Part shown: piece by piece, positions 1-64,000 of the stretch
Layout of the letters: each line of letters begins with the position of its first letter
Numbering within the stretch: the first letter of the stretch is position 1
Origin: Terriglobia bacterium
Lineage (GTDB): Bacteria; Acidobacteriota; Terriglobia; JAJPHL01
Length of the DNA stretch: 64,000 nucleotides
NCBI GenBank assembly: GCA_021325275.1
Contig: JAJPHL010000068.1
Location: 124,001 to 188,000, forward strand
Direction of reading: 5' to 3'
The notes under the pieces: generated by a model
The model's input: only the letters and a program-made list of their open reading frames with translations
The model's database searches: none
What the model was told of the DNA's origin: nothing
Made by a program: the position numbers and the translations under genes

Positions 1-680
1 CGGATGGTCCCGCGCAAAAGGCGGGCTTGAAAGAGCACGACGTGATCCTCGACTACAACGGCCAGCGCGTCGAGGGCGTCGAGGAATTCCGCCGGATGAT
101 TTCAGAAACGCCCGAGGGGCGCAACGTGAAGCTCGTGATCAGCCGCGACGGCGCGACGCAAACCGTATCGCTGAAACTGGAAGAGCGCGCCGGCGTGGGC
201 GTAGGCCACGGACGCGGCGGCAACAACTCCTTCGCATGGGCGTCGCCGACGCCGCCCTCCCCGCCAACGACCCCTCCGCCCGGCGCCCGCCGCACGCCGC
301 GCGCCTTCGCCTGGGACGGCGACATGGGCAACCTCGGCGATCTTTTCTGGACGCCCTTCGGAACCAGCAGCCCACGTCTCGGCATTGAGGGCGAGGAAAT
401 CACCGGCCAGCTCGGCGAATATTTCGGCGTGCCGGAGAGGAACGGCATCTTGGTGCGCGAAGTCCATGCAGGCAGCGCCGCGGAACGCGCCGGACTCAAA
501 GCCGGCGACGTGATCACCAAGATCAACGGCAAGCACGTTCAGGACATGGGCGATCTGCGCGACCAACTGCGCGACAACGCCGGAAAGTCGTTTCCGATTA
601 CGCTGATTCGCAACAAAAAGGAAACGACCGTCACGGTCACGGTAGAAAAAGTCGAGAACCGCATCATCGATCGCATGTAA
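1..680 (+). CDS. PDZ-domain protein, C-terminal part (5' end outside window)
   Basis: The reading frame is open from base 3, so the gene starts upstream; 225 residues are visible. The first residues (DGPAQKAGLKEHDVI) are the core of one PDZ domain, followed by a proline-rich linker and a second PDZ domain near residues 130-215 (GILVREVHAGSAAERAGLKAGDVI). Tandem PDZ domains are typical of envelope proteases of the HtrA/DegQ type and of PDZ scaffold proteins that recognise C-termini; no catalytic domain is in view, so protease membership cannot be decided. A hairpin with a short T-run follows the stop. Family call is firm, function is inferred. Confidence 0.85.
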   Translation, partial: DGPAQKAGLKEHDVILDYNGQRVEGVEEFRRMISETPEGRNVKLVISRDGATQTVSLKLEERAGVGVGHGRGGNNSFAWASPTPPSPPTTPPPGARRTPRAFAWDGDMGNLGDLFWTPFGTSSPRLGIEGEEITGQLGEYFGVPERNGILVREVHAGSAAERAGLKAGDVITKINGKHVQDMGDLRDQLRDNAGKSFPITLIRNKKETTVTVTVEKVENRIIDRM

Positions 681-703
681 CCAAGGAACCAACGAGGGGA
701 AGG

Positions 704-733
704 GAAGGCGCGGGCCGCCGGCTGCGCCTTTTC
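704..733 (+). terminator. Intrinsic terminator-like hairpin after the PDZ gene
   Basis: AGGCGC (706-711) can pair with GCGCCT (724-729) around a GC-rich loop, followed by TTTT. It lies 25 bp after the PDZ stop and before the stop of the convergent exported-protein gene, so it may serve either strand. Confidence 0.55.
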
Positions 734-744
734 TATTTGTCTCG

Positions 745-1416
745 CTACTTCACGTCGCGCACGATTTCCACTTTCGCGTCCGGAACGGCCACTTTCAGAA
801 GCTTCGATCCGTCCGTCCAAATCTGCAACGTCGTCGCGTCGGTCTTCACGGACCACTTATCGTGGCCTTCGTCCTTGCCAAGATAATCGAGCAGCACCAT
901 TCCCGGCGTTGCTTCCTGCGGGATCAGCACTTGCACGTGCTGCGCGCCGCCCTTCTGGCGGTCGTAGCGAGCGATCAGCAAAATGTAGTGGTGAAAGAAA
1001 TTGGTGTCAAGGATCACCACCGCCGGCTCGAGCATGAACTCGAAATCTTTAGGACCTTGCGGCGTTTGATAGTGCGCTTTCGCGTGCCCGGCCACAACTT
1101 CCAGTTGCGCGCTGGCCTTGGCCGGCGAATTCTGCAAGCGCGTGTAGGAGGTCACCGTGAGATCGTGCGCTAGATTCATCACCGCCGACTCGGTGGCGTT
1201 CTTGCCGTCCGGCATCTTCAACTTCAGATCGCCGCGCATGCGGAATCCCGTGCCGGCCGGTTCCACGCTGAACGTTTCGGTGCCCACAACTTGGCCGGCG
1301 GCCACAATCTTCAGCGTTCCATGATCCACCAGATCGGCGGGCGGCGCCGGTTGAGCCAAGGTGAGGGCGGCGAAAACCGCTAGTGAGCTATAAAACATAA
1401 TCGCCCGGAAATGCAT
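745..1416 (-). CDS. Exported hypothetical protein
   Basis: 223 residues starting MHFRAIMFYSSLAVFAALTLAQ, a clear Sec signal peptide ending near ALTLAQ. The mature part is beta-rich, with a GTLKIVAAGQVVGTETF opening reminiscent of DUF3108/DUF6134-like periplasmic proteins, but I cannot place it firmly. The start at 1416 is chosen because a TATGAT box ends 6 nt upstream and because the hydrophobic signal begins there; a longer frame to 1452 would overlap aroK. Transcribed in the same direction as aroK, 7 bp after the aroK stop. Function unknown. Confidence 0.75.
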   Translation of the reverse strand: MHFRAIMFYSSLAVFAALTLAQPAPPADLVDHGTLKIVAAGQVVGTETFSVEPAGTGFRMRGDLKLKMPDGKNATESAVMNLAHDLTVTSYTRLQNSPAKASAQLEVVAGHAKAHYQTPQGPKDFEFMLEPAVVILDTNFFHHYILLIARYDRQKGGAQHVQVLIPQEATPGMVLLDYLGKDEGHDKWSVKTDATTLQIWTDGSKLLKVAVPDAKVEIVRDVK

Positions 1417-1422
1417 GATCCC

Positions 1423-1428
1423 ATCATA
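1423..1428 (-). promoter_or_regulatory. -10 box TATGAT, leaderless start
   Basis: TATGAT on the minus strand, followed by 6 nt and the ATG at 1416. The predicted transcript would begin at or next to the start codon. The box overlaps the last codons of aroK. Confidence 0.5.
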
Positions 1429-1951
1429 GGCCCGAATCGAAGCGTTGGGCAATGGCGGAAACCGCGTCCTCGGGAGTGCCCGATCCGGTACCGATGGTCC
1501 AGGCGGCGAGGCGATACAACGGCTGCCTTTCGTTAAAGAGTCGCGCGAAGCGCTCGGGATCGCGCGCCAGGGGGCGATGCAACAACCCGGCGCAGCGTTC
1601 TTTCAAGACATCCAGTGGTGCGTCGAGAAAAATCGTCAAGGCGCGCGCCGCGGCAATCGATTCGCGGTTGCGTTGTTGCGCGAACGCGCCGCCGCCCAGC
1701 GCGATGACCAGGGGCGTATCGGCCTTTGCCAGCAGGTCGGTGAGAGCCTTAGCTTCCAGGTCGCGGAACGCCGCTTCGCCCAGCACCTCGAAGACGTCGG
1801 CGATGCGGCGGCCGGCGGCGGCTTCGATGCAATCGTCCAGGTCGATGAACTGGCGCGCGAGGCGCGCGGCGAGCAGCGCTCCCACGGTGGTCTTGCCGCT
1901 GCCCATGAATCCGAGAAGGATGATGTGGTCATTCACGCCGTGCGCGTTCAC
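1424..1951 (-). CDS. aroK: Shikimate kinase
   Basis: 175 residues, usual length for the family. Phosphorylates shikimate to shikimate 3-phosphate with ATP, fifth step of the shikimate pathway, in the cytoplasm. Walker A GFMGSGKT near residues 14-21, the substrate-binding acidic stretch DLDD near 36-39, the GGGA motif near 86-89, and the lid motif RPLARDP. The start is GTG at 1951, supported by a TAGACT box 6 nt upstream; an internal GTG five codons later is the alternative. It stands alone rather than next to aroB. Confident call. Confidence 0.93.
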   Translation of the reverse strand: MNAHGVNDHIILLGFMGSGKTTVGALLAARLARQFIDLDDCIEAAAGRRIADVFEVLGEAAFRDLEAKALTDLLAKADTPLVIALGGGAFAQQRNRESIAAARALTIFLDAPLDVLKERCAGLLHRPLARDPERFARLFNERQPLYRLAAWTIGTGSGTPEDAVSAIAQRFDSGL

Positions 1952-1957
1952 TGTGAA

Positions 1958-1963
1958 AGTCTA
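1958..1963 (-). promoter_or_regulatory. -10 box TAGACT for aroK, leaderless start
   Basis: TAGACT on the minus strand, then 6 nt, then GTG at 1951. Divergent from the TPR gene whose own box lies at 2020-2025, so the 80-bp gap holds two opposite promoters. Confidence 0.5.
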
Positions 1964-2019
1964 GCATGGCGCGCGGATCTGACAAATTCGCACAATAGAA
2001 GTGATTTCGTGCTACTTTC

Positions 2020-2025
2020 TACGAT
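2020..2025 (+). promoter_or_regulatory. -10 box TACGAT, leaderless start
   Basis: TACGAT followed by AAATCG and the ATG at 2032. No Shine-Dalgarno sequence precedes the start; no good -35 hexamer is seen at 17 bp. Confidence 0.45.
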
Positions 2026-2031
2026 AAATCG

Positions 2032-3978
2032 ATGCATTATTTGCTTCTCGCTGCCTTGTTGCTGCAGGACGCCGGCGCGGTGCTGAATCGCGCCTACGGG
2101 CAACTGCGGCTGAAGAACTACGACCAAGCCGTCAGCGGATTCCGCCAGGCGCTCGCACTCGATCCGTCGCAGGTCCAGGTGTACAAAGACCTCGGATACA
2201 CGTTCCAAAAGATGGGCGAGACCGAGCAGGCCGTCGCCGCATTCGAAGCGTTTCATCAGGCGCGTCCCGGCGACTACCAGACGATTCTCGATCTCGCCTA
2301 CCTCTACGTTCAGGTGCAAAAAGAAGACCGCGCGATGGAATTTTTCCGTCTCGCGATGAATTCTCCCGACCGCGCGCAAGCGGCGCAGGCGCGCCAAGGA
2401 TTCGCCAACGTCGAGGCTCCCATCGCGGCCGAGATTGCGAGATGGAGCAAAGCCATTGTGGACGATCCACGCAACTTCGATGCGCGTGAGTCGCTGGGCG
2501 ATGCGTACGTGCGCCACGGCGACAGCGCGCGGGCCGCGGAACAATATCAGTGGCTGCGCCGAGAAGCCCCGACGCGCTACCGCCATTTAATTACGCTTGC
2601 GGAATTGCACGAAAAACTCGCGCATTCCGGCGACGCGAAATCCGATGCCGCGCACGCCGACTCGGCGCGCGCCTACGCGTTGCTCGCCTGGCGCTCGCCC
2701 GATGCGCGCGTGTCGGGTCAAGGGCGCGCTTTGTTCCAGGGCGATTCGCCGGAGCGATATCCCTATGGTCCGGAGTTCGAGAAAGCGCTCGAACTCGAGT
2801 CGTGGCAGACGGGCATTCGCAAGGAACTGGCATTTTTGTACCTAAAGCTGGGCCAGCCGAGCAAAGGGACGGCGCTCCTGGAACGCGTCGTGCGGGAGAC
2901 GCCGGAGGATTCCGAGAGCGTTGCGCAATTGCGCGCGCTGGCGGCGCCGCCGGTGGTCGCGCCGGTTGCCGCGCCGGTTGTTGCTCCACTTGTTGCGCCG
3001 GTTGTCGCGCCGGAGTCGAACGATTCCGCCGCGCGTCATCGCGAACTCGGCTACGCCAGCCTGAAGAAGAGCTATCTGGCGGACGCGGCGCGCGAGTTCG
3101 AATCCGCCGTGCGACTCGATCTTTCCGACGATCAGTCGAGACTGCAATTGGGCTACATCTACAACATGCTGCACGACGACGCCACGGCGCTGACATGGTT
3201 TCGGCGCGCCGGCGCCAGCCGCAGCGCGAAAGTGGCGGCGCAAGCGCGCCAAGCCATCCGCAATCTTCAAGGTCCGCGGTTCACCACAACCGTGTGGGCG
3301 CTGCCGCTGGTCAGTTCGCGTTGGGACACGGCCTTCGGCTACGGACAAATCAAGACCGAGTGGAACGCCAAGAAGCTGCCGTTTCGTCCATACGTCAGCC
3401 TCCGCTTCGAGGGCGATTCCACCACGCGCACGGGCGGCACGAATCCCGAGGTGCTTTCCTCCGATGGAGTCACCGCCGCGGTGGGCGCGATTCGGGCGGT
3501 AAATCAATCAATGTGGCTGTGGGCTGAGGGAGGGGAATCCTACAGCGCGGTGACGCACCGCACGCAGCCGGACTATCGCGGCGGCTTGGCGTTTGCGCGG
3601 GTGTGGGGCGCGAAGCTCTTTAACGACGAACCGGGCGCGTTTTTCGACGCGAATTTCGACGCCGTGTGGCTCTCGCGCGTGAATCGCGACACGATTTCCT
3701 ACACGCAAACCAAAACCGGCTACGAACTGCCGCCGGTAAAAGCGCTCGGGTTGCGACAGCAGTTTTTCTTCGCAGCGAACGTAGTGGCCGACCAGCAACG
3801 CAGCGTCTACAACAATCTCGTCGAAGCGGGACCCGCGTATCGCTTCGGGTTCACGCCCTTCAAGCAGGCGTGGGCTTACGTGGCGTATCTGCACGGCGTC
3901 TACACGCTGCCGGGACGATCGGATTACAACGACCTGCGCCTGGTTGTGTGGTGGGCGAAGAGTTTTTCCGCGCGGTAG
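2032..3978 (+). CDS. TPR-repeat protein with NfrA-like C-terminal domain
   Basis: 648 residues. The N-terminal ~300 residues are tetratricopeptide repeats (for example YDQAVSGFRQALALDP and TEQAVAAFEAFHQARPGD), then a low-complexity VVAP-rich linker near residues 300-330 and further TPRs. The last ~210 residues (ALPLVSSRWDTAFGYGQIK to the end) resemble the C-terminal domain of NfrA, the phage N4 receptor component that works with a glycosyltransferase in exopolysaccharide secretion. The N-terminus (MHYLLLAALLLQ) is a short hydrophobic signal-like stretch. Inference: envelope protein in polysaccharide export or protein-protein scaffolding. Its stop codon directly abuts the stop of the next, convergent gene. 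Confidence 0.75.
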   Translation: MHYLLLAALLLQDAGAVLNRAYGQLRLKNYDQAVSGFRQALALDPSQVQVYKDLGYTFQKMGETEQAVAAFEAFHQARPGDYQTILDLAYLYVQVQKEDRAMEFFRLAMNSPDRAQAAQARQGFANVEAPIAAEIARWSKAIVDDPRNFDARESLGDAYVRHGDSARAAEQYQWLRREAPTRYRHLITLAELHEKLAHSGDAKSDAAHADSARAYALLAWRSPDARVSGQGRALFQGDSPERYPYGPEFEKALELESWQTGIRKELAFLYLKLGQPSKGTALLERVVRETPEDSESVAQLRALAAPPVVAPVAAPVVAPLVAPVVAPESNDSAARHRELGYASLKKSYLADAAREFESAVRLDLSDDQSRLQLGYIYNMLHDDATALTWFRRAGASRSAKVAAQARQAIRNLQGPRFTTTVWALPLVSSRWDTAFGYGQIKTEWNAKKLPFRPYVSLRFEGDSTTRTGGTNPEVLSSDGVTAAVGAIRAVNQSMWLWAEGGESYSAVTHRTQPDYRGGLAFARVWGAKLFNDEPGAFFDANFDAVWLSRVNRDTISYTQTKTGYELPPVKALGLRQQFFFAANVVADQQRSVYNNLVEAGPAYRFGFTPFKQAWAYVAYLHGVYTLPGRSDYNDLRLVVWWAKSFSAR

Positions 3979-5040
3979 CTACTTCACCGACGGGCCTTCG
4001 GTCACGTTGATCACGCGAACCGGACGCGCCGACATCAAGATCACCGTGAAGGAATCGCCTTGTTGAAGGGCGGGTTCGTCGAAGACCAGCCAATACGCCG
4101 TTTTTTCCGGATTCAAATAACTCTCGCGAAGTTGCTTGAAGGACTTTCCTTCTTGCACCGGAACGCCGGCGCGATCGATGCGCTCGCTGCATTGAAACAC
4201 CAGCGACGCCGGATGCATCGCGGTGCGCGTTTTCAGCGTGACCGCTACCGCGTAGGGCGCATCGTGCGCCGGCGATTCGTATTTGTCCTGCGTGAATGTC
4301 AAGCGGCGTCCCGACAAAGCGGACGCTTGGCTCGACGTATCCGGCGCCTTCCCCGAAGGCTGCGCCGGTACCGGCTGCGCCGGTGCAGATGACGACGCGG
4401 GCGCCGAAGACTGCGCCAGACTCGGCGCTAGCGCGCTCGATTGCGCCAGCGTCTGTTGAATCGCGGTGGTCTGTGCCAGGTTCCCGGTCGGCAACGCGAG
4501 AGGCGGCGGAGCGCCCGTCGATCCCGAGGGCGGCGGCGTGGACGACCGCGAGTCCGAACTGCCCAGTGGTCGCGCCGTGGAAAGCGACGCTGCGCGCGCG
4601 GCTACGTTCTCCGATGTCGAACTGGCCGACGCCTCCATGGGCCGAGGCTGCGCCAGCGATGGTTGATGGGTCGACGATCTTGATGCCGACGGCTGCACGG
4701 CGGTCGGTTGCACGATCGACGGCGCGGGCGGTGCGGGCTGCGCGAGCGACGGCTGCGGCGGTGGATCGGGCGCCAGCGGCATCACCGGTTGGGCGGATGT
4801 CGCCGGGGCCGGTGTTTCGGTGGGCTGCGTCTGCGCGGCCGTCGCTTGCGCAGGCGTAGCGGCAGGCTTGGCCGGTGTTTTCGGCGCCGGTTTCTTCCGT
4901 GGCCTAGGCTTTGGTTTCGGCGCGGTTTGCGGCGTTTGAGAAGGTGGTGTCTGCGATTGATCTTGCGGGTGCGCGGCGACACTTCCGCCGAGCAGCGCCC
5001 ACGCCGCAAGTAGCGAGCACGCTTTTGGCGATCGCAACAT
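3979..5040 (-). CDS. Exported proline/alanine/serine-rich protein with small C-terminal domain
   Basis: 353 residues. Signal peptide in the first ~24 residues (SLLAAWALLGGSVAAHP). Residues ~25-240 are a low-complexity P/A/S/Q/K tract without fold signals, likely an extended, wall-spanning linker. The last ~110 residues form a compact segment (GRRLTFTQDKYESPAHDAPY, ending near RVINVTEGPSVK) that would be the functional part; I do not recognise it. Convergent and adjacent to the TPR gene. Function unknown. Confidence 0.7.
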   Translation of the reverse strand: MLRSPKACSLLAAWALLGGSVAAHPQDQSQTPPSQTPQTAPKPKPRPRKKPAPKTPAKPAATPAQATAAQTQPTETPAPATSAQPVMPLAPDPPPQPSLAQPAPPAPSIVQPTAVQPSASRSSTHQPSLAQPRPMEASASSTSENVAARAASLSTARPLGSSDSRSSTPPPSGSTGAPPPLALPTGNLAQTTAIQQTLAQSSALAPSLAQSSAPASSSAPAQPVPAQPSGKAPDTSSQASALSGRRLTFTQDKYESPAHDAPYAVAVTLKTRTAMHPASLVFQCSERIDRAGVPVQEGKSFKQLRESYLNPEKTAYWLVFDEPALQQGDSFTVILMSARPVRVINVTEGPSVK

Positions 5041-5067
5041 CGTCTAGCAGCATCCTAGCACGTGCCG

Positions 5068-5721
5068 TTAATCGAACATATCGGGTAATTCCCGCAGGCT
5101 TGGGACCACCGCGTCCGAGCGAAACGGAATGTCCCGTCCGTGACGCTTCACGAAAACCACCTGCATTCCGCAGTCCCGCGCCGTTTGCAAGTCGTAGCGT
5201 TCCCCAAAGGCCACGTGCGTCACCTTCCCCGGATCGATGGACGCTCCCATGCGCGACAGCGCCAACTGGAACGAAGGCGCGTTTGGCTTGTACGCGCGCG
5301 ATTGTTCCGCCGTCGTCAGCATGTCGAACGTCACGGTGAAATGGCGAAGCGTGCGTTCGAGCAAATCGTTATCAATGTTAGAGACGAGTCCGAGCTTCAA
5401 TCCGTTGGCCTTCAGTTTTTCGAGCGCGGCGTTGGTGTCGGGGAATGGCGTCCACGTGGGCAGCGATTCCGCGAAGGCTGCTTCCGCTTCGGGTTGCGCC
5501 GGCAATCCGCGCTGCGCCAGTGTTTCGCGCAAGCTCGCCGCCAGAATGTCGCGATAGCGGCGATAAGGTCCCTTCACCATTTGGAATTGGATCTCTTCCC
5601 ACTCCACCAGCATTTGGTCGATGTCGGTCACGCCTGGGATCGTTTGGAAGAAGCCGCGGATGCCGGAATCCCAGTCGATCAGCGTACCGTAGCAATCAAA
5701 AGTGACCCATTCTGTTTTCAT
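5068..5721 (-). CDS. HAD-superfamily hydrolase, haloacid dehalogenase type II-like
   Basis: 217 residues from MKTEWVTFDCYGTLIDW. Motif I DCYGTL carries the nucleophilic Asp; motif II is GLVSNID; motif III Lys is in YKPNAPSF; motif IV is HVAFGERYDLQTARDCGM, in which the usual GDS is changed to FGE while the following Asp is kept. This is the layout of the (S)-2-haloacid dehalogenase/phosphatase branch. Start at 5721 because motif I must be N-terminal; an upstream extension would run through the divergent gene. Substrate not predictable; a housekeeping phosphatase is as likely as a true dehalogenase. Confidence 0.85.
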   Translation of the reverse strand: MKTEWVTFDCYGTLIDWDSGIRGFFQTIPGVTDIDQMLVEWEEIQFQMVKGPYRRYRDILAASLRETLAQRGLPAQPEAEAAFAESLPTWTPFPDTNAALEKLKANGLKLGLVSNIDNDLLERTLRHFTVTFDMLTTAEQSRAYKPNAPSFQLALSRMGASIDPGKVTHVAFGERYDLQTARDCGMQVVFVKRHGRDIPFRSDAVVPSLRELPDMFD

Positions 5722-5733
5722 GGAAATTTGCGG

Positions 5734-5739
5734 TACACT
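5734..5739 (+). promoter_or_regulatory. -10 box TACACT, leaderless start
   Basis: TACACT, then 7 nt (CAAGGAT), then ATG at 5747. The AAGGA inside the spacer is too close to the start for normal ribosome binding. Confidence 0.4.
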
Positions 5740-5746
5740 CAAGGAT

Positions 5747-6661
5747 ATGAGCTTGGGAATCTGGAAGCAAGTCGCTTCCGCGCTCAAGGAGCTGAGTCCG
5801 GAAACGGTGGTGCGGGAAAGCGAGGCGCCGTTTACCGTTGCTCTGATCGGCGCGCCGATGGAAGTGTCGCGGATGGAAGATTGGCTGGTGCCGCCTTCCA
5901 TGAGTCCCGCGCAGCAGTCGCAAACGCGGCGGCTGATTTACAGCATGAATGTGCCGCTCACTGAAAACGAGCGGGCGTTCTTGCCGAACGTCACCGTGCG
6001 GCTGGCCGGATGGTCGGCGGTTCCACCCATCAGTCACGACTTGCACCGCGTTTGCCGCGACTATTTGTTGTTCACGCCCGAGGACCTCTCCGCTCTCGCC
6101 GCGCGGATCGCCGGCGCGCATCCCGATTTGCAACTCTCCATGGCGCGGTCGTTTCCCGCGCTGCGCGATGCGGTGGTCAGCAAGATTATCGCGCGCACCG
6201 CCAAGGAAAACGCCGCCTTCGCGATTTTGAGCGCGATTCCCAACGTCGTCCCGACTCCGCTGGAATTGCCGTGGGCGGTCGGCGAGTTTGCGTCCGACAC
6301 CGTGGTGATCACCGCGAACCAAGTGCGCATGGCGTTGGCGATTGCCGCGGCCTGCGACACTCCCGTGGGATTCGGTGAGCAGCGTGGACAGATGGCGTCC
6401 ATTCTCGGGTCGGCGTTTGGATTGCGCGCGCTAGCGCGCGAGTTGGCCGGCAAGATTCCCGCGGGCGGCGGCGTGGTCGCGAAGGGATGCATCGCGTTCG
6501 CCGGTACCTACACGCTGGGACTCGCGCTATCGCACTGGAATCGCTCGGGCCGACGCCTTTCGTGGGGCGAAAAGCGCATCGCGTATCAAAGGGCGCTCGA
6601 GTCGGGCCGTGAAGCCGTGGAAGAGATGGCCCGGCGAGTGCTTTCGAGTCCTTCGCACTAA
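5747..6661 (+). CDS. DUF697-like membrane-associated protein
   Basis: 304 residues from MSLGIWKQVASALKEL. The N-terminal half has an ALIGAP strand-loop that resembles a degenerate nucleotide-binding fold without a Walker A motif; the second half carries hydrophobic helices (AILSAIPNVVPTPLELPWAV; VAKGCIAFAGTYTLGLAL) in the arrangement seen in DUF697/YcjF-type proteins, which are often attached to membrane GTPases. Start taken at 5747, supported by a TACACT box. Divergent from the HAD gene with overlapping upstream regions. Function unknown. Confidence 0.65.
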   Translation: MSLGIWKQVASALKELSPETVVRESEAPFTVALIGAPMEVSRMEDWLVPPSMSPAQQSQTRRLIYSMNVPLTENERAFLPNVTVRLAGWSAVPPISHDLHRVCRDYLLFTPEDLSALAARIAGAHPDLQLSMARSFPALRDAVVSKIIARTAKENAAFAILSAIPNVVPTPLELPWAVGEFASDTVVITANQVRMALAIAAACDTPVGFGEQRGQMASILGSAFGLRALARELAGKIPAGGGVVAKGCIAFAGTYTLGLALSHWNRSGRRLSWGEKRIAYQRALESGREAVEEMARRVLSSPSH

Positions 6662-6702
6662 GTTCCTACCAAAACGTTAGCCACAGCCCGCCGTCCTTTT
6701 TC

Positions 6703-6757
6703 AACGCAGAGGACGCCGAGACGCAGAGAACTGCTCCAAAGCGTCCTTCTCTGCGTT
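6703..6757. repeat. Palindromic intergenic repeat (AACGCAGAG family)
   Basis: AACGCAGAGGACGC on the left and the imperfect complement GCGTCCTTCTCTGCGTT on the right; an inner perfect stem pairs 6721-6730 with 6747-6756. It lies 40 bp after a stop codon. The short CGCAGAG-type units suggest a dispersed repeat rather than a terminator because no T-run follows. Confidence 0.7.
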
Positions 6758-6842
6758 AGAGAAAAACCGTTGGTCTTTGGCTAATCTTTGGTCTCGTGCA
6801 AGAATTAGCCAGGGCCGCCGTTCTTACACCGAGGAGGATTTC

Positions 6843-8954
6843 ATGCTCAAACGTTCCACTAGCTTCCTTTTGGTCTTCGCCACGACTTTCGCTTCTACTT
6901 TTGCGCCACTTTCGGCCGCCGACCTGCCGATCCGCCGCATCATGCTCTATAAACACGGCGTCGGATACTTCGAGCGATCCGGCAATCCCGCCGGCGGCGA
7001 TGTGGTCCTGGAATTCAAGGCGTCGGAAATGAACGACGTGTTGAAGTCCCTGACGCTGCTGGACCGCTCGGGCGGACGCGTCTCGGGCGTGACGTACGAA
7101 TCGAGCGATCCCATCGACAAGCAGCTTCAGAACTTCGGATTCAGCCTGCCCGCCGACGCTGGATTGCCTGAGATTCTCGCGCAGTTCCATGGCGCGCGCA
7201 TTGCCGTGCGTAATCCCAGCGCGGCGGACGCGGTGGGAGTCATCGTCGGCGCGCGGCGAATCACGCAGGAAAAGTCGGAACAGCAAGTCCTCACGCTGCT
7301 TCTCGATGGCGGCGAAATTCGCAGCGTGCCGCTCACCGAAGCCACGTCGCTGAAGCTTGAAGATCCCCGCCGCCAGAGCGATCTCGCGTCGTATCTCGGC
7401 ATCATCGCCGGCATGCAGCATCACGATCTACGCACGTTGCACATTCATCCCGGCACGACGCGCGATTTAACCGTGGGATACGTGATCGAAGCGCCGGTTT
7501 GGAAGACGAGCTATCGCCTGGCGTTCCACACCGCGAAGGAACGCGCGGGCTCCGCGTTGTTGCAGGGTTGGGCCATCGTCGACAATCCCACAAACGAGGA
7601 TTGGAAAGACGTCGAACTGTCGCTGGTTTCCGGTCTGCCGATTTCTTTCACGCAGAATTTATACGATCCGCATTACATGCGGCGTCCCAACGTGCCGCTG
7701 CCTTTCGAAATGGCCGTAGGACCGCAAGTCTATGAGGGCGCTATGAAGGACAAGAAGGCGGAAGTAGCTTCTACTCCGTCTGCAGCGCCCGCTATGCCGA
7801 TGGCCGCGCTTCGTGACGCAGAGGTCAATCGTTTTCAGAACATGCAAATGAGGCCCGGTGTTGTTGGCGGTATCGCGGGCGGCGGAGGCGGCCGCGGTCG
7901 GAGCGACGGCATTGATCTTCCGGTGAACGGACGCAATCTCACGCAGGTGATGGAAGAAAGCGTCGCCGTGGGCGCGCAAGGCATGGAGCTCGGCGACCTC
8001 TTCGAGTATCGCATCGACAAACGCCTGGACATTCTCAAGCATCAGTCGGCGATGATTCCGGTGATCCAGGAAGACGTGAAGGCCGAACGCGTCTTGCTCT
8101 ACGACTCCGCGTCGGGACGCGCCAATCCATTCGACGGAGTGTTGCTGACGAACTCGAGCAAGATCACGCTCGACGGCGGATCGATCACGGTGCTCGACGG
8201 CGACCGGTATCTCGGTGAAGCGCTCATCGAAAACCTCAAGCCCGGCGACGGCCGGCCGGTGGCGTTCGCGGTGGATCTGGGCACGCGCATCACCACCGCG
8301 TTCGATTCGTCGAGCGATCACATCACGTCGGTGAAAGTGCACCGCGGGACCATCACCACGACGCAAAAGACCGTGCAGGTGCAGACGTATACTGTGCGCA
8401 ACACCGGCGACAGCGCGCGTCCGCTCATCATCCAACATCCTGTGCGTCAAGGATGGAAACTTTCCTCGGGCACGGCCAGCCCCGAGGAAACGACGGCGCA
8501 ACATTATCGCTTCCGTCTCGCGCTGCCCGCCAAGGAAACGGTGAAACTGGCGGTCAGCGAGGAAATGGAGTTTCCCACTGTCACTCAAGTGAACAATCTG
8601 AACTCCGATTTGATCGCGACCTACATCCGCAACAAGGCGCTGTCGGCTGAAGCCGCCGAGAAACTGCGCGGGATCGTGGCCCTGAAGGATCGCTTGGCCG
8701 CGACGCAAGCGAAGATCACCGCGCGCCAGCAGGAGATCAACGAACTATCGAGCGATCAGAGCCGCTTGCGCCAGAACATCAACGAACTCCGCGGATTGCC
8801 CGGCCAGCAGGACCAGGTGAATCGTTACGCGGCGAAATTAAGTGATCAGGAAAAAACGATGGAAGCATTGCAAGCCGCGCTGACGACGGAGCGTACCAAT
8901 TTGCGACAGACGCAGCAGGATTTGGATCAAGCGATCGCGGGGTTGGAGATTTAA
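6843..8954 (+). CDS. Exported DUF4139-domain protein
   Basis: 703 residues with a signal peptide (FLLVFATTFASTFAPLSAA). The mature N-terminus carries a beta-rich DUF4140/4139-like region (IMLYKHGVGYFERSG; then WKTSYRLAF and NEDWKDVELSLVSGLP, the recognisable DUF4139 core). A Gly-rich loop near residue 350 (GGIAGGGGGRGRS) precedes a second beta-rich part, and the last ~110 residues are a predicted coiled coil rich in K/E/Q/R. Start ATG at 6843 is fixed by a strong Shine-Dalgarno GAGGAGG 6-7 nt upstream, unlike the leaderless genes around it. DUF4139 proteins are often linked to envelope or conjugation-like functions but none is proven. Confidence 0.8.
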   Translation: MLKRSTSFLLVFATTFASTFAPLSAADLPIRRIMLYKHGVGYFERSGNPAGGDVVLEFKASEMNDVLKSLTLLDRSGGRVSGVTYESSDPIDKQLQNFGFSLPADAGLPEILAQFHGARIAVRNPSAADAVGVIVGARRITQEKSEQQVLTLLLDGGEIRSVPLTEATSLKLEDPRRQSDLASYLGIIAGMQHHDLRTLHIHPGTTRDLTVGYVIEAPVWKTSYRLAFHTAKERAGSALLQGWAIVDNPTNEDWKDVELSLVSGLPISFTQNLYDPHYMRRPNVPLPFEMAVGPQVYEGAMKDKKAEVASTPSAAPAMPMAALRDAEVNRFQNMQMRPGVVGGIAGGGGGRGRSDGIDLPVNGRNLTQVMEESVAVGAQGMELGDLFEYRIDKRLDILKHQSAMIPVIQEDVKAERVLLYDSASGRANPFDGVLLTNSSKITLDGGSITVLDGDRYLGEALIENLKPGDGRPVAFAVDLGTRITTAFDSSSDHITSVKVHRGTITTTQKTVQVQTYTVRNTGDSARPLIIQHPVRQGWKLSSGTASPEETTAQHYRFRLALPAKETVKLAVSEEMEFPTVTQVNNLNSDLIATYIRNKALSAEAAEKLRGIVALKDRLAATQAKITARQQEINELSSDQSRLRQNINELRGLPGQQDQVNRYAAKLSDQEKTMEALQAALTTERTNLRQTQQDLDQAIAGLEI

Positions 8955-8956
8955 GG

Positions 8957-9102
8957 CCGGTTGCCGGTTGCTAGTCGCCGGTTGCCGGTTGCCAGTTGCT
9001 AGTTGCCGGTTGCTAGTTGAAACCGATTTTCAGGATTGCAGGAACGTAACGATGAGCCTGTAACGCATCGACCGGAACTGGCAACCGGCGACCGGCAACC
9101 GT
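8957..9102. repeat. Heptanucleotide tandem repeat with inverted partner
   Basis: 8957-9019 is nine consecutive 7-bp units (CCGGTTG, CTAGTCG, CCAGTTG, CTAGTTG variants). 9076-9102 holds about four units in inverse orientation, so the two blocks can form a long hairpin around a 55-bp spacer. It starts three bases after the DUF4139 stop codon. It fills most of the gap before the next small gene. Confidence 0.8.
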
Positions 9103-9359
9103 TATTTCACGTGCCGCACAATCCGGCTGCCAACCGCTTTGGCCATGCGATTCTGCGGCGGCGCGGCGGCGCGGGTGGTGTCGAGCCGTTCAAAGTATGC
9201 CATCAGGTCGGAGCCATGATGGGGCGTGGGAGCGTTGGTCCAGCGAATTCCCATGCCGTGCAAGCGGACTTGGTCGGCCTCCATCTCCGCTTCCCTCAAG
9301 AATGCTAAAAAAACTTTCGCCCAGGCGACTTCGCTTTGAATGGTTCCTGCCATGTACAT
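9102..9359 (-). CDS. Small hypothetical protein
   Basis: 85 residues from MYMAGTIQSEVAWAKVF. Composition (W, R, H, E spread evenly) and the absence of a better frame make it a plausible real gene, but there are no recognisable motifs and no clear ribosome-binding site. It ends against the inverted heptad-repeat block. A chance frame cannot be excluded. Confidence 0.4.
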   Translation of the reverse strand: MYMAGTIQSEVAWAKVFLAFLREAEMEADQVRLHGMGIRWTNAPTPHHGSDLMAYFERLDTTRAAAPPQNRMAKAVGSRIVRHVK

Positions 9360-9531
9360 AAGATTAGAATCCCCCAATCATTACGAGAATCAGTTTCGCA
9401 GATTTCTTTCTGCGGAACAATAGTACTAACCCAAAAATTTCGGCGGTGCTGATGTTCCATTACTTTAGCGGCGCGGTTCCAGTACTTCGTAACGGATGTG
9501 GACACGCGGTGGTTAACACCGATCCCCATGT

Positions 9532-9537
9532 TATCCT
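9532..9537 (+). promoter_or_regulatory. -10 box TATCCT, leaderless start
   Basis: TATCCT, then CACGAA, then ATG at 9544. No Shine-Dalgarno sequence is present. The 9360-9531 stretch before it holds no gene or structure that I can support. Confidence 0.45.
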
Positions 9538-9543
9538 CACGAA

Positions 9544-10440
9544 ATGGCCTACTGCTCCTCGTGTGGAAATCCGATTGGTGATACGGCTCGTTTCTGTACT
9601 TCGTGTGGACGACCGGCCGGTGCTGTGCCCGCCGCCCCGACAACCGGCGCGCCTCCGCCTCCTCCGCCGATGGCCGCGCCACCCATCTCGTACCGCATCG
9701 AGGGAAGCAACCTTCAGATGTTGCGGGTGAAGCTGACGCCGGGTCAGGAAGTTTTCGCCGAAGCCGGCAAGATGGTTTACAAGACCAACTCCGTGGCGTG
9801 GGAGTCGCGCGCGTCGGGCCAGGGAATCGCCGAAAAAATCATTGGCATGTTGAAGCGCAAGCTCACCGGCGAGTCGCTGTTCTTCACGTATTTCCGCTGT
9901 CTCGCAGGCGAAGGCGAGGTGGGTTTCGCGGGATCGTATCCGGGCAAGCTCGAATGCGTGGAGCTGGCGCCGGGGCAATCGTTTCTCGCGCAGCGCGACG
10001 CGTTCATTTGCGCGGAAAACGGCGTGAGCTTCTCGGTCGCGTTCGTGAAGAAACTCGGCGCGGGATTCTTCGGCGGCGAAGGATTCATTCTCGAGCAATT
10101 CACAGGTCCCGGAAAAGTCTTCATCCACGGCGGCGGCGACTTCGTGCCGTTCAATCTCAAGCCGGGCGAAACGATTCAAGTGGATTGCGGGTGCATCGTC
10201 GGTTTCGATTCCACCGTCGACTACGACATTCAACTGGCCGGCGGCATCAAGACCGCCATTTTCGGCGGCGAAGGTTTGTTCCTCGCCACGCTCACCGGTC
10301 CCGGCCGCTGCATCGTGCAAACCTTGACGCTGGCGCGGCTGCGCCGCGAACTCGGCACGAATGAACATCACGGCGGCGAGGAAAAGAGTCCGTTGCAGGC
10401 GCTCGGTGGTCTCGCGGATGTTTTCTCGAGCGAGGATTAA
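9544..10440 (+). CDS. AIM24/TIGR00266-family protein with N-terminal zinc ribbon
   Basis: 298 residues. Residues 1-22 form a zinc ribbon (CSSCG ... CTSCG), followed by a Pro/Ala linker and a ~220-residue beta-helix-like domain typical of AIM24/TIGR00266 (YRIEGSNLQMLRVKLTPGQ, EAGKMVYKTNSV, GEGEVGFAGSYPGKLECVEL). The family has a mitochondrial relative needed for inner-membrane organisation; bacterial function is unsettled. Its TAA stop shares the palindrome TTAA with the stop of the convergent PQQ dehydrogenase. Confidence 0.85.
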   Translation: MAYCSSCGNPIGDTARFCTSCGRPAGAVPAAPTTGAPPPPPPMAAPPISYRIEGSNLQMLRVKLTPGQEVFAEAGKMVYKTNSVAWESRASGQGIAEKIIGMLKRKLTGESLFFTYFRCLAGEGEVGFAGSYPGKLECVELAPGQSFLAQRDAFICAENGVSFSVAFVKKLGAGFFGGEGFILEQFTGPGKVFIHGGGDFVPFNLKPGETIQVDCGCIVGFDSTVDYDIQLAGGIKTAIFGGEGLFLATLTGPGRCIVQTLTLARLRRELGTNEHHGGEEKSPLQALGGLADVFSSED

Positions 10441-12035
10441 CGGGTAGCGTCCAACGCAAACGTAAAAATCGCGTGACCCGCGGCGACGGCGACGAATTGC
10501 CGTCCGCGATCCAGGTAGGAAATCGGATTCGCGGTGATCGCGCCGCCGGTGGCGAATCGCCAGAGTGGTTTTCCGGTGCGTGAATCGAGCGCGAAGAAGT
10601 GGCCTTCGTTCGATCCGCCGAAAACGACGCCGCCCGCCGTTGAGAGTAATCCTGCCCAGGGCGGGGAATGCAGCGGAAATTCCCAGCGCGTTTCTCCGGT
10701 CAGCGCATTGAGTGCTTTCACCGAGCCGCCCGGCTCGACTCCCGGCAATCCGCGCATCCCGCCGGCGCTGTAGTAGAATCCCGCTCGATATTCCGGCGTT
10801 CCTTTATAGATGATGGTTCCTTCCTCGCGCAGCGTCACAAACAATGTTCCCAGTGCCGCGTCGTATGAAGGACTAAACCAGTTTGTCGCGCCGTGCAGTC
10901 CCGGATAAATCTGCGTTCCCGGCTCGGTTGGCTCGATGCCGGGACGCGCGATCGGCCGCCCATGAGCGTCTAAACCGTCGGCCCACGTTTGCTTGGCATA
11001 CTCTTTGCCGAGCAAATACTCACCCGTCGCGCGATCGAGCAAATAGTAAAATCCATTGCGATTCGCGACGGCCACCAAGCGCCGCTGCCGGCCTTTCCAG
11101 AGCCCGTCGAAGAGAACAGGCACATGGTTCGCGTCCCAATCGTGCGTGTCGTGCGGGCTGAACTGAAAATGCCAGCGCATCGTGCCGCTCGTCGCGTCGA
11201 CCGCGATTAAACTGGCGGAAAACAGATTGTCGCCCGCGCGCTCTTCGCCGTTATAGTCGGGTCCCGGATTACCGGTTCCCCAGTAAATCAGATTCAACTC
11301 GGGATCATAGCTGCCGGTCACCCAGGTGGGCGCCGAGCCGTGTATCCAACTGTCGCCGGACCACGTCTCAGCGCCCTTTTCGCCGGGCGCGGGCACCGTC
11401 CACAATCGCCATAAGCGGGCGCCGGTGCGCGCGTCGTAGGCGTCGAGAAATCCACGGATGCCGAATTCGCCGCCCCCGATTCCCGTGACGATTTCATCGG
11501 GTGCGCCGTTTTGCCCTGGGATCACGAGCGGCGCACCGGTGCTCGAGTGTCCCGTTTGGTAGTCGGCGAGCGTCACGTCCCACAGTTGACGGCCCGTCAC
11601 GGCGTCGATCGCCAGCAAGTGCGCATCGAGTGTCGCGATGTACAGTGTTCCACCGAGAATCGCGAGGCCGCGATTCACTTGTCCGCAACATAAGTGCACG
11701 TCGGCAGGCACGGGCCGTTTAAAGAACCACAGCGGGCGGCCCGTACGCAGGTCAAGTGCCGTGACATTGCTGGGCGGTTCGGAGATGTACATCACACCGC
11801 TCGCGACGAGCGGCGACGTTTCGAACGCGCTCAAATCTTGAATCTGATAGATCCACTCCGGACGCAATCGCGCGACGTTCGTCGCGTTAATTTGCCGAAG
11901 CGGCGAGTGTCGTTGACCGTCGTAAGTGCGCGAGTACGTGAGCCAGTCGCCGGGCGGAGGATTGAGCAGGAGCTTTGGCGTGACTTGCGACGCCAGGGCC
12001 GCCGCCAGCAGCAGGAGGAAACACGCGCGCTTCAT
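10437..12035 (-). CDS. PQQ-dependent alcohol dehydrogenase, lanthanide-type active site predicted
   Basis: 532 residues with a signal peptide (first ~16 residues) and the eight-bladed quinoprotein propeller. Vicinal cysteines C116-C117 (LCCGQ) match the PQQ-stacking disulfide; YWGTGNPGP is the conserved calcium/PQQ motif; PHDTHDWDAN places D299 as catalytic base and D301 two residues on, the extra Asp that marks lanthanide-using XoxF/ExaF-type enzymes. Periplasmic oxidation of an alcohol or aldehyde is inferred, with electrons passed to the cytochrome encoded just upstream; the genes overlap by ATGA. No heme-binding CXXCH lies inside this protein, so it needs the partner. Confidence 0.88.
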   Translation of the reverse strand: MKRACFLLLLAAALASQVTPKLLLNPPPGDWLTYSRTYDGQRHSPLRQINATNVARLRPEWIYQIQDLSAFETSPLVASGVMYISEPPSNVTALDLRTGRPLWFFKRPVPADVHLCCGQVNRGLAILGGTLYIATLDAHLLAIDAVTGRQLWDVTLADYQTGHSSTGAPLVIPGQNGAPDEIVTGIGGGEFGIRGFLDAYDARTGARLWRLWTVPAPGEKGAETWSGDSWIHGSAPTWVTGSYDPELNLIYWGTGNPGPDYNGEERAGDNLFSASLIAVDATSGTMRWHFQFSPHDTHDWDANHVPVLFDGLWKGRQRRLVAVANRNGFYYLLDRATGEYLLGKEYAKQTWADGLDAHGRPIARPGIEPTEPGTQIYPGLHGATNWFSPSYDAALGTLFVTLREEGTIIYKGTPEYRAGFYYSAGGMRGLPGVEPGGSVKALNALTGETRWEFPLHSPPWAGLLSTAGGVVFGGSNEGHFFALDSRTGKPLWRFATGGAITANPISYLDRGRQFVAVAAGHAIFTFALDATR

Positions 12036-12799
12036 TTGCGATCACCGCGCAAACTTGCGAGATACGCAACCACATCATCCAACTGCGCTTCGCTCAGGAC
12101 GCCTTTGTAGGCGGGCATCGGCGTCGCGCCCCAGTCCTTGTGCAGTTCCTTCAGTTCCGATTTCCAGAAGGAATGCAGTTGCCCGCTGTAGTCGCGAATC
12201 TGGATGGAAAACGCATCCTCATCGATGCGCGCTCCCACTACTCGCCGTCCCGAAGCCGTGACCACGCGCACCTGCAGGAAGTTTCCGGGAAATGAAATGT
12301 AGCGCTGGTAAACGATGAACTTGTCGGTGAGCGCGGATTTGGGATCGACGATGGCCTGTCGCAAGAAAGCCGCGTTGCGGCGCGCGCCGACGGTCGACAA
12401 ATCGGAGCCCACGTGGCCGCCTGAAACTCCGACCGCGTGGCATTGCAGACACTTCGCCTCGTTCCGAAATATTTGTTCGCCGCGTGCGGCATCGCCGCGC
12501 AATGTTTCCGGTTCCACGCGACCCAGCGCACGAACGTACTCGACGAGATCGCGTTGTTCACTCGCCGTCAGGCGTGTCGGCGGCATGCCCGTTCCCGCGA
12601 TTCCTCCGACGATCACCAGCCGGAGCGCTTCGTCGTCGGGCGCATGGAGAAGTCGCGGCGTCGCGAGATTCGCACCGATTCCGCCGTCGCCCGACTTCCC
12701 GTGGCACGGCGCGCAGTGCGCGAGAAAGAGGCGTTCGCCCGTTCCCGCCGCCAACAACACGGGGGAAATCAGCAACACCGCGAGCGCCGGCATTTTCAC
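12032..12799 (-). CDS. Exported diheme cytochrome c, partner of the PQQ dehydrogenase
   Basis: 255 residues with a signal peptide. Two heme c sites: CAPCH at 29-33 and CLQCH at 117-121, with GTGMPP and a later TPMPAY as likely Met-ligand loops. Between them the protein continues into a beta-rich stretch (FIVYQRYISFPGNFLQVRVV) and ends with a helical cytochrome segment. It precedes the dehydrogenase and overlaps it by four bases, so it is the likely electron acceptor. The start is GTG at 12799, fixed by the TATGAT box 6 nt upstream. Confidence 0.85.
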   Translation of the reverse strand: MKMPALAVLLISPVLLAAGTGERLFLAHCAPCHGKSGDGGIGANLATPRLLHAPDDEALRLVIVGGIAGTGMPPTRLTASEQRDLVEYVRALGRVEPETLRGDAARGEQIFRNEAKCLQCHAVGVSGGHVGSDLSTVGARRNAAFLRQAIVDPKSALTDKFIVYQRYISFPGNFLQVRVVTASGRRVVGARIDEDAFSIQIRDYSGQLHSFWKSELKELHKDWGATPMPAYKGVLSEAQLDDVVAYLASLRGDRK

Positions 12800-12805
12800 A
12801 TCGCC

Positions 12806-12815
12806 ATCATATACT
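12806..12815. promoter_or_regulatory. Overlapping divergent -10 boxes for two GTG genes
   Basis: Minus-strand TATGAT (12806-12811) ends 6 nt before the cytochrome GTG at 12799; plus-strand TATACT (12810-12815) ends 6 nt before the MutS-like GTG at 12822. The two boxes share two base pairs and the whole intergenic gap is 22 bp. Confidence 0.55.
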
Positions 12816-12821
12816 GAAGGC

Positions 12822-14645
12822 GTGGACGCTCACGCCGAGTACTCGACGCGCCGCGCCAAGGCCGGTGCCGATCTCGCCTCCGCCGACCGTTTATTCCGAA
12901 ACATTGGCAACGCGCGCCTCGCGATGATGATCGCCGCGTTCGCGTTGGCGTGGATGGCGTTTGTCAGCCACTGGTTTTCCGCGTGGTGGATCGCGGCGCC
13001 TGTCTCCGTCTTCGTCGCGTTGGCGATTTGGCACGAACGCGTTGTCGACGAGCAGCGCCGGGCATCCCGCACGGCGCGATTCTATGATTTAGGACTGGCG
13101 CGCCTGGAAGATCGCTGGGCCGGCGGCGGCGCGCAAGGCAAACGCTTTCAAGATCCCGATCATCTTTTTGCAAACGACGTCGATTTGTTTGGACGCGGAT
13201 CGCTCTTCGAACTCCTCTCGACCGTCCGCATGGCGTCAGGCGAAGCGACCCTCGCCGCTTGGCTTTCCAAGAGTTCGGCGACCGCGGATACGGTGCGCGC
13301 GCGCCAGCAGGCGGTGCGCGAATTATCCGAAAACCTGGCGCTGCGCGAGGATCTCGCGGTGATTGGTCCGGCTTCCGGACGCGAGATGGGAGATTCCGTC
13401 AACGAAGAATCGCTGGCGCAGTGGGGTGCCGCGCCGCCCATGGATTTCCCAGGCGGCGCAACGCTGCTGCTCTACGGAATTCCCGCGCTGACTCTAGGCG
13501 CAAGTGCCGCGTGGATTTTCGGTATCGCCGACGGGCGGCCGCTCCTGTTCGTGGGACTCGCCGCGCTGCTCGCGGCGAAGCACTTGCTCGACGCCTCGCA
13601 GCGAATCTTGGGAGCAGCCAATGCCGCATCGCGCGATCTTAAGGCCCTGGCGCCGTTGCTCGATCGACTGGAACGAGAGCCATTTCACGCGTCGCGGCTT
13701 CGCGAGTTGTCCGCGAAGTTAGCCGCGGAAGACAAGCCCGCGTCCCACGCGATCGAGCGACTTAACGCGTTGCTCGAGCGCCGCGAGTGGTCGGGGAACA
13801 TGATTTTCCAGATTCCCGCGCGATTTCTCCTCTGGGATGAGCATCACGCGGTGCTCGTCGAGCGCTGGCGCCGCCGTTGGGGACGGAATGTCGGCGAGTG
13901 GCTGGCGGTGGTCGGCGAGATGGAAGCGCTTTGCTCGCTGGCCGCGTTCACGCTGGAACATCCCGCCGCGGTTTTTCCTGAATTTGCCGAAGGAACGCTG
14001 TTCGACGGCGAAGGATTGCGACACCCCTTGCTGCCCGCCGCGCAAGCCGTTGCGAACGACGTACACATCGGTGAAGGCGGTTCGCAATTGTGGATCGTTT
14101 CAGGATCGAACATGAGCGGCAAGAGCACTCTGCTGCGATGCGTGGCGTTGAACGCGGTCCTTGGGTGGGCCGGCGCGCCGGTTCTCGCGAAACGATTGCG
14201 TCTCTCACCGCTGGCCGTGGGCGCGTCGATTCGGGTGTTCGATTCGCTGCAAGACGGGCGATCGCTGTTCTACGCCGAGATCACGCGTCTCAGAAACATT
14301 CTCGATCTAACGAACAAAAGCGTGCCGGTGCTGTTTCTCATCGACGAATTGTTGCACGGTACCAACTCCCACGATCGCCGTCTCGGCGCGGAAGCCGTTT
14401 TGCGCGGTTTGATCGACCGAGGCGCGATTGGTTTGGTCACCACGCACGACTTGGCGCTGGCGGGCATCGCCGACGCGCTTGCGCCGCGCGCCCGCAACGT
14501 ACATTTTGAAGATCAACTCGTCGGCGGCGCGATGCACTTCGATTATCGCTTGCGCGATGGCGTGGTGACGCACTCCAACGCGTTAGAACTGATGAAATCC
14601 GTCGGGCTTATTGAACCGCAGATGAACGCAGATGAACGCAGATAG
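12822..14645 (+). CDS. Membrane-anchored MutS-family ATPase
   Basis: 607 residues from GTG. Residues ~25-65 hold two closely spaced hydrophobic helices (IAAFALAWMAFVSHWFSAWWIAAPVSVFVALAIW) and a second pair follows near residues 210-250, so the protein is probably membrane-bound. The second half has the MutS lever/clamp helices and ATPase: Walker A SGSNMSGKST, Walker B LFLIDELLHGTNS, and a terminal signature near TTHDLALAG. There is no mismatch-recognition domain I and no C-terminal Smr domain, so it is neither MutS1 nor MutS2. The last nine codons (PQMNADERR) lie in an intergenic repeat. Role in DNA repair is unproven. Confidence 0.8.
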   Translation: MDAHAEYSTRRAKAGADLASADRLFRNIGNARLAMMIAAFALAWMAFVSHWFSAWWIAAPVSVFVALAIWHERVVDEQRRASRTARFYDLGLARLEDRWAGGGAQGKRFQDPDHLFANDVDLFGRGSLFELLSTVRMASGEATLAAWLSKSSATADTVRARQQAVRELSENLALREDLAVIGPASGREMGDSVNEESLAQWGAAPPMDFPGGATLLLYGIPALTLGASAAWIFGIADGRPLLFVGLAALLAAKHLLDASQRILGAANAASRDLKALAPLLDRLEREPFHASRLRELSAKLAAEDKPASHAIERLNALLERREWSGNMIFQIPARFLLWDEHHAVLVERWRRRWGRNVGEWLAVVGEMEALCSLAAFTLEHPAAVFPEFAEGTLFDGEGLRHPLLPAAQAVANDVHIGEGGSQLWIVSGSNMSGKSTLLRCVALNAVLGWAGAPVLAKRLRLSPLAVGASIRVFDSLQDGRSLFYAEITRLRNILDLTNKSVPVLFLIDELLHGTNSHDRRLGAEAVLRGLIDRGAIGLVTTHDLALAGIADALAPRARNVHFEDQLVGGAMHFDYRLRDGVVTHSNALELMKSVGLIEPQMNADERR

Positions 14646-14697
14646 AAACGGATTCGGAATTTGTCTTATCTGCGTTGATCTGCGTTCATCTGCGGTT
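14614..14697. repeat. Long hairpin repeat of CGCAGATGAA units between convergent genes
   Basis: The 30 bases at 14614-14643 and the 30 at 14668-14697 are inverse complements with one mismatch, built from 10-bp GAACGCAGAT units, with a 24-bp loop. It covers the 3' end of the MutS-like gene, whose stop is at 14643-14645, and reaches the stop of the fucosidase gene. Confidence 0.85.
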
Positions 14698-16025
14698 TAA
14701 GCTTTCCCGCGCGGACGATTTTTTCTCACGTAATCCGTATCCTGATGCGGCTCGCCGTCGCATTCAATCGCAATCGTGGTGACCGGCGAATCCGGCGCAA
14801 TGGCCGGCAAACCCGTGAGATGCGTGCGGAAATCGTCGGGTTGGCTGATCGCAACGTTCGCGCCCGTGCGCAGTAGTTTCGCGCTCTTCGCTTTCACGCG
14901 CAGTCCGGAAATCGACAATTCGTTGCCGGGCCAGAAATGCACGTGCATGTAGAGCGTGTTTCCGCTGCGCGTGAACGACGCGTAGTTCGATCGACGGACC
15001 TGGCATGGTTCGGACTTGTAGATCGCGTCGCCATTTCCGGCGATCCATTTTCCGACTTCCGTGAAGATACGCACCGACTCCTCGGGGATCGATCCGTCGC
15101 CGCGCGGTCCGATGTTCAGTAAATAGTTTCCGCCATCGTGTGCGCACGCGATCACGTTGCGCACCACGGTTTTCGCGGGCTTCCAATTGTCGTCGGCCGC
15201 TTGATAGCCCCAGCTATCGTTCAGCGTCATGCACGACTCCCACGCGCGGCCGCCCGTTTCGGCGCGGATGGTTTGCTCGGGCGTGGCGAAATCGCCGTCG
15301 AGCTTGTTGCGATTGTTCACGATGATGTCGGGTTGAAGCTCGAACACCATCTTGTTCATTTTTTCCGATTCCCAACCGGCGGCGTCCAGCGGCCACGCCA
15401 CGTCGTACCACAGCACGCCGATTTTTCCGTAATTCGTCAGCAGCTCGCGAATCTGCCCGTGAATATAATCCACAAATCGGCGGCGCGCGGCTTCATCGGA
15501 CGCGCACTTCGCGCCGTCGGGATGATGCCAGTCCATCAGCGAGTAGTAAAAGCCCGGCGTCAAACCTTCGGCGCGCGCGGCTTCCACGAATTCCTTTACC
15601 AGATCGCGGCCGGGACCTTGCTTCGGCGCGCAGTAGTCGGTGAGTTTCGAATCGAAGTGGCAGAAACCTTCGTGATGCTTGGTGGTCATCACCATGTATC
15701 GCTGTCCGGCGGCTTTCGCGAGCCGCGCCCAATCGCGTGCCGCGTTCGGCTTGGGTTTGAACTGCTTGGCGAGCTGTTCGTACTCGGCGACGGGAATCGC
15801 TTCGTTCTCCATCGCCCATTCGTGGCGTCCGCGGACGCTATAGAGTCCCCAGTGAATGAACATTCCGAACTTGGCCTGCTTCCACCACTGCATGCGGCGG
15901 TCGCGTGTGGCGGCCATTTGTTTTTCAATCGGCGACTGTGAGGCGGGTGGACCTTGTGATAGAAGCGGCAACGCCAATGGAGTAGCGGCCAAAGAGGACA
16001 GTGCGGTGCGGCGCGTGATCGTCAT
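14697..16025 (-). CDS. Alpha-L-fucosidase, GH29, Tat-exported
   Basis: 442 residues starting MTITRRTALSSL, a twin-arginine signal. GH29 hallmarks follow: QWWKQAKFGMFIHWGLYS, YMVMTTKHHEGFCHFDS, GFYYSLMDWHHPD, and GVLWYDVAW with the catalytic Asp nucleophile. The enzyme hydrolyses alpha-linked fucose from glycans, probably in the periplasm. The start at 16025 is preferred because a TATGCT box ends 7 nt upstream; an ATG at 16037 lies inside that box. The C-terminal ~100 residues form the usual beta-sandwich. Folding before export by Tat fits other acidobacterial glycosidases. Confidence 0.9.
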   Translation of the reverse strand: MTITRRTALSSLAATPLALPLLSQGPPASQSPIEKQMAATRDRRMQWWKQAKFGMFIHWGLYSVRGRHEWAMENEAIPVAEYEQLAKQFKPKPNAARDWARLAKAAGQRYMVMTTKHHEGFCHFDSKLTDYCAPKQGPGRDLVKEFVEAARAEGLTPGFYYSLMDWHHPDGAKCASDEAARRRFVDYIHGQIRELLTNYGKIGVLWYDVAWPLDAAGWESEKMNKMVFELQPDIIVNNRNKLDGDFATPEQTIRAETGGRAWESCMTLNDSWGYQAADDNWKPAKTVVRNVIACAHDGGNYLLNIGPRGDGSIPEESVRIFTEVGKWIAGNGDAIYKSEPCQVRRSNYASFTRSGNTLYMHVHFWPGNELSISGLRVKAKSAKLLRTGANVAISQPDDFRTHLTGLPAIAPDSPVTTIAIECDGEPHQDTDYVRKNRPRGKA

Positions 16026-16032
16026 GCGCTGT

Positions 16033-16038
16033 AGCATA
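16033..16038 (-). promoter_or_regulatory. -10 box TATGCT for the fucosidase gene
   Basis: Minus-strand TATGCT, then 7 nt, then ATG at 16025. It lies 64 bp from the divergent TATAAT box of the epimerase-like gene. Confidence 0.4.
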
Positions 16039-16102
16039 ACACCTTTTCTATAACGATAACTAGGGGCGGTTACGAGGCGGCGATCCGCGTGGCGCACTTC
16101 GG

Positions 16103-16108
16103 TATAAT
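16103..16108 (+). promoter_or_regulatory. Consensus -10 box TATAAT, leaderless start
   Basis: A perfect TATAAT followed by ACCCGCC and ATG at 16116. No -35 hexamer is evident at 17 bp upstream. The spacing puts the transcript start at the start codon. Confidence 0.55.
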
Positions 16109-16115
16109 ACCCGCC

Positions 16116-16697
16116 ATGACAGAGAAAGGTGTTCGTTCCACTCAAGAAGCCGCCGCGGCGCTGGAAAAAGTCGAGGGATTTACTTCGGCTGCACCGCGAC
16201 GGTCGCATACAACCGCCGAAGGAGTATTACGGCTCGATCCGATCGAAGGCGTTCGCTACCGCCTCACGCGACCGGTGTCGCATCGCCAAGGTCATCTCAC
16301 CGAAGTGTTCCGCACCGACTGGGGCGTGACCGAAGCGCCGATTGTCCAGATCAACATGACCAACACGTTTCCCTACGAAACCCGGGCGTGGGGATTGCAC
16401 CGCTACACCGTCGACCGCCTTTTCGCGGCCAGCGGTTCGCTTTGCATCGTTTGTTACGACGCGCGCCGCGAATCGCCGACCTTCGGCTGCGTCAACGAGT
16501 TTTTTCTCGGCGAGAGAAATCAGGGCTTGGTGGTGATTCCGCCGGGTGTCTACCACGGCTGGAAAAACATTGCCGACAGCGAAGCCGTGATTATCTCCAT
16601 GCCGAGCCGCCTCTACGAGTACGACGCTCCCGATCGCTGGGAATTGCCGTGGGATTCCGAAGAGGCCAAGGCGACGATTTCGTATCAATGGCCTTGA
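16116..16697 (+). CDS. dTDP-4-dehydrorhamnose 3,5-epimerase-like cupin protein
   Basis: 193 residues. The core matches the RmlC/WbtF-type cupin fold: GHLTEVFRTDW, VQINMTNTFPYETRAWGLH (the conserved His of RmlC lies in the RGLH-like WGLH), and LVVIPPGVYHGWKNI. These enzymes epimerise C3 and C5 of dTDP-4-keto-6-deoxy sugars. It stands alone, without rmlA, B or D, so a related sugar isomerase role is equally possible. Start at 16116 follows the TATAAT box; a longer frame would pass through that promoter. Confidence 0.7.
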   Translation: MTEKGVRSTQEAAAALEKVEGFTSAAPRRSHTTAEGVLRLDPIEGVRYRLTRPVSHRQGHLTEVFRTDWGVTEAPIVQINMTNTFPYETRAWGLHRYTVDRLFAASGSLCIVCYDARRESPTFGCVNEFFLGERNQGLVVIPPGVYHGWKNIADSEAVIISMPSRLYEYDAPDRWELPWDSEEAKATISYQWP

Positions 16698-16737
16698 GTC
16701 TGCAGAGCATTTGTTTTTTCGGGAGGAATTCTTCGAC

Positions 16738-17139
16738 ATGAGACCTTGGATTGCGATCGTAACGCTGGCCGCTGGAGTCATCTTGACCGCGCAGAATCCA
16801 CCGAGCACTGGGTGGGCGCGCGCCACACATAAATTGCCGGAGATGAACGGCAAGCAACTTCAGATCACGCAGGTCGAGGTACGCTACGCGCCGGGTCAAG
16901 CGTCTCCGTCGCATAGCCATTCGTGTCCCGTGCTGGTGCGCGTGGTGGAAGGCGCGGTGCGCTCGAAGGTGGACGAGGGTCCGGAGACGACGTACAAGGA
17001 AGGCGAGACTTTCTTCGAACCGCCCAACGGCACACATGCGGTCTCGCGCAATGCCAGCGACACGGTGCCCGCGAGAATCTTGGCGACTTTCGTTTGCGAT
17101 AGCGAAGGTCCGTTGACGAAGCCCGCGCCGGCGAAATAG
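16738..17139 (+). CDS. Exported cupin protein
   Basis: 133 residues with a signal peptide (WIAIVTLAAGVILTAQ). A single cupin_2 barrel follows: YAPGQASPSHSHSCPVLVRVVEG is motif 1 with the metal-binding HSH pair, and EGETFFEPPNGTHAVSRN is motif 2. A strong GGAGG stands 8-9 nt before the ATG, so this gene is translated in the leadered mode. It follows the epimerase-like gene by 40 bp and may be in its operon. Likely a small periplasmic metal-cupin; ligand unknown. Confidence 0.8.
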   Translation: MRPWIAIVTLAAGVILTAQNPPSTGWARATHKLPEMNGKQLQITQVEVRYAPGQASPSHSHSCPVLVRVVEGAVRSKVDEGPETTYKEGETFFEPPNGTHAVSRNASDTVPARILATFVCDSEGPLTKPAPAK

Positions 17140-17217
17140 CGGGCCAGGCAAGGGAAGACTTGTTCCTGCGTTCGGTAGAATTCCGATGTCGAAGTCTAGG
17201 GGCGCCCGGTAAAAACG

Positions 17218-18210
17218 CTATCCGCCGATAAACACCATGCTGCGATTCGCCGGCACAAAGTCGGGATCGTTGATGTGATGGCGCGGCTCTTTGTGCAGCG
17301 TGAGGTCGCGGATGAATTGCGCAATCTCCGCGTCGCTCGCGCCCCGGTCGAAAAGCGGGCGCAAGTCGTGATCGCGCGTCGAGAACAAGCAGGTGCGGAT
17401 CTTGGCGTCGGAGGTCATGCGAATGCGGCTGCATGCGCCGCAAAACGGTAGCGACACGGGTGCGACCAAGCCGATTTCCCCGTGTCCATCGGCAAAGCGA
17501 TATTTCCGCGCCGTTTCGCTCGGTGTGTCGCGCGTGAAATCCTCAAGCGGATACACGGCGTGAATGCGCCGGCGCGTTTCTTCCGCGGTCACCACGAGAT
17601 CGCGCGTCCAGTGGCGATCGGCATCGAGCGGCATGAACTCGATGAAGCGTACGATCACTTGATGCTCGCGCGCGAACGTAGCGAAGTCCTCCACTTGATC
17701 GTCGTTCATTCCGCGCACCAGAACGGCGTTTACTTTGATGGGCTCAAGACCCGCGCGGCGCGCCGCGGCGATGCCGGCGATCACTTTGTCGTACGCATCG
17801 GGTGTGCGCGTGATCTCCGTGAATTTCGCGCGATCGACGGCGTCCATGCTGATGTTGACGCGATCGAGTCCCGCGTCGGCGAGCGCCTGTGCTTTTTCCG
17901 GGAGCAGCCAGCCGTTGGTCGTCAGCGCAACGTCGCGCACGCCGGGGATCGCGGCGATTTCCGCCACTAGTTTTTCGATTCCCGAGCGCAGCAATGGCTC
18001 GCCGCCAGTCAGGCGGATTTTCTCGATGCCCAGGCTCGCGAAAATCCGGGCGAGTCTTGCGATTTCCTCGAGCGACATCGCATCGTGCCCACTGTAATTC
18101 ATGGGGTCGGCGCTCTTGCAATAGAAGCAGCGGAAATTGCAGCGATCGGTGACCGAGATGCGCAGATCGGAGATGCGGCGGCCCAAGCCGTCGATGAGAT
18201 GCGTGGACAA
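17218..18210 (-). CDS. moaA: GTP 3',8-cyclase (molybdenum cofactor)
   Basis: 330 residues from TTG at 18210, chosen because AAGGAG lies 4-5 nt upstream and homology starts there (HLIDGLGRRISDLRISVTDRC). Radical-SAM cluster C24-x3-C28-x2-C31 (CNFRCFYC), GGEPLLR for SAM binding, the second cluster C-x2-C-x13-C (CGAC ... RTC), and the conserved C-terminal GG. It converts GTP to 3',8-cH2GTP, the first step of molybdopterin synthesis, acting with MoaC. No other moa gene is in the window. Confidence 0.95.
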   Translation of the reverse strand: MSTHLIDGLGRRISDLRISVTDRCNFRCFYCKSADPMNYSGHDAMSLEEIARLARIFASLGIEKIRLTGGEPLLRSGIEKLVAEIAAIPGVRDVALTTNGWLLPEKAQALADAGLDRVNISMDAVDRAKFTEITRTPDAYDKVIAGIAAARRAGLEPIKVNAVLVRGMNDDQVEDFATFAREHQVIVRFIEFMPLDADRHWTRDLVVTAEETRRRIHAVYPLEDFTRDTPSETARKYRFADGHGEIGLVAPVSLPFCGACSRIRMTSDAKIRTCLFSTRDHDLRPLFDRGASDAEIAQFIRDLTLHKEPRHHINDPDFVPANRSMVFIGG

Positions 18211-18367
18211 GCTTCTCCTTTCCAACTGAGGGAGGCGCGACCGTTTCCCGCCGCACCCTATCGGCTTCCGGCCCTGGATTGCGTGGCGATGACCGCTCGA
18301 CAATCTTTAGGCGAGCGAAGCTCGGAGAGCAACAATGAAAGTGTAGCACAGGCGCTGGCTGCGTTGT

Positions 18368-18517
18368 CAGAACCATTCGCGGTAGCGAATGGGTTCGCTG
18401 GCGTCGGCACCGCAGACGACTCGCGTTCGAACGCGGCCTGTCCGAATTTGCGTTGATAGAACCGACTTTGCTTAGCAGAAGGGCCAGCGAGCCCATTCGC
18501 TACCGCGAATGGTTCTG
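18368..18517. repeat. Inverted pair of REP-like hairpins
   Basis: Two 35-bp copies, 18368-18402 and 18483-18517, in opposite orientation with one mismatch. Each copy is itself a hairpin, CCATTCGC-GGTA-GCGAATGG. They flank an 80-bp AT-richer core without a gene. The arrangement is that of a bacterial interspersed mosaic element. The 18211-18559 gap holds nothing else I can support. Confidence 0.85.
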
Positions 18518-18547
18518 AGAAAACAAGGTCAGGGCGTGGACGCCTGC

Positions 18548-18553
18548 TACAAT
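18548..18553 (+). promoter_or_regulatory. -10 box TACAAT for msrA, leaderless start
   Basis: TACAAT, then CGAAGT, then ATG at 18560. It lies 30 bp after the right-hand REP copy. Confidence 0.5.
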
Positions 18554-18559
18554 CGAAGT

Positions 18560-19030
18560 ATGGAAAAAGCGACTTTTGGAGCGGGTTGCTTCTGGGGCGT
18601 CGAAGCAACGTTTCGTCAACTCAAAGGTGTGACCGCGACGGCAGTAGGTTACGAGGGCGGCTCGCTCGATCATCCCACATACAAAGACGTTTGCACCGAC
18701 CGCACCGGTCACGCGGAAGTGGTGGAAGTGGAATTCGATCCCGCGCAAATCGGCTACGACGCGCTGCTCGACGTTTTCTGGGACAACCACGATCCCACCA
18801 CGCTGAATCGCCAGGGACCTGACACCGGCACGCAATATCGCTCGGCGATTTTCTATCACTCGCCGGAGCAACACAAGGCCGCCGAAGCGTCGAAGGAAAA
18901 ACGCACAGCGAGCGGCAAGTACCGTCGCCCTATTGTCACGGAAATCACGCCGGCCACGACGTTCTGGCGCGCCGAGGAATATCACCAACAGTATCTGGAA
19001 AAGCGCGGCCTGAGCCACTGTCACATCTAG
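18560..19030 (+). CDS. msrA: Peptide methionine sulfoxide reductase MsrA
   Basis: 156 residues, normal for the short cytoplasmic form. The catalytic motif GCFWG is at residues 9-13, followed by VGYEGG and the conserved [20 protein letters not shown] and [11 protein letters not shown] blocks. It reduces the S-epimer of methionine sulfoxide using thioredoxin. A terminal Cys in GLSHCHI could serve as a resolving cysteine. No msrB is adjacent. Confidence 0.95.
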
Positions 19031-19034
19031 CGGC

Positions 19035-19101
19035 GGTCTTGCGCTTAGTACAGTGGTCTTGCGCTTTAGTGCAGTATGGAGCTCAACAGTATGGATCTCA
19101 A
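19035..19101. repeat. Two adjoining tandem duplications upstream of groES
   Basis: 19035-19054 and 19055-19075 are 20/21-bp direct copies (GGTCTTGCGCTT...), followed by 15-bp copies at 19072-19086 and 19087-19101 (CAGTATGGAGCTCAA with one change). No CIRCE element (TTAGCACTC-N9-GAGTGCTAA) is seen between here and groES. Confidence 0.7.
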
Positions 19102-19278
19102 GAAGTTTGGTTCGGCCGAATCGTCGCTCTGGCGTGGATGCCGATCCGGCGGCCAAGCGCGGGCTGAACCGTGTTACACTAACTAGGTTGTACCCACCGC
19201 ATCGGCGACACCTTGCGAGTCCGTCGCCGTGGGCGCGGAACAGATCCCAAAAACTAGCAGGACCTAAAGGAGCGAAAC

Positions 19279-19590
19279 ATGAAGATTCGTCCGCTACACG
19301 ACCGGATTCTCATCAAGCGGGTCGAAGAGCGGGAAGCCGCGCGGGGAGGCATCATCATTCCCGATACGGCCAAGGAAAAGCCGCAGGAAGGTGAAGTGAT
19401 CGCTGTGGGCAACGGCAAACTGCTGGAGAACGGCACCCGTGTGCCGCTCGACGTGCAGGCCGGCGACCGCATCCTGTTCGGCAAGTATTCCGGCTCGGAA
19501 ATCAAACTGGACGGCGAAGAGTATTTGATTCTTCGCGAAGACGAAGTGTTGGGGATTCTCTCCCAGCAAGGTAAATCGGCCAAGAAGTAG
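19279..19590 (+). CDS. groS: Co-chaperonin GroES
   Basis: 103 residues, slightly longer than usual 95-97. [17 protein letters not shown] opening, the mobile loop [20 protein letters not shown], and [24 protein letters not shown]. It caps the GroEL chamber. AAAGGAG stands 6 nt before the ATG. It is followed 39 bp later by groEL as in most bacteria, forming a bicistronic heat-shock operon. Confidence 0.97.
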
Positions 19591-21261
<1,671 letters not shown>

Positions 21262-21267
21262 AAAGAT

Positions 21268-21328
21268 AGTTCCGAGTTCCGAGGCCCGAGTTCCGAGTCG
21301 GTACGATTCGGGGCTCGGGCCTTTTTTT
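21268..21328 (+). terminator. Rho-independent terminator built from a heptad repeat
   Basis: Heptamer units GTTCCGA, GGCCCGA, GTTCCGA lead into a hairpin: AGGCCCGAG (21282-21290) pairs with CTCGGGCCT (21314-21322), followed by a run of T (21322-21328). It lies 6 bp after the groEL stop. It is also a member of the GAGGCCCGAG repeat family found again at 54533. Confidence 0.75.
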
Positions 21329-21349
21329 GTTTGGTATGTTTGAACCAGC

Positions 21350-22213
21350 ATGATCAACGACGCGCACTGCCATTTCTTTTCGCATCACTTTTTTCAAACC
21401 CTGAAACCTGGAATGGATCCGCACGCCGACCTCGGTTGGGAAGCGCCGGGGACGCCCGAAGAACTGGCCGATCGCTGGGTCCGAGAGCTGGATCGCAACG
21501 ATGTGTCGCGTGCCGCGATCATCGCCAGCGTTCCGGCCGACGAAGATTCCGTGGAAGCGGCGGTGGCGCGGCATCCGAAACGCCTGGTGGGATTCTTCAT
21601 GGTCGATCCCACCGCGCCGAATGCGATCGATCGCGCGCATGGCGGATTGTCGGTGCCCAGTATACGCGCGGTCTGCTTGTTTCCCGCGATGCAGCGTTTT
21701 TCTCTGCACGAAGAACGCGTCGCGCGTGTGTTTGAAGTGGTGGCCGCCACGCCGGGCGCGGCGGTGTTTGTTCACTGCGGCGTGCTGAGCGTCGGTGTGC
21801 GGAAGAAACTCGGCCTGCCGTCGAAATTCGACATGCGCTTCGGAAATCCGCTCGACCTCCACCTGGCGGCGGCGACGTTTCCGAAGTTGCCGTTCATCAT
21901 TCCCCATTTCGGCGCGGGAATGTTTCGCGAGGCTTTGATGCTGGCCGATAGTTGTCCGAACGTTTATCTCGACACGTCGAGTTCGAACGGTTGGATCCGC
22001 TATCATCCCGGCTTGACGCTCGAAACCGTGTTCCGTCAGGCGCTGGAAGTTGCCGGACCGGATCGTTTGCTCTTCGGCAGCGACTCGTCGTTCTTTCCGC
22101 GCGGTTGGGTGCGCGATGTTTACGAGAAACAATCGAAGCTCGTTCCAGCGGAGGCGGCGGAGAGAGTTTTCGGTGGGAATTTCGATCGCTTATTCCCGCT
22201 TCCTATCGAATGA
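21350..22213 (+). CDS. Amidohydrolase-2 family metal-dependent hydrolase
   Basis: 287 residues, the size of single TIM-barrel amidohydrolases related to ACMSD. DAHCHF at 4-9 is the N-terminal metal-binding HxH, AVFVHCGV a later His, FIIPHFGAG the next, and RLLFGSDSSFFPRG holds the conserved catalytic Asp. Hydrolysis or decarboxylation of an aromatic or lactone substrate is typical; the substrate is not predictable. Its stop overlaps the convergent chromate-transporter gene by 11 bp. A possible TATGTT box lies 9 nt upstream of the ATG. Confidence 0.85.
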   Translation: MINDAHCHFFSHHFFQTLKPGMDPHADLGWEAPGTPEELADRWVRELDRNDVSRAAIIASVPADEDSVEAAVARHPKRLVGFFMVDPTAPNAIDRAHGGLSVPSIRAVCLFPAMQRFSLHEERVARVFEVVAATPGAAVFVHCGVLSVGVRKKLGLPSKFDMRFGNPLDLHLAAATFPKLPFIIPHFGAGMFREALMLADSCPNVYLDTSSSNGWIRYHPGLTLETVFRQALEVAGPDRLLFGSDSSFFPRGWVRDVYEKQSKLVPAEAAERVFGGNFDRLFPLPIE

Positions 22214-22721
22214 ACACCGCGACGACTCCCGCCGCTGCCGCGGCGCCCATCACCCACAGCGAATCGAGCTTGGTAAATATCAGCGCTCCGCAACTTGCCG
22301 CCGCGATCACCCAGGCCAGCGGCGAGTGCAGCGCGTCGGATGCCAGCGGCAGTGTGGCCGACAAACTGACGCCCGCGGTCGCCAGCACCACGGCGCGCAA
22401 TGCATGCTGCACCCGCGGATTCGCCGTGGCCCGTCCCGCGAAAACCATCAGTGGAATCACCAGAAGCGCGGGCGTTGTGAGTGCGAGTCCCGCGGCGAGC
22501 GCGCCGGAATATCCGGAAACGTAGTAGCCGGCGCTGATCATGTACAGCCCGAGCGGTCCCGGCGTGGTGCGTCCAATGACGACGGCGGTGTTCAGTTGAT
22601 GATCGGTGAGCACGTGACGTTCCACCACCAGGTCGTGGCGAACAATCGGAAGGGAAGCGAGTCCACTGAACGCGCTCAGCGACGCTTTGAGAAAAAGCCA
22701 GTAGAGCAAAAGGAAACTCAT
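22203..22721 (-). CDS. Chromate transporter, second half-size subunit
   Basis: 172 residues, one CHR domain. Hydrophobic helices throughout; conserved FSGLASLPIVRHDLV and the GRTTPGPLGLYMIS block that corresponds to the proline/glycine-rich signature of ChrA. Its ATG overlaps the TGA of the upstream subunit (ATGA), so the two half-proteins are made together and likely form a heterodimer, the short-chain CHR arrangement. Substrate in vivo may be chromate or another anion; family call firm. Confidence 0.85.
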   Translation of the reverse strand: MSFLLLYWLFLKASLSAFSGLASLPIVRHDLVVERHVLTDHQLNTAVVIGRTTPGPLGLYMISAGYYVSGYSGALAAGLALTTPALLVIPLMVFAGRATANPRVQHALRAVVLATAGVSLSATLPLASDALHSPLAWVIAAASCGALIFTKLDSLWVMGAAAAAGVVAVFIR

Positions 22722-23305
22722 GACGCCGGCTCCACGGGGAGAAACGCGCCGGCGATGGCGGCGAGAATCAGCACCGGGATCGGCGAGAGGCCCACGCCGA
22801 GGGAAAGCACAATGCTGGCCACGACGATCAATGTCCCGCTCTTCCAATTGGTCTTCTTCAAGAATGGTTGAACGAGCAGCCAGAACGCCGCCGCGAGCAA
22901 TCCCACCGACGCTGCCAGCGCGCCCGCGAGCGCGCCTTGCACCCAACGGTTTTCCGAAATGCGCGCGAATCCCGCGGTGAACAGCGCGGTGAATACGCAG
23001 CAGGGAACCGACGCGGCGATCAACGCCGCGAGCGCGCCGCGCCAGCCCTTTACCCGGAGACCGGCGGCCGTGTAAAACGCGAGCATGTTGGTGCCCGGCG
23101 TGATGCGCGCCATCGCGAAGCAAACGGCCCACGCGGTTTCGTCGATCCAGCGCCGCTTGTAGACGAGTTCACGAAGCAGAATGGCAATCGAGGGACCGCC
23201 TCCACCGACGGTAAAATTGGCGGCGCGGAAAATGAGCGCGGTGAATTCGGACAGACGCGGCTCGCTCTGGGCATTTTCCTCGCGGTCGCGCTCCGGTCCA
23301 CTCAT
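22718..23305 (-). CDS. Chromate transporter, first half-size subunit
   Basis: 195 residues, one CHR domain after a hydrophilic ~20-residue N-terminus. FTVGGGGPSIAILLRELVYKRRW and MARITPGTNMLAFYTAAGL are the family motifs. It starts at 23305, where a TACACT box ends 6 nt upstream. The transcript continues into the second subunit by ATGA overlap. A tRNA-Lys lies divergently 43 bp away. Confidence 0.87.
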   Translation of the reverse strand: MSGPERDREENAQSEPRLSEFTALIFRAANFTVGGGGPSIAILLRELVYKRRWIDETAWAVCFAMARITPGTNMLAFYTAAGLRVKGWRGALAALIAASVPCCVFTALFTAGFARISENRWVQGALAGALAASVGLLAAAFWLLVQPFLKKTNWKSGTLIVVASIVLSLGVGLSPIPVLILAAIAGAFLPVEPAS

Positions 23306-23311
23306 CGAATC

Positions 23312-23317
23312 AGTGTA
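23312..23317 (-). promoter_or_regulatory. -10 box TACACT for the chromate transporter pair
   Basis: Minus-strand TACACT, then GATTCG, then ATG at 23305. The transcript would be leaderless for the first subunit only. Confidence 0.5.
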
Positions 23318-23347
23318 CAATAGAGAGATCGCACAGCAGAAACGCAC

Positions 23348-23423
23348 GAGGCGGTAGCTCAGTTGGTAGAGCACGAGGCTTTTAACCTTGTGGTCGCGGG
23401 TTCGATCCCCGCCCGCCTCACCA
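23348..23423 (+). tRNA. tRNA-Lys (anticodon UUU)
   Basis: 76 nt including an encoded CCA. Acceptor stem GAGGCGG/CCGCCTC, D arm TAGCTCAGTTGGTAGAGC, anticodon stem CGAGG/CCTTG with loop CTTTTAA, T arm with GGTTCGATCC. All four arms pair. Confidence 0.97.
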
Positions 23424-23478
23424 TTTTCCTTCCTAACTTTCATTTTTCTCGGACGTCCAAGCGCTAGGGGATTCCCAC

Positions 23479-25869
23479 ATGCTTCATTGGAAAACGGCAT
23501 TTCGCTCACTGACGCGACGTCCCGCGTTTGCGTTGGCCACCGTCTTGATCCTCGGTCTCGGCATTGGCGCGACCACTACGTTGTTCTCCCTGATCGACAC
23601 GGTGCTGTGGAAAGCGCTGCCGTATCCAGATCCCGGCCAATTGGTGACCGTCTACGAAGCGAATCCCGCGAAAAATCAAAACACTAGTTTGATGGCGCCC
23701 GTGCGGATCGTCGAGTGGGCCCGCTTGAGCGACAGCTTTACGGCGATCTCCGGCTCCTATGCGGAAAACGTGACGGATACCAGCTCGCCCGATCCCCAGA
23801 GGATGGCGGCGCGTCGCGTGGCTCCGAAATATTTTGAAGTCTTCGCCACGCCGGCACTGATGGGGCGTTGGTTCAGCAAGGACGAAGAGCAAGCCGGCGG
23901 GCCGGGCGCGGCGATCCTGAGCTACAGCCTTTGGCAGCGCCGTTTTCATGGCGCGCAGGACGTGCTCGGACGGCGTTTCGTCTTCAGTGGCGCGGGTTAC
24001 ACGATCGTCGGCGTGATGCCCGATGGTTTCGCCGATCCGCGCATTGAATTGTGGCTGCCGGCGCAAACGGCGCCATTTCTTTTGCAGATACGCGACGCGC
24101 GATTTTTTGGCGGCATCGGCCGCATGAAGCCGGGAATCACGGTGAAGCAGGCGCAGGACGATTTGTCGCGCGTGGAGGCGGGACTGGCCAAGCAATTTCC
24201 CAAGACCGATGCAGGATGGTCGGCGCAAGTGGCCGATCTGAAAGACGCGCGCGTCGGAGATTACCGCTCGTCGCTTTCGATCTTGTTCGCGGCTGTCGTG
24301 CTGTTGCTTTTGATCGCGTGCGCAAACAGTAGTGGTTTGATGCTGGGACAATTGCATCGCCGCGAACGCGAGATGGCGATTCGCGCGTCGCTGGGTGCGT
24401 CGAAAGGCGCGTTGATCGCGGTAGTGGTGCGTGAAGCGGCGATCCTCATGAGTGCGGGCGCCGCAATCGGTCTGGCGCTCGCGTATTGGGGCGTGACCGC
24501 CGCGCGCGCAGCATTCGGAACGCTGCCGCGCATCGATCAAGCGCATCTTGACGGCCGCGCCTTGCTGTTCACTTTGGGCGCGAGCCTGGCTGCGATTCTA
24601 CTATCGAGCTTGGGTCCCGCGATGGCCACGCTGCGCGCCGACGTTTCCGGACGCTTGTATCAGGCGACGCGCACACAATCGCGAGGGCGCAAGCTGATGC
24701 AACGCGCGTTGGTCGCGTCCCAATTCGCCGTGACGCTGGTGCTTCTTGCCGGTGCCGGACTCCTGGTGCGTAGTTACGCGAAGTTGACCGGCGTCGCGCC
24801 GGGATTCGATGCGTCCCACGCGATTTCTTTTCACATGGGCGCGGAGTGGAGCGAGAATCGCGCGCAAATCGGCAAACTGCAACAAGACCTCCTGCGCGAA
24901 TTGCAGAATCTGCCGGGCGTGCAAGCCGCGGGCATGGCCAATTTCCTCCCTGCGACCGGCGCGACGTTGCGCTACGAATTTCAACTGTCAGGTTCGACGG
25001 GCGATTCCGACACTGGCAGAGTCTTAGCCGGTGAGCGTTCCATCTTTGGCGATTACTTGCAAGCGATGAACATCCCGATTGTCGAGGGGAGCGGCTGTCA
25101 GTCACTGACCACCGATCCGAAAGCGCCCGTGAACGCGCTTGTGAATCGCCGCTTTGTGGATTTATATGGAAAGGGCCGGCCCTTGATCGGTCGGACCATC
25201 GCCACGGCGGAACGTTGGAGTGTGACGCCGACGATCAGTGGCGTCGTGGCCGACGCGAAAGAAGACGGCTTGGACGCGCCGCCCTATCCGTTCGTCTACA
25301 TGTGCCTGCCGGCCGGAGCGTGGCCCGATCCCGAGTACGTGGTCCGCACGTCGGGCGATCCGCGCGCAGTGCTCGGCGAGATTCGCCAGGCCGTCCACAA
25401 CGTCGCGCCGACGCGCGCGCTGTTCGGCGTGCATACATTGGCGGAGACGCTCGAAACTTCGCTCGACAAGCCGCGGCTGAACGCCGAAGTGGTCGCGTTG
25501 TTCGCAGCGAGTGCGCTGACGCTGGCGGTGGTGGGACTCTACAGTTTGATGATGCTCGCGGTAACCGCGCAGACTCGCGAGATCGGCGTGCGTGTGGCCC
25601 TGGGCGCGACGCCCGGACGCATCGTTTCCGCGGTGATGAAACAGGCGCTACGCCCTGTGCTGGCGGGCGCGGGGATCGGGGCGTTGCTGGCCGCCGCTGT
25701 GCTGAACAATAAAGTGGTTCGCAGCGAATTGTTTGGTGTGACGCCCGCCGACGCGATCACGCTAGCCGCGGTTGTCGGCGTGCTCGGCGCCGCGGCGATG
25801 CTCGCCGCGTTGATTCCAGCGCGTCGCGCCGCGGGGATCGATCCGATCAGGGCGCTACGGGAGGAGTAG
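23479..25869 (+). CDS. ADOP-type ABC transporter permease (MacB/FtsX-like)
   Basis: 796 residues. The N-terminus (MLHWKTAFRSLTRRPAFALATVLILGLGIGATTTLFSL split by motif) is the typical acidobacterial duplicated orphan permease start, with a TM helix, a MacB-type periplasmic domain (residues ~50-260), an FtsX block of three helices near 270-385, a second periplasmic domain and a second FtsX block near 665-790 ending RRAAGIDPIRALREE. These permeases lack a dedicated ATPase gene next to them, as here; the partner is presumed shared. Export of small molecules or lipoprotein work is speculative. It overlaps the convergent next gene by 23 bp. Confidence 0.92.
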   Translation: MLHWKTAFRSLTRRPAFALATVLILGLGIGATTTLFSLIDTVLWKALPYPDPGQLVTVYEANPAKNQNTSLMAPVRIVEWARLSDSFTAISGSYAENVTDTSSPDPQRMAARRVAPKYFEVFATPALMGRWFSKDEEQAGGPGAAILSYSLWQRRFHGAQDVLGRRFVFSGAGYTIVGVMPDGFADPRIELWLPAQTAPFLLQIRDARFFGGIGRMKPGITVKQAQDDLSRVEAGLAKQFPKTDAGWSAQVADLKDARVGDYRSSLSILFAAVVLLLLIACANSSGLMLGQLHRREREMAIRASLGASKGALIAVVVREAAILMSAGAAIGLALAYWGVTAARAAFGTLPRIDQAHLDGRALLFTLGASLAAILLSSLGPAMATLRADVSGRLYQATRTQSRGRKLMQRALVASQFAVTLVLLAGAGLLVRSYAKLTGVAPGFDASHAISFHMGAEWSENRAQIGKLQQDLLRELQNLPGVQAAGMANFLPATGATLRYEFQLSGSTGDSDTGRVLAGERSIFGDYLQAMNIPIVEGSGCQSLTTDPKAPVNALVNRRFVDLYGKGRPLIGRTIATAERWSVTPTISGVVADAKEDGLDAPPYPFVYMCLPAGAWPDPEYVVRTSGDPRAVLGEIRQAVHNVAPTRALFGVHTLAETLETSLDKPRLNAEVVALFAASALTLAVVGLYSLMMLAVTAQTREIGVRVALGATPGRIVSAVMKQALRPVLAGAGIGALLAAAVLNNKVVRSELFGVTPADAITLAAVVGVLGAAAMLAALIPARRAAGIDPIRALREE

Positions 25870-27049
25870 TCTTGCGCGCGTGAATAATCACGTGAACTTC
25901 GTCGTTTCGCGGATTCACGAAGGTCAATAGTGTGCGTCCGTCGGCGAGCGTGGAAATCACCGCGGGACAAACTGACTCCGTGAGCGTCCAGCCCGCCGGC
26001 AACACGACGAGATTACGCGGACGCCCAAACGTCCGATCGAAAACCAGCTCGCCGTCTTTCACCGTGTAGGTAGGATCTTCGTACGTTTCCATCAATCGCA
26101 CGCGCGTGCTGCCGCCGGCGGGAACAGGCGCCGCGAAAAACGTCGCGACAACTTCGGTGTCGTCAGGCGAGCGTCCCACGCCCTGCAACTGGCGCTTCTT
26201 CGCTTCACCGGCGGTCATGATTTCGAACTTGAGCGATTCGCCCGAGTCGAGATCAATGCTCTCGGGATTCTTCACGTGACTGCCGGCACGCACGATGTTG
26301 AAGTGCACCTTCGTTCCCGCGGCCCTCTCCGTCAAGTCGTGCATGATTCGGAAGGAATGCGTTTCCGGCTCCTGCAATTCGTAGAGGATCTCGAGATCCT
26401 GATGCGCGCGCTCGGACGCTGGACGGCTGGCGGTCAGGGTCGCGGCTTTTTTCGCTACAATCTCCAACGGCGCTTCGCCGGGATACGTATTGATGAAGCT
26501 GATGCGCACGCGGCCGTCCGCTTCGGTGGCGGTTTGCACTGGAATGTTCACGCGGAACAATTGATATCCCGGCGGCAGCACCACGGCATTTTTGGGAATA
26601 CCGAGCCCGCGCTTGAATGTGATTCGATCGCCGTCCGCCCAGTAACTCGCTTTGTCCTTGTACGTTTTGGTGATGAGAATGCGCGCTTCGCCTTTTTCCG
26701 GAACGGGATGCGCGAGTTTCACGCGAATGTAACTCGCGTCGTCTTGCAAACGATCGGCTGCGCCCGCTCCTTCAGCCTTCGCTTGTTTGCCGGTGACGAT
26801 TCCGAATTCGAGCGGCTTGCCCGTGGCGCGGTCGGTGACCGCCTCATTGCTGGCCTCGCTGCCGGGACGAATCTGATTGAAGTGATATTTGGCGCCGGGT
26901 CGCGTTTCGGTGACTTCGTAGACGATGTAAAAGCTGTTCGTCTCGGGCGCTTGCAATTCGTAGCGCGTGTAGGTGTCGGCGGTGATGAATTCGCGAACTT
27001 GCGCCGGCAGAGCGGCAGCGGCCAGAAGGAAAACCCCAAGAATCTTCAT
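25847..27049 (-). CDS. Exported protein with two copies of an unknown domain
   Basis: 400 residues with a signal peptide (ILGVFLLAAAALPAQ). Two ~180-residue repeats align by eye: YELQAPETNSFYIVYEVTET ... KYHFNQIRPGS in the first and YELQEPETHSFRIMHDLTER ... KVHFNIVRAGS in the second; each ends with a VVLPPGY or VVLPAGW strand and a T.. DGR.. F.N segment. The domain is unknown to me; the beta-rich pattern resembles DUF4139-like envelope proteins. TAGACT box 7 nt before the ATG. Convergent overlap with the ADOP gene. Confidence 0.7.
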   Translation of the reverse strand: MKILGVFLLAAAALPAQVREFITADTYTRYELQAPETNSFYIVYEVTETRPGAKYHFNQIRPGSEASNEAVTDRATGKPLEFGIVTGKQAKAEGAGAADRLQDDASYIRVKLAHPVPEKGEARILITKTYKDKASYWADGDRITFKRGLGIPKNAVVLPPGYQLFRVNIPVQTATEADGRVRISFINTYPGEAPLEIVAKKAATLTASRPASERAHQDLEILYELQEPETHSFRIMHDLTERAAGTKVHFNIVRAGSHVKNPESIDLDSGESLKFEIMTAGEAKKRQLQGVGRSPDDTEVVATFFAAPVPAGGSTRVRLMETYEDPTYTVKDGELVFDRTFGRPRNLVVLPAGWTLTESVCPAVISTLADGRTLLTFVNPRNDEVHVIIHARKTTPPVAP

Positions 27050-27056
27050 GCCGCAG

Positions 27057-27062
27057 AGTCTA
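27057..27062 (-). promoter_or_regulatory. -10 box TAGACT, leaderless start
   Basis: Minus-strand TAGACT, then 7 nt, then ATG at 27049. It lies between the DUF2252 stop (27076) and this gene, so the gene can be transcribed on its own. Confidence 0.45.
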
Positions 27063-27075
27063 ACTTACTTCCCGC

Positions 27076-28158
27076 TTACTTCCAAGCCGCGCGCCAGTCT
27101 TTCCAGTCCTTTTTCACTGACTCCGCCGTTGCGTTTGCGGCGTCGTGCAGCCAGTTGGCGGGACGGCGGTTGAGGTCCTTCTTCACGTTGGGCATTTCGC
27201 TCGGTGTTCCCCAATGAATGTTGGCAGTCTCGTAGCCCATGGCCGCGAGCAATTTCAACTCGTCACGTTTGCGCGGAAGCTGCACCAACTCGATGCGCGA
27301 GCAATACGGTGCGAGTCTTCGCACGATCCAACCGTCGCGCAAACGCACCAACGGATCGACGGCGCGCACGGACGTGTCGAGAATCCTCTGGTAGAGGATT
27401 TCCTTGGTCGCGCGCTTCGTTCCGGCCCACAAACACGCCGACGGTGCCAGCGCTTTGGTTTCGCGCGCGAGCCGTCCTCCGTTCCATTCGGCAATCGCGA
27501 CGAAGCGCTGCCGCCCGAGGCTGCCGAGTCCCGCGATGCGCGTGCACAGCATGTAGGGAATCTTGGGATCGGGCAACATTTTTTCGAGCGCTTTGCGGGC
27601 GCGCTTGGGAACCTCTTTGCGCCAGCGATAAAGCGCGTCCATCTTGGTCCAAAACGCGACGGGATCGCGTTCCACGCCGGTGGCCGCTTCGCGCAGCCAG
27701 TGATGATGCTCCGACAGGACGAAGGCGCGCCCGCCGCCGCGAATTCCTTCGCGATAGCCTTCGAGAATAGCGCCGCAAATACTCGAACACGGCAGTGTGA
27801 GATGGTTTTCGTTGCGCGCGATCACGGCGCTGGCGGCCAAGCGCACCAAGTCGCATGTGTAGGGCAGGGGACTGGTCTCGTCGAAATCGTTGATGCCCCA
27901 AATCAAGCGGCCTTCGGCGTCGCGCCACGTTCCAAAGTTTTCCACGTGCAGATCGCCGACCGCGAGAACCACAGGCGCGTGGGCCGTCGCGGGACTGACC
28001 TCGGGCCAAGTTTGCATCCAGCGGTAAAATGTCGCGCGCAAGAATGGAAACGGCGATTCCGCCATGCGGTCGTGCTTTAGACGGAGATCGTGCGGCAACA
28101 GGGTGATCTGCCGGCCCAACCATTTTTCATAGCGAGCCGTGGCTTTTTCGATTTTCAT
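27076..28158 (-). CDS. DUF2252-family protein (kinase-like fold)
   Basis: 360 residues. The GDLHVENFGTW motif and the following INDFDET are the family hallmark and correspond to the catalytic loop and metal-binding DFD of aminoglycoside-phosphotransferase-like kinases. The N-terminal part (MKIEKATARYEKWL ... ESPFPFLRATFYRWM) is also conserved. A small-molecule phosphotransferase role is inferred from fold only. It runs in the same direction as the M20 peptidase upstream, separated by 15 bp. Confidence 0.85.
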   Translation of the reverse strand: MKIEKATARYEKWLGRQITLLPHDLRLKHDRMAESPFPFLRATFYRWMQTWPEVSPATAHAPVVLAVGDLHVENFGTWRDAEGRLIWGINDFDETSPLPYTCDLVRLAASAVIARNENHLTLPCSSICGAILEGYREGIRGGGRAFVLSEHHHWLREAATGVERDPVAFWTKMDALYRWRKEVPKRARKALEKMLPDPKIPYMLCTRIAGLGSLGRQRFVAIAEWNGGRLARETKALAPSACLWAGTKRATKEILYQRILDTSVRAVDPLVRLRDGWIVRRLAPYCSRIELVQLPRKRDELKLLAAMGYETANIHWGTPSEMPNVKKDLNRRPANWLHDAANATAESVKKDWKDWRAAWK

Positions 28159-28173
28159 CGATAGAGAAAGATA

Positions 28174-29631
28174 TCACATGGCGAAAACGGCGGCCATGGT
28201 TTCGATTCCGTCCCACAAGTTCTGCAAACGCAAATTCTCATCGTGGCTGTGCTGATTGTTGTCGTAATTCGCGATGGGCACGACGATGACCGGCGCTTTC
28301 AAAACCTTTTCGAAAACAATCAGCGGCAGACTGCCGCCGCTCGTCGGCAACAGGACCACTTCACCGCGCGCCGCTTGCACCGCGGCGATCAGTTGACGCG
28401 CGATCGGAAGATCCATGGGCGTGCGTTGCGCGTTGTATCCGGTTTCCTTGCGATTGACGTATGCGATGCGCTCGTGCGCGCGCCGCATTTCATCGTCGGG
28501 AGGCCGATCGGAAACGAAATAACCTTGCTTGCGAATGTGCGCGATCACGCGATCGACTTGCGTGGCGGCGTCCAAGCCTTTCACCAGGCGAATGTCGATC
28601 GATGCGGTGGCCTCGGAGGGAATCACGTTGCGCGCCGTCGCACCGACGGAAGAACTCAGCAATCCGCGAACGTTGAGGGATGGCAGTTGCAACAACTCGT
28701 CAAGGCGTGCGCCGTTTCCTTCGCTCCAACCAAAACCCATTTCCTGTTTCAGCGTTGCGTCGATATTCGGCGCGGCCGCAATCGCGCGTTTCTCGACGTC
28801 GCCGAGCGGTGTGATTCCGTCGTAGAAACCGTCGATCGTCACATGGCCGTTCGGGTCCTTCATCGACGCGAGAAGTTGCGCTAACTCCATCGCCGGATTT
28901 GGCGCCCAGTTTCCATAGTGACCGCTGTGCAGTTCGCGGCGCGGTCCGTATAGCGTGATCTCGAAGCCTGTAACGCCGCGCGCACCAAACACGATTTGCT
29001 GACGGCCGCTTTGATGCACAGGGCCGTCGCAGAAAACCCAGAGATCGCCGGACAGAATATCGCGATAACGCTCGAGGATCGCCTCCATGTGAGGACTGCC
29101 TTGTTCCTCTTCACCTTCGTAGAAGAACTTCAGGTTGGACTTGAGGGCGATGCCGGCGGATTTCAGCGCGTCGAGGGCCGCCAGTTGCGCGATGATCACG
29201 CCCTTGTCGTCGCTGGCGGATCGCGCGTAGATGCGCGCGTGCGCGGGATCGGAAACGTCGCCGGTGATGTATGGCTTGAACGGGGCTTGCCGCGTCCACT
29301 TGGCCAGCTCGACGGGTTGGCCGTCGTAATGAGCGTAGATCACCAGCGTTTGGCGTGCGCCCGGTGTTGAGAGCTCGCCGTAGACCACAGGCGGCGCGCC
29401 CGGAGACTCGAGCAATCGGACATTTACACCGTGGCTCTTCAGTTGTCCGGCGATCCAATCGGCATTGCGCGCGATGTTGGCTTTGTCGGTGGCGACGTTG
29501 GGGATCGAGAGGAATTCAGTGAATTGCTCGAGGATCGCCGAGGAGTGCGCTAGGCGCCAAGTGTGGCCGGCGGCGCCGGGCGTGATCGCGGTTTGCAGCG
29601 CGATCCAAAATGCCAGGGAGAAAAAGGTCAT
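28174..29631 (-). CDS. Exported M20 metallopeptidase (dipeptidase-like)
   Basis: 485 residues with a signal peptide (FFSLAFWIALQTAITPGAAG). Zinc-binding motifs: VIYAHYDGQPVE (His and Asp), ARSASDDKG (bridging Asp), FFYEGEEEQGSP (catalytic Glu and ligand), and a C-terminal NNQHSHDE with the last His. The dimerisation lid domain lies near residues 215-340. Cleaves dipeptides or short peptides outside the cytoplasm. The start at 29631 is supported by a TAAGCT box 7 nt upstream. Confidence 0.9.
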   Translation of the reverse strand: MTFFSLAFWIALQTAITPGAAGHTWRLAHSSAILEQFTEFLSIPNVATDKANIARNADWIAGQLKSHGVNVRLLESPGAPPVVYGELSTPGARQTLVIYAHYDGQPVELAKWTRQAPFKPYITGDVSDPAHARIYARSASDDKGVIIAQLAALDALKSAGIALKSNLKFFYEGEEEQGSPHMEAILERYRDILSGDLWVFCDGPVHQSGRQQIVFGARGVTGFEITLYGPRRELHSGHYGNWAPNPAMELAQLLASMKDPNGHVTIDGFYDGITPLGDVEKRAIAAAPNIDATLKQEMGFGWSEGNGARLDELLQLPSLNVRGLLSSSVGATARNVIPSEATASIDIRLVKGLDAATQVDRVIAHIRKQGYFVSDRPPDDEMRRAHERIAYVNRKETGYNAQRTPMDLPIARQLIAAVQAARGEVVLLPTSGGSLPLIVFEKVLKAPVIVVPIANYDNNQHSHDENLRLQNLWDGIETMAAVFAM

Positions 29632-29638
29632 GCCGTCC

Positions 29639-29644
29639 AGCTTA
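29639..29644 (-). promoter_or_regulatory. -10 box TAAGCT, leaderless start
   Basis: Minus-strand TAAGCT, then 7 nt, then ATG at 29631, all within the 15-bp gap after the oxidoreductase stop. Confidence 0.35.
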
Positions 29645-29646
29645 AC

Positions 29647-30807
29647 CTAGAGCACGGCGGTTTCATGGATCTCGCGGCCTTCGGCAAAACGTTCGAGGTT
29701 GAGCAGTTTCGTGTCGACGAGATCGCACGAGCCTTTGAGGATCAGGTCAGCGAGAATTTTTCCGGTGGCCGGTGAGTGCATCACGCCGTGGCCGCTAAAT
29801 CCGTTGGCCAGGAAAAACCCGGAGACGCCGGGCGCGGGTCCGAGGATCGGGTGATGATCCGGCGTCATTTCGTAGAGTCCCGCCCAGGCGCGCTTGGGAT
29901 TTACTTCCGCCTCTTCGAGACACGGCAGGCGGCGCGCGCCATGGGTGAGTACTTTTTCGATGAAGGAGTGCTCGAAGTAAGTCTTGAAGCCGGGCTTTTC
30001 TTCGGGATCGTTCCACGCGAGAAGAAGGCCAAGGCCTTCCGGGCGGAAATGAAATCCGCTGGACATGTCGACGACCATCGGGCCATGCTGCGAGACCTTC
30101 GGGAACGGTTCGGTCGGGACGAGCATGCGGCGCAGCGGTTCTACCGGCAAATCGATGCCGGCAAGTTTGGCCACTTGCGCGGCCCAGGGGCCGGCCGCGT
30201 TCACGACGACGCGAGTAGCAACGTCGCCGCGAGTCGTTTGCACGCCGGCGATCCCCGCGGAGTCGCGGAGGATGCCGGTGAGTTCCGCTTCGCGCCACAA
30301 TTGCGCGCCGCGGCGCGAAGCCGAAAGCCAAAAGCCGGTCATGACGCTATAGGGATCCACGAATCCGTCGGTCGAACAGAACGTTCCGCCGATCACGTCA
30401 TCCAGATAGAGTTGCGGCACAGCGTTGGCGGCGTCATGGCGATCGATCCACTTGACGGTAGTGAGTCCCAGTTTCTGTTGGCGTTCGAAATTGGCGCGCA
30501 AATAATCGATGTGCTTGGGCTGCGTCGCCAAAAACATGTATCCCTGCGGCCGATAGCCGCCGGGATGTTCCATCACTTCATCGAATCGGCTGTAGAAGGG
30601 AATCGAGTACAGCGACATGCGAATGTTCACTTCAGTGGAAAACTGAGCGCGCACGCCGCCCATGCTTTTGCCGGTGGAGCCTTTTCCTTGGTGGCTCTCG
30701 CGCTCGAGGACTAGAACATTGCGGCAGCCCGACTCCACCAAGTGCCAAGCGATGCTGCATCCAACGATGCCGCCGCCGACAATGACTACATCCGCTGTTT
30801 GATTCAT
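29647..30807 (-). CDS. FAD-dependent oxidoreductase, DAO/sarcosine-oxidase-beta type
   Basis: 386 residues. Rossmann motif VVIVGGGIVGCSIAWHLVE at 8-26, ERESHQGKGSTGKSMGGVR for the FAD ribose/flavin region, VVNAAGPWA as the second FAD-contact segment, and a C-terminal GFSGHGVMHSPATGK. These flavoenzymes oxidise N-methyl or alpha-amino acids such as sarcosine, glycine or dimethylglycine. The ATG at 30807 has no Shine-Dalgarno sequence and lies 17 nt after the end of tRNA-Arg, so it may be expressed from the tRNA promoter. Confidence 0.88.
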   Translation of the reverse strand: MNQTADVVIVGGGIVGCSIAWHLVESGCRNVLVLERESHQGKGSTGKSMGGVRAQFSTEVNIRMSLYSIPFYSRFDEVMEHPGGYRPQGYMFLATQPKHIDYLRANFERQQKLGLTTVKWIDRHDAANAVPQLYLDDVIGGTFCSTDGFVDPYSVMTGFWLSASRRGAQLWREAELTGILRDSAGIAGVQTTRGDVATRVVVNAAGPWAAQVAKLAGIDLPVEPLRRMLVPTEPFPKVSQHGPMVVDMSSGFHFRPEGLGLLLAWNDPEEKPGFKTYFEHSFIEKVLTHGARRLPCLEEAEVNPKRAWAGLYEMTPDHHPILGPAPGVSGFFLANGFSGHGVMHSPATGKILADLILKGSCDLVDTKLLNLERFAEGREIHETAVL

Positions 30808-30824
30808 TTTTCGCTGAGAAAAAG

Positions 30825-30901
30825 TGGTACGCCCGAGAGGATTCGAACCTCTGACCTCTTGCTCCGGAGGCAAGCGCTCTATCCAGCTGAGCTACGGGCG
30901 C
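30825..30901 (-). tRNA. tRNA-Arg (anticodon CCG)
   Basis: 77 nt on the minus strand including encoded CCA. Acceptor GCGCCCG pairs with CGGGCGT (one G-U at the end), D arm TAGCTCAGCTGGATAGAGC, anticodon stem CTTGC/GCAAG with loop CTCCGGA, T arm GGTTCGAATCC. Position next to a phage block makes it a possible old integration target, but no att duplication was found. Confidence 0.96.
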
Positions 30902-31067
30902 GCAATCTTTAGATTATCCCAAGAGTCCCTCGCATGCAATGGCACTGCGCCATGTTGAGAAGACACACTTCTCCCAGGGCGTCTGAGAGCGGACTGAATC
31001 GCCAACAATGTGGGCACCCGAGAGTTCACTGGGACCGCTGCGATCCCAGATCAGTAGATCTTCGAAG

Positions 31068-31304
31068 CTAGGCCTTCTTCGCCTTCGCTAGCGGGCAGGT
31101 TCGAGAATTATGACCTACCTTTCCACATGTCTTACAAGTGCGCCGCTTGATCTTGTGCATTTTCCCGGCATGATCGATATGACCGAGTTTGCCGAGTTGC
31201 TGATCAATCTTGCGGCGCTCTTTCATCAGACTGCGGATCGCTTTCTTTCGAAAGCCTTCTAGCTCTGCAAGCTTCGCAAAAATATCCTCTGTACCTTTTG
31301 CCAT
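31068..31304 (-). CDS. Small CCHC zinc-knuckle protein
   Basis: 78 residues. Residues 1-50 are a basic helical segment (ELEGFRKKAIRSLMKERRK); residues 57-70 are C-x2-C-x4-H-x4-C (CKTCGKVGHNSRTC), the retroviral-type zinc knuckle that normally binds single-stranded nucleic acid; the tail is lysine-rich (LAKAKKA). No partner gene is adjacent. The flanking 30902-31067 and 31305-31381 gaps show nothing I can name. A nucleic-acid binding role is inferred from the motif. Confidence 0.75.
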   Translation of the reverse strand: MAKGTEDIFAKLAELEGFRKKAIRSLMKERRKIDQQLGKLGHIDHAGKMHKIKRRTCKTCGKVGHNSRTCPLAKAKKA

Positions 31305-31381
31305 ATCAAGAAGAGATTAACCCTGATTGGAGAACTGCGCAAGAAGAAGAATTGACTAAAAAACGAGAGTGAAGGAAATGG

Positions 31382-31597
31382 TTAGCGGCATCCGCAACCG
31401 GAAGGAGTGCAGCCGCAACTGCCGCCGGATGATCCCAAACTGGTAGACGATCCGCCGGTTTTCGCACTGAAAACGGATAGCTGCATCTGGGCCTTCTTGC
31501 TTCCGCACGACGGACATTTCACCGGGTCCTGGGTGCGCCGCAAGAGTTTTTCGAATGGCTCTTTGCAATCCTTGCAAATGTATTCGTAGATCGGCAT
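31382..31597 (-). CDS. FmdB-family zinc-ribbon protein
   Basis: 71 residues from MPIYEYICKDCKEPFEKLL, the FmdB/CxxC regulatory-type ribbon with CKDC and CPSC pairs, then a Gly/Ser/Cys-rich tail CGCTPSGCGC. Members occur next to many enzyme operons; function is a putative regulatory zinc protein. It is divergent from queG over a 36-bp gap. Confidence 0.85.
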   Translation of the reverse strand: MPIYEYICKDCKEPFEKLLRRTQDPVKCPSCGSKKAQMQLSVFSAKTGGSSTSLGSSGGSCGCTPSGCGCR

Positions 31598-31620
31598 CGC
31601 TTGAACCAATCCTACCACGA

Positions 31621-31626
31621 TATCCT
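31621..31626 (+). promoter_or_regulatory. -10 box TATCCT for queG
   Basis: TATCCT, then GATGTCG, then ATG at 31634. An ATG at 31628 inside the spacer is a less likely start. Confidence 0.4.
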
Positions 31627-31633
31627 GATGTCG

Positions 31634-32599
31634 ATGACGGATCTGCGCGCGATCGTCGAGGCAGCGGCTCGGAGCGAGGGTTTTGAGGACGTGGCCATCG
31701 TGCGTCTGGAGGACTTTTTCGCCGCTCAGGACGGCGACTACTTTAGTCGATGGCTGGATCGCGGATTTGCGGGGGAAATGAATTATCTGAAAGGCGAGCG
31801 GGCGGAGAAGCGGCGACATCCCGGGATGATCTTGGAGGGTGCGCGATCGGCCATTTGCGTCACGTTGAACTACAACACGGACGCACCGCGGTCGGTCGAA
31901 TGCCGCGATCCGTCGTGCGGATGGGTATCACGCTACGCGTGGGGCAGCGACTATCACGATGTGCTGAAGAAAAAACTGGACGGTTTGCTCGAACGTATGA
32001 GGTCGGAGATTCCGGGCCCGTTCGAGGCACGTGCGTATGTGGATACGGGGCCGATTCTCGAGCGCGCGTTGGCGCGTCAGTCGCCGCTTGGTTGGGTGGG
32101 GAAGAATACCTGCCTGATCAACGAACGCCGCGGGTCGTGGCTTTTTATCGGCGAGATTCTCACAACGCTGGAGTTTCCCGGAAACGCGGCGACGCCCGCG
32201 GCGGATCGTTGCGGCACGTGCACTCGATGCATTGACGCGTGTCCAACGCAAGCGATCACCGAGCCGCGCGTGCTCGACGCGACGAGGTGTATTTCCTATT
32301 GGACGATTGAGTTCAAAGCAGAATTCCCGCAGGAAATCGCCGCGGGACTGGGCCGCCATGTTTTTGGCTGCGATATTTGTCAGGACGTTTGTCCGTGGAA
32401 CCGGCGCGCGCCCGCGACGCATCTCGATGAGTTTCAAGCGCGCGCGGGGCTTGTGAATCCGCCACTGGAAGAATTGGCAGCCATGGCGGAAGGAGACTTC
32501 CGCGAGAAATTCAAGAACAGCCCCGTGCGCCGGTTGGGATTTAAGCGTTTTCAACGCAACGTCCGCGCGGCCATCGCGAATTCCACGCCCGAAAGCTAG
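31634..32599 (+). CDS. queG: Epoxyqueuosine reductase QueG
   Basis: 321 residues. Reduces epoxyqueuosine to queuosine in tRNA, using cobalamin and two [4Fe-4S] clusters. N-terminal cobalamin-binding part with GWVGKNTCLI, ferredoxin-like clusters CGTCTRCIDACPTQAI and CDICQDVCPWN. The C-terminal ~40 residues are shorter than in forms with a HEAT domain. Its TAG stop shares the palindrome CTAG with the stop of the first (minus-strand) gene of the phage-derived block. Confidence 0.95.
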   Translation: MTDLRAIVEAAARSEGFEDVAIVRLEDFFAAQDGDYFSRWLDRGFAGEMNYLKGERAEKRRHPGMILEGARSAICVTLNYNTDAPRSVECRDPSCGWVSRYAWGSDYHDVLKKKLDGLLERMRSEIPGPFEARAYVDTGPILERALARQSPLGWVGKNTCLINERRGSWLFIGEILTTLEFPGNAATPAADRCGTCTRCIDACPTQAITEPRVLDATRCISYWTIEFKAEFPQEIAAGLGRHVFGCDICQDVCPWNRRAPATHLDEFQARAGLVNPPLEELAAMAEGDFREKFKNSPVRRLGFKRFQRNVRAAIANSTPES

Positions 32600-32931
32600 A
32601 GTTTCAATCCAGCGGCGGCGGCGGCTTGCTGGATCGCCGGCCAAAGCCCCCTGAGATCGGCGACGAACGCGGAATCGAGCGTCACATTCACGGTTCCCGC
32701 GTTGGCCGCGGCGCCAGCGTCGTTGACCGCCTTCAAGATCACGCCCAGCGACGCGAAGGCGGCGCGCTCAAAAGCAACGGCGCTGGGATCGATCACCGAA
32801 GTCAACGCTTCCACGGCCGTTTCGGCGCCTTGCACTTTGCCAATTGCCGAAGCGATCTTGGCCGCACCCTTCACAATGTCGGACGCCACAGCGGCAATAC
32901 CATGTTCCACGCTTTGAATACTGAAAGTCAT
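32596..32931 (-). CDS. Hypothetical phage-block protein
   Basis: 111 residues from MTFSIQSVEHGIAAVASDIV, a run of alpha-helical, alanine-rich sequence without Cys or Trp except one Trp near the end (LRGLWPAIQQAAAAAGLKL). AGGAGG stands 9 nt before the ATG, like other phage genes. It is the last gene of the block; its stop overlaps the queG stop at CTAG. I do not recognise it; the helical composition would suit a small structural or holin-associated protein. Confidence 0.65.
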   Translation of the reverse strand: MTFSIQSVEHGIAAVASDIVKGAAKIASAIGKVQGAETAVEALTSVIDPSAVAFERAAFASLGVILKAVNDAGAAANAGTVNVTLDSAFVADLRGLWPAIQQAAAAAGLKL

Positions 32932-32966
32932 AAACAAAATCCTCCTGAGATTGGTTTTCGGACGAC

Positions 32967-33629
32967 TTACGGAAGGTTGATTTTCGGCAAACCCAGAAGC
33001 CAGTGAAGAACCAGCATGAGCCGGCCGGTTGGCTTGCGAAGCGGTTCCAAAGCCAGGCGGATGCTCTCGGTGGCTTCCTGAACATTTTTTCCGGACGCCG
33101 CGAGAGCCTCCGCGCTTTGGATCATCGGTGGCCACAGCGCGTCGGCGTGCTGAAAGTTTTCGCGGGCCGCGCCAAGCGTCTGCTGAAGCGCGACTCCATT
33201 AGAATCGAGTTGTACCGACGCATCCGACAACGCCCGCTGCGCGGCCGTTTCGAGGGCTTCCTGCGACGCGTCGACGTGGGAAATCAACTTTCCGGCCGCG
33301 GCCACAACCGGCGCGGTGCGCGCGTCGAAGTTCACAATCGCTTGATCGCTGTGTTCGATCAAACGCGCGGCGCCGGCCGTCGCGATGGCTAACGCTTTTC
33401 CGGTAGCTTTGTAGTAGCGGCGTTGTTCCGCGGAGGCGTTCGCCAGCTCCGCGGCGGCGCGGCGCGCATCGATGGACGCGCCCACCAACTGCGGTCCCGC
33501 TTGTGCGACGACCGATTGGGCGTCGCCCAACACGGTACTGAGCTGATCCAGAAAGAAAACAAACTTGACGGCCGCCAAACTCAACATGGCGAGCAAAACA
33601 CAAGAGAGGAACCGCTGAAGTGTCCGCAT
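32967..33629 (-). CDS. Membrane-anchored helical protein, unknown
   Basis: 220 residues. One N-terminal TM helix (FLSCVLLAMLSLAAVKFVFFL), then ~150 residues of Ala/Gln/Glu-rich helix likely to be a coiled coil, and a hydrophobic C-terminal segment (RLMLVLHWLLGLP). The topology recalls Mce/MlaD-adjacent or phage lysis-accessory proteins (spanin-like) but no motif supports either. In the late operon, 4 bp after the next small gene. Confidence 0.6.
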   Translation of the reverse strand: MRTLQRFLSCVLLAMLSLAAVKFVFFLDQLSTVLGDAQSVVAQAGPQLVGASIDARRAAAELANASAEQRRYYKATGKALAIATAGAARLIEHSDQAIVNFDARTAPVVAAAGKLISHVDASQEALETAAQRALSDASVQLDSNGVALQQTLGAARENFQHADALWPPMIQSAEALAASGKNVQEATESIRLALEPLRKPTGRLMLVLHWLLGLPKINLP

Positions 33630-33633
33630 AACC

Positions 33634-33816
33634 TCAACTCACTTTCGGTGTGGCGTCGATCGGGTTGGAAGTCGGCAAATTGAGAGATGCTCGCCGCACG
33701 ATTCCGTAGAAAATTCGGTAAGGAGTCCAGGGAATTTCGCTGGGCAACGGAAGAATCCGCATCAGCAAACTTGCGATGAGACAAATCAATCCGAAGTAGT
33801 GAAGAATTTCGGTCAT
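33634..33816 (-). CDS. Small membrane protein of the phage block
   Basis: 60 residues with one TM helix near 5-22 (LHYFGLICLIASLLMRIL) and a basic, proline-containing tail. AAGGAG 7 nt before the ATG makes it a real gene. Position between the coiled-coil membrane protein and the AAA+ gene suggests a lysis or membrane-assembly role, without direct evidence. Confidence 0.6.
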   Translation of the reverse strand: MTEILHYFGLICLIASLLMRILPLPSEIPWTPYRIFYGIVRRASLNLPTSNPIDATPKVS

Positions 33817-33826
33817 CGGTTACTCC

Positions 33827-34801
33827 TTACACGCCGCGGCGGCGGTGAAATGTCAAAGCGCGGTTCTTTCCTCCGACTTCGATTTCGTCGCCCGGCCCGA
33901 TGCGGCCATCGAGGATCATGTGCGCGAGCGGCAATTCCAGCAGCCGTTCGATAGTGCGGCGGATCGGTCGCGCGCCATATGTCGCGACGGATTGGTCCGT
34001 CGAGGAAGAGGGCGTTTGGCAGTCTTCGAGCACGCAGTTCACTACCGATTCACGAAAGGCCAGCCCGACGCCGCGAGTCTGGCGCACGCGTGCCGAGCAT
34101 CGCCGCAACTCCAGATCGGTGATCGATCGGACTTGCGACTCGCTGAGCGGTTGGTACGTCAGTTGCGCCGTGAGCCGGTTGCGGAATTCCGGCGAGAACA
34201 AACGGCGCGCGGCGCTTTCCGCATTTTGCGATCGCTCCGGGCAATAGCCGATCGCTCCGGCGGCTTCGCGCGCCCCGACGTTGGACGTGAGAAACACCAT
34301 GCTCTGCCGGAGGTCCGCGCTGCTTCCATCGCCGAGGTGCAGATCGCCCTTGTCGAGCACGCCGAGCAACAGATCCCAGAGGTCCGGATGCGCCTTCTCG
34401 ATCTCGTCGAAAAGGATGATCACGAGGGGACAGCTCTTCGACTGCGCTTCCTGGAGTCGGCGCTGGCTGAGCCGCGGCTGCGTTTCTTTGTGGCCGATGT
34501 ATCCCGGCGGCGCACCGACCAATCGCGCGATCTCATGACTGTGCCGGTATTCGGCGCAGTGAATCTTGATGAGCATTCGCGCATCGCCGTGCAGAATCTC
34601 AGCAAGACTTTCCACCGTGAGAGTTTTTCCAACGCCGGTCGGACCCAACATCAAGAACGCCGCAACCGGTTTGTCGATGCCCGCGAGTCCGGCTTTCCAT
34701 CGCACGTAGCCGTCCACAACCGCCTGCACGGCGTCGGGTTGGCCCAGCACGCGATCGTCCAAGGCGGAGCGCAGACGCGAACTTTCCGATGGAAGGGGCA
34801 T
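33827..34801 (-). CDS. Stand-alone AAA+ unfoldase module, ClpB/ClpA D2 type
   Basis: 324 residues. Walker A GPTGVGKT at 53-60, pore loop GAPPGYIG, Walker B IILFDEIEKAHPD, sensor 1 FLTSNVG, Arg finger in FSPEFRNRL, sensor 2 in GARPIRRTIE, then the small D2 subdomain. It has no N-domain, no D1 ring and no middle domain, so it is a single-ring version of the ClpB second ATPase module. The module is found here between holin-like and membrane genes of a phage block. A role in threading or disassembling virion proteins is speculation. AGGAG just before the ATG. Confidence 0.88.
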   Translation of the reverse strand: MPLPSESSRLRSALDDRVLGQPDAVQAVVDGYVRWKAGLAGIDKPVAAFLMLGPTGVGKTLTVESLAEILHGDARMLIKIHCAEYRHSHEIARLVGAPPGYIGHKETQPRLSQRRLQEAQSKSCPLVIILFDEIEKAHPDLWDLLLGVLDKGDLHLGDGSSADLRQSMVFLTSNVGAREAAGAIGYCPERSQNAESAARRLFSPEFRNRLTAQLTYQPLSESQVRSITDLELRRCSARVRQTRGVGLAFRESVVNCVLEDCQTPSSSTDQSVATYGARPIRRTIERLLELPLAHMILDGRIGPGDEIEVGGKNRALTFHRRRGV

Positions 34802-34824
34802 CTCTTCTCCTGTGAGACTCGGGG

Positions 34825-35040
34825 TTACCGCTTGGTGATTTCCAGGATGAATACACCCAACGCGATCGCTCCAGCCGCGCGCCAGAACCAGGATTCGAGA
34901 CGCGTCACGCGACGTTCAAGCTTGTCGATGACGCCGGGTTGGCCATTCCCGAGCAATCGCTGCTCCATGCGCAACACGATCGCTTCGATCGCCGCCAATC
35001 GCTCCCGATCGGTGCGCTCCAGAACGTTTTTTTCGTTCAC
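34825..35040 (-). CDS. Holin/XhlA-like protein
   Basis: 71 residues: charged helix 1-48 with heptad pattern (ERLAAIEAIVLRMEQRL; VIDKLERRVTRLES) followed by one C-terminal TM helix (FWRAAGAIALGVFILEI) and a basic end. This is the XhlA-type holin architecture. It overlaps the upstream gene by four bases (ATGA). No endolysin gene is next to it. Confidence 0.7.
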   Translation of the reverse strand: MNEKNVLERTDRERLAAIEAIVLRMEQRLLGNGQPGVIDKLERRVTRLESWFWRAAGAIALGVFILEITKR

Positions 35041-35324
35041 TGACGCACCTGTGGGAGGCGGAATGGGCCAGGGTCGCTAGGCACGATCCACGTTTCCTTA
35101 CGCTGCGCGCCGTTTTGAAGGATGTACTTCACTTGATACGTGCCGGGTGCAAGGCTCACGGAGAAATCTCCCTTGTTCAGCACGATTGTTTGCATTCCGC
35201 CCGCGACGGCAAAGCCATCCTGCGAAATTGTCGGCAGCCAGGAGATTTGCAGAGTCGCGATGACGGTGCTGCCGTCCGCGTTGACGAGCTTATCTTGAAT
35301 GAGTCGCAGAGATGGGCCAGGCAC
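35037..35324 (-). CDS. Small beta-domain protein homologous to the fibre N-terminus
   Basis: 95 residues, a single beta-sandwich-like domain. It aligns by eye with residues ~35-130 of the next upstream 1815-residue protein: ISW.. SQD.F ..G .. SV.L.P .. GT Y.V.Y.LQN .. E.W.VP .. GP .. QVR. The fibre copy follows a signal peptide, this one does not. Two copies of the same domain, one free and one at the base of a large fibre, suggest an adaptor or oligomerisation cap; inference. Confidence 0.65.
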   Translation of the reverse strand: MPGPSLRLIQDKLVNADGSTVIATLQISWLPTISQDGFAVAGGMQTIVLNKGDFSVSLAPGTYQVKYILQNGAQRKETWIVPSDPGPFRLPQVRQ

Positions 35325-35351
35325 TTCATTGTTCCTTCCAGCTCTTGAGCC

Positions 35352-38300
35352 TTACTGGCAGAAAAGCGTTGCAGTTACTTTGGTAGGCGAACCGGTGAGG
35401 GCCGTGATGGCCGCGCGCATTGTGTCGCCCGCTGAGATCGAAGTGGTCGTGAAATCGCTCGTGCTGCTTGTCACCAGCAGCGTTCCGCTGCTAAGCGAAA
35501 TGCCGCTCGTGCTGATCGAATTCGACGACGCCGGCACCGCCGTGCCGGCGGCGACTTTCCAGAATTTGATGGTGACCGTTCCGGTGTCGGCGGCGATCGC
35601 CACGGAATTGCTGCTGGATCCACCGATGGTGCACGCCACAGGACTAGTCAAATACGAGAGAGGATCACTGCTGGTCGTGAGCGTGGCGCCGCCGTCGTAG
35701 AACTGCCATGTGAACGCGCGAGCGTTTGACCCGTTGGCACCGGCTGGCCCCGTCGGACCTGTCGGTCCCGTCGGACCCGCGGGTCCGGTCGCACCGGCGG
35801 ACGCAACAATGCCCGGTGAGAACAGCGCTACCGCATATGTACCCGACGCGCCGTTGGTCGTGAGGACTTGTCCGATGACTTGACCGCTTCCGGGATACGA
35901 AGACCCGGCATCGTGACAATCGCCAGCGACCGAGGAGCTCGCCTGGACGTAGTCGCCGGCGATCGTGCTGCCATCAAATGCGCAGGACGCGCGGCCCTGT
36001 TGCGCGATCTGAGCGTTTCCGCTCGTGCCGGCACCGCCTACGACGATGCCGACGATGCCGCTGGTTGTAGCCGTGCTTGTTTTGATCGCGACGCTTGTTG
36101 CTCCGTTCAGTCTCGCCAGTTGATTCGCGCCCGTACCTGTCGTTGTGTCGTTGGCGATTTCTACAACCGAAGCATTGCTGCCGAAATCGAGGTTGGCGCC
36201 CAGCGCGCCACTGATCGTAGGGGAAGCGATCGTCGGTGTTGTGATCGTTGGCGACGTCGCCAGAACGACGCCTCCGCTGCCGGTTGTGCCGTTGGATAGA
36301 TTCGCAGCGCTCGGTTGCGAGCAATTCGCGTTGCCGCCGGCGGCGATTCCCGTTGCGAACTGATTTGCAGAGCATTGCGACGGCGTGGCGGCGAGGGCCG
36401 TTGCCGTTCCCGCGTTTCCGCTGATGTTTCCGCTGACGTTCGCGCCCGGAACCGCGCCTGCTTGCAACGTACCAGTGATATCGACGCGCCACAAATCCGC
36501 GTTACCTGCGGCATTTTGGAAGTGCTCGAGGTTTCCCGTCGGCGATGTATCGGTCTTGCGCTTACCCGCGATGGTGTCATCGCCGTTCGCGTTTTGATTC
36601 ACAGTCAAATCGGTGATCGTTGGCGCGCCGGAAAGCGTAATGGAGCCGCTTCCCGTGGTGCCGTTCGAAAGATCCGAGGCCCCCGCCTGCGCGCCGCCCG
36701 TGACTTGCCCCTTGGCGTTATAAGTGATCTTCGTATTTGAGCCGGCTGTGACGATGCTCGCGAGAGTTGTTGTCAGTGATCCGGCCGTCGTCGTGATGTC
36801 GCCCGTGAGGGCCGGGAACTGTGCTGCGCCGAGCGTGCCGCCGATGTCGCTGAATTGCGCCTGCGCTCCAGCCGTGACCAGACCCTTCGCGTTGTACGTG
36901 ATCTTGGTATTTGTCCCGGCCGTGACCACGTTTGCGAGGGTTGTGGTCAGTGCGCCGGCCGTCGTCGTGATGTCGCCAATGAGAGCGGGGAACTGGGCTG
37001 CACCGAGCACGCTGCCCGACGTGAGACCCGCGTAGCCACTCGCGGCATTCTTGTTGCTCTGAATCTCGACCACCTGGGTAGCCGGCGAGCCAGAGTTGTC
37101 GCGATACTTGAGCGATCCTGCATTCACCCACACTTGTCCGTTTGTCGGAGATCCTGGATCGGAGGACTTCGGCAGAATCACGCCCGCCGAGCTGAAATCC
37201 TGCGTTCCCGACGAATACGTATTGCTTTGATTGTTGTAGACGACTGTGGACGGCAATTGTCCGGTTGTCGCGGTGCCACTCAGATTCGAGAACGCCGGTT
37301 GCGCGCACGTCGGCGCCGCGTTGTCGTTCGCCGCTGTGACCCATTGATTCGTGTTGCAGGCCCCGGCTCCGCCGGCTGCTACGCCCGAGTACGTCAAGTC
37401 TGTTCCGTTGCTTCGCAGGTATCTTCCGATGCCTCCCAGCGCGAGCAGGCTCCAGGTCGGCGACGCTCCTTGTCCAACAATGATCGCGCCGCGCGAAACC
37501 GACCCGGGAGTTGTGTCGCCGTGCGTCGCGGAGAGCAAATTGTGGGGAGTCACCGCTGGCAATGATTGATTGATCCAATCGGTTCCACTCCAGGTGAGTA
37601 CCTGTCCGGCGGATGGCGCGCTGATCGTGCTTTGCAACGCCGTAGCGCCTTGTCCGGATGTGCTCGTGTATGTCGTGAGATCAGTCGCGGCCCAAACCTT
37701 TTGCCCTTGAGAAGTGACCAACTTTCCGCTCGACGTAAGGCCAGCGTAACCGCTGGCCACATTCTTGTTGGATTGCACTTCGCACGTCGGACAAGCGACC
37801 GTGGTGCCGGTCTCGAGGAGAGGCGCGCTGAACGTCAGAACGTTCTGTTTGCCCGAAAACGAAAGATAGTCCGCGTTGCCCAACAATCCTGCTGTCACGC
37901 CGCCCGATGATGCCAAAGGGATATTCAACGTGCCCGTGGCGCTCCAGTTCGGAGCGGTGCCGGAGGCGCCGGGTGTGGTTGCGAGCGCTAACGTTCCGGT
38001 CGCATTCGGCACGGTGACCGTTTGGTTTGCCGTCAGCCCCGAGGCGTCGAAGGAAACAAGGAACCCGGTTTGGCCGCTTCCGAAGCGCATCACACCGGTA
38101 TTCTTGATTCCTGCAAAAATCGGCGGTGGCGGATTCGATTCGATCACGTTGGTGCCCGACAACTGCCATTCCGCCGGCGCGAAATTCCCACCCGTGCCGA
38201 CGATGCCGCTGCTGGGAACAACCCGCTGGTGGATGTACCGGCGATCGGAAGAAATGCCGTTAAATGTTTCGAACGCATAACCAATGCTGAACGAAGGAGC

Positions 38301-40799
38301 GTTCGCGCTCACCGTCGCCGAAGCAGTCGAGAACAGGCCGAGTTCTCCAGAGGGAACCGCGGAAACCGCCATGCTCAACAGGGGGCGGTTCAAAACGTCG
38401 ACGTAAAAGTCGATGGCGTTGTCACCGTTGTAATATGCGCTATTCAGCACGTTGCGCCACTCAAAGGAAGTGGCCGCAGAGGACGTGGTGTTCTGCAGGC
38501 GAATCTTAGGCTGGAAGAACTGAGATCCCACGGTGAGGTTCCCTTGCAATGAGGCGGTGGTTCCCATAAGGTTTAGCTGGGCAAAGCTCGGTGCGATCGT
38601 GGAGGCCTGCAGGGTGAGGCCGCCACTATTGTAATCGCCAAAAATTGCTGCCCCGTTCACTCCGCCCACGAAGGCGATCTTCTTGGTGTCAGCTTCCGAC
38701 TGAGAGGTCAATTGAATGCCGATGCCGCTAGAGGACGGACCGGTGATCGCCAATCCCGTTGTCGTATTTGCTGCCACCGCCACGCCGTAGGTGAACCCGT
38801 CATTGTTGGTAGTCATCTGTTCGAACACATTGAGCCCCGCGTAGAGTGTCTGGGCCCCGCTATTTACGGCGTTATAAATTCCGGCCGAGTCGACTCCGGG
38901 CATATACCATCCAACCCGCATGAGCTCGCCCGCAACAACCCCATTGGCCGACATCGCGTTTTCAACTGTGTCGCCTACATTCCAAGTGAAGGTGTTGGTT
39001 TCAAGGACCACTTGGCGGGAATTCGCGCCGAACGCAGGCATATTCAGGATGCGAGCACAGGGACGAATCGTGTAACTGCCATTTCCTGGGCCGTTTCCTT
39101 CATACACCTTTAGACCGGCGGCATTTAGGTGCGAATAGCCGATGTCGGTTACGGAAAAGACTTGCGTGATTGGATACCATGCGATCAACGGAGAACTCGG
39201 AGAGAAGGGAGCGCCTGTGTAGTTATCCGCGGCAAAAGAGACGCATCCTGGAAGCACGCTGTCACCGCCAACCATGTTGCTACTCCAATTGGTGCTCGAT
39301 CCAAGAAAAGCTAGGCCAGAAACCCTGCTGATCGTGCCTTGGTTGTAGGCAGGCTGGGAATTGTTCACCATCCAGCGCAATTGGCCCATTCCGTAGAGGT
39401 CGGACAGAGTCAACACCGTGGCCGGCGTGACAGTATCTCCCAGAATATGGTTCTTCAGGAAAATGCCAGTGATGACGCCGGTCGATACAGACGTCAACTG
39501 GACAGCTTCGAGCTTTTGATCTGTCTCATATGCAGCCCCGCGTCCCAACACAACCCAGTCTCCAACGTTGCACCCGGTCGTGGACGCGACCGTTACCTGC
39601 TGTGCGGCTATGTTTTTTGTGATTGCCTGCGTCGTTGTCGTGTTGCATGTCGTTTGAGGAGAATTTGACACGATCGTTGCTGTAACTGGGAAATTGCCTT
39701 GAAGAAGATTCATCGAGCGAAACGCGGTTCCCTCGTCTCCCGAGGCGTTCAGCCCGCCGAACATTGTGAGCTGATCGGTACTTGTGAAGCAATCACCCAT
39801 TCCCCAGCAGTTTGTGGTGGAACCGATGTTGACCCGTTGTCCCGCTCCTCTGTGATTCGCCACTGCGTTGATGCTGAGGAATGTCTTCTTTGCAGCCTGA
39901 TCCCCGTCATTTTGGCCGTTCAGCGAGGTCATGTTGACTTGGAAACCGGTTTCGTTGCTGAAATTTGGGTTTGTATTGGTTGCGTCGGTCGTGAAGTTTA
40001 GTTGCTGGGCGATCGCGTTATTCGGATCCGCAGCCACATTGCCATTGTTAGAGGTCAGGTTGAGTCCCGTACTGTTTAATACCGTCGTCAAGCTCTGAGA
40101 ACCGGCAGCGGATTGATTCTGATACAGTCCGGCAAACGGCTGCGATGTCGATCCCAGTTGGACACTGCCACCTGAGGCCAGCAAGCTCCCCGTCATCGTG
40201 TCGCCCGCTTTCGACACTCTCGTGGGATCGCTGCCTCCCAGCGCATTAAACGTCAATGTTTGATCGGTGCAGTTGATGGCGTGCGACGAAGTATTCCAAT
40301 AGCACTGGCCTTCCGCTGTCGCCACAGGCGCCGTCGATTGTCGCCAAACGCCCAACACCGCCTGTAGACCGTTTCCCAGTGTGAGCTGCTGTTCGCCGAA
40401 CGTTGTTGTTGGGGTCGGCACCGGCGTCGTACGGACTTGCGTCAGCGTAACGGGTCCGTTTTGCGGAACGGTCCAATACTCGGTGTAGGTCACCGAGTTT
40501 TGCAGGAAATACGTCACCGTGTAGCTGGTACCGGCGGGCGTCGCGCCGATCGTCGGCACCAACTGCACGCTGACGGACCCGTTCGAGATCGTGATCGTCG
40601 TGGAGCCTTGCGCGATCGGGAAATTGTCCTGCGACGTGAAGGCGGGCCAGGAGATCGTCGCCGTACCTGAAGCGAGAGTCCCCGTGGCTTCATAGAGCGT
40701 GTCGGAAATCTGCGTCTTCCTTTGAGCCCAACAGGTGATCGATCCGCCGATGAGCAGAGTGAGAAGACCCACGGCGGTCAGAATGTGCGTTCGCTTCAT
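35352..40799 (-). CDS. Giant collagen-like fibre protein with signal peptide
   Basis: 1815 residues. N-terminal signal peptide (HILTAVGLLTLLIGGSITCWA), then the ~95-residue beta domain shared with the small gene downstream, a KAGDTMTGSLL motif typical of phage tail fibres, long Ser/Thr/Asn/Gly-rich beta-repeat regions, and two ~58-residue near-identical tandem units (AAQFPAL.GDITTTAG .. NTKITYNAKG) near 36685-37032. Close to the C-terminus is a (GPT)n collagen-like tract (GPTGPTGPTGPAG) and a ~120-residue terminal domain. The presence of a Sec signal on a tail-fibre-like gene is unusual. Receptor binding is inferred. Confidence 0.78.
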   Translation of the reverse strand: MKRTHILTAVGLLTLLIGGSITCWAQRKTQISDTLYEATGTLASGTATISWPAFTSQDNFPIAQGSTTITISNGSVSVQLVPTIGATPAGTSYTVTYFLQNSVTYTEYWTVPQNGPVTLTQVRTTPVPTPTTTFGEQQLTLGNGLQAVLGVWRQSTAPVATAEGQCYWNTSSHAINCTDQTLTFNALGGSDPTRVSKAGDTMTGSLLASGGSVQLGSTSQPFAGLYQNQSAAGSQSLTTVLNSTGLNLTSNNGNVAADPNNAIAQQLNFTTDATNTNPNFSNETGFQVNMTSLNGQNDGDQAAKKTFLSINAVANHRGAGQRVNIGSTTNCWGMGDCFTSTDQLTMFGGLNASGDEGTAFRSMNLLQGNFPVTATIVSNSPQTTCNTTTTQAITKNIAAQQVTVASTTGCNVGDWVVLGRGAAYETDQKLEAVQLTSVSTGVITGIFLKNHILGDTVTPATVLTLSDLYGMGQLRWMVNNSQPAYNQGTISRVSGLAFLGSSTNWSSNMVGGDSVLPGCVSFAADNYTGAPFSPSSPLIAWYPITQVFSVTDIGYSHLNAAGLKVYEGNGPGNGSYTIRPCARILNMPAFGANSRQVVLETNTFTWNVGDTVENAMSANGVVAGELMRVGWYMPGVDSAGIYNAVNSGAQTLYAGLNVFEQMTTNNDGFTYGVAVAANTTTGLAITGPSSSGIGIQLTSQSEADTKKIAFVGGVNGAAIFGDYNSGGLTLQASTIAPSFAQLNLMGTTASLQGNLTVGSQFFQPKIRLQNTTSSAATSFEWRNVLNSAYYNGDNAIDFYVDVLNRPLLSMAVSAVPSGELGLFSTASATVSANAPSFSIGYAFETFNGISSDRRYIHQRVVPSSGIVGTGGNFAPAEWQLSGTNVIESNPPPPIFAGIKNTGVMRFGSGQTGFLVSFDASGLTANQTVTVPNATGTLALATTPGASGTAPNWSATGTLNIPLASSGGVTAGLLGNADYLSFSGKQNVLTFSAPLLETGTTVACPTCEVQSNKNVASGYAGLTSSGKLVTSQGQKVWAATDLTTYTSTSGQGATALQSTISAPSAGQVLTWSGTDWINQSLPAVTPHNLLSATHGDTTPGSVSRGAIIVGQGASPTWSLLALGGIGRYLRSNGTDLTYSGVAAGGAGACNTNQWVTAANDNAAPTCAQPAFSNLSGTATTGQLPSTVVYNNQSNTYSSGTQDFSSAGVILPKSSDPGSPTNGQVWVNAGSLKYRDNSGSPATQVVEIQSNKNAASGYAGLTSGSVLGAAQFPALIGDITTTAGALTTTLANVVTAGTNTKITYNAKGLVTAGAQAQFSDIGGTLGAAQFPALTGDITTTAGSLTTTLASIVTAGSNTKITYNAKGQVTGGAQAGASDLSNGTTGSGSITLSGAPTITDLTVNQNANGDDTIAGKRKTDTSPTGNLEHFQNAAGNADLWRVDITGTLQAGAVPGANVSGNISGNAGTATALAATPSQCSANQFATGIAAGGNANCSQPSAANLSNGTTGSGGVVLATSPTITTPTIASPTISGALGANLDFGSNASVVEIANDTTTGTGANQLARLNGATSVAIKTSTATTSGIVGIVVGGAGTSGNAQIAQQGRASCAFDGSTIAGDYVQASSSVAGDCHDAGSSYPGSGQVIGQVLTTNGASGTYAVALFSPGIVASAGATGPAGPTGPTGPTGPAGANGSNARAFTWQFYDGGATLTTSSDPLSYLTSPVACTIGGSSSNSVAIAADTGTVTIKFWKVAAGTAVPASSNSISTSGISLSSGTLLVTSSTSDFTTTSISAGDTMRAAITALTGSPTKVTATLFCQ
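36685..37032 (-). repeat. 174-bp tandem repeat inside the fibre gene
   Basis: Two copies of a 58-codon unit encoding AAQFPAL-GDITTTAG-LTTTLA-VTAG-NTKITYNAKG; the period of 174 bp is seen from GTTATAAGTGATCTTCG at 36717 and GTTGTACGTGATCTTGG at 36891. Such units form beta-solenoid shafts and can vary in number. Confidence 0.7.
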
Positions 40800-40829
40800 A
40801 CGAGATATCCTTTTGAGGGAAGTCTGTGG

Positions 40830-41237
40830 CTACTTGCTCGGCGTCGCCGGTTTGTCGCTGGGAACGGGAGTCACTTTGCGCTGTTTCAGGTCGAGGACAG
40901 CCTCACCTGCCTTGAAACCGCGCGCCGCCAACGTGCCGGCCTGAAAACTGTTGAAGTCGTTCATCAGCTTTTGTTGCATTTCCTGCAAGACCTTGAGCCG
41001 CGCCTGCGTCTCGGCGGCCTGTTGCGCGTATTCCTCATAGAGATCCGCGAACCGGTCGATCTGACGAGTCTCCGCCGGAGTCAGATCCGCGCCCGGGCTC
41101 TTTGGATTGGCGCCCGGAGCAGCGGAAGGCGTCGGCGCAGATTGCGCGGTCTCCGTCGATTGGGCGTGGGGACGTGTGGTCGAGAACAAAACAATGACGA
41201 GCGACAGTAACAGCGTGTGCTTGACGAGTGTCTGCAT
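40830..41237 (-). CDS. Small exported coiled-coil protein of the phage block
   Basis: 135 residues. Signal peptide (HTLLLSLVIVLFSTTRPHAQ), then a Pro/Ala/Ser linker and a helical segment (LTPAETRQIDRFADLYEEYAQQAAETQARLKVLQEMQQKL) and a Lys/Pro-rich end. It lies between the fibre gene and the 1021-residue tail gene, same direction. A periplasmic partner of the exported fibre is possible. No family recognised. Confidence 0.6.
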   Translation of the reverse strand: MQTLVKHTLLLSLVIVLFSTTRPHAQSTETAQSAPTPSAAPGANPKSPGADLTPAETRQIDRFADLYEEYAQQAAETQARLKVLQEMQQKLMNDFNSFQAGTLAARGFKAGEAVLDLKQRKVTPVPSDKPATPSK

Positions 41238-41267
41238 GGTGTTTTCCTCCGTGATTTGATTGGTGAA

Positions 41268-44200
41268 TCAGGAAACAAACTGCGCCCGTCGCACTTCGCC
41301 AGTGAGGGGCAGTGGCAGTGCGAAGAGGCAGAACTCGTCGTAAGCCCAAAGGCTAATTCCGCCAAGATGGGCGCGGCCCGCGAGCGTCAACACGCGTTGC
41401 CACGGCCACGGGTATCCGAAGACGCCGACAATGTGTCGCGATTGGGCGGAAGAAAAGCCTTGCTGGCTCACTGGAAACTGAATCGCCGCCGTAGCGTTGC
41501 TCATCGCTCCGCTACTGGTGTAGCCAAACGCTTCCGCACGGAAGGAGGAGAACTGGCTCGGCGACCAACTGGTCGGCAAATTCACAAAGTAGTTCAACTG
41601 TCGCGTGGCCGGATCGTTGACGTCCATCGGCCACAACACTTCAAACTGTGCGCTCGGATACGACGCCAGCACATACGATTGGATCGCGCTTACATGCGCA
41701 TCGAGTTGTCCGCGGATGAACGCGGCGTCCGTGGGCCACGCGCTGGGATTGTCGTTGTTCGTAAGAAAAACATGTAGCGCCCGGCCGTTGGCAGCGAGAA
41801 ACTGCGACGTCGTGTAGCTGTCGTAGTATGACATGCCCGATGCATTCGGCGTGTACCACCATTGAACTTCGCCGAATTGCAGCGCAGGGGTGCTGCCCGC
41901 CGCAGTCATGAGCTGCGCGGTCTCGAGATAAACCTGTTTCCAATAGCTCTGTGTTTCAGGACGGAACGCTGTTTGGATGCTGTTGTTCGACGTGAGCACC
42001 GAAGTTCCATCCGGATACTGCTGTGCGAAGACCGCCGGCGGATTGATCAGTTCCGTGGAGTACGAAAAAATCGTGCTCATGCCGAGGCCGCTCAATGTGC
42101 TAGCGAAATCCTGATGCCAGTCGCGCGTACCGCGGTTGAGAGCGGTCGCGAACGCAGGGTCGACTTGCCAAGTGCCGACGACTCCCCCTGTCAAACTGCC
42201 GCTGACGCCAATCGTCTCGGTGCCGGCTCCGATTACCTGCACGCTCGTGGCAAGGCTAAAGCTTGGATCGCGCGCCGTGACCGTGAGCACCGTGCCAGAG
42301 TAAGTCGCGAAAATGGCGCTGAAGTTCTCGTTGATCTCAAACGCGAGCGCCTGCACGATGGTGTCGAGCGTGTCACCAATCTGAACGAAATGCCCTGCGG
42401 CCGAAGAGTCGAAGTTCAAGAAGATCTGATCGTTCGGCGTTGCCGTTCCCGAGAACGTGTACACAATTTGTGGAAATGAGCCGCCGCTTCTCGAACGCTC
42501 ACAAAACTGGCCGATTCCGACGAAGTGATCGACTTGGCCTTGAACGCCGAGCTGGTGTATTCCCCATGCCAGCCGTTGCGGCGAGAGCGACAACGCCGCC
42601 GTATCGAAGTCCGTGGCGAATCCTACTTGGCTTGTCGTCACGGCAGGATCGTTCCAATCGCCGGGTGCGACAGCCTCGATGAAATCGATGTTGCAGTTCC
42701 ATCCGCTCGACGCCGCATTCTTTGCGCCGCTGACCGTGACACGCACAGTGTGCAATCCCGGTGCGATGCCGGCGGCGAGTTTTACAAGTGCGCGATAGGA
42801 ATCGTAGGCGCCGCCGTAGAGATCCTGGTTGGGTTGGCTCACTCCGTCGAGTGTCACCAACGCGATCCCGCTGAAGTTGTCCTGATAGACTCCGGCGTAA
42901 AGATCGTGCGTGTACGGCGAGTGATAAGTCAGTTGCAGGTAGTCGCCGCCGGTGGCAGAAGCGGAATAGCCGCCTGCCGAGTATTGACCGTCGACGCGCG
43001 TCCAGTTCCCGGACCGCACCACATCGCCGGAATCGTCTTCGTAACGCACTCCGGGATTTGCTCGTTTGAGAAGCGTCGACCCGGAACCGGTGATGCTCCA
43101 GTTCGTGAACTGGGCCGAGAATTCCTGAAACGCCATCGCTTGCGAATCCGGCAGTGGCGGCGAGAACAGCCACTGCATCTTGCGGATCGGCGACGCTGGG
43201 ACGGTTCGTCCCGTGATGTCGGTGATCGATCCGAACGGCAACGTGACTTGCCATGTCGGCGTATGACCGCCAGAGCACTGGAAAACAGATGGCGACCACG
43301 TTTCAGTGGGCGTCGCTTGACCGCCGCCCGTCATATTCGTGCTCGTCGTCGGAGAAATAGTTGTTCCGCCTGTCGCCGCGGCTTGGTACGCGATGCGATT
43401 CCCAACGGTGCCGCCTTGCCACGACACCAAGAGAATCGTTGACGTGCCGCCCGATCCTGGCCAGAAAGCCGCCACACCGGTTGTAGTGTTATTCCCGCTG
43501 TTTGCGTTGATCGCGTTGGCGAGTTGCTGCGAGATCGTACCGGTTCCGTCGCCTGGTTGTACCGTGTAGCTGCTTGTGAACGACGTGCCGCTCGCCAGCG
43601 TTATCGTCACCGACGCCTGATCGCCCGAGACCGGTGTTCCGCCGATCGTCACGCCGCCTGTTGCCTGGATCAAGTGGCCGACCGTCAGCGTGTATCCACG
43701 AATCAGGTTCGCGTCGTTGCCTTTCCGAAGCGTGGTGAGGATCAAATCGCCGGCGCCACTGCCCGCGGCCGCGGTCATGCTCGTGGAACCGGAGTTAATC
43801 TGGCTCACCAGCGACGCCACGGCGAGCGCGGGCGATTCACCGTTTGTCACAATTGTGTAGCTATACGCCTCGCCGAAAAACAACACCTTCACGGCGTCGT
43901 TGGCTGTCATCGTTCCGCCGAGCGTGACGGTCGCCGATGCCGGTCGGTGTGAGTCGCCGGTGACCGGCGTCGCGTAGTTCTGTAGCGCCACTTGATACAA
44001 CGACTCCGGCGTTCCTGCGTAAACGTTGAGATACGGGAAGCCCGTGTATGGAAAGATCGCCGAGGCGATGTCGGCCAATCCCGAGTGGGCGTAGTCGTAG
44101 CTCAGCGTTAATCCCGTGAAGTCGCCGTTGGGCAGATAGCGGAGCTGGGGGTGTTCGAAATCATTGTCGCGATTCCACTCCAAGATCACGTTGTCGGTGA

Positions 44201-44333
44201 GCGCGTTGAAGCGGCCGCTCAGTTCGAAACCTGTCGGCGTCGCATGATGAATCGTCCCAATCGCGCTCTGCGGCGAAAAGGACGCCACGTACAGGGTCCG
44301 ATCGGGCTGCATCTTGGTGATGGTTTCCGGCAT
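41268..44333 (-). CDS. Large tail protein, possible TIM-barrel hydrolase domain
   Basis: 1021 residues, no signal peptide. N-terminal ~350 residues contain repeated beta modules (VTITLASGT, TVQPGDGTGTISQQLANAIN; a HEAT-free tail-fibre style) then carbohydrate-binding-like segments (GNWTRVDGQYSAGGYSASATGGD ... FIEAVAPG). From about 760 to the end, TRDWHQDFASTLSGLG, SYWKQVYLETAQLM, ALQFGEVQWWY and EVLWPMDVND read like a glycoside-hydrolase TIM barrel. It could degrade host polysaccharide or peptidoglycan, which would compensate for the missing endolysin. Confidence for domain identity is modest. Confidence 0.6.
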   Translation of the reverse strand: MPETITKMQPDRTLYVASFSPQSAIGTIHHATPTGFELSGRFNALTDNVILEWNRDNDFEHPQLRYLPNGDFTGLTLSYDYAHSGLADIASAIFPYTGFPYLNVYAGTPESLYQVALQNYATPVTGDSHRPASATVTLGGTMTANDAVKVLFFGEAYSYTIVTNGESPALAVASLVSQINSGSTSMTAAAGSGAGDLILTTLRKGNDANLIRGYTLTVGHLIQATGGVTIGGTPVSGDQASVTITLASGTSFTSSYTVQPGDGTGTISQQLANAINANSGNNTTTGVAAFWPGSGGTSTILLVSWQGGTVGNRIAYQAAATGGTTISPTTSTNMTGGGQATPTETWSPSVFQCSGGHTPTWQVTLPFGSITDITGRTVPASPIRKMQWLFSPPLPDSQAMAFQEFSAQFTNWSITGSGSTLLKRANPGVRYEDDSGDVVRSGNWTRVDGQYSAGGYSASATGGDYLQLTYHSPYTHDLYAGVYQDNFSGIALVTLDGVSQPNQDLYGGAYDSYRALVKLAAGIAPGLHTVRVTVSGAKNAASSGWNCNIDFIEAVAPGDWNDPAVTTSQVGFATDFDTAALSLSPQRLAWGIHQLGVQGQVDHFVGIGQFCERSRSGGSFPQIVYTFSGTATPNDQIFLNFDSSAAGHFVQIGDTLDTIVQALAFEINENFSAIFATYSGTVLTVTARDPSFSLATSVQVIGAGTETIGVSGSLTGGVVGTWQVDPAFATALNRGTRDWHQDFASTLSGLGMSTIFSYSTELINPPAVFAQQYPDGTSVLTSNNSIQTAFRPETQSYWKQVYLETAQLMTAAGSTPALQFGEVQWWYTPNASGMSYYDSYTTSQFLAANGRALHVFLTNNDNPSAWPTDAAFIRGQLDAHVSAIQSYVLASYPSAQFEVLWPMDVNDPATRQLNYFVNLPTSWSPSQFSSFRAEAFGYTSSGAMSNATAAIQFPVSQQGFSSAQSRHIVGVFGYPWPWQRVLTLAGRAHLGGISLWAYDEFCLFALPLPLTGEVRRAQFVS

Positions 44334-44339
44334 ATCGCG

Positions 44340-47300
44340 CTACAGTCGAATCACTAGCGTCAGATCCTGGCCTGCGGTTGAACTTCCGATTCCGGTCAGG
44401 TCGAAAGTGAGCAGGTCGCCTTCATTCAGCGTGGGCAACGACGCGCCGCTCACGCTCGGAGTCGATACGGTCTGTCCGTCTGGAATAGTGAGTGTGGCGT
44501 ACGGCGAACCGTTCCGTCTCACCAAGATCGTGACCGCCGCACCGGACGGCGCCGCCCCCACGATCGCGTAGATGTCGCGAACGCTTCCAGTCGTATGCAC
44601 GGAAAGCGGCGCCATCACGTCGGACTCCACGAACAACACGCCGTTTACCTGAACGCTAAACTGGCCGCCTTGGTTTGTTCGCAGTCCTTGCAACGCGCCG
44701 CTCTCACTACCGTCGGGCGATGCGATCAAGAAGTTGGTCACCGCCGTCGGGCTATTCCCGAAGGTATTGGTTACCAGTAATTCCACCGACGCGATTCGCG
44801 CGCACGGCATCGATTCGACCGCACTCCACAGCGCGGCCGCCGAAGAACTGAGGAAGTTCAGAGCGAACGGGTACACGAAAATCTTGCTCGTTTGCAGAAA
44901 TACCACAGCGGCACTTGAATGGCCGCTCGCGGTGGAGCCCATGCGGCCTCGTTGCACGGTCCACGTAGTTCCACTAATCGCTTGGATAGTCACCGTCTCC
45001 ATGTCGATCGCCACCATGCTGCCCACAGTGAAGCCCGTCGACGACGCAACCTGAATCGTTGTAGCGGACGACGACACGGCCGCCGCTAGAGTCGTCGAAG
45101 TGGTGCTCGACTCGTCGATATAGTTCACCGTGTATGTGCACGACGTGATCCCGTTGGTGTTTGTCAGACTCGTGAACGCTGGGAGTTGAAAAACAATCGT
45201 CCCATTTCGCGGCGCACTCACGCCGAGCGTTGGAAGCGGCGGAAGTCCCGTATCGCCGACGATGGGTCCCGCTCCGCCGATGGTCCAGGCCGTTACTGCC
45301 GCCAAGCCGTTGGGCGATTCGTTGTTCTGCCCGTCGGCAGCCACGCCTTGTACCAGCACCACGCGGCTGTTTTGGTTGGGCACAATGAACTGTGCGGGAC
45401 TCGATTGCGCCGAGCATCCCGGACGCCACGCGGGGTCCTCCACAAGAAACACGCTTGTGCCGTCGGGCGGAATCGGCCAGTTCGGCGTCACGGAAAGCGT
45501 GGTGGCGCTGTTGGACGCGATCGTGGCGATTTGACCGGCGCCCGTGCCGCTCCAGATTCGCACCAGGAATCCTTGATATTGATTCGTCGTTAGGCTGAGG
45601 CTCGACGCGCCGATCTGCGACGGTCCGAAGATTGTGGCTCTGATTGGTGCGAGCTGCTGGTACTTCCAATAGAAGTTGGCATGATCGAAGAACGCATCGG
45701 GCTGCGGTACGTCCTGAACTGTGGCGCCGCCGTTATCGTTGTACGAAGTCGCGGGCGGGACTCCACTGGCGATCCGAAACAGCTTCAGCGGTGTCGAGCC
45801 GCGGTAGACGTTGAAGGACGCCGCGTTCGATCCCAACTCGACGCCTGTGAGCGTGACCGTGTTGGTATTGCTTCCGCTGGGAATCGCCGCACTCACGGCG
45901 AACGATGGCGGCGACTCCAGTCCCGACGCATCGGTAGCCGTGAGCGCGTAAAACAGCGTCTCGTTGCCTGGAAGCGTTCCACCTGTTGGCCCGACCGTCG
46001 CTGTCAAATCCACGAGCGGGGGGCCAACCAACTTCGAAAATGTCGTCGCCGGCACCGCGAAGGGCACGACCAGTTCCACGGCGGCCGATCCGTCTGACGC
46101 AATGGTTGAGGATTCCGCGATATCCCAGTCGAAATCATCGTCCGCACGTGGTTTGGTTCCTGCCAGAGGGAAGGGAGCGCGTGAAACAGAGCCAGGTTGA
46201 CCGGGGACGCCATACGGCGGAGCGAATTGTCCGTTCGAATCGCTGTACCATGCATCGTCGTGTGCTTGCGCCGTCACTTGCACAAGGCGGAAATTCTGCT
46301 GCGGCGATAGCTTGAGGATGCGGAACAGCTTGTTGACCCAACCTTCTTTCGCATAGGTAATCGAGATGATCTGTCCCACCTGTTGGCCGAGTGCCTTCAC
46401 CGTGGTCAGGAAGGTCACGAACTGGTTTCCGTCAATCGACTTGTTCAACGCGAAGGCCGCCACGCGTTCCGCTTGGTCGTAGGTCGGAATGCCATCGACG
46501 ATCAGCGTTTGCGTGACTTCCTGGCCAACGAGATCCTGGTCTTGCATGTCGTCGATGGCGAAGGAATCCTGCTGATAGCTGTTGAACGCGTCTTGAAACT
46601 CAAACGCCAGCCGATTCGGCGTGTCGGTGATTGAGCGATAGGTGACCTTGAGACTCGATGCGCCGTTAGGTTGTCGCACGATGCTCGACGAGTCGTAGCA
46701 ATACGCCGGCCATCCGCCGTTGATCGCCGCCGTGGCATTCGAGCCGTAGGGCAGTGACGGCTGCTGCGTGGCAATCGTGTTTTCCACGTTCAGGTGGAGC
46801 AATCCATCCGTGCCGTACGTAAAGAACAGGCGCGCATTGGTGCGGATTCCCAAAATCACTTCGGACGCGGGTCGCCGGTCGGGCAGCATTAAGTTGCATT
46901 GGAATCGCGGTACCGAAACCGTGGTGCCCTTGTTATCCGTCGCAGCAATCGTGGCCGCGCAATACGCCGCGGCCGCTGCAAAGCTTGGCAGGTTCATTTC
47001 CGCAGTCGTCCAACGACTCTGTTTCAGAACATCGAGCAAGATCCACGCCGGATTGTTCGTGAAACTCCACCCGAGGGAATTGCCGCTCGAGTCGAATGTC
47101 TCGACCTGCCGTCCATCGACGAGCACTTGCACATTTGGAACGCTCGACCCATTGCTAATGCTGTTGGGAACAACCACACTCAGGTAGGCCATCGAACCGT
47201 AGGGATCGCCCTGTGGGTTGCCGTTAGAATCGGTGAAGTTTAGATCGAACTCGCCGTAGATCGATCCGCTGTTCACTACGTTGTACCAACCGGACGCGTT

Positions 47301-48488
47301 CATGTTCCGTCCAGCGATAGCGGCGGGAATCTGGTAGCCGTTCACCACGACCATCCGAATGCTCTGGATTTGTCCGAGAGAGACGAGGCAGTCCATGCGC
47401 GTCAAGTTGCCGTCGTTGCGAAGGACGGTGATGATCGGCTCGATCCAACCCGTGCCGTAGACCATCGGGATCGGATCGTTGTACTGCGCGACATTCGGTT
47501 GAACCGCCGAGGGAACCATCGACGGCGAGCCGAACGGCCGGACGCTAATGGTCGGCGGCAGGAACTCCAGTCCGCCAAAGCGCCGCGTCGGGCGGCCGAC
47601 CACTGCGCCGGTGGAGTGCGACTTCTTCAATGGCGCGGAGAGCGTGTAGGTGTACGGTCCAGAGCCGGATTTGCTAACGATGGAGCATTCGTCTTGGCTC
47701 CCGCCAGAGACGCTAGGATCAAGACCGCCGCCGATGTCGATCGTTTGTCCCACGGGGCCGACATCGTTCGTAACGCTGATGCTTGTTGCACCGCTCGAAG
47801 CCGGCGCGGCGAGCGTGGAGCAAGCGTCTTGGCTGAGCATGCCGCGTTGAATGCAATCCTGACGCGTGTAGCTGCACGTTGTAAACGGAGTGCTGCCGCT
47901 TTGGAACGCACCTGATCCGCCGGCGATATCCGGCGAATAGCCGCATGGATAGAACGGCGAGTTCCGGTCGTTCACGGCGGCTGTGCGCTGCGCGACCGTT
48001 TGTGGAAAGGACCATGGACAGCGGCGCTGAATACGGAACGGCGGCATGTACACGCGCTGCATGTTCATGCTATTCACAGCCGTCACTTGTAACTCCAGGT
48101 CGGTGACTTTATCCGGCGGATTGAAGTAGCCGGTGAAGGGAATCAGCGAATCCGACGCCGGCGAATTCGTTGCCAAGCTATAAAAGAGAAATCGCGCGGT
48201 GACCGTCGCGCCTTTGAATCCCTTGATCATGTCGATTTCTGACATTTCCGAATCGGCATTCCCGAGGACCAACGTGAGGCGCGGAATCTGATCGATTCCT
48301 TGCTCGCTCATCGCCTGGATTTCGAAGAAATTGTGACGCACCACGCGCGCCTCGTACGCTGTGCCGCTGTACGTAACCGCGTGCGTGCACCAATGCGACA
48401 CTGAGCCGTCCGGAAACGTCACGTCGAACAACAGCAGCGGCGTTTCCGCCAGCGATTGCTCTTTGAGGACCGGAATCGTTGTGCCCAT
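44340..48488 (-). CDS. Tail-tip hub protein with N-terminal gpL/DUF2163-like Cys domain
   Basis: 1382 residues. Residues 1-220 resemble the lambda gpL / TIGR02218 / DUF2163 group, with four cysteines (C157, C182, C205, C212) in the RCPWSF ... PCGY ... TCSYTRQDC arrangement known in gpL to hold an Fe-S cluster. Residues ~400-800 look like a gpJ-type hub (SITYAKEGWVNKLFRILKLSP), followed by Ig/fibronectin-like modules. This is a fusion of genes that are separate in most siphoviruses. It starts with TAATG coupling to the Dit-like gene upstream. Confidence 0.75.
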   Translation of the reverse strand: MGTTIPVLKEQSLAETPLLLFDVTFPDGSVSHWCTHAVTYSGTAYEARVVRHNFFEIQAMSEQGIDQIPRLTLVLGNADSEMSEIDMIKGFKGATVTARFLFYSLATNSPASDSLIPFTGYFNPPDKVTDLELQVTAVNSMNMQRVYMPPFRIQRRCPWSFPQTVAQRTAAVNDRNSPFYPCGYSPDIAGGSGAFQSGSTPFTTCSYTRQDCIQRGMLSQDACSTLAAPASSGATSISVTNDVGPVGQTIDIGGGLDPSVSGGSQDECSIVSKSGSGPYTYTLSAPLKKSHSTGAVVGRPTRRFGGLEFLPPTISVRPFGSPSMVPSAVQPNVAQYNDPIPMVYGTGWIEPIITVLRNDGNLTRMDCLVSLGQIQSIRMVVVNGYQIPAAIAGRNMNASGWYNVVNSGSIYGEFDLNFTDSNGNPQGDPYGSMAYLSVVVPNSISNGSSVPNVQVLVDGRQVETFDSSGNSLGWSFTNNPAWILLDVLKQSRWTTAEMNLPSFAAAAAYCAATIAATDNKGTTVSVPRFQCNLMLPDRRPASEVILGIRTNARLFFTYGTDGLLHLNVENTIATQQPSLPYGSNATAAINGGWPAYCYDSSSIVRQPNGASSLKVTYRSITDTPNRLAFEFQDAFNSYQQDSFAIDDMQDQDLVGQEVTQTLIVDGIPTYDQAERVAAFALNKSIDGNQFVTFLTTVKALGQQVGQIISITYAKEGWVNKLFRILKLSPQQNFRLVQVTAQAHDDAWYSDSNGQFAPPYGVPGQPGSVSRAPFPLAGTKPRADDDFDWDIAESSTIASDGSAAVELVVPFAVPATTFSKLVGPPLVDLTATVGPTGGTLPGNETLFYALTATDASGLESPPSFAVSAAIPSGSNTNTVTLTGVELGSNAASFNVYRGSTPLKLFRIASGVPPATSYNDNGGATVQDVPQPDAFFDHANFYWKYQQLAPIRATIFGPSQIGASSLSLTTNQYQGFLVRIWSGTGAGQIATIASNSATTLSVTPNWPIPPDGTSVFLVEDPAWRPGCSAQSSPAQFIVPNQNSRVVLVQGVAADGQNNESPNGLAAVTAWTIGGAGPIVGDTGLPPLPTLGVSAPRNGTIVFQLPAFTSLTNTNGITSCTYTVNYIDESSTTSTTLAAAVSSSATTIQVASSTGFTVGSMVAIDMETVTIQAISGTTWTVQRGRMGSTASGHSSAAVVFLQTSKIFVYPFALNFLSSSAAALWSAVESMPCARIASVELLVTNTFGNSPTAVTNFLIASPDGSESGALQGLRTNQGGQFSVQVNGVLFVESDVMAPLSVHTTGSVRDIYAIVGAAPSGAAVTILVRRNGSPYATLTIPDGQTVSTPSVSGASLPTLNEGDLLTFDLTGIGSSTAGQDLTLVIRL

Positions 48489-49273
48489 TAGGCGTGCTCC
48501 ACTATGGAAACGCTGACTTGGTTTTGGCTAGGCGCAATCACGCGATGCGAGAAGTTCTGCGAATCGAAGCAACAATTTGGATGAAATCCTGAAACGGTTG
48601 TGGTTCGCGCGTACGCTCCGGGGCCGGGCGCGACGACAAGCTGCGCGCCGAAGAACTCGGCGCTGCCGCCGACCGGAAGATCGACCGACCAAACAATCTG
48701 CGATCCGGTGGCCGCGAATACGCCCGTCACGGAATACCGCTTCCACGTTCCCGTTAGCGAAAGGATTGTCGAAACGCTCTGGCTGCCGCCGTCGCTGACG
48801 CGCAACGTTACGGCCGAGCTTCCAATGAGCCAGACGGACGCAGTCAGTGTCATGCCCTGCGGATTTACCGCCAACGCCTGCGAGATCGTGTTCACTGCGC
48901 CGCTTGTATTCGTGAGCGATTGTGCGGCCGATCCTCCGAGTGGATCCGCGATTCCCGAGGCGATTGACAAACCCGAGGGCGTGGTGGCTTGCCACGGTGC
49001 TTGTGCGAAGTTCTCGCTCCACTGGAGAAGGTTGTCCAACGGATCGAGAAATGCGAAGCTGTCATACCCACCGTTGCAACTCGCATAAAAACTCTGGAGC
49101 GTGGTGGCCTCGGCGTCCGTGAGCGGCCCGAATTGCAGATTCCATCGGGACAGCGGCGTCGACTGGTCTTGCGCGCGCAGCTCCGAGTAATCCGGCATGC
49201 GGTTGACGCGCGACGTGAATCGCTCCTCGCGCGACAGCGGCAGCGTAAAGATCGTTGGGAAGATCTCAAGCAT
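48488..49273 (-). CDS. DUF2460/Dit-like distal tail protein with inserted beta-sandwich
   Basis: 261 residues. The N-terminal ~95 residues (FTSRVNRM.. LSRWNLQFGPLTDAEATTLQSFYASCNGGYDSFAFLDP) match the tail-distal module also seen in the 120-residue neighbour. Residues ~100-230 form a carbohydrate-binding-like sandwich (SLTLASVW-type), an insertion absent from the small copy. ATG start at 49273 overlaps the neighbour by eight bases; the stop is coupled to the hub start. Confidence 0.7.
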   Translation of the reverse strand: MLEIFPTIFTLPLSREERFTSRVNRMPDYSELRAQDQSTPLSRWNLQFGPLTDAEATTLQSFYASCNGGYDSFAFLDPLDNLLQWSENFAQAPWQATTPSGLSIASGIADPLGGSAAQSLTNTSGAVNTISQALAVNPQGMTLTASVWLIGSSAVTLRVSDGGSQSVSTILSLTGTWKRYSVTGVFAATGSQIVWSVDLPVGGSAEFFGAQLVVAPGPGAYARTTTVSGFHPNCCFDSQNFSHRVIAPSQNQVSVSIVEHA

Positions 49274-49628
49274 GTTCGTAGATCGTCAGCGAGGTGTTGT
49301 TCAGCGTTTCAGCGTTCTTCTGCGAATGATCGAAGACATCGTTGGAGAACGAGCAGTTCGTGTGGGTCGTTTGATCCCAGGGATCGATGAACGTAAACAC
49401 ACCGTACTGTCCCTGCTGTTGCTCGAAGAACGCTTTTAACGTCGTGATTTCGCCGGAGTCCAGCTCATTCAACGCGACGGTCCACGTTCTCTTCGGTGCG
49501 ACCGCGTCACGATACGCTTGTCGAGCAAAATTCAGGAAAGTGTACGACTCCACGGGAATCGAGGCGGCTCGCGTCAGTGGATACTGCGCCACAGCCCCGG
49601 TTCTGAGCGTTGGAAATGTTCCCGGCAT
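49266..49628 (-). CDS. DUF2460/gpM-like distal tail protein (small copy)
   Basis: 120 residues: YTFLNFARQAYRD then RTWTVALNELDSGEITTLKAFFEQQQGQYGVFTFIDPWD, the same core as residues 25-95 of the 261-residue neighbour. Likely sits between tape-measure end and hub, as lambda gpM or RcGTA gp12. The second copy next door suggests duplication followed by divergence. Confidence 0.7.
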   Translation of the reverse strand: MPGTFPTLRTGAVAQYPLTRAASIPVESYTFLNFARQAYRDAVAPKRTWTVALNELDSGEITTLKAFFEQQQGQYGVFTFIDPWDQTTHTNCSFSNDVFDHSQKNAETLNNTSLTIYEHA

Positions 49629-49634
49629 GATTAC

Positions 49635-50402
49635 CTAAAGACTCTCGCGGATCAATTGATTGATCGGGTGCAAGTTCAACATCGCGGTTCGCACGGCTGA
49701 CGCCAGCGCCGGCGCGTTATCTTGAAACGATTGCGCATCCATCGCGCTCACGTTCACGGTGATGTGTGTGGCAGACGTCGCCGGCGCGTTGCCTGAATTT
49801 GGTTCGATGCGTGCGGCGCCGTCCGCGGAAGTTCCGGCGACCGGGAATCCCGGCGCGTCGGTGACTTCGAGTGTCTGCGGAATTGGCGGGATATAGGGAT
49901 TCAGGAGTTGTCGCGGGCTTGGGCCGGAGAAAAGATCGAACAAGCCCGCCGCCAGCGCTCCGAGGCCGAGGAGACTGCCGAATCCTCCCAGCAAATTTCC
50001 GAAGATTCCAGCGCCGCCTCCACCGCCCAACAGGCTGCCCAGTCCGCCGCTTTCACCGCCGGCAGAGCCGAGCAATCCGCCGAAGCCGCTCTCGAGTGGC
50101 GACAATCGCGCTGCGGCCGTATTCGCGGTAATCGCCGACGTGTTGGCGGTCTCGGCCGCCAGGAGCGATCCCAGTGCGCGCGTCAGTTCGGCGATCGCCT
50201 GCGCAGTGGGATCCGTGGCAGATCCGCCGGAAAACGGAATGCCGTACCCACCCCTTCCGCCGCGCGATCCGCCTCCTCCGAGAAGCGAGATCACCTGGCG
50301 CGCGACTTGCAGGCCGAGCATCGTAGGATTGCTCGCGTGCAGGCGCGTGTTATAAGGACGAACCTTGACGCTGCTGTTGCGGCGGTGTCTGGAGTTAAAC
50401 AT
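49635..50402 (-). CDS. Very short tape-measure protein
   Basis: 255 residues from ATG 50402, overlapping the frameshift product stop (ATGTTTAA); an internal ATG at 50321 (MLGLQVARQV) is the alternative and gives 228 residues. Gly-rich central part (GGLGSLLGGGGGAGIFGNLLGGFGSLLG, split), then the C-terminal VNVSAMDAQSFQDNAPALASAVRTAM segment typical of tape-measure C-termini. If about 1.5 angstrom per residue holds, tail length would be only 30-40 nm, close to gene transfer agents. Confidence 0.7.
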   Translation of the reverse strand: MFNSRHRRNSSVKVRPYNTRLHASNPTMLGLQVARQVISLLGGGGSRGGRGGYGIPFSGGSATDPTAQAIAELTRALGSLLAAETANTSAITANTAAARLSPLESGFGGLLGSAGGESGGLGSLLGGGGGAGIFGNLLGGFGSLLGLGALAAGLFDLFSGPSPRQLLNPYIPPIPQTLEVTDAPGFPVAGTSADGAARIEPNSGNAPATSATHITVNVSAMDAQSFQDNAPALASAVRTAMLNLHPINQLIRESL

Positions 50403-51137
50403 TCTGGTTTTGAAGCTGTGTTTCAGTTTCGAGCAGAAGAAATGCGTCGACCTCGCGCGCCGGCCACTGCCGAAGTCCTTCGCTCGTCAGCGGAGCGCGA
50501 AGAACGCGAGCAGCCATGAATTGACTGACCCACCACTCGCTATCGCGGGTGATGTAGCTCACCGGGCACTCGTTCAGGACGACCGATTCGAGCTTGCCGT
50601 GCGGATCCCGCCATCCCCAGACGATGCGTTCGTCATCGGCGCACCAGAGTTCGGGGAAGAATCGCCGGCAATTTCGCTTGACATGGAGACCGCCGCGGAC
50701 GCATTTTCCGCACTCCCACGCATCGCGCGGTCCGGCTCCTCGCCCGCGCAGGAAGTGGAAGGCGGCTCGGAGTTTTTTCTTTCTTCGTCACTCAAGCCGG
50801 TCTCGCGGCGAACCACGGCGAGAATTTCTGCGACAAGACTCTCGGGTCCCGCCTCGATGAGCGAATCGACCGTCGCGAGTGCGCCGTCGATCTCGAGGCC
50901 TTGGATTGAATCCAACGCCCAGCGCAATTGGATGGCGTCCATCTCCGCTGAGATCAACGCTGTTTGCGCCGCGCGCTCGGCCGTGTCTTCCAAAATCGCT
51001 AATCGCGACAGCGCTTCCAGGTGATCGCGAAGGGTTCTTGCCAAGTTCACCCGCCGTTGAAATGACACGCGGCGGAGGCGATACTGTACGCCGGGAATCG
51101 CCTGCGATTCCACATCGATGGTGCTCGTGTAGTTCAT
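50395..51137 (-). CDS. Tail-assembly chaperones gpG and gpGT by -1 frameshift
   Basis: The zero-frame product (gpG-like, 187 residues) starts MNYTSTIDVESQAIPGVQY at 51137 and runs to 50574. At codons 120-122 the sequence A AAA AAC (50778-50772) is the canonical -1 slip site. After the slip the frame encodes ~125 further residues (FHFLRGRGAGP .. WECGKC .. CRRFFPELWCADDER .. WRDPHGKLES .. SEWWVSQFMAARVLRAP) ending at TAA 50397-50395, giving a ~247-residue gpGT-like fusion. The zero-frame tail after the slip is a low-complexity Ser/Glu/Pro stretch. Position between tube and tape measure is the normal one for G/GT. Confidence 0.88.
50772..50778 (-). promoter_or_regulatory. Programmed -1 ribosomal frameshift heptamer A AAA AAC
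   Basis: Reading the minus strand, GAA AGA AAA AAC in the G frame contains A AAA AAC exactly in X XXY YYZ phase. The -1 frame is open for 375 nt downstream and encodes a protein-like sequence, while the zero frame becomes low complexity. A downstream structure was not modelled. Confidence 0.85.
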
Positions 51138-51143
51138 AGCCGA

Positions 51144-52331
51144 TTACGCGAACGCCACAAAGATTTCAGCGTTCGGCGTGCCGTTTCCGGCGCGCGATCC
51201 GGAGAATTTCCAGACCAATTGTTTCTGGCCGGTGTCGCCGGTAGGAATTTGCGGCGTCAACGCGCTCATGTAGACGCCGAACATACTGCCGGTATTCGTT
51301 CCTAACTGCAGGAACGCCGTCACCGACTGCCGGCTGCGCGCGGCGTTGTAGAGCGCGGCAGTCGCGGCGTCATCGAGTTCGAAGACATCGAAGTCGAACG
51401 TGACCTTGCGTTGTCCGGCTATCGCCGCTTGCGGCGTGCAATTGCCGAATTCGTTGCCGCGGAGCTGAAATCCGTTCTGCAGTTGCAGCTTGGCGCTTGA
51501 GAGCGTTGAGAACTTTGCCGTCGCGAAACCGTTCGCCGGACTGCCGAGCCAAATCTGGCCGAGACAGCCGGCCAGCGGAATTCCATTGTTCGTTTGCGAA
51601 GACGGTTCCGATGGAAATACGCTCAATCCGCCTTGACCCGAAGTGAACGTACCCGAATCGATCACGTCTTGACCGACTCCCGAGAACGACACTTGATGGA
51701 AGTCGCCGTTGACGTTGACTTGCAGCTCCTCGACCGCTCCGCCGCACAGGATTCGCTGCTGCGCCGTTGACGGAGACCAATAGTCGAACAGCGACAATGT
51801 CGGCGGCGTGTCGCCCAGCGGATATGTCACCGTCGGCGTGATCGCCGTGGCGGCGGGCGGGGCTGTCGAGAACGGCGGATCGACGGTCACGGCCGTCGAC
51901 GAGTTCACCGCGGTGACAAATCGCACTTCCTTACCGGCGGCAATCGCCTGGCCGACGCTCAAGTTGTGCGCTGCCGAGAACAGGATGGAACTGGCGGTGC
52001 ATCCCGAGATCGCGGTGCCGCCGGCAAATGTTTCTGGCGAACCGCCGCAGGCCGCGCGAAAAAACGGATCCATATTTGGCGCGGTGCCTGCGGCGCCGCT
52101 TGGGATCAGATACGACTGCACGTCGAACTTCGCGCTGCGCTGTCCGCCCGGCGCGACGCCCGCGAAGCTGCGGCTGCCGGTCTTGTCCTGGCGTTCCAGA
52201 TACGATTGCACAAGTTCGATCGAGGATTTCAGGAATCGAAATGCGTTCGACGGCGCGGCCGATGGGACGGCGCCGTAGCTCGATTCGAGAGCGGCGTATT
52301 GGCGATTGAGTTCAGTTGAGACGTAGGGCAT
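51144..52331 (-). CDS. Major tail tube protein
   Basis: 395 residues starting MPYVSTELNRQYAALESSYG. Long beta-rich sequence with KFDVQSYLIPSG, LRGNEFGNCTPQAAIAGQRKVTFDFDVFEL and ends KQLVWKFSGSRAGNGTPNAEIFVAFA, features of phage tail-tube families. A GTTAATC-type gap of 6 bp separates it from the chaperone gene. Larger than lambda gpV (246), perhaps with an added surface domain. Function by position and composition. Confidence 0.7.
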   Translation of the reverse strand: MPYVSTELNRQYAALESSYGAVPSAAPSNAFRFLKSSIELVQSYLERQDKTGSRSFAGVAPGGQRSAKFDVQSYLIPSGAAGTAPNMDPFFRAACGGSPETFAGGTAISGCTASSILFSAAHNLSVGQAIAAGKEVRFVTAVNSSTAVTVDPPFSTAPPAATAITPTVTYPLGDTPPTLSLFDYWSPSTAQQRILCGGAVEELQVNVNGDFHQVSFSGVGQDVIDSGTFTSGQGGLSVFPSEPSSQTNNGIPLAGCLGQIWLGSPANGFATAKFSTLSSAKLQLQNGFQLRGNEFGNCTPQAAIAGQRKVTFDFDVFELDDAATAALYNAARSRQSVTAFLQLGTNTGSMFGVYMSALTPQIPTGDTGQKQLVWKFSGSRAGNGTPNAEIFVAFA

Positions 52332-52357
52332 GTGTTTACCAGTGGGATCGAAGGTTT

Positions 52358-52472
52358 AGGGCTTGGGTGTCAGGTTCGCGTGGTGAGAAAACGGCGCGGA
52401 TCATTTATCGGCACGAACAGGCGCTCGTGGCGCTCCGCCGCGTTTCCAGTAAAAACCTGACACCGAAACCCT
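52358..52472. repeat. MITE-like inverted element inside the tail module
   Basis: 19-bp arms AGGGCTTGGGTGTCAGGTT (52358-52376) and its inverse at 52454-52472 with two mismatches, around a ~77-bp core containing further GC-rich inverted pieces. GGTGTCAGGTTTTT-type ends are common on small mobile elements linked to REP-type transposases. It fills the gap between the tube and the tail-terminator-like gene. Confidence 0.6.
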
Positions 52473-52490
52473 AAGGTCGGCAGCAAGAAC

Positions 52491-52994
52491 CTAGAACGAA
52501 ACGAATTGCTCGAGACTCAAGTAGAGCTTGGCCGTTTGCAGAAAATTGTCGCCGCCTAAGCGCGCGGGACCGTACTGCACCGCGTATTGACCGCTGAAGA
52601 TCATTCCGGGTGTCCACTCGCCCTGCGACGCTTGCAGGACGTCGAGGATCGCCTCGACATACCGGTGCAAGGAACTTTCCAGATTGTCCGGAAGCTCCGC
52701 GCTGATTCGCAGCTCGAGGCCCAGTTCGATGGTTCCGCTGAACCACGCAAATTTCTCGCGATTGTCGTTCTGCGACTCCTCGCCCCACAGGAAAATCGCG
52801 GGATACTCGTAATCGAGGTTCTCGTCGGCGAGCTCCGCGGACAAGTTCATCGTCACGACCTGCGAGTTCGGGATGCGCGTCATGATGACGCCGTCCCGTG
52901 CCTCGATCGCGGCCATCTGCACGTTGACGCCGGAGTCCGGATTGATCAGCAGCGCTTGCAGTCGATTCAGCGCCGCCGCCGTGGTTTGCGCCAT
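52491..52994 (-). CDS. Tail-terminator / tail-completion-like protein
   Basis: 167 residues with the mixed alpha-beta pattern of lambda gpU-like proteins: AALNRLQALLINPDSGVNVQ, IMTRIPNSQVVTMNLSAELADENLDYEYPAIFLWGEE, then FSGTIELGLELRISAELPDNLESSLHRYVEAILDVL. Position directly before the tube gene fits the terminator. Identity is by context. Confidence 0.55.
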   Translation of the reverse strand: MAQTTAAALNRLQALLINPDSGVNVQMAAIEARDGVIMTRIPNSQVVTMNLSAELADENLDYEYPAIFLWGEESQNDNREKFAWFSGTIELGLELRISAELPDNLESSLHRYVEAILDVLQASQGEWTPGMIFSGQYAVQYGPARLGGDNFLQTAKLYLSLEQFVSF

Positions 52995-52999
52995 TTGCG

Positions 53000-53767
53000 T
53001 TAGCCTCTCTGGAGCGTGCGTGGCACGGTGCGCAGAATGTCGAACGGCTGGCCGTTGCCGGGCGCCGGTCCCGTGACCAGTCCCGATACCGGCTCAGTCC
53101 ACGCGTAGTAAGGATTGATCGGCGTGTAGAACTGCTTCTGCTCCTGCCCGGAAACCGACGACACGTACGCGTACCAGCCCGTCGCGTTCGCCGGCGGCGC
53201 CGCCGGCTGAACCATCAGGAGCTGATTCGCGCCGACGGCTAAGCTTGTTTCCGCCGCCGGCATGCTTTCCTGGCCCGTCTCGTTGGTCCACGTCGTTTGG
53301 ACCGAATAGTTCGCCGCTGCGAGCGATCCGCCACTCACCGCGGTCAGCGTCGGCGCGCCGGGCGCAGGCAACGGCCGATTGACCAAGCCAAGGCCGATCG
53401 TCAGGCAATTGTTTTCCGCCGATTCCGCCAGTCCGCGATACTCATTCCACTTCGGCAGATACTTGTCGTTCAGTTTGCGATTGTAGGCGTCGCGATAAAC
53501 CGAAGCGAGCGTGGCGAAAATGTGCCACAACTGCAGCGACTTCGTCACCACCACCTGTTCCAATCGAAAACCGTTGCGGACCCAGCCGATCAAATTGCCA
53601 TCGTCGGGTTGCGTGCTGGTGGCGAGTAGTTCGATACCGACTTCGGTCTGCGCCAGACCCAGTTTCGTGTCCAGGTTGATCGATTCGGCAACGGCTACCT
53701 GGCGGATTTCCGATTCGTAATCCGCCAGTTGGTCGACCGTGGAGATTGGTCCGTCTGTGAAGAGCAT
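53000..53767 (-). CDS. Head-tail connector-like protein with Ig/fibronectin-type C-terminus
   Basis: 255 residues from MLFTDGPISTVDQLADYESE; the start at 53767 has GGAG nearby. The N-terminal ~140 residues are helical (SLQLWHIFATLASVYRDAYNRKLNDKYLPKWNEYRGLAESAEN), like head-completion adaptors; the C-terminal ~110 residues are beta, with an Ig-like pattern (PGAPTLTAVSGGSLAAANYSVQTTW). A domain of this kind on a connector is often for surface display. It overlaps nothing; function by position. Confidence 0.6.
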   Translation of the reverse strand: MLFTDGPISTVDQLADYESEIRQVAVAESINLDTKLGLAQTEVGIELLATSTQPDDGNLIGWVRNGFRLEQVVVTKSLQLWHIFATLASVYRDAYNRKLNDKYLPKWNEYRGLAESAENNCLTIGLGLVNRPLPAPGAPTLTAVSGGSLAAANYSVQTTWTNETGQESMPAAETSLAVGANQLLMVQPAAPPANATGWYAYVSSVSGQEQKQFYTPINPYYAWTEPVSGLVTGPAPGNGQPFDILRTVPRTLQRG

Positions 53768-53813
53768 TGAGTCTCCGCAAGGCGGCGTCAAACCGCCGCC
53801 GTCCAAATTTGGA

Positions 53814-54167
53814 TTATTCGGTGGAAACCGGAACCACACTCACCGAGAACGAAATGCTCGGCGACGTGCCGGTAATGGTCCAAGAGGCTTGCAGGTAGTG
53901 GCCGATGCATTGGCCCAGGTTCGCCCACGACGCGCGCAGCACCGTGGAACCGCTGGTCACCGCGGGGAACGTGTAGGCGTTAGCCCAGTTGATGCCGTCC
54001 GCGGAATCCTGCAAGGTGACGGTGATCGAGGGCGACGTGCCCGCCACGCTCGACACTTTCAAGAAGCACGCGATCTCGGTCATCTGCGAGACATTCAACG
54101 GGACGCTGGACGTGCCGGAAGCCGTGGCGCCGGTTTGCGACGTCAAGATCAGATTCTGATTGCCCAT
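53814..54167 (-). CDS. Small beta-rich virion protein (decoration or neck)
   Basis: 117 residues: Ser/Thr/Val-rich beta pattern (VTLQDSADGINWANAYTFPAVTSG), no Cys cluster. The size and position after the coat gene region fit a head-decoration or neck protein. Not recognised beyond that. Confidence 0.5.
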   Translation of the reverse strand: MGNQNLILTSQTGATASGTSSVPLNVSQMTEIACFLKVSSVAGTSPSITVTLQDSADGINWANAYTFPAVTSGSTVLRASWANLGQCIGHYLQASWTITGTSPSISFSVSVVPVSTE

Positions 54168-54179
54168 GAGAGTTGTCCT

Positions 54180-54524
54180 TTAGCTTTTCGTTTCGTTCTT
54201 GCCGCGCGCGGAGGCCGCCGGTTTCGCAGACAGCGCGCGAGCCTGCTCTTCGGTGATCACGCTCACTTGAATGCTGGCGGCGGCGCGACGGCGCTTTTCC
54301 TCGACCTGATTCGCGCGCACTTGTTCGCGATAGCTCTCGGCGTCGGCATCGCTCGCTTGTTCCGCGACGCCTTCCACGATCATGCGCGCGGCCACCGATC
54401 GCGGAGCTTCGGTGAATCGACCGGCGCGTCCGCCTTCCGGCGTTTCCTTGCTGACCAGAATCACTTCGTCCGGCAGCGTGGCTTCGATCTCGCGCAACTT
54501 GCGGTAGAAAGTCCTGATTTCCAT
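54180..54524 (-). CDS. Hypothetical helical phage protein
   Basis: 114 residues: MEIRTFYRKLREIEATLPDEVIL, then a charged helix (EQASDADAESYREQVRANQVEEKRRRAA). Real by position and composition; no function suggested. The stretch between it and the coat gene is a host-type repeat. Confidence 0.5.
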   Translation of the reverse strand: MEIRTFYRKLREIEATLPDEVILVSKETPEGGRAGRFTEAPRSVAARMIVEGVAEQASDADAESYREQVRANQVEEKRRRAAASIQVSVITEEQARALSAKPAASARGKNETKS

Positions 54525-54532
54525 GATTTTTT

Positions 54533-54615
54533 AGCCTCGAGGCCCGAGGCACGAGGCCCGAGTGGAAGAACTGCAAGCCTTCGACTCTGGCCTCGGAACT
54601 TTAGGCTCGGGCCTA
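54533..54615. repeat. GAGGCCCGAG heptad-repeat hairpin inside the phage block
   Basis: GAGGCCC GAGGCAC GAGGCCC units at 54539-54562 and the inverse (CTCGGGCCT at 54606-54614, with GGCCTCGGAA) can fold; the motif is the same family as the groEL terminator repeat at 21268. It separates the helical-protein gene from the coat gene. Confidence 0.7.
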
Positions 54616-54619
54616 TGTT

Positions 54620-55534
54620 TTAGCTGTTGACTTGCACGCCGAAGCCGTTGCGCAGCACCGCCGTGCCGTAAAGCACGTCAACGGTGAACTGCTGCGCCAG
54701 AGTGTTCGGCTGGTAGCTCATGATCACGCGCATACCGAAGTTGCCCATTTCGGCGTACTCGGCGATCGCGCCGGTGCCGGGGATCGGTTGCGGCAGACGG
54801 CGGACCACCAACCCGATCGCATCCTTGGAGAACGCGATGTTGTGCGTGTTGGTGACGCCGCTGGAGGTCGTCTGCGGAACGTACTGCGAGCGGTAGACCA
54901 AGAAATCCTTGATCCGGCCGACGTTGCCGCTGATCAAAGCATCCGCGCCGGGCTGTCCCGTCTTTTCGAATTCGCTGAAGCGCGGGATTTGGCGCAACGC
55001 GGAATAGAAGTCCGAGTTGCACACGAGATATTTCTGCTGTCCGGCCGGCACTTTCGCTTTGAACAGCGCCGATTCCGCCGAATCGATGGTCGCTTCGGTC
55101 GGCGCCGTTCCCGCCGTGCCCACCGCGGTGTTGCTAGTGAAACCGGCATAGAGGCCCAGGATGCTCGACTCGATGTTTTCGGCGATTGCCACGACCGCCG
55201 GCTGCATGTATGTCTTCAGCAAGTCGGGCACGGCCAGGACTTTCGTGACGTCCGGCACTTGAAAGGTCGCTTCCACGTGCGTGTTCAGCACGATCTGCGC
55301 GTTGCCCAGCGACGGATTCTGCGGCTGGACCGCGTTGCCCTCGGCGATGTTGTTCGCCGTGAGCTGAGGAGCGATGGGAACGTTGACGGTGTCGCCGGCC
55401 TGCGCCAGCACCGGTTCATAATTCCGGTTCACCAGGTTTCCCATCACCAAGTTGCCGACCAGCGCCGGCAGCGCGTCGGCAGCCACCAGCTTGACGATGG
55501 CCTGCGCGACGTTCGTTGAAGTGATTGCGGGCAT
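54620..55534 (-). CDS. Major capsid protein, P22 coat (gene 5) family
   Basis: 304 residues from MPAITSTNVAQAIVKLVAADAL, with PALVGNLVMGNLVNRNYEPVL, GDTVNVPIAP and NTHVEATFQVPDVTK, the start of the P22-type coat. AAGGAG lies 5 nt before the ATG. It is close to the usual size of small P22-like coats (HK97 fold), and it needs a scaffold, encoded just upstream. No prohead protease is seen, as expected for this group. Confidence 0.85.
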   Translation of the reverse strand: MPAITSTNVAQAIVKLVAADALPALVGNLVMGNLVNRNYEPVLAQAGDTVNVPIAPQLTANNIAEGNAVQPQNPSLGNAQIVLNTHVEATFQVPDVTKVLAVPDLLKTYMQPAVVAIAENIESSILGLYAGFTSNTAVGTAGTAPTEATIDSAESALFKAKVPAGQQKYLVCNSDFYSALRQIPRFSEFEKTGQPGADALISGNVGRIKDFLVYRSQYVPQTTSSGVTNTHNIAFSKDAIGLVVRRLPQPIPGTGAIAEYAEMGNFGMRVIMSYQPNTLAQQFTVDVLYGTAVLRNGFGVQVNS

Positions 55535-55625
55535 TTGTTCTCCTTGAAGGAATGTCACCGACACGGCGCGATGAGCGTCGCGGGAAGAATCCGCGATTCC
55601 CATTCACCTCGGTGGTTGTTGTGGT

Positions 55626-56261
55626 TTAGAGGATCAAGCCGCCCATCGCATGGGAGGCCACGCGAGCGATTTCCTGGCGCGCGCGTTCCATTTCCTCGGC
55701 GGACATGCCGGGACGGATGCGGTCCAGGTCGAAAGTGGATTGGCCGGCGGCGCTGGAGCGGGAAGGGGAAGTCCCGGCGCCGCCGGCGATTCGCGGGGGC
55801 TTGAATTCCGGATTGGCCGTGACCCACTGCGAAAGGTAATCGTGCAGCGGCACAGCGCCATCATCCGTTTGCGCGACCAATCGGTCGCCGTCGCGGCGTA
55901 CATCGTCGCGAACAGCCTTGAACGCCAGATCCACTTTCGTTACGCCGAGCTGTTGCAGCTCGCTCTTGATGTTGGCGTAGCGATCGGCCTGTTCGGCCGC
56001 CTCGCGGGCCCGGCGTCCTTCGTCGATCAGCTCGTTAACGCGCCGCTCGAGCGTCTCGCGTTTCTTGCGTTCTTGCGCAAGTTCGGAGTGCATCATCGCA
56101 TCCTGAGGATCGCTCTGCGCCTTCTGGCGCTCTTGAAACTGCGCGATCGCTTGGCTGACGGTCTGCTCGATCAGGCTCGAAAGGTCGGCCGTCGACGAGC
56201 TCATGGAGGAACCAGGAACGCTGGCGGGAACGGGCATTTCGGGAATCGCTTCGTTGCTCAT
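55626..56261 (-). CDS. Capsid scaffolding protein
   Basis: 211 residues, charged and helical: a central coiled-coil (HSELAQERKKRETLERRVNELIDEGRRAREAAEQADRYANI), Ser/Ala-rich ends and a C-terminal helix (SAEEMERARQEIARVASHAMGGLI). Position between portal and coat is that of a scaffold. Its ATG overlaps the portal stop by four bases. Confidence 0.75.
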   Translation of the reverse strand: MSNEAIPEMPVPASVPGSSMSSSTADLSSLIEQTVSQAIAQFQERQKAQSDPQDAMMHSELAQERKKRETLERRVNELIDEGRRAREAAEQADRYANIKSELQQLGVTKVDLAFKAVRDDVRRDGDRLVAQTDDGAVPLHDYLSQWVTANPEFKPPRIAGGAGTSPSRSSAAGQSTFDLDRIRPGMSAEEMERARQEIARVASHAMGGLIL

Positions 56262-57664
56262 GCTTGATCAATCTCCCTGGCAATTTGGTTCTTCAAGGCC
56301 GGCTCGGAATCGTCGAGCATCTTCAGAGCCAGGCGTTTCTGCACTTCTTTGCGGAACGTCGGCGAATCGGGAACGATTTCGAGAATTTGCTGCGCGTCGT
56401 GCAACTCGATGGAGAGATCGGCGATGTCGAACTGGTCGAGACCTTTTACATCCACACCGATTTCGTCCTCGCGCGCGCCGGCGACCATCTGGAGCGTGTG
56501 CTTCATCGCTCCCTTCAGCATGTCGCCGTAAGCGCGCAGCACTTCTTGCGTGATGCTGTAATCGCGCTGCTTGCTGACGCCCGATTGTCCCAGGTTGCGC
56601 GACTCATTTCCGCCCGCTTGGACCATCAGGTAGCACACGCGGTAAATCTCATCCTTCAAACGATCGAGATTGTCCTGCGCAATCTGGTAGACCTTGCCTT
56701 CCGGCTCAGTCCAACCGAACCGATCTTGCGGTCCAAGCTGGATGTAATAACTTTCGCCGACCACTTGATGCCAATCGCGCTCGGAGTAAATCACCGGCAT
56801 CGCAAACAAGCCCATGTGCAGCGCCCAGGAGAGCGCATTCGACTTGTTGAAATGCTCGATCTGAAGGAGCGCGCCTTTGTTGGCGAGCCATAGACCGTCG
56901 CTCACCGTGATCGGCACCACCGGAACGCGGCCCAGTGCGCTCAACGAATGCGGACCCGATTCCACGAGCGGCGCCTCTGTGCCGAGCGGCGATACGCGGT
57001 CCGGCGAGCAATCCAACTGATACTTGCGAAACTCGTGGCGATCGAAGTAGGTCCACGTGGTGCGCTCCACCATAACCGGATTCTCGAAGGATTCCTGGAA
57101 GCGCTCCTTGGTGCGGATCACGATCCACTCGAGGTTCCCGGCGGAGTCCATCTTGTAGTTCGGAACGTCGAGCGGCGTGTAGTTCACCAGGTAAGCGCGC
57201 GATTTTCCGGCGGCGTCTTCTTCAGCGCGGCTCTGGAACGATCCGCCGTCGACGCGGGGAAAGTCCACCAGCACGAACGACTGCTGATAAATCAGCGCTT
57301 GCACAAACGCTTTACGGAAAAACTCCACGATGTCGGTGCCGGCGAGATCGCAGTCGTCGAGGAACAGGTTGTAGAAGCTTTCCTGTTGCTCGGCGCCGGT
57401 GAGCGAAATCATCGGCTCGGTGCGCAACAGCGTCGCCGCGAACCAATCGATGATCGAACCGATGTAATTCTCGTAGAAAACTCGCGACAGCCGCTCGTAG
57501 TAGACTTCCGCCGGCTCTTTCTGACGCTTGGGCAGGAAGAATCCGGCGTTGACGCGCATGACTTCGCCACCCGTGTAGAGATCGGAGTAGCGCCGCCACA
57601 TCGTCTTGCGAATGGCGTAATCGGGATGTTCGCGATCCAGCGTTTCGATGGGAAGGGAAGTCAT
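56258..57664 (-). CDS. Portal protein
   Basis: 468 residues from MTSLPIETL. The central fold reads like the portal/DUF4055 group: RYSDLYTGGEVMRVNAGFFLP, RLSRVFYENYIGSIIDWFAATLL, VRTKERFQESFENPVMVERT, and a long C-terminal helix bundle ending ALKNQIAREIDQA. Start at 57664 overlaps the terminase stop by four bases (ATGA). Forms the dodecameric DNA channel at the capsid vertex. Confidence 0.85.
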   Translation of the reverse strand: MTSLPIETLDREHPDYAIRKTMWRRYSDLYTGGEVMRVNAGFFLPKRQKEPAEVYYERLSRVFYENYIGSIIDWFAATLLRTEPMISLTGAEQQESFYNLFLDDCDLAGTDIVEFFRKAFVQALIYQQSFVLVDFPRVDGGSFQSRAEEDAAGKSRAYLVNYTPLDVPNYKMDSAGNLEWIVIRTKERFQESFENPVMVERTTWTYFDRHEFRKYQLDCSPDRVSPLGTEAPLVESGPHSLSALGRVPVVPITVSDGLWLANKGALLQIEHFNKSNALSWALHMGLFAMPVIYSERDWHQVVGESYYIQLGPQDRFGWTEPEGKVYQIAQDNLDRLKDEIYRVCYLMVQAGGNESRNLGQSGVSKQRDYSITQEVLRAYGDMLKGAMKHTLQMVAGAREDEIGVDVKGLDQFDIADLSIELHDAQQILEIVPDSPTFRKEVQKRLALKMLDDSEPALKNQIAREIDQA

Positions 57665-59007
57665 AGTAGTCGTCTGGTTTTTTCGCCAATTTGCCCCGTA
57701 AACGCCTGGCACAAGTAATAGCCAAGCGCGTCGGACGTGTGCGTTCGCGCCGCGTCGCTTTCTTTATCGATCTGCGAACTGCCGGGCTTGTAGACCACTT
57801 GTTCGAGGTCGGCGATCAATTCCTTGCATCGCGGATCGATCATTACTTGCCGCTGTCCCTCCGCGTTTTCGAAGCGCGCGTTCACTTGGTTCAAGCGATC
57901 ACGCACCGGCGGATTGGCGGACGGAACCTGAAGGCGCACATCGAATTCCGGGAGTCCGCGGAAAAACTCGCGGATTACGTCGTAGTCAGACCGTCCGGAG
58001 ACGCTGTGGCTGTGCGCGCCAGACGCGTCTCCATAAATCAACACTCTGCGATTGGGGCCGGCACCATGCTTGCCCCACCGTGCTACGAATTCCCGGCAGA
58101 CCTCCGGAGTGGAAGAGGTCGGCAACACGATTTCGTCAAGAACCCAGACTTCGTCGTCGTGCCGCTGGCAAATCAGCGAGCACATCGGGGAAACGTTGAA
58201 ATCCCATGTCCAGTGGATCGGCAGGACTTCGTTGTACCCGGCTTTCCGCACGTGATCCGCGCGAGAGAACGCGTAGTACGCGCGTCCTTGCCGCACGTTC
58301 AGGAAGCGGCCGAGCACTTCCTGTTCGTAAAACTTTGGATCGTAGGATCGCTTCAGGCGATCGTAGTAATCCGGCACCGCCTCAAGAATGTGCGTATTCT
58401 CGAACGGCTCAGCCTGGATCAACTCGTATCCGTCGCCGCCCGATGCGAATTTCCGATGTACCCAATCGAATCCCTTGGGTGTGAAGACGCCGAATCCGCA
58501 CAGCCGCTTCGCTTGCGGATCGCGGAGCCGCGCTTCGAGGCGCAGCCACGCGTCTTCGGTCGCGTAGGTCAGTTCGTCGACGCCGAACCAAGCGAGGTTG
58601 GGACCGCGCAGATACTCGAAATTCTCGAGAGAACGGAACAGAATCTCCGATCCCGAATCGAGCAGCGTGACGCGGCCCTCCGCCAAGTTCACTTCGTGCT
58701 TCAACTCGGCCTTGTCGCAAATCTCGAAGAACTGGCGCTGCGTCGCATCGCGTAGCATCCGGTACGTGGGCGCTGCGATCAATCCGAGCCTGCCCGGATT
58801 GAGCGTGGCCAACTTCAGCGCTTCCTGACAGAGAGCTACACTCTTGCCGGAACCGACCGGTCCACAAAATACTTTGAATCGCGCCTCCGCATCGTGAAAG
58901 GCACGTTGCGTAGGCAGGTGCGTGTACGGAATCTTTAGTCGACGTTGGTCTTCTCGGCGTTTACGTCTTGGCGTGACGGCTGCTTGCGCGGACGCTCTTC
59001 TTGCCAC
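57661..59007 (-). CDS. Terminase large subunit
   Basis: About 448 residues. Walker A GPVGSGKS, Walker B region LAWFGVDELTYATEDAW, coupling/linker, then the RNase-H-like nuclease with YGDASG and the distal ARTHTSDALGYYL (Asp-x3-His-xx-Asp-Ala) of TerL families. The exact start is unclear; GTG at 59007 is a reasonable choice but the homologous core begins near 58935 (KIPYTHLPTQRAFHD). It packages DNA into the prohead. Overlaps the small-subunit candidate upstream. Confidence 0.85.
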   Translation of the reverse strand: MARRASAQAAVTPRRKRREDQRRLKIPYTHLPTQRAFHDAEARFKVFCGPVGSGKSVALCQEALKLATLNPGRLGLIAAPTYRMLRDATQRQFFEICDKAELKHEVNLAEGRVTLLDSGSEILFRSLENFEYLRGPNLAWFGVDELTYATEDAWLRLEARLRDPQAKRLCGFGVFTPKGFDWVHRKFASGGDGYELIQAEPFENTHILEAVPDYYDRLKRSYDPKFYEQEVLGRFLNVRQGRAYYAFSRADHVRKAGYNEVLPIHWTWDFNVSPMCSLICQRHDDEVWVLDEIVLPTSSTPEVCREFVARWGKHGAGPNRRVLIYGDASGAHSHSVSGRSDYDVIREFFRGLPEFDVRLQVPSANPPVRDRLNQVNARFENAEGQRQVMIDPRCKELIADLEQVVYKPGSSQIDKESDAARTHTSDALGYYLCQAFTGQIGEKTRRLL

Positions 59008-59210
59008 GTGATGATCGTTTCTCGGGCTGGATTTCTGTCGGTGAGTCCTTTGCGGATCTCCAACAGTCTCGCTAAATCGCTGATGGACGGTTGCATCTTT
59101 TTCTCGTTCACTCGCTGCGCGACCAGTCTGATGGCGCAATCCAGAAGCTTGTGAATCTCAGCGTCGGGGAGCAACGAGCCGGTCGTTTTTTTCTTCGTGC
59201 GTCGTTTCAT
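58935..59210 (-). CDS. Small terminase subunit candidate
   Basis: 91 residues: MKRRTKKKTTGSLLPDAEIHKLL, helical, basic N-terminus, an ISDLARLLEIRKGL segment that could be an HTH, and a charged tail. Position directly upstream of TerL is the TerS place; sequence identity is not enough to be sure. The downstream gene overlaps it by 73 bp. Confidence 0.55.
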   Translation of the reverse strand: MKRRTKKKTTGSLLPDAEIHKLLDCAIRLVAQRVNEKKMQPSISDLARLLEIRKGLTDRNPARETIITWQEERPRKQPSRQDVNAEKTNVD

Positions 59211-59227
59211 CTGCTCTTACTGTAACA

Positions 59228-59269
59228 AGCCGGAACGGGCGAAGACGACGACTTCGCCCGTGACCGGCT
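59228..59269 (-). terminator. Strong hairpin before the terminase genes
   Basis: ACGGGCGAAG (59235-59244) and CTTCGCCCGT (59252-59261) form a perfect 10-bp stem with a 7-nt loop, extended by AGCCGG/CCGGCT (59228-59233/59264-59269). No T-run follows, so it may be a regulated (antitermination) site, a processing site or part of a packaging signal. The rest of 59211-59394 has no gene; a weak TATATC box at 59282-59287 (minus) is the only -10 candidate. Confidence 0.5.
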
Positions 59270-59394
59270 GAAAACAACGCAGATATAGTTCGCAGTGCCG
59301 AAAAGTGACATTTCGGAATTCCCGGTAATTAATTGAAAACAAATCGTCGGAATTTCTCGCCGGCCGCGGGAAACGTGGCGCGTGTCAAGCACGT

Positions 59395-60003
59395 TTAACC
59401 AGCCCTCCGCAAGGGTTCGTTGGCGCGAGTCGCACGGTTCGCCGGAACCATGTAGCCGGCGGGCGGAAAAAGACTATAAGGTTGCAAGTGGGCAATCTCG
59501 CGGCCCACGATCCGCTCGATTTCCACCACGTACTCCCATGCCCGGCGTTCGGCAAATCCAAGACGGCGCGCGACCATGGCCATTTTCCCGCCATGAAGAT
59601 GATAGAAACTGAAGAGTTGGTATAAGTGCTTGGGTAACGAGCGCTCGCCGCAGTGGTGAAAGTCTGCGCGGTAGTCCTCGTTACGCCGCACCCAAGTCAG
59701 AGTGCGGTCGACGGCGCGAGGCGTTCGATCGTAACTGATTCGCCGCAAACTGGGATCGAGCTTTCCGCAAAAAACAAAGCGCCGATGGCAGGCGCGGAAG
59801 ACGGCGCGATAGACACAACCGCACAGCCGGACGAGCGGCTCCGGATCACCGTCGCCCGGTGCCGCGGCCAACGTGGTCACAGTTGGCGGCGGTGGCGGAG
59901 GAGGGCAAAACGACAACCGACGGCGCACCGGTATTCCGGTTCCGGCGCACTCGGGACATCCATAACGGGAAATCTCGGCAGCGATACTCGGGGTCCATTC
60001 CAT
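59395..60003 (-). CDS. Zinc-finger/HTH protein placed like a Q-type antiterminator
   Basis: 202 residues. N-terminal DnaJ-like cysteines (C16-x2-C19 with GTG), a CGC near 61-63 and further Cys at 72 and 79 suggest a zinc site, with a polyproline tract at 34-40 between. C-terminal residues ~137-170 (GGKMAMVARRLGFAERRAWEYVVEIERIVG) look like an HTH of the sigma4 type. It is the first minus-strand gene after the operator region and just before the terminase module, matching lambda Q. AAGGAG before the ATG at 60003. The name Q-like is by context; function not shown. Confidence 0.6.
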   Translation of the reverse strand: MEWTPSIAAEISRYGCPECAGTGIPVRRRLSFCPPPPPPPTVTTLAAAPGDGDPEPLVRLCGCVYRAVFRACHRRFVFCGKLDPSLRRISYDRTPRAVDRTLTWVRRNEDYRADFHHCGERSLPKHLYQLFSFYHLHGGKMAMVARRLGFAERRAWEYVVEIERIVGREIAHLQPYSLFPPAGYMVPANRATRANEPLRRAG

Positions 60004-60033
60004 AGGGCTTCTCCTTTAGCGAAGAGTTTACGA

Positions 60034-60062
60034 AGTATAGCTAGTTGAAATAATGATGTCAA
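60034..60062 (-). promoter_or_regulatory. Consensus sigma70 promoter of the phage late/early operon
   Basis: Minus strand: TTGACA (60062-60057), 17-bp spacer, TATACT (60039-60034). A perfect -35, near-perfect -10 and ideal spacing. The transcript would start near 60027 and run into the zinc-finger gene at 60003. Confidence 0.8.
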
Positions 60063-60086
60063 TAGAAAATATCAAATGGAAATAAT
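60047..60086. promoter_or_regulatory. Candidate repressor operators (two GAAATAAT copies)
   Basis: GAAATAAT at 60047-60054 and 60079-60086, 32 bp apart, that is three helical turns, in an AT-rich stretch between the two divergent promoters. The first overlaps the spacer of the minus promoter; the second lies next to the -35 of the repressor promoter. Binding is inferred. Confidence 0.45.
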
Positions 60087-60090
60087 TTAA

Positions 60091-60119
60091 TTGACGGCTG
60101 CCTAAGTCCCTGATACAAC
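60091..60119 (+). promoter_or_regulatory. Promoter of the repressor gene, leaderless
   Basis: TTGACG (60091-60096), 17-bp spacer, TACAAC (60114-60119), then 7 nt and the GTG at 60127. A leaderless GTG transcript, similar in plan to lambda cI from PRM. Confidence 0.6.
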
Positions 60120-60126
60120 GTGAGGT

Positions 60127-60786
60127 GTGAACTTTACAGCCGCCTACCGGCGTTTGCTCGACAACCTCAACGCGCTCGTCGCCGAAGGTAACACTACGGA
60201 GAGTGGTTTGGCGGAGCACATGAACTATTCCCAGCCGCAAGTCCACAACGTATTGAAGGGCGAACGTGGCTTGACGCCAGAGTTTGCGGATGCCGGCCTG
60301 CGCGCGCTCGGAATTCAGTTGGAGGACTTGCTGCCGGAGCGCAAGCCGTCGACGAAAGACTCGCCGTTCCGCGAAGTGCGCATCTTAAAAGGACACATCG
60401 CGGCCGGTCAGCCGTTTCCGCTGGAGGTTGTGTGGTCGGGCAGTCGCGTCTTTACGACGGAATTCCTCAACCGCTACCACGACCCGATTCTGGTCAAAGT
60501 TGGAAAGTCGGAAACATCCATGCTGCCGACGATTCAGCCGAACGACTTACTGCTGCTTGACCAATCGCCAGAGCGCCGGCGTCATCCGAAAATGACGCGT
60601 ATCTACGCGGTGAGCCTCGAAGAAGGCGGCACCGTAAAGCGTTGCGAAGTGGTCGGCCGCGAGTTGGTGGTGATGCCCGAGAACATGCAGCAGCGCGGCT
60701 TCTCACCGCGTACGATTCCGCTGGCAGACCACGACATTCTGGACATCATCCGCGGGGAGGTCGTCTGGATCGGCCGCGAATTATGA
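60127..60786 (+). CDS. LexA/CI-type self-cleaving phage repressor
   Basis: 219 residues from GTG. HTH_3/XRE DNA-binding domain at residues ~5-65 (TTESGLAEHMNYSQPQVHNVLKGERGL). C-terminal S24 protease domain: the scissile Ala-Gly bond A93-G94 (IAAGQP), catalytic Ser131 (ETSMLPT) and Lys171 (GTVKRCE). The 40-residue Ser-Lys gap is close to LexA (37). Damage-induced self-cleavage is expected to lift repression of the divergent operon. Confident family call; SOS link inferred. Confidence 0.9.
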   Translation: MNFTAAYRRLLDNLNALVAEGNTTESGLAEHMNYSQPQVHNVLKGERGLTPEFADAGLRALGIQLEDLLPERKPSTKDSPFREVRILKGHIAAGQPFPLEVVWSGSRVFTTEFLNRYHDPILVKVGKSETSMLPTIQPNDLLLLDQSPERRRHPKMTRIYAVSLEEGGTVKRCEVVGRELVVMPENMQQRGFSPRTIPLADHDILDIIRGEVVWIGREL

Positions 60787-60853
60787 AGACGCTCGGTTTG
60801 AGGGCGGCGGCACGGCTGAGTCCGCGCCGACGCTTAAGCCTTGGAAAAACCCC

Positions 60854-60894
60854 TTGACATACTCACTCGGAATCCGATATAACGGGTTCCGAGT
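60854..60894 (+). promoter_or_regulatory. padR promoter with overlapping operator
   Basis: TTGACA (60854-60859), 18-bp spacer, TATAAC (60878-60883), short leader, ATG at 60895. ACTCGGAATCCG (60865-60876) and CGGGTTCCGAGT (60883-60894) are inverse repeats with one mismatch and a 6-bp gap, covering the -10 box and reaching the ATG; a good autoregulatory site for a PadR dimer. The 60787-60853 stretch shows nothing else. Confidence 0.75.
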
Positions 60895-61245
60895 ATGAAC
60901 ATCGATTTCAGCCCGCACTTGCCGTTATCGCCCGCCGCCCTGCACATCCTGCTGGCGCTCGCCTCCGACGACCGTCACGGCTACGGGATCATGCAGGAGA
61001 TCGCACGCCAGTCCGACGGCCAGTACAAACTTGGTCCCGGCACGCTGTACGACAATCTGCAAAAGCTGATGGAGTTGAGTTTCGTGCAGGAATCGTCGCG
61101 ACGCATCGCCGGGGACGATCCGCGCCGCCGATACTACAAACTCACGCCGACCGGGCGAGGGCTCCTGTCGGCGGAGATCAAGCGTTTGGAAGGCGTAGTC
61201 CGCGAGGCCGCCGCCCATCTGCGACCCGCTGCGAGGAGGACATGA
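60895..61245 (+). CDS. PadR-family transcriptional regulator
   Basis: 116 residues with the winged-helix PadR pattern: LSPAALHILLALASDDRHGYGIMQEI, GPGTLYDNLQKLMELSFVQE, DDPRRRYYKLTPTGRGLL. It ends at TGA overlapping the next start by four bases. It heads a probable operon for the ABC transporter downstream and likely represses it through the operator at 60865-60894. Signal unknown; such systems often respond to cell-envelope drugs. Confidence 0.92.
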   Translation: MNIDFSPHLPLSPAALHILLALASDDRHGYGIMQEIARQSDGQYKLGPGTLYDNLQKLMELSFVQESSRRIAGDDPRRRYYKLTPTGRGLLSAEIKRLEGVVREAAAHLRPAARRT

Positions 61246-61538
61246 TGTTGAATCGCTTCCTCTGTTCCACATATCGAGCGGTTCTAGCTGCGCACCCTCC
61301 GTGTTTCCGCGAGGAATTTGGCGACGAGATGGCGTTGATTTTCGAAGAATCGCTGGCCACGCGATCCGCGGCGGCATTCCCCTTGCTCGCCGATGGCGTG
61401 ATCTCCGCGGTCCGGCAATGGTTCCTGGGATATCGCATGTGGGGTGCGGCGATCGCCGCCGGCTCTTGGTTTGCGTTTTTCGTGGAGCTTCTGGGACTCC
61501 TTGCGCGCCGCGGATTCCACAATCATCTGTCTCACTGA
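61242..61538 (+). CDS. Small membrane protein between padR and the ABC ATPase
   Basis: 98 residues (ATG at 61242 or 61245). Helical, two hydrophobic segments late in the sequence (RMWGAAIAAGSWFAFFVELLGLLA), N-terminal FLCSTYRAVLAAHPPCFREEFGDEMALIFEE. Small proteins of this type accompany PadR/ABC operons in Acidobacteriota. Its stop is 9 bp before the ATPase. Function unknown. Confidence 0.7.
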   Translation: MMLNRFLCSTYRAVLAAHPPCFREEFGDEMALIFEESLATRSAAAFPLLADGVISAVRQWFLGYRMWGAAIAAGSWFAFFVELLGLLARRGFHNHLSH

Positions 61539-61547
61539 GGACTCGCG

Positions 61548-62312
61548 ATGCTCGAACTTCGCGGTGTGGTCAAGCTCTTCTCGCTGACTCCGGCTGTCAA
61601 CAAAGTCAGTTTCATTGCGCGCGCCGGTGAAGTCACCGGATATCTCGGCCCGAATGGATCCGGCAAATCCACGACTTTGAAAATGATCACGGGATTGCTC
61701 GATCCCACCGAGGGGCAAATCCTTTTCAACGGCGTTCCGATTCAGCAGGACCGCATTTCCTACAAGCAACGACTAGGTTACGTCCCGGAGGAACCGCAAC
61801 TCTACCCGCACTTGACGGGCGCTGAGTATCTGGAGATGGTCGGCCAATTGCGCGGCATTCCGGATCGCATCCTTTCCGAAAAAGTCGATGGTTTTCTCCA
61901 CCTGCTGTCGCTGCACCCCGACCGGCACGTGCAGATTTCGTCGTACTCGAAGGGGATGCGGCAAAAAATCCTGTTGGCCGCGGCGCTCCTTCACAATCCA
62001 GACCTGATCCTGCTTGATGAGCCGTTTTCCGGCCTTGACGTCAGCTCCGGCCTCGTGTTGCGCGGACTTATCCGGGAACTCGCAGCCCACGGAAAAGTGG
62101 TGTTGTTCAGTTCGCACGAACTGGAAACGGTGGAGCGCGTTTCACATCGCATCGTCATCCTGCACAAAGGACGCGTCGTGGCCAACGATTCCATCGAGCA
62201 GCTTCGCGAGCTCATGTCGCTGCCGACGCTCGAGGATATTTTTTCGCAACTCGCCGTGGAGCAGGATACTGCCAGCGTCACGCGTGAGATGCTCGAACTG
62301 ATCGAGCGCTAA
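61548..62312 (+). CDS. ABC transporter ATP-binding protein
   Basis: 254 residues. Walker A GPNGSGKST, Q-loop region, signature YSKGMRQ in place of LSGGQ, Walker B LILLDEPFSG, switch His in SSHELETVE. The ATPase subfamily is the CcmA/drug-export type. It is followed one base later by the permease gene, so the pair form the transporter. Substrate unknown. Confidence 0.93.
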   Translation: MLELRGVVKLFSLTPAVNKVSFIARAGEVTGYLGPNGSGKSTTLKMITGLLDPTEGQILFNGVPIQQDRISYKQRLGYVPEEPQLYPHLTGAEYLEMVGQLRGIPDRILSEKVDGFLHLLSLHPDRHVQISSYSKGMRQKILLAAALLHNPDLILLDEPFSGLDVSSGLVLRGLIRELAAHGKVVLFSSHELETVERVSHRIVILHKGRVVANDSIEQLRELMSLPTLEDIFSQLAVEQDTASVTREMLELIER

Positions 62313-62313
62313 C

Positions 62314-64000
62314 ATGCCGTCGCCGACTCACCTCGACGAGCCTCGTCAGTTCCGCATTCTCTACCGCGATTTCCTTGTCCGCCTCGTCGACCTTGAGATC
62401 GTTTCCTCAGGCGGCGATCCCATGGACCTAGTCGTGAATGCCGCCGCGATCCTGAGTGCCGTCAGTTTCGTGTTTGGGATCATTGTAGTGAATTTGCGAA
62501 GTGCGCCGCGCTTGGCGCTGTGGGGTTTCGAGGAATTTTTGTTCCGAGTGACCCTGGTCGTCGTCGGATTGCTCACGGTGCTCGCTTGGAACGCGTTGCT
62601 GCCGGAGCGTCGCGACAGCTTGGTGCTTGGGCCGCTACCGATTCGCTTGCGGACGATCGTGGTCGCGAAATCGGCGGCCATTGCAACGGCGGTCGGTGGT
62701 GCGGTGGTCGCGATGAACGTGTTTGTCGGCTTGGGATATCCGGTCGTCGTGGCCACGCCGTATACGCTCGTGGGCGTTGTTGCCTCCGTCGCGGCCTACT
62801 GGATCGCGGCGTTTTCCGGCGCATTTTTCGTTTTCTGCGCGCTGCTCGCTGCGCAAGGCGTACTCGCGCAGATGGTGAGCTATCGAATCTTTCTGCGAAT
62901 CTCCGCGGCGATGCAGCTCGCTGCTCTCGTGCTGATCCTGGGTTCGTTTTTTGTCGCGCCGCCGATGGCATCACCGAAGGGATTGAGCGCCCCCGAGAGT
63001 CAGCGATGGTTGCAGGTCTTGCCGTCCTATTGGTGCCTGGGACTCTTCGAGAAACTAATGGGATCGCCGCAGAGTTTCTTCGCGGTGCTAGCAGGGAGAG
63101 CGGTACGCAACACCGCGATCGCCATGATGGTCGCTGGCGTCGCGTATTTTCTGGCGTGGAGCCGAAGCTTGCGCCGTATTGTCGAGGAACCTGACATTCA
63201 ACCGGGCGATCGCACCCGCACCGCGGCGCGCTTGGGCCGCGCGTTAGCGAACCAGTTCCTCGATCGGCCGCTCGATCGCGCCATTTTCCTGTTCACCGGC
63301 CGCACGATGGCGCGCAGCCGGCAACATCGTTTGCTGTTTGCGATCTTCGGCGGCATCGGCATTCCTTTTGCGATCGCGTCGGTGCGCAGTTTCCTAATGG
63401 GAACGTACAAAGATCGCTGGGATTTACCGAATGCGCCGGTCGCCGCCGTCGGACTCCTGCTGTTGGCGATCGCCGTGGGCGGCTCGCGCGCCGTCTTCTC
63501 GATGCCACTGTCGCTCGCAGCGAATTGGATTTTCAAGATCACCGCGGTTTATCGACCGGCTAACTATTTCGCGGCGGTTCGAAAATCACTTTATCTACTC
63601 ATCGTGGGACCCGTGTGGGCGATATCGTCGGTGTTCTACCTGGCCGTGTGGCCCGCCGAGCCGGCGATAGAACATTGCTTGATCCTGGCGCTCGCCGCTG
63701 CGCTTTTAGTCGAAGGATTCTTCTATCAGTTTCGCAAGATTCCTTTTGCGTGCTCCTATCTGCCCGGTGGTTCCGACATGAAGTTCAAGATCGGCATCTA
63801 CGCCGGACTCTTTCTGATCGGCGTCAGTATGGTCTCGAGCATCGAGATTTGGGCGCTCCAGCAACCGGTGCGCGTGGTCGTGATCGTTGCGGCGTTGGCC
63901 GCGTGGACCGTGCGCTGGCATCGGCTCAACAAAGAGTTCGACGAATCGCCGTTCAACCGGGTGCAGTTCGAAGATTTGCCACAGGCGGAAGTTTCGCCCT
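62314..64000 (+). CDS. ABC transporter permease, 3' end outside window
   Basis: From ATG at 62314 the frame stays open to the window end (562 codons seen). N-terminus MPSPTHLDEPRQFRILYRDF, then about ten hydrophobic segments (for example VVNAAAILSAVSFVFGIIVV; LVVVGLLTVLAWNALL; ILGSFFVAPPMA; SLYLLIVGPVWAISSVFYLAV; IYAGLFLIGVSMV). There is a long cytoplasmic loop after residue ~290. One base separates it from the ATPase gene. Export of an unknown compound is inferred. Confidence 0.85.
   Translation, partial: MPSPTHLDEPRQFRILYRDFLVRLVDLEIVSSGGDPMDLVVNAAAILSAVSFVFGIIVVNLRSAPRLALWGFEEFLFRVTLVVVGLLTVLAWNALLPERRDSLVLGPLPIRLRTIVVAKSAAIATAVGGAVVAMNVFVGLGYPVVVATPYTLVGVVASVAAYWIAAFSGAFFVFCALLAAQGVLAQMVSYRIFLRISAAMQLAALVLILGSFFVAPPMASPKGLSAPESQRWLQVLPSYWCLGLFEKLMGSPQSFFAVLAGRAVRNTAIAMMVAGVAYFLAWSRSLRRIVEEPDIQPGDRTRTAARLGRALANQFLDRPLDRAIFLFTGRTMARSRQHRLLFAIFGGIGIPFAIASVRSFLMGTYKDRWDLPNAPVAAVGLLLLAIAVGGSRAVFSMPLSLAANWIFKITAVYRPANYFAAVRKSLYLLIVGPVWAISSVFYLAVWPAEPAIEHCLILALAAALLVEGFFYQFRKIPFACSYLPGGSDMKFKIGIYAGLFLIGVSMVSSIEIWALQQPVRVVVIVAALAAWTVRWHRLNKEFDESPFNRVQFEDLPQAEVSP

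Follow-up and report, generated by a model that had tools for sequence, protein, structure and literature searches.

A probable G/GT-type tail assembly chaperone gene with a -1 frameshift site at A AAA AAC in an acidobacterial prophage

The 64,000-nt stretch of DNA analyzed here (the window) belongs to the 6.86-Mb genome of a bacterium of the Terriglobia. The overlapping reading frames G and T described below are surrounded by a minus-strand phage late region, with genes for terminase, portal, P22-type coat protein and further head and tail proteins (Table 1). In the window, G and T are flanked by a tail protein upstream and by an ORF with a weak tape-measure match downstream. Farther along, DUF2460 was matched by two neighboring ORFs (48488-49628), possibly as a result of duplication. 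A 1021-aa ORF at 41268-44333 matched phrog_6040 (E 9e-26) and, more weakly and in one stretch, a tail sheath (E 8e-10), while the 1815-aa ORF at 35352-40799, downstream of the tail genes, had no PHROG match.

Table 1. Features of the tail gene region around the putative frameshift site (positions in the window).
Feature	Position	Strand	Basis or remark
Tail protein upstream of G, 395 aa	51144..52331	-	phrog_290, E 5e-11; size of ~390 aa kept in relatives
G domain, probable tail assembly chaperone body, 122 residues including the AAC codon	50772..51137	-	21-47% identity to relatives; AlphaFold; fold matches
Slippery heptamer A_AAA_AAC	50772..50778	-	Sequence and phase; in-phase conservation at 28 of 29 related places
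Stem 5' arm, predicted stimulator (CCGCCTTCCAC)	50755..50765	-	6 nt past the heptamer
Stem 3' arm (GTGGGAG, bulged T, GCGG)	50708..50719	-	Pairing in the alignment and covariation
Low-complexity zero-frame tail of G past the slip site, 65 residues, ending at TGA	50574..50771	-	
T extension, -1 frame, 125 residues and TAA	50395..50772	-	Conserved; AlphaFold; Cys motif C-x2-C-x10-C, later C-P
Short tape-measure candidate, 255 aa, ATG overlapping the end of T	49635..50402	-	Position; weak PHROG tape-measure match, E 0.004
DUF2460-like tail protein, short	49266..49628	-	PF09343, E 1e-6, just under the curated cut-off
DUF2460-like tail protein (distal tail)	48488..49273	-	PF09343, E 2e-7, over the cut-off
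Tail hub or fibre protein, Phage-tail_3 domain	44340..48488	-	PF13550, E 3e-10

Read in the zero frame on the minus strand, the codons flanking the heptamer are AGA AAA AAC TCC, which places A_AAA_AAC in the exact X XXY YYZ phase claimed by the initial annotation. The zero-frame ORF extends from the ATG at 51137 to the TGA at 50576-50574 (187 aa). Upstream of the shift, only 5 codons of the -1 frame are open; after it, the frame stays open for 125 residues up to the TAA at 50397-50395. These coordinates were verified, as was the previously given distance of 171 bp between the zero-frame stop (50574) and the next ATG (50402). The TAA of T lies just beyond this ATG (50402-50400). The earliest ATG, GTG or TTG in the -1 frame is the GTG at 50562, 70 codons in, so that T as a whole cannot start independently. 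A plain annotation would miss these 171 bp, as the initial annotation foresaw, and for want of an early start codon, gene callers would overlook T in these prophages and in related uncultured phages. Taken by itself, the heptamer is weak evidence and not significant: the window contains 15 copies of AAAAAAC against 8.9 expected, a number reached in 4 of 100 shuffles. Its significance comes from conservation.

With the predicted GT fusion as a query, matches were found at one locus in species genomes, at 11 loci in viral contigs and in 16 further genomes from the same order or class, of which one holds two copies. At these related places, T lies in the -1 frame relative to G. Orthologues lacking the heptamer, or with a stop between the two frames, would speak against a frameshift, as the initial annotation pointed out. 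Among the 29 related places, found by protein similarity, 28 have an in-phase A AAA AA(C/T) at one and the same codon boundary, and at none is the -1 extension broken by a stop. Of the six peptide patterns with which the contigs were scanned, two are located at the slip site or close to it and could favor conserved sites there; the whole-protein genome search, which is free of this bias, gave the heptamer at 16 of 17 places in other genomes. Elsewhere in these genes, AAA accounts for 31% of the lysine codons (AAG being twice as common), and 24% of the arginine codons end in A. Under free codon choice at this usage, the probability of the observed heptamer conservation is about 1e-31 for independent rows, a value that kinship raises but leaves tiny. 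Given such codon usage, the invariant A6 is hard to attribute to protein conservation alone. The sole exception (L048 in G074:C156, at about 943-954) has the junction CGG GGG GAA, where a six-G run replaces the heptamer; the P-site tRNA could slip on it. The genome in question carries two copies of the gene pair with differing slip sites, A_AAA_AAC in one (L042) and the G6 run in the other.

A homopolymer at such a junction invites two further explanations. The RNA polymerase might slip on the A-run, with ribosomes then translating the altered mRNA. The site is indeed an A6 run, extended to A9 and A7 in two relatives (L038 and L053, respectively), but A6 is short for polymerase slippage, which moreover needs no phase, whereas A_AAA_AA(C/T) is kept in phase throughout and followed by a conserved stem at ribosomal spacing (see below). 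Transcriptional slippage is therefore improbable, and we infer that the ribosome slips. Homopolymers are also prone to sequencing errors, and an error or a decayed gene may let one ORF appear as two. The orthologues refute this, since the frame break and the heptamer recur at 28 of the 29 places, which come from many different assemblies and metagenomes and have protein identities of 21-47%; the chance that an artifact or decay is involved is negligible.

The -1 extension is a real domain. Its conservation starts at the first codon after the heptamer, nine columns are invariant among 26 sequences (A4, C21, C24, R33, C35, W52, C69, P70 and A110), and it was modeled by AlphaFold with a pLDDT of 86.6. 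Some relatives have a GTG, TTG or ATG in the -1 frame near the junction, from which T could be translated as a separate gene by internal initiation, with no frameshift at all. Several other relatives, however, have no start codon within 120 nt, the first possible start in the window lies beyond the Cys motif, and conservation right from the first codon past the heptamer does not fit an internal start either. A separate T gene is thus very unlikely, and the frameshift remains the preferred reading. When 396 genomes of the phylum were searched with a profile, two distant T domains were recovered (L053 and L054), preceded by A_AAA_AAA and A_AAA_AAC, respectively. Directly after the T of L053 comes a tape-measure protein with family matches at E ~1e-26, which ties the T domain to a tape-measure neighborhood independently of the window. 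The comparison with gpT-like proteins that the initial annotation proposed gave no alignment, as the extension had no Pfam, PHROG, PDB or fold match. Neither G nor T could be assigned to a credible family in Pfam, PHROG or PDB, whether single proteins or the alignment of the family served as queries. Foldseek found no credible match to T among viral and PDB structures, and tblastn of the fusions of the window and of L053 against 50,697 phage records gave no match.

The zero frame past the heptamer behaves differently from the -1 frame. In 22 of the 29 aligned rows, its stop abuts the heptamer, and in 5 more the stop is delayed by a single codon. Only the window and its nearest relative, L047 from the same order, have no stop at or near the heptamer. 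Between these two, the T extensions align with a score of 168, against 55 for the best of 500 shuffles. The zero-frame tails, by contrast, have no similarity beyond chance, 182 of 500 shuffles scoring as high. The stretch of the zero frame beyond the heptamer is therefore not conserved as a protein. Where the stop behind the slip site is missing, G gains a low-complexity tail of 65 (window) or 39 (L047) residues. The low complexity noted in the initial annotation was thus found again, and the long low-complexity tail is peculiar to the lineage of the window.

Downstream of the slip site, the alignment contains an 11-bp stem starting 5-6 nt past the heptamer, within the distance of about 5-9 nt for a stimulatory stem or pseudoknot. 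In its typical form, GUCGC, C and UUCCA pair with UGGAA, G, a bulged U and GCGAC. Counted without any structure prediction, 93.7% of the cells are paired, and the covariation score exceeds those of all 500 shuffles and of all slid versions. Double compensatory changes (G-C to A-U, G-C to C-G and U-A to C-G) are scattered over the tree and, by our own reading of it, would need about four events. Stem stability is on average higher than in synonymous recodings (mean z -0.85, s.e. 0.16, for rows that are not independent). The window's own stem, folded alone, is unexceptional against shuffles and recodings (z -0.04 and -0.7), so the claim of a stem rests on the alignment. Given the protein motifs VAFH and W(K/E)CD, several or most of the stem pairs are forced, and the stem could in part be a by-product of protein conservation. 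In the divergent L047, which has no Trp of the usual 3' arm, an 11-bp stem of other bases is predicted at the same place. An upstream stimulator resembling a Shine-Dalgarno sequence was unsupported, the mean z of anti-SD pairing being +0.11 relative to synonymous recodings. The stem is therefore best regarded as a candidate stimulator of -1 frameshifting. It and the stop abutting the slip site are absent from the initial annotation and are new here.

G itself was modeled by AlphaFold with a pLDDT of 92.7, and by its fold the model matched several phage proteins that carry an annotation as tail assembly chaperones. Each match is weak, the best named one being a protein of Arthrobacter phage Molivia (E 0.018, probability 0.99). 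The overlapping -1 ORF has no start of its own and is conserved as a protein, as is typical of the lambda class, and the position of the putative frameshift is conserved among the relatives at 28 of 29 places and also in L053 and L054. That the frameshift joins the G and T frames of a tail chaperone, as initially proposed, is supported by synteny, the fold of G and the tape-measure neighbor in L053. We put the probability that this prophage gene is a G/GT-type tail assembly chaperone with a -1 frameshift at A AAA AAC at about 0.93. Points against it are that G and T match no curated tail-chaperone family, that the tape-measure gene of the window is unusually short and weakly recognized, and that one relative has a G6 run in place of the slip site. 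Most ribosomes would stay in the zero frame and produce G. A minority, delayed by the stem-loop that lies 6 nt farther on, would slip back by one base on AAA AAC and yield a GT fusion of 247 residues, the stem presumably stimulating the slip. By analogy with lambda, G might coat the tape-measure protein as a chaperone, and the T domain might recruit the tail-tube subunits.

A -1 frameshift on A_AAA_AAC is used by IS1 (insA-insB') and in other bacterial cases, where a transposase and not a phage tail gene is concerned. Proven insertion sequences with this heptamer form a listed cluster, A_AAA_AAC_1, which has no established stimulator, as opposed to the candidate stem here (PMC4066793). The g-t slip site of the haloarchaeal tailed virus HCTV-2 is A_AAA_AAC as well (PMC5009743), which makes it similar in heptamer and in the type of tail gene, albeit in an archaeal virus. 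It counts against the present site that, in E. coli, A_AAA_AAC reportedly shifts far less readily than A_AAA_AAG (PMC5009743). The lambda-type G/GT architecture is widely conserved in long-tailed phages (PMC5009743). As in lambda gpG/gpGT, the ORFs overlap, and toward the end of the first lies a -1 slip heptamer. The pair follows tail genes and directly precedes the presumed tape-measure position, and a short abundant form would be accompanied by a long, C-terminally extended one (for the function, see PMC5009743). Unlike gpG/gpGT, the proteins of the window have no detectable sequence relation to those of lambda, and T has a Cys motif and no fold match. The heptamer A_AAA_AAC, the covarying stem-loop downstream and, in most relatives, the stop abutting the slip site set the present case further apart.

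Overall, this is very probably a known phage trick, and its signal is unusually well marked here, with an RNA hairpin that is conserved and a stop right behind the slip site in most relatives. With it, the lambda G/GT class gains a member that was not listed by sequence, and a classic case of recoding is extended to phages of Acidobacteriota with no match in the collection of phage records searched. The roughly 30 aligned cases, in which the candidate stimulator covaries, make a good natural data set for asking how the G:GT ratio depends on a stem and a neighboring stop. The odds are about even for a bolder reading, namely that these tail chaperones are a family not described before, whose heptamer, abutting stop and covarying stem 5-6 nt downstream form one compact signal. 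In such a family, the stem, lying inside the T codons, would appear to shape the residues of T (changes between Val and Ala are coupled to those between Asp and Gly, and between Val and Leu to those between Asp and Glu), and the cysteine-rich T, possibly binding zinc, would have a new fold.

After T, most relatives with enough sequence have an ORF of 170-280 aa. These ORFs, which are poorly conserved, are similarly short to the 255-aa tape-measure candidate of the window, which points either to a very short tail or to a protein of a different kind.
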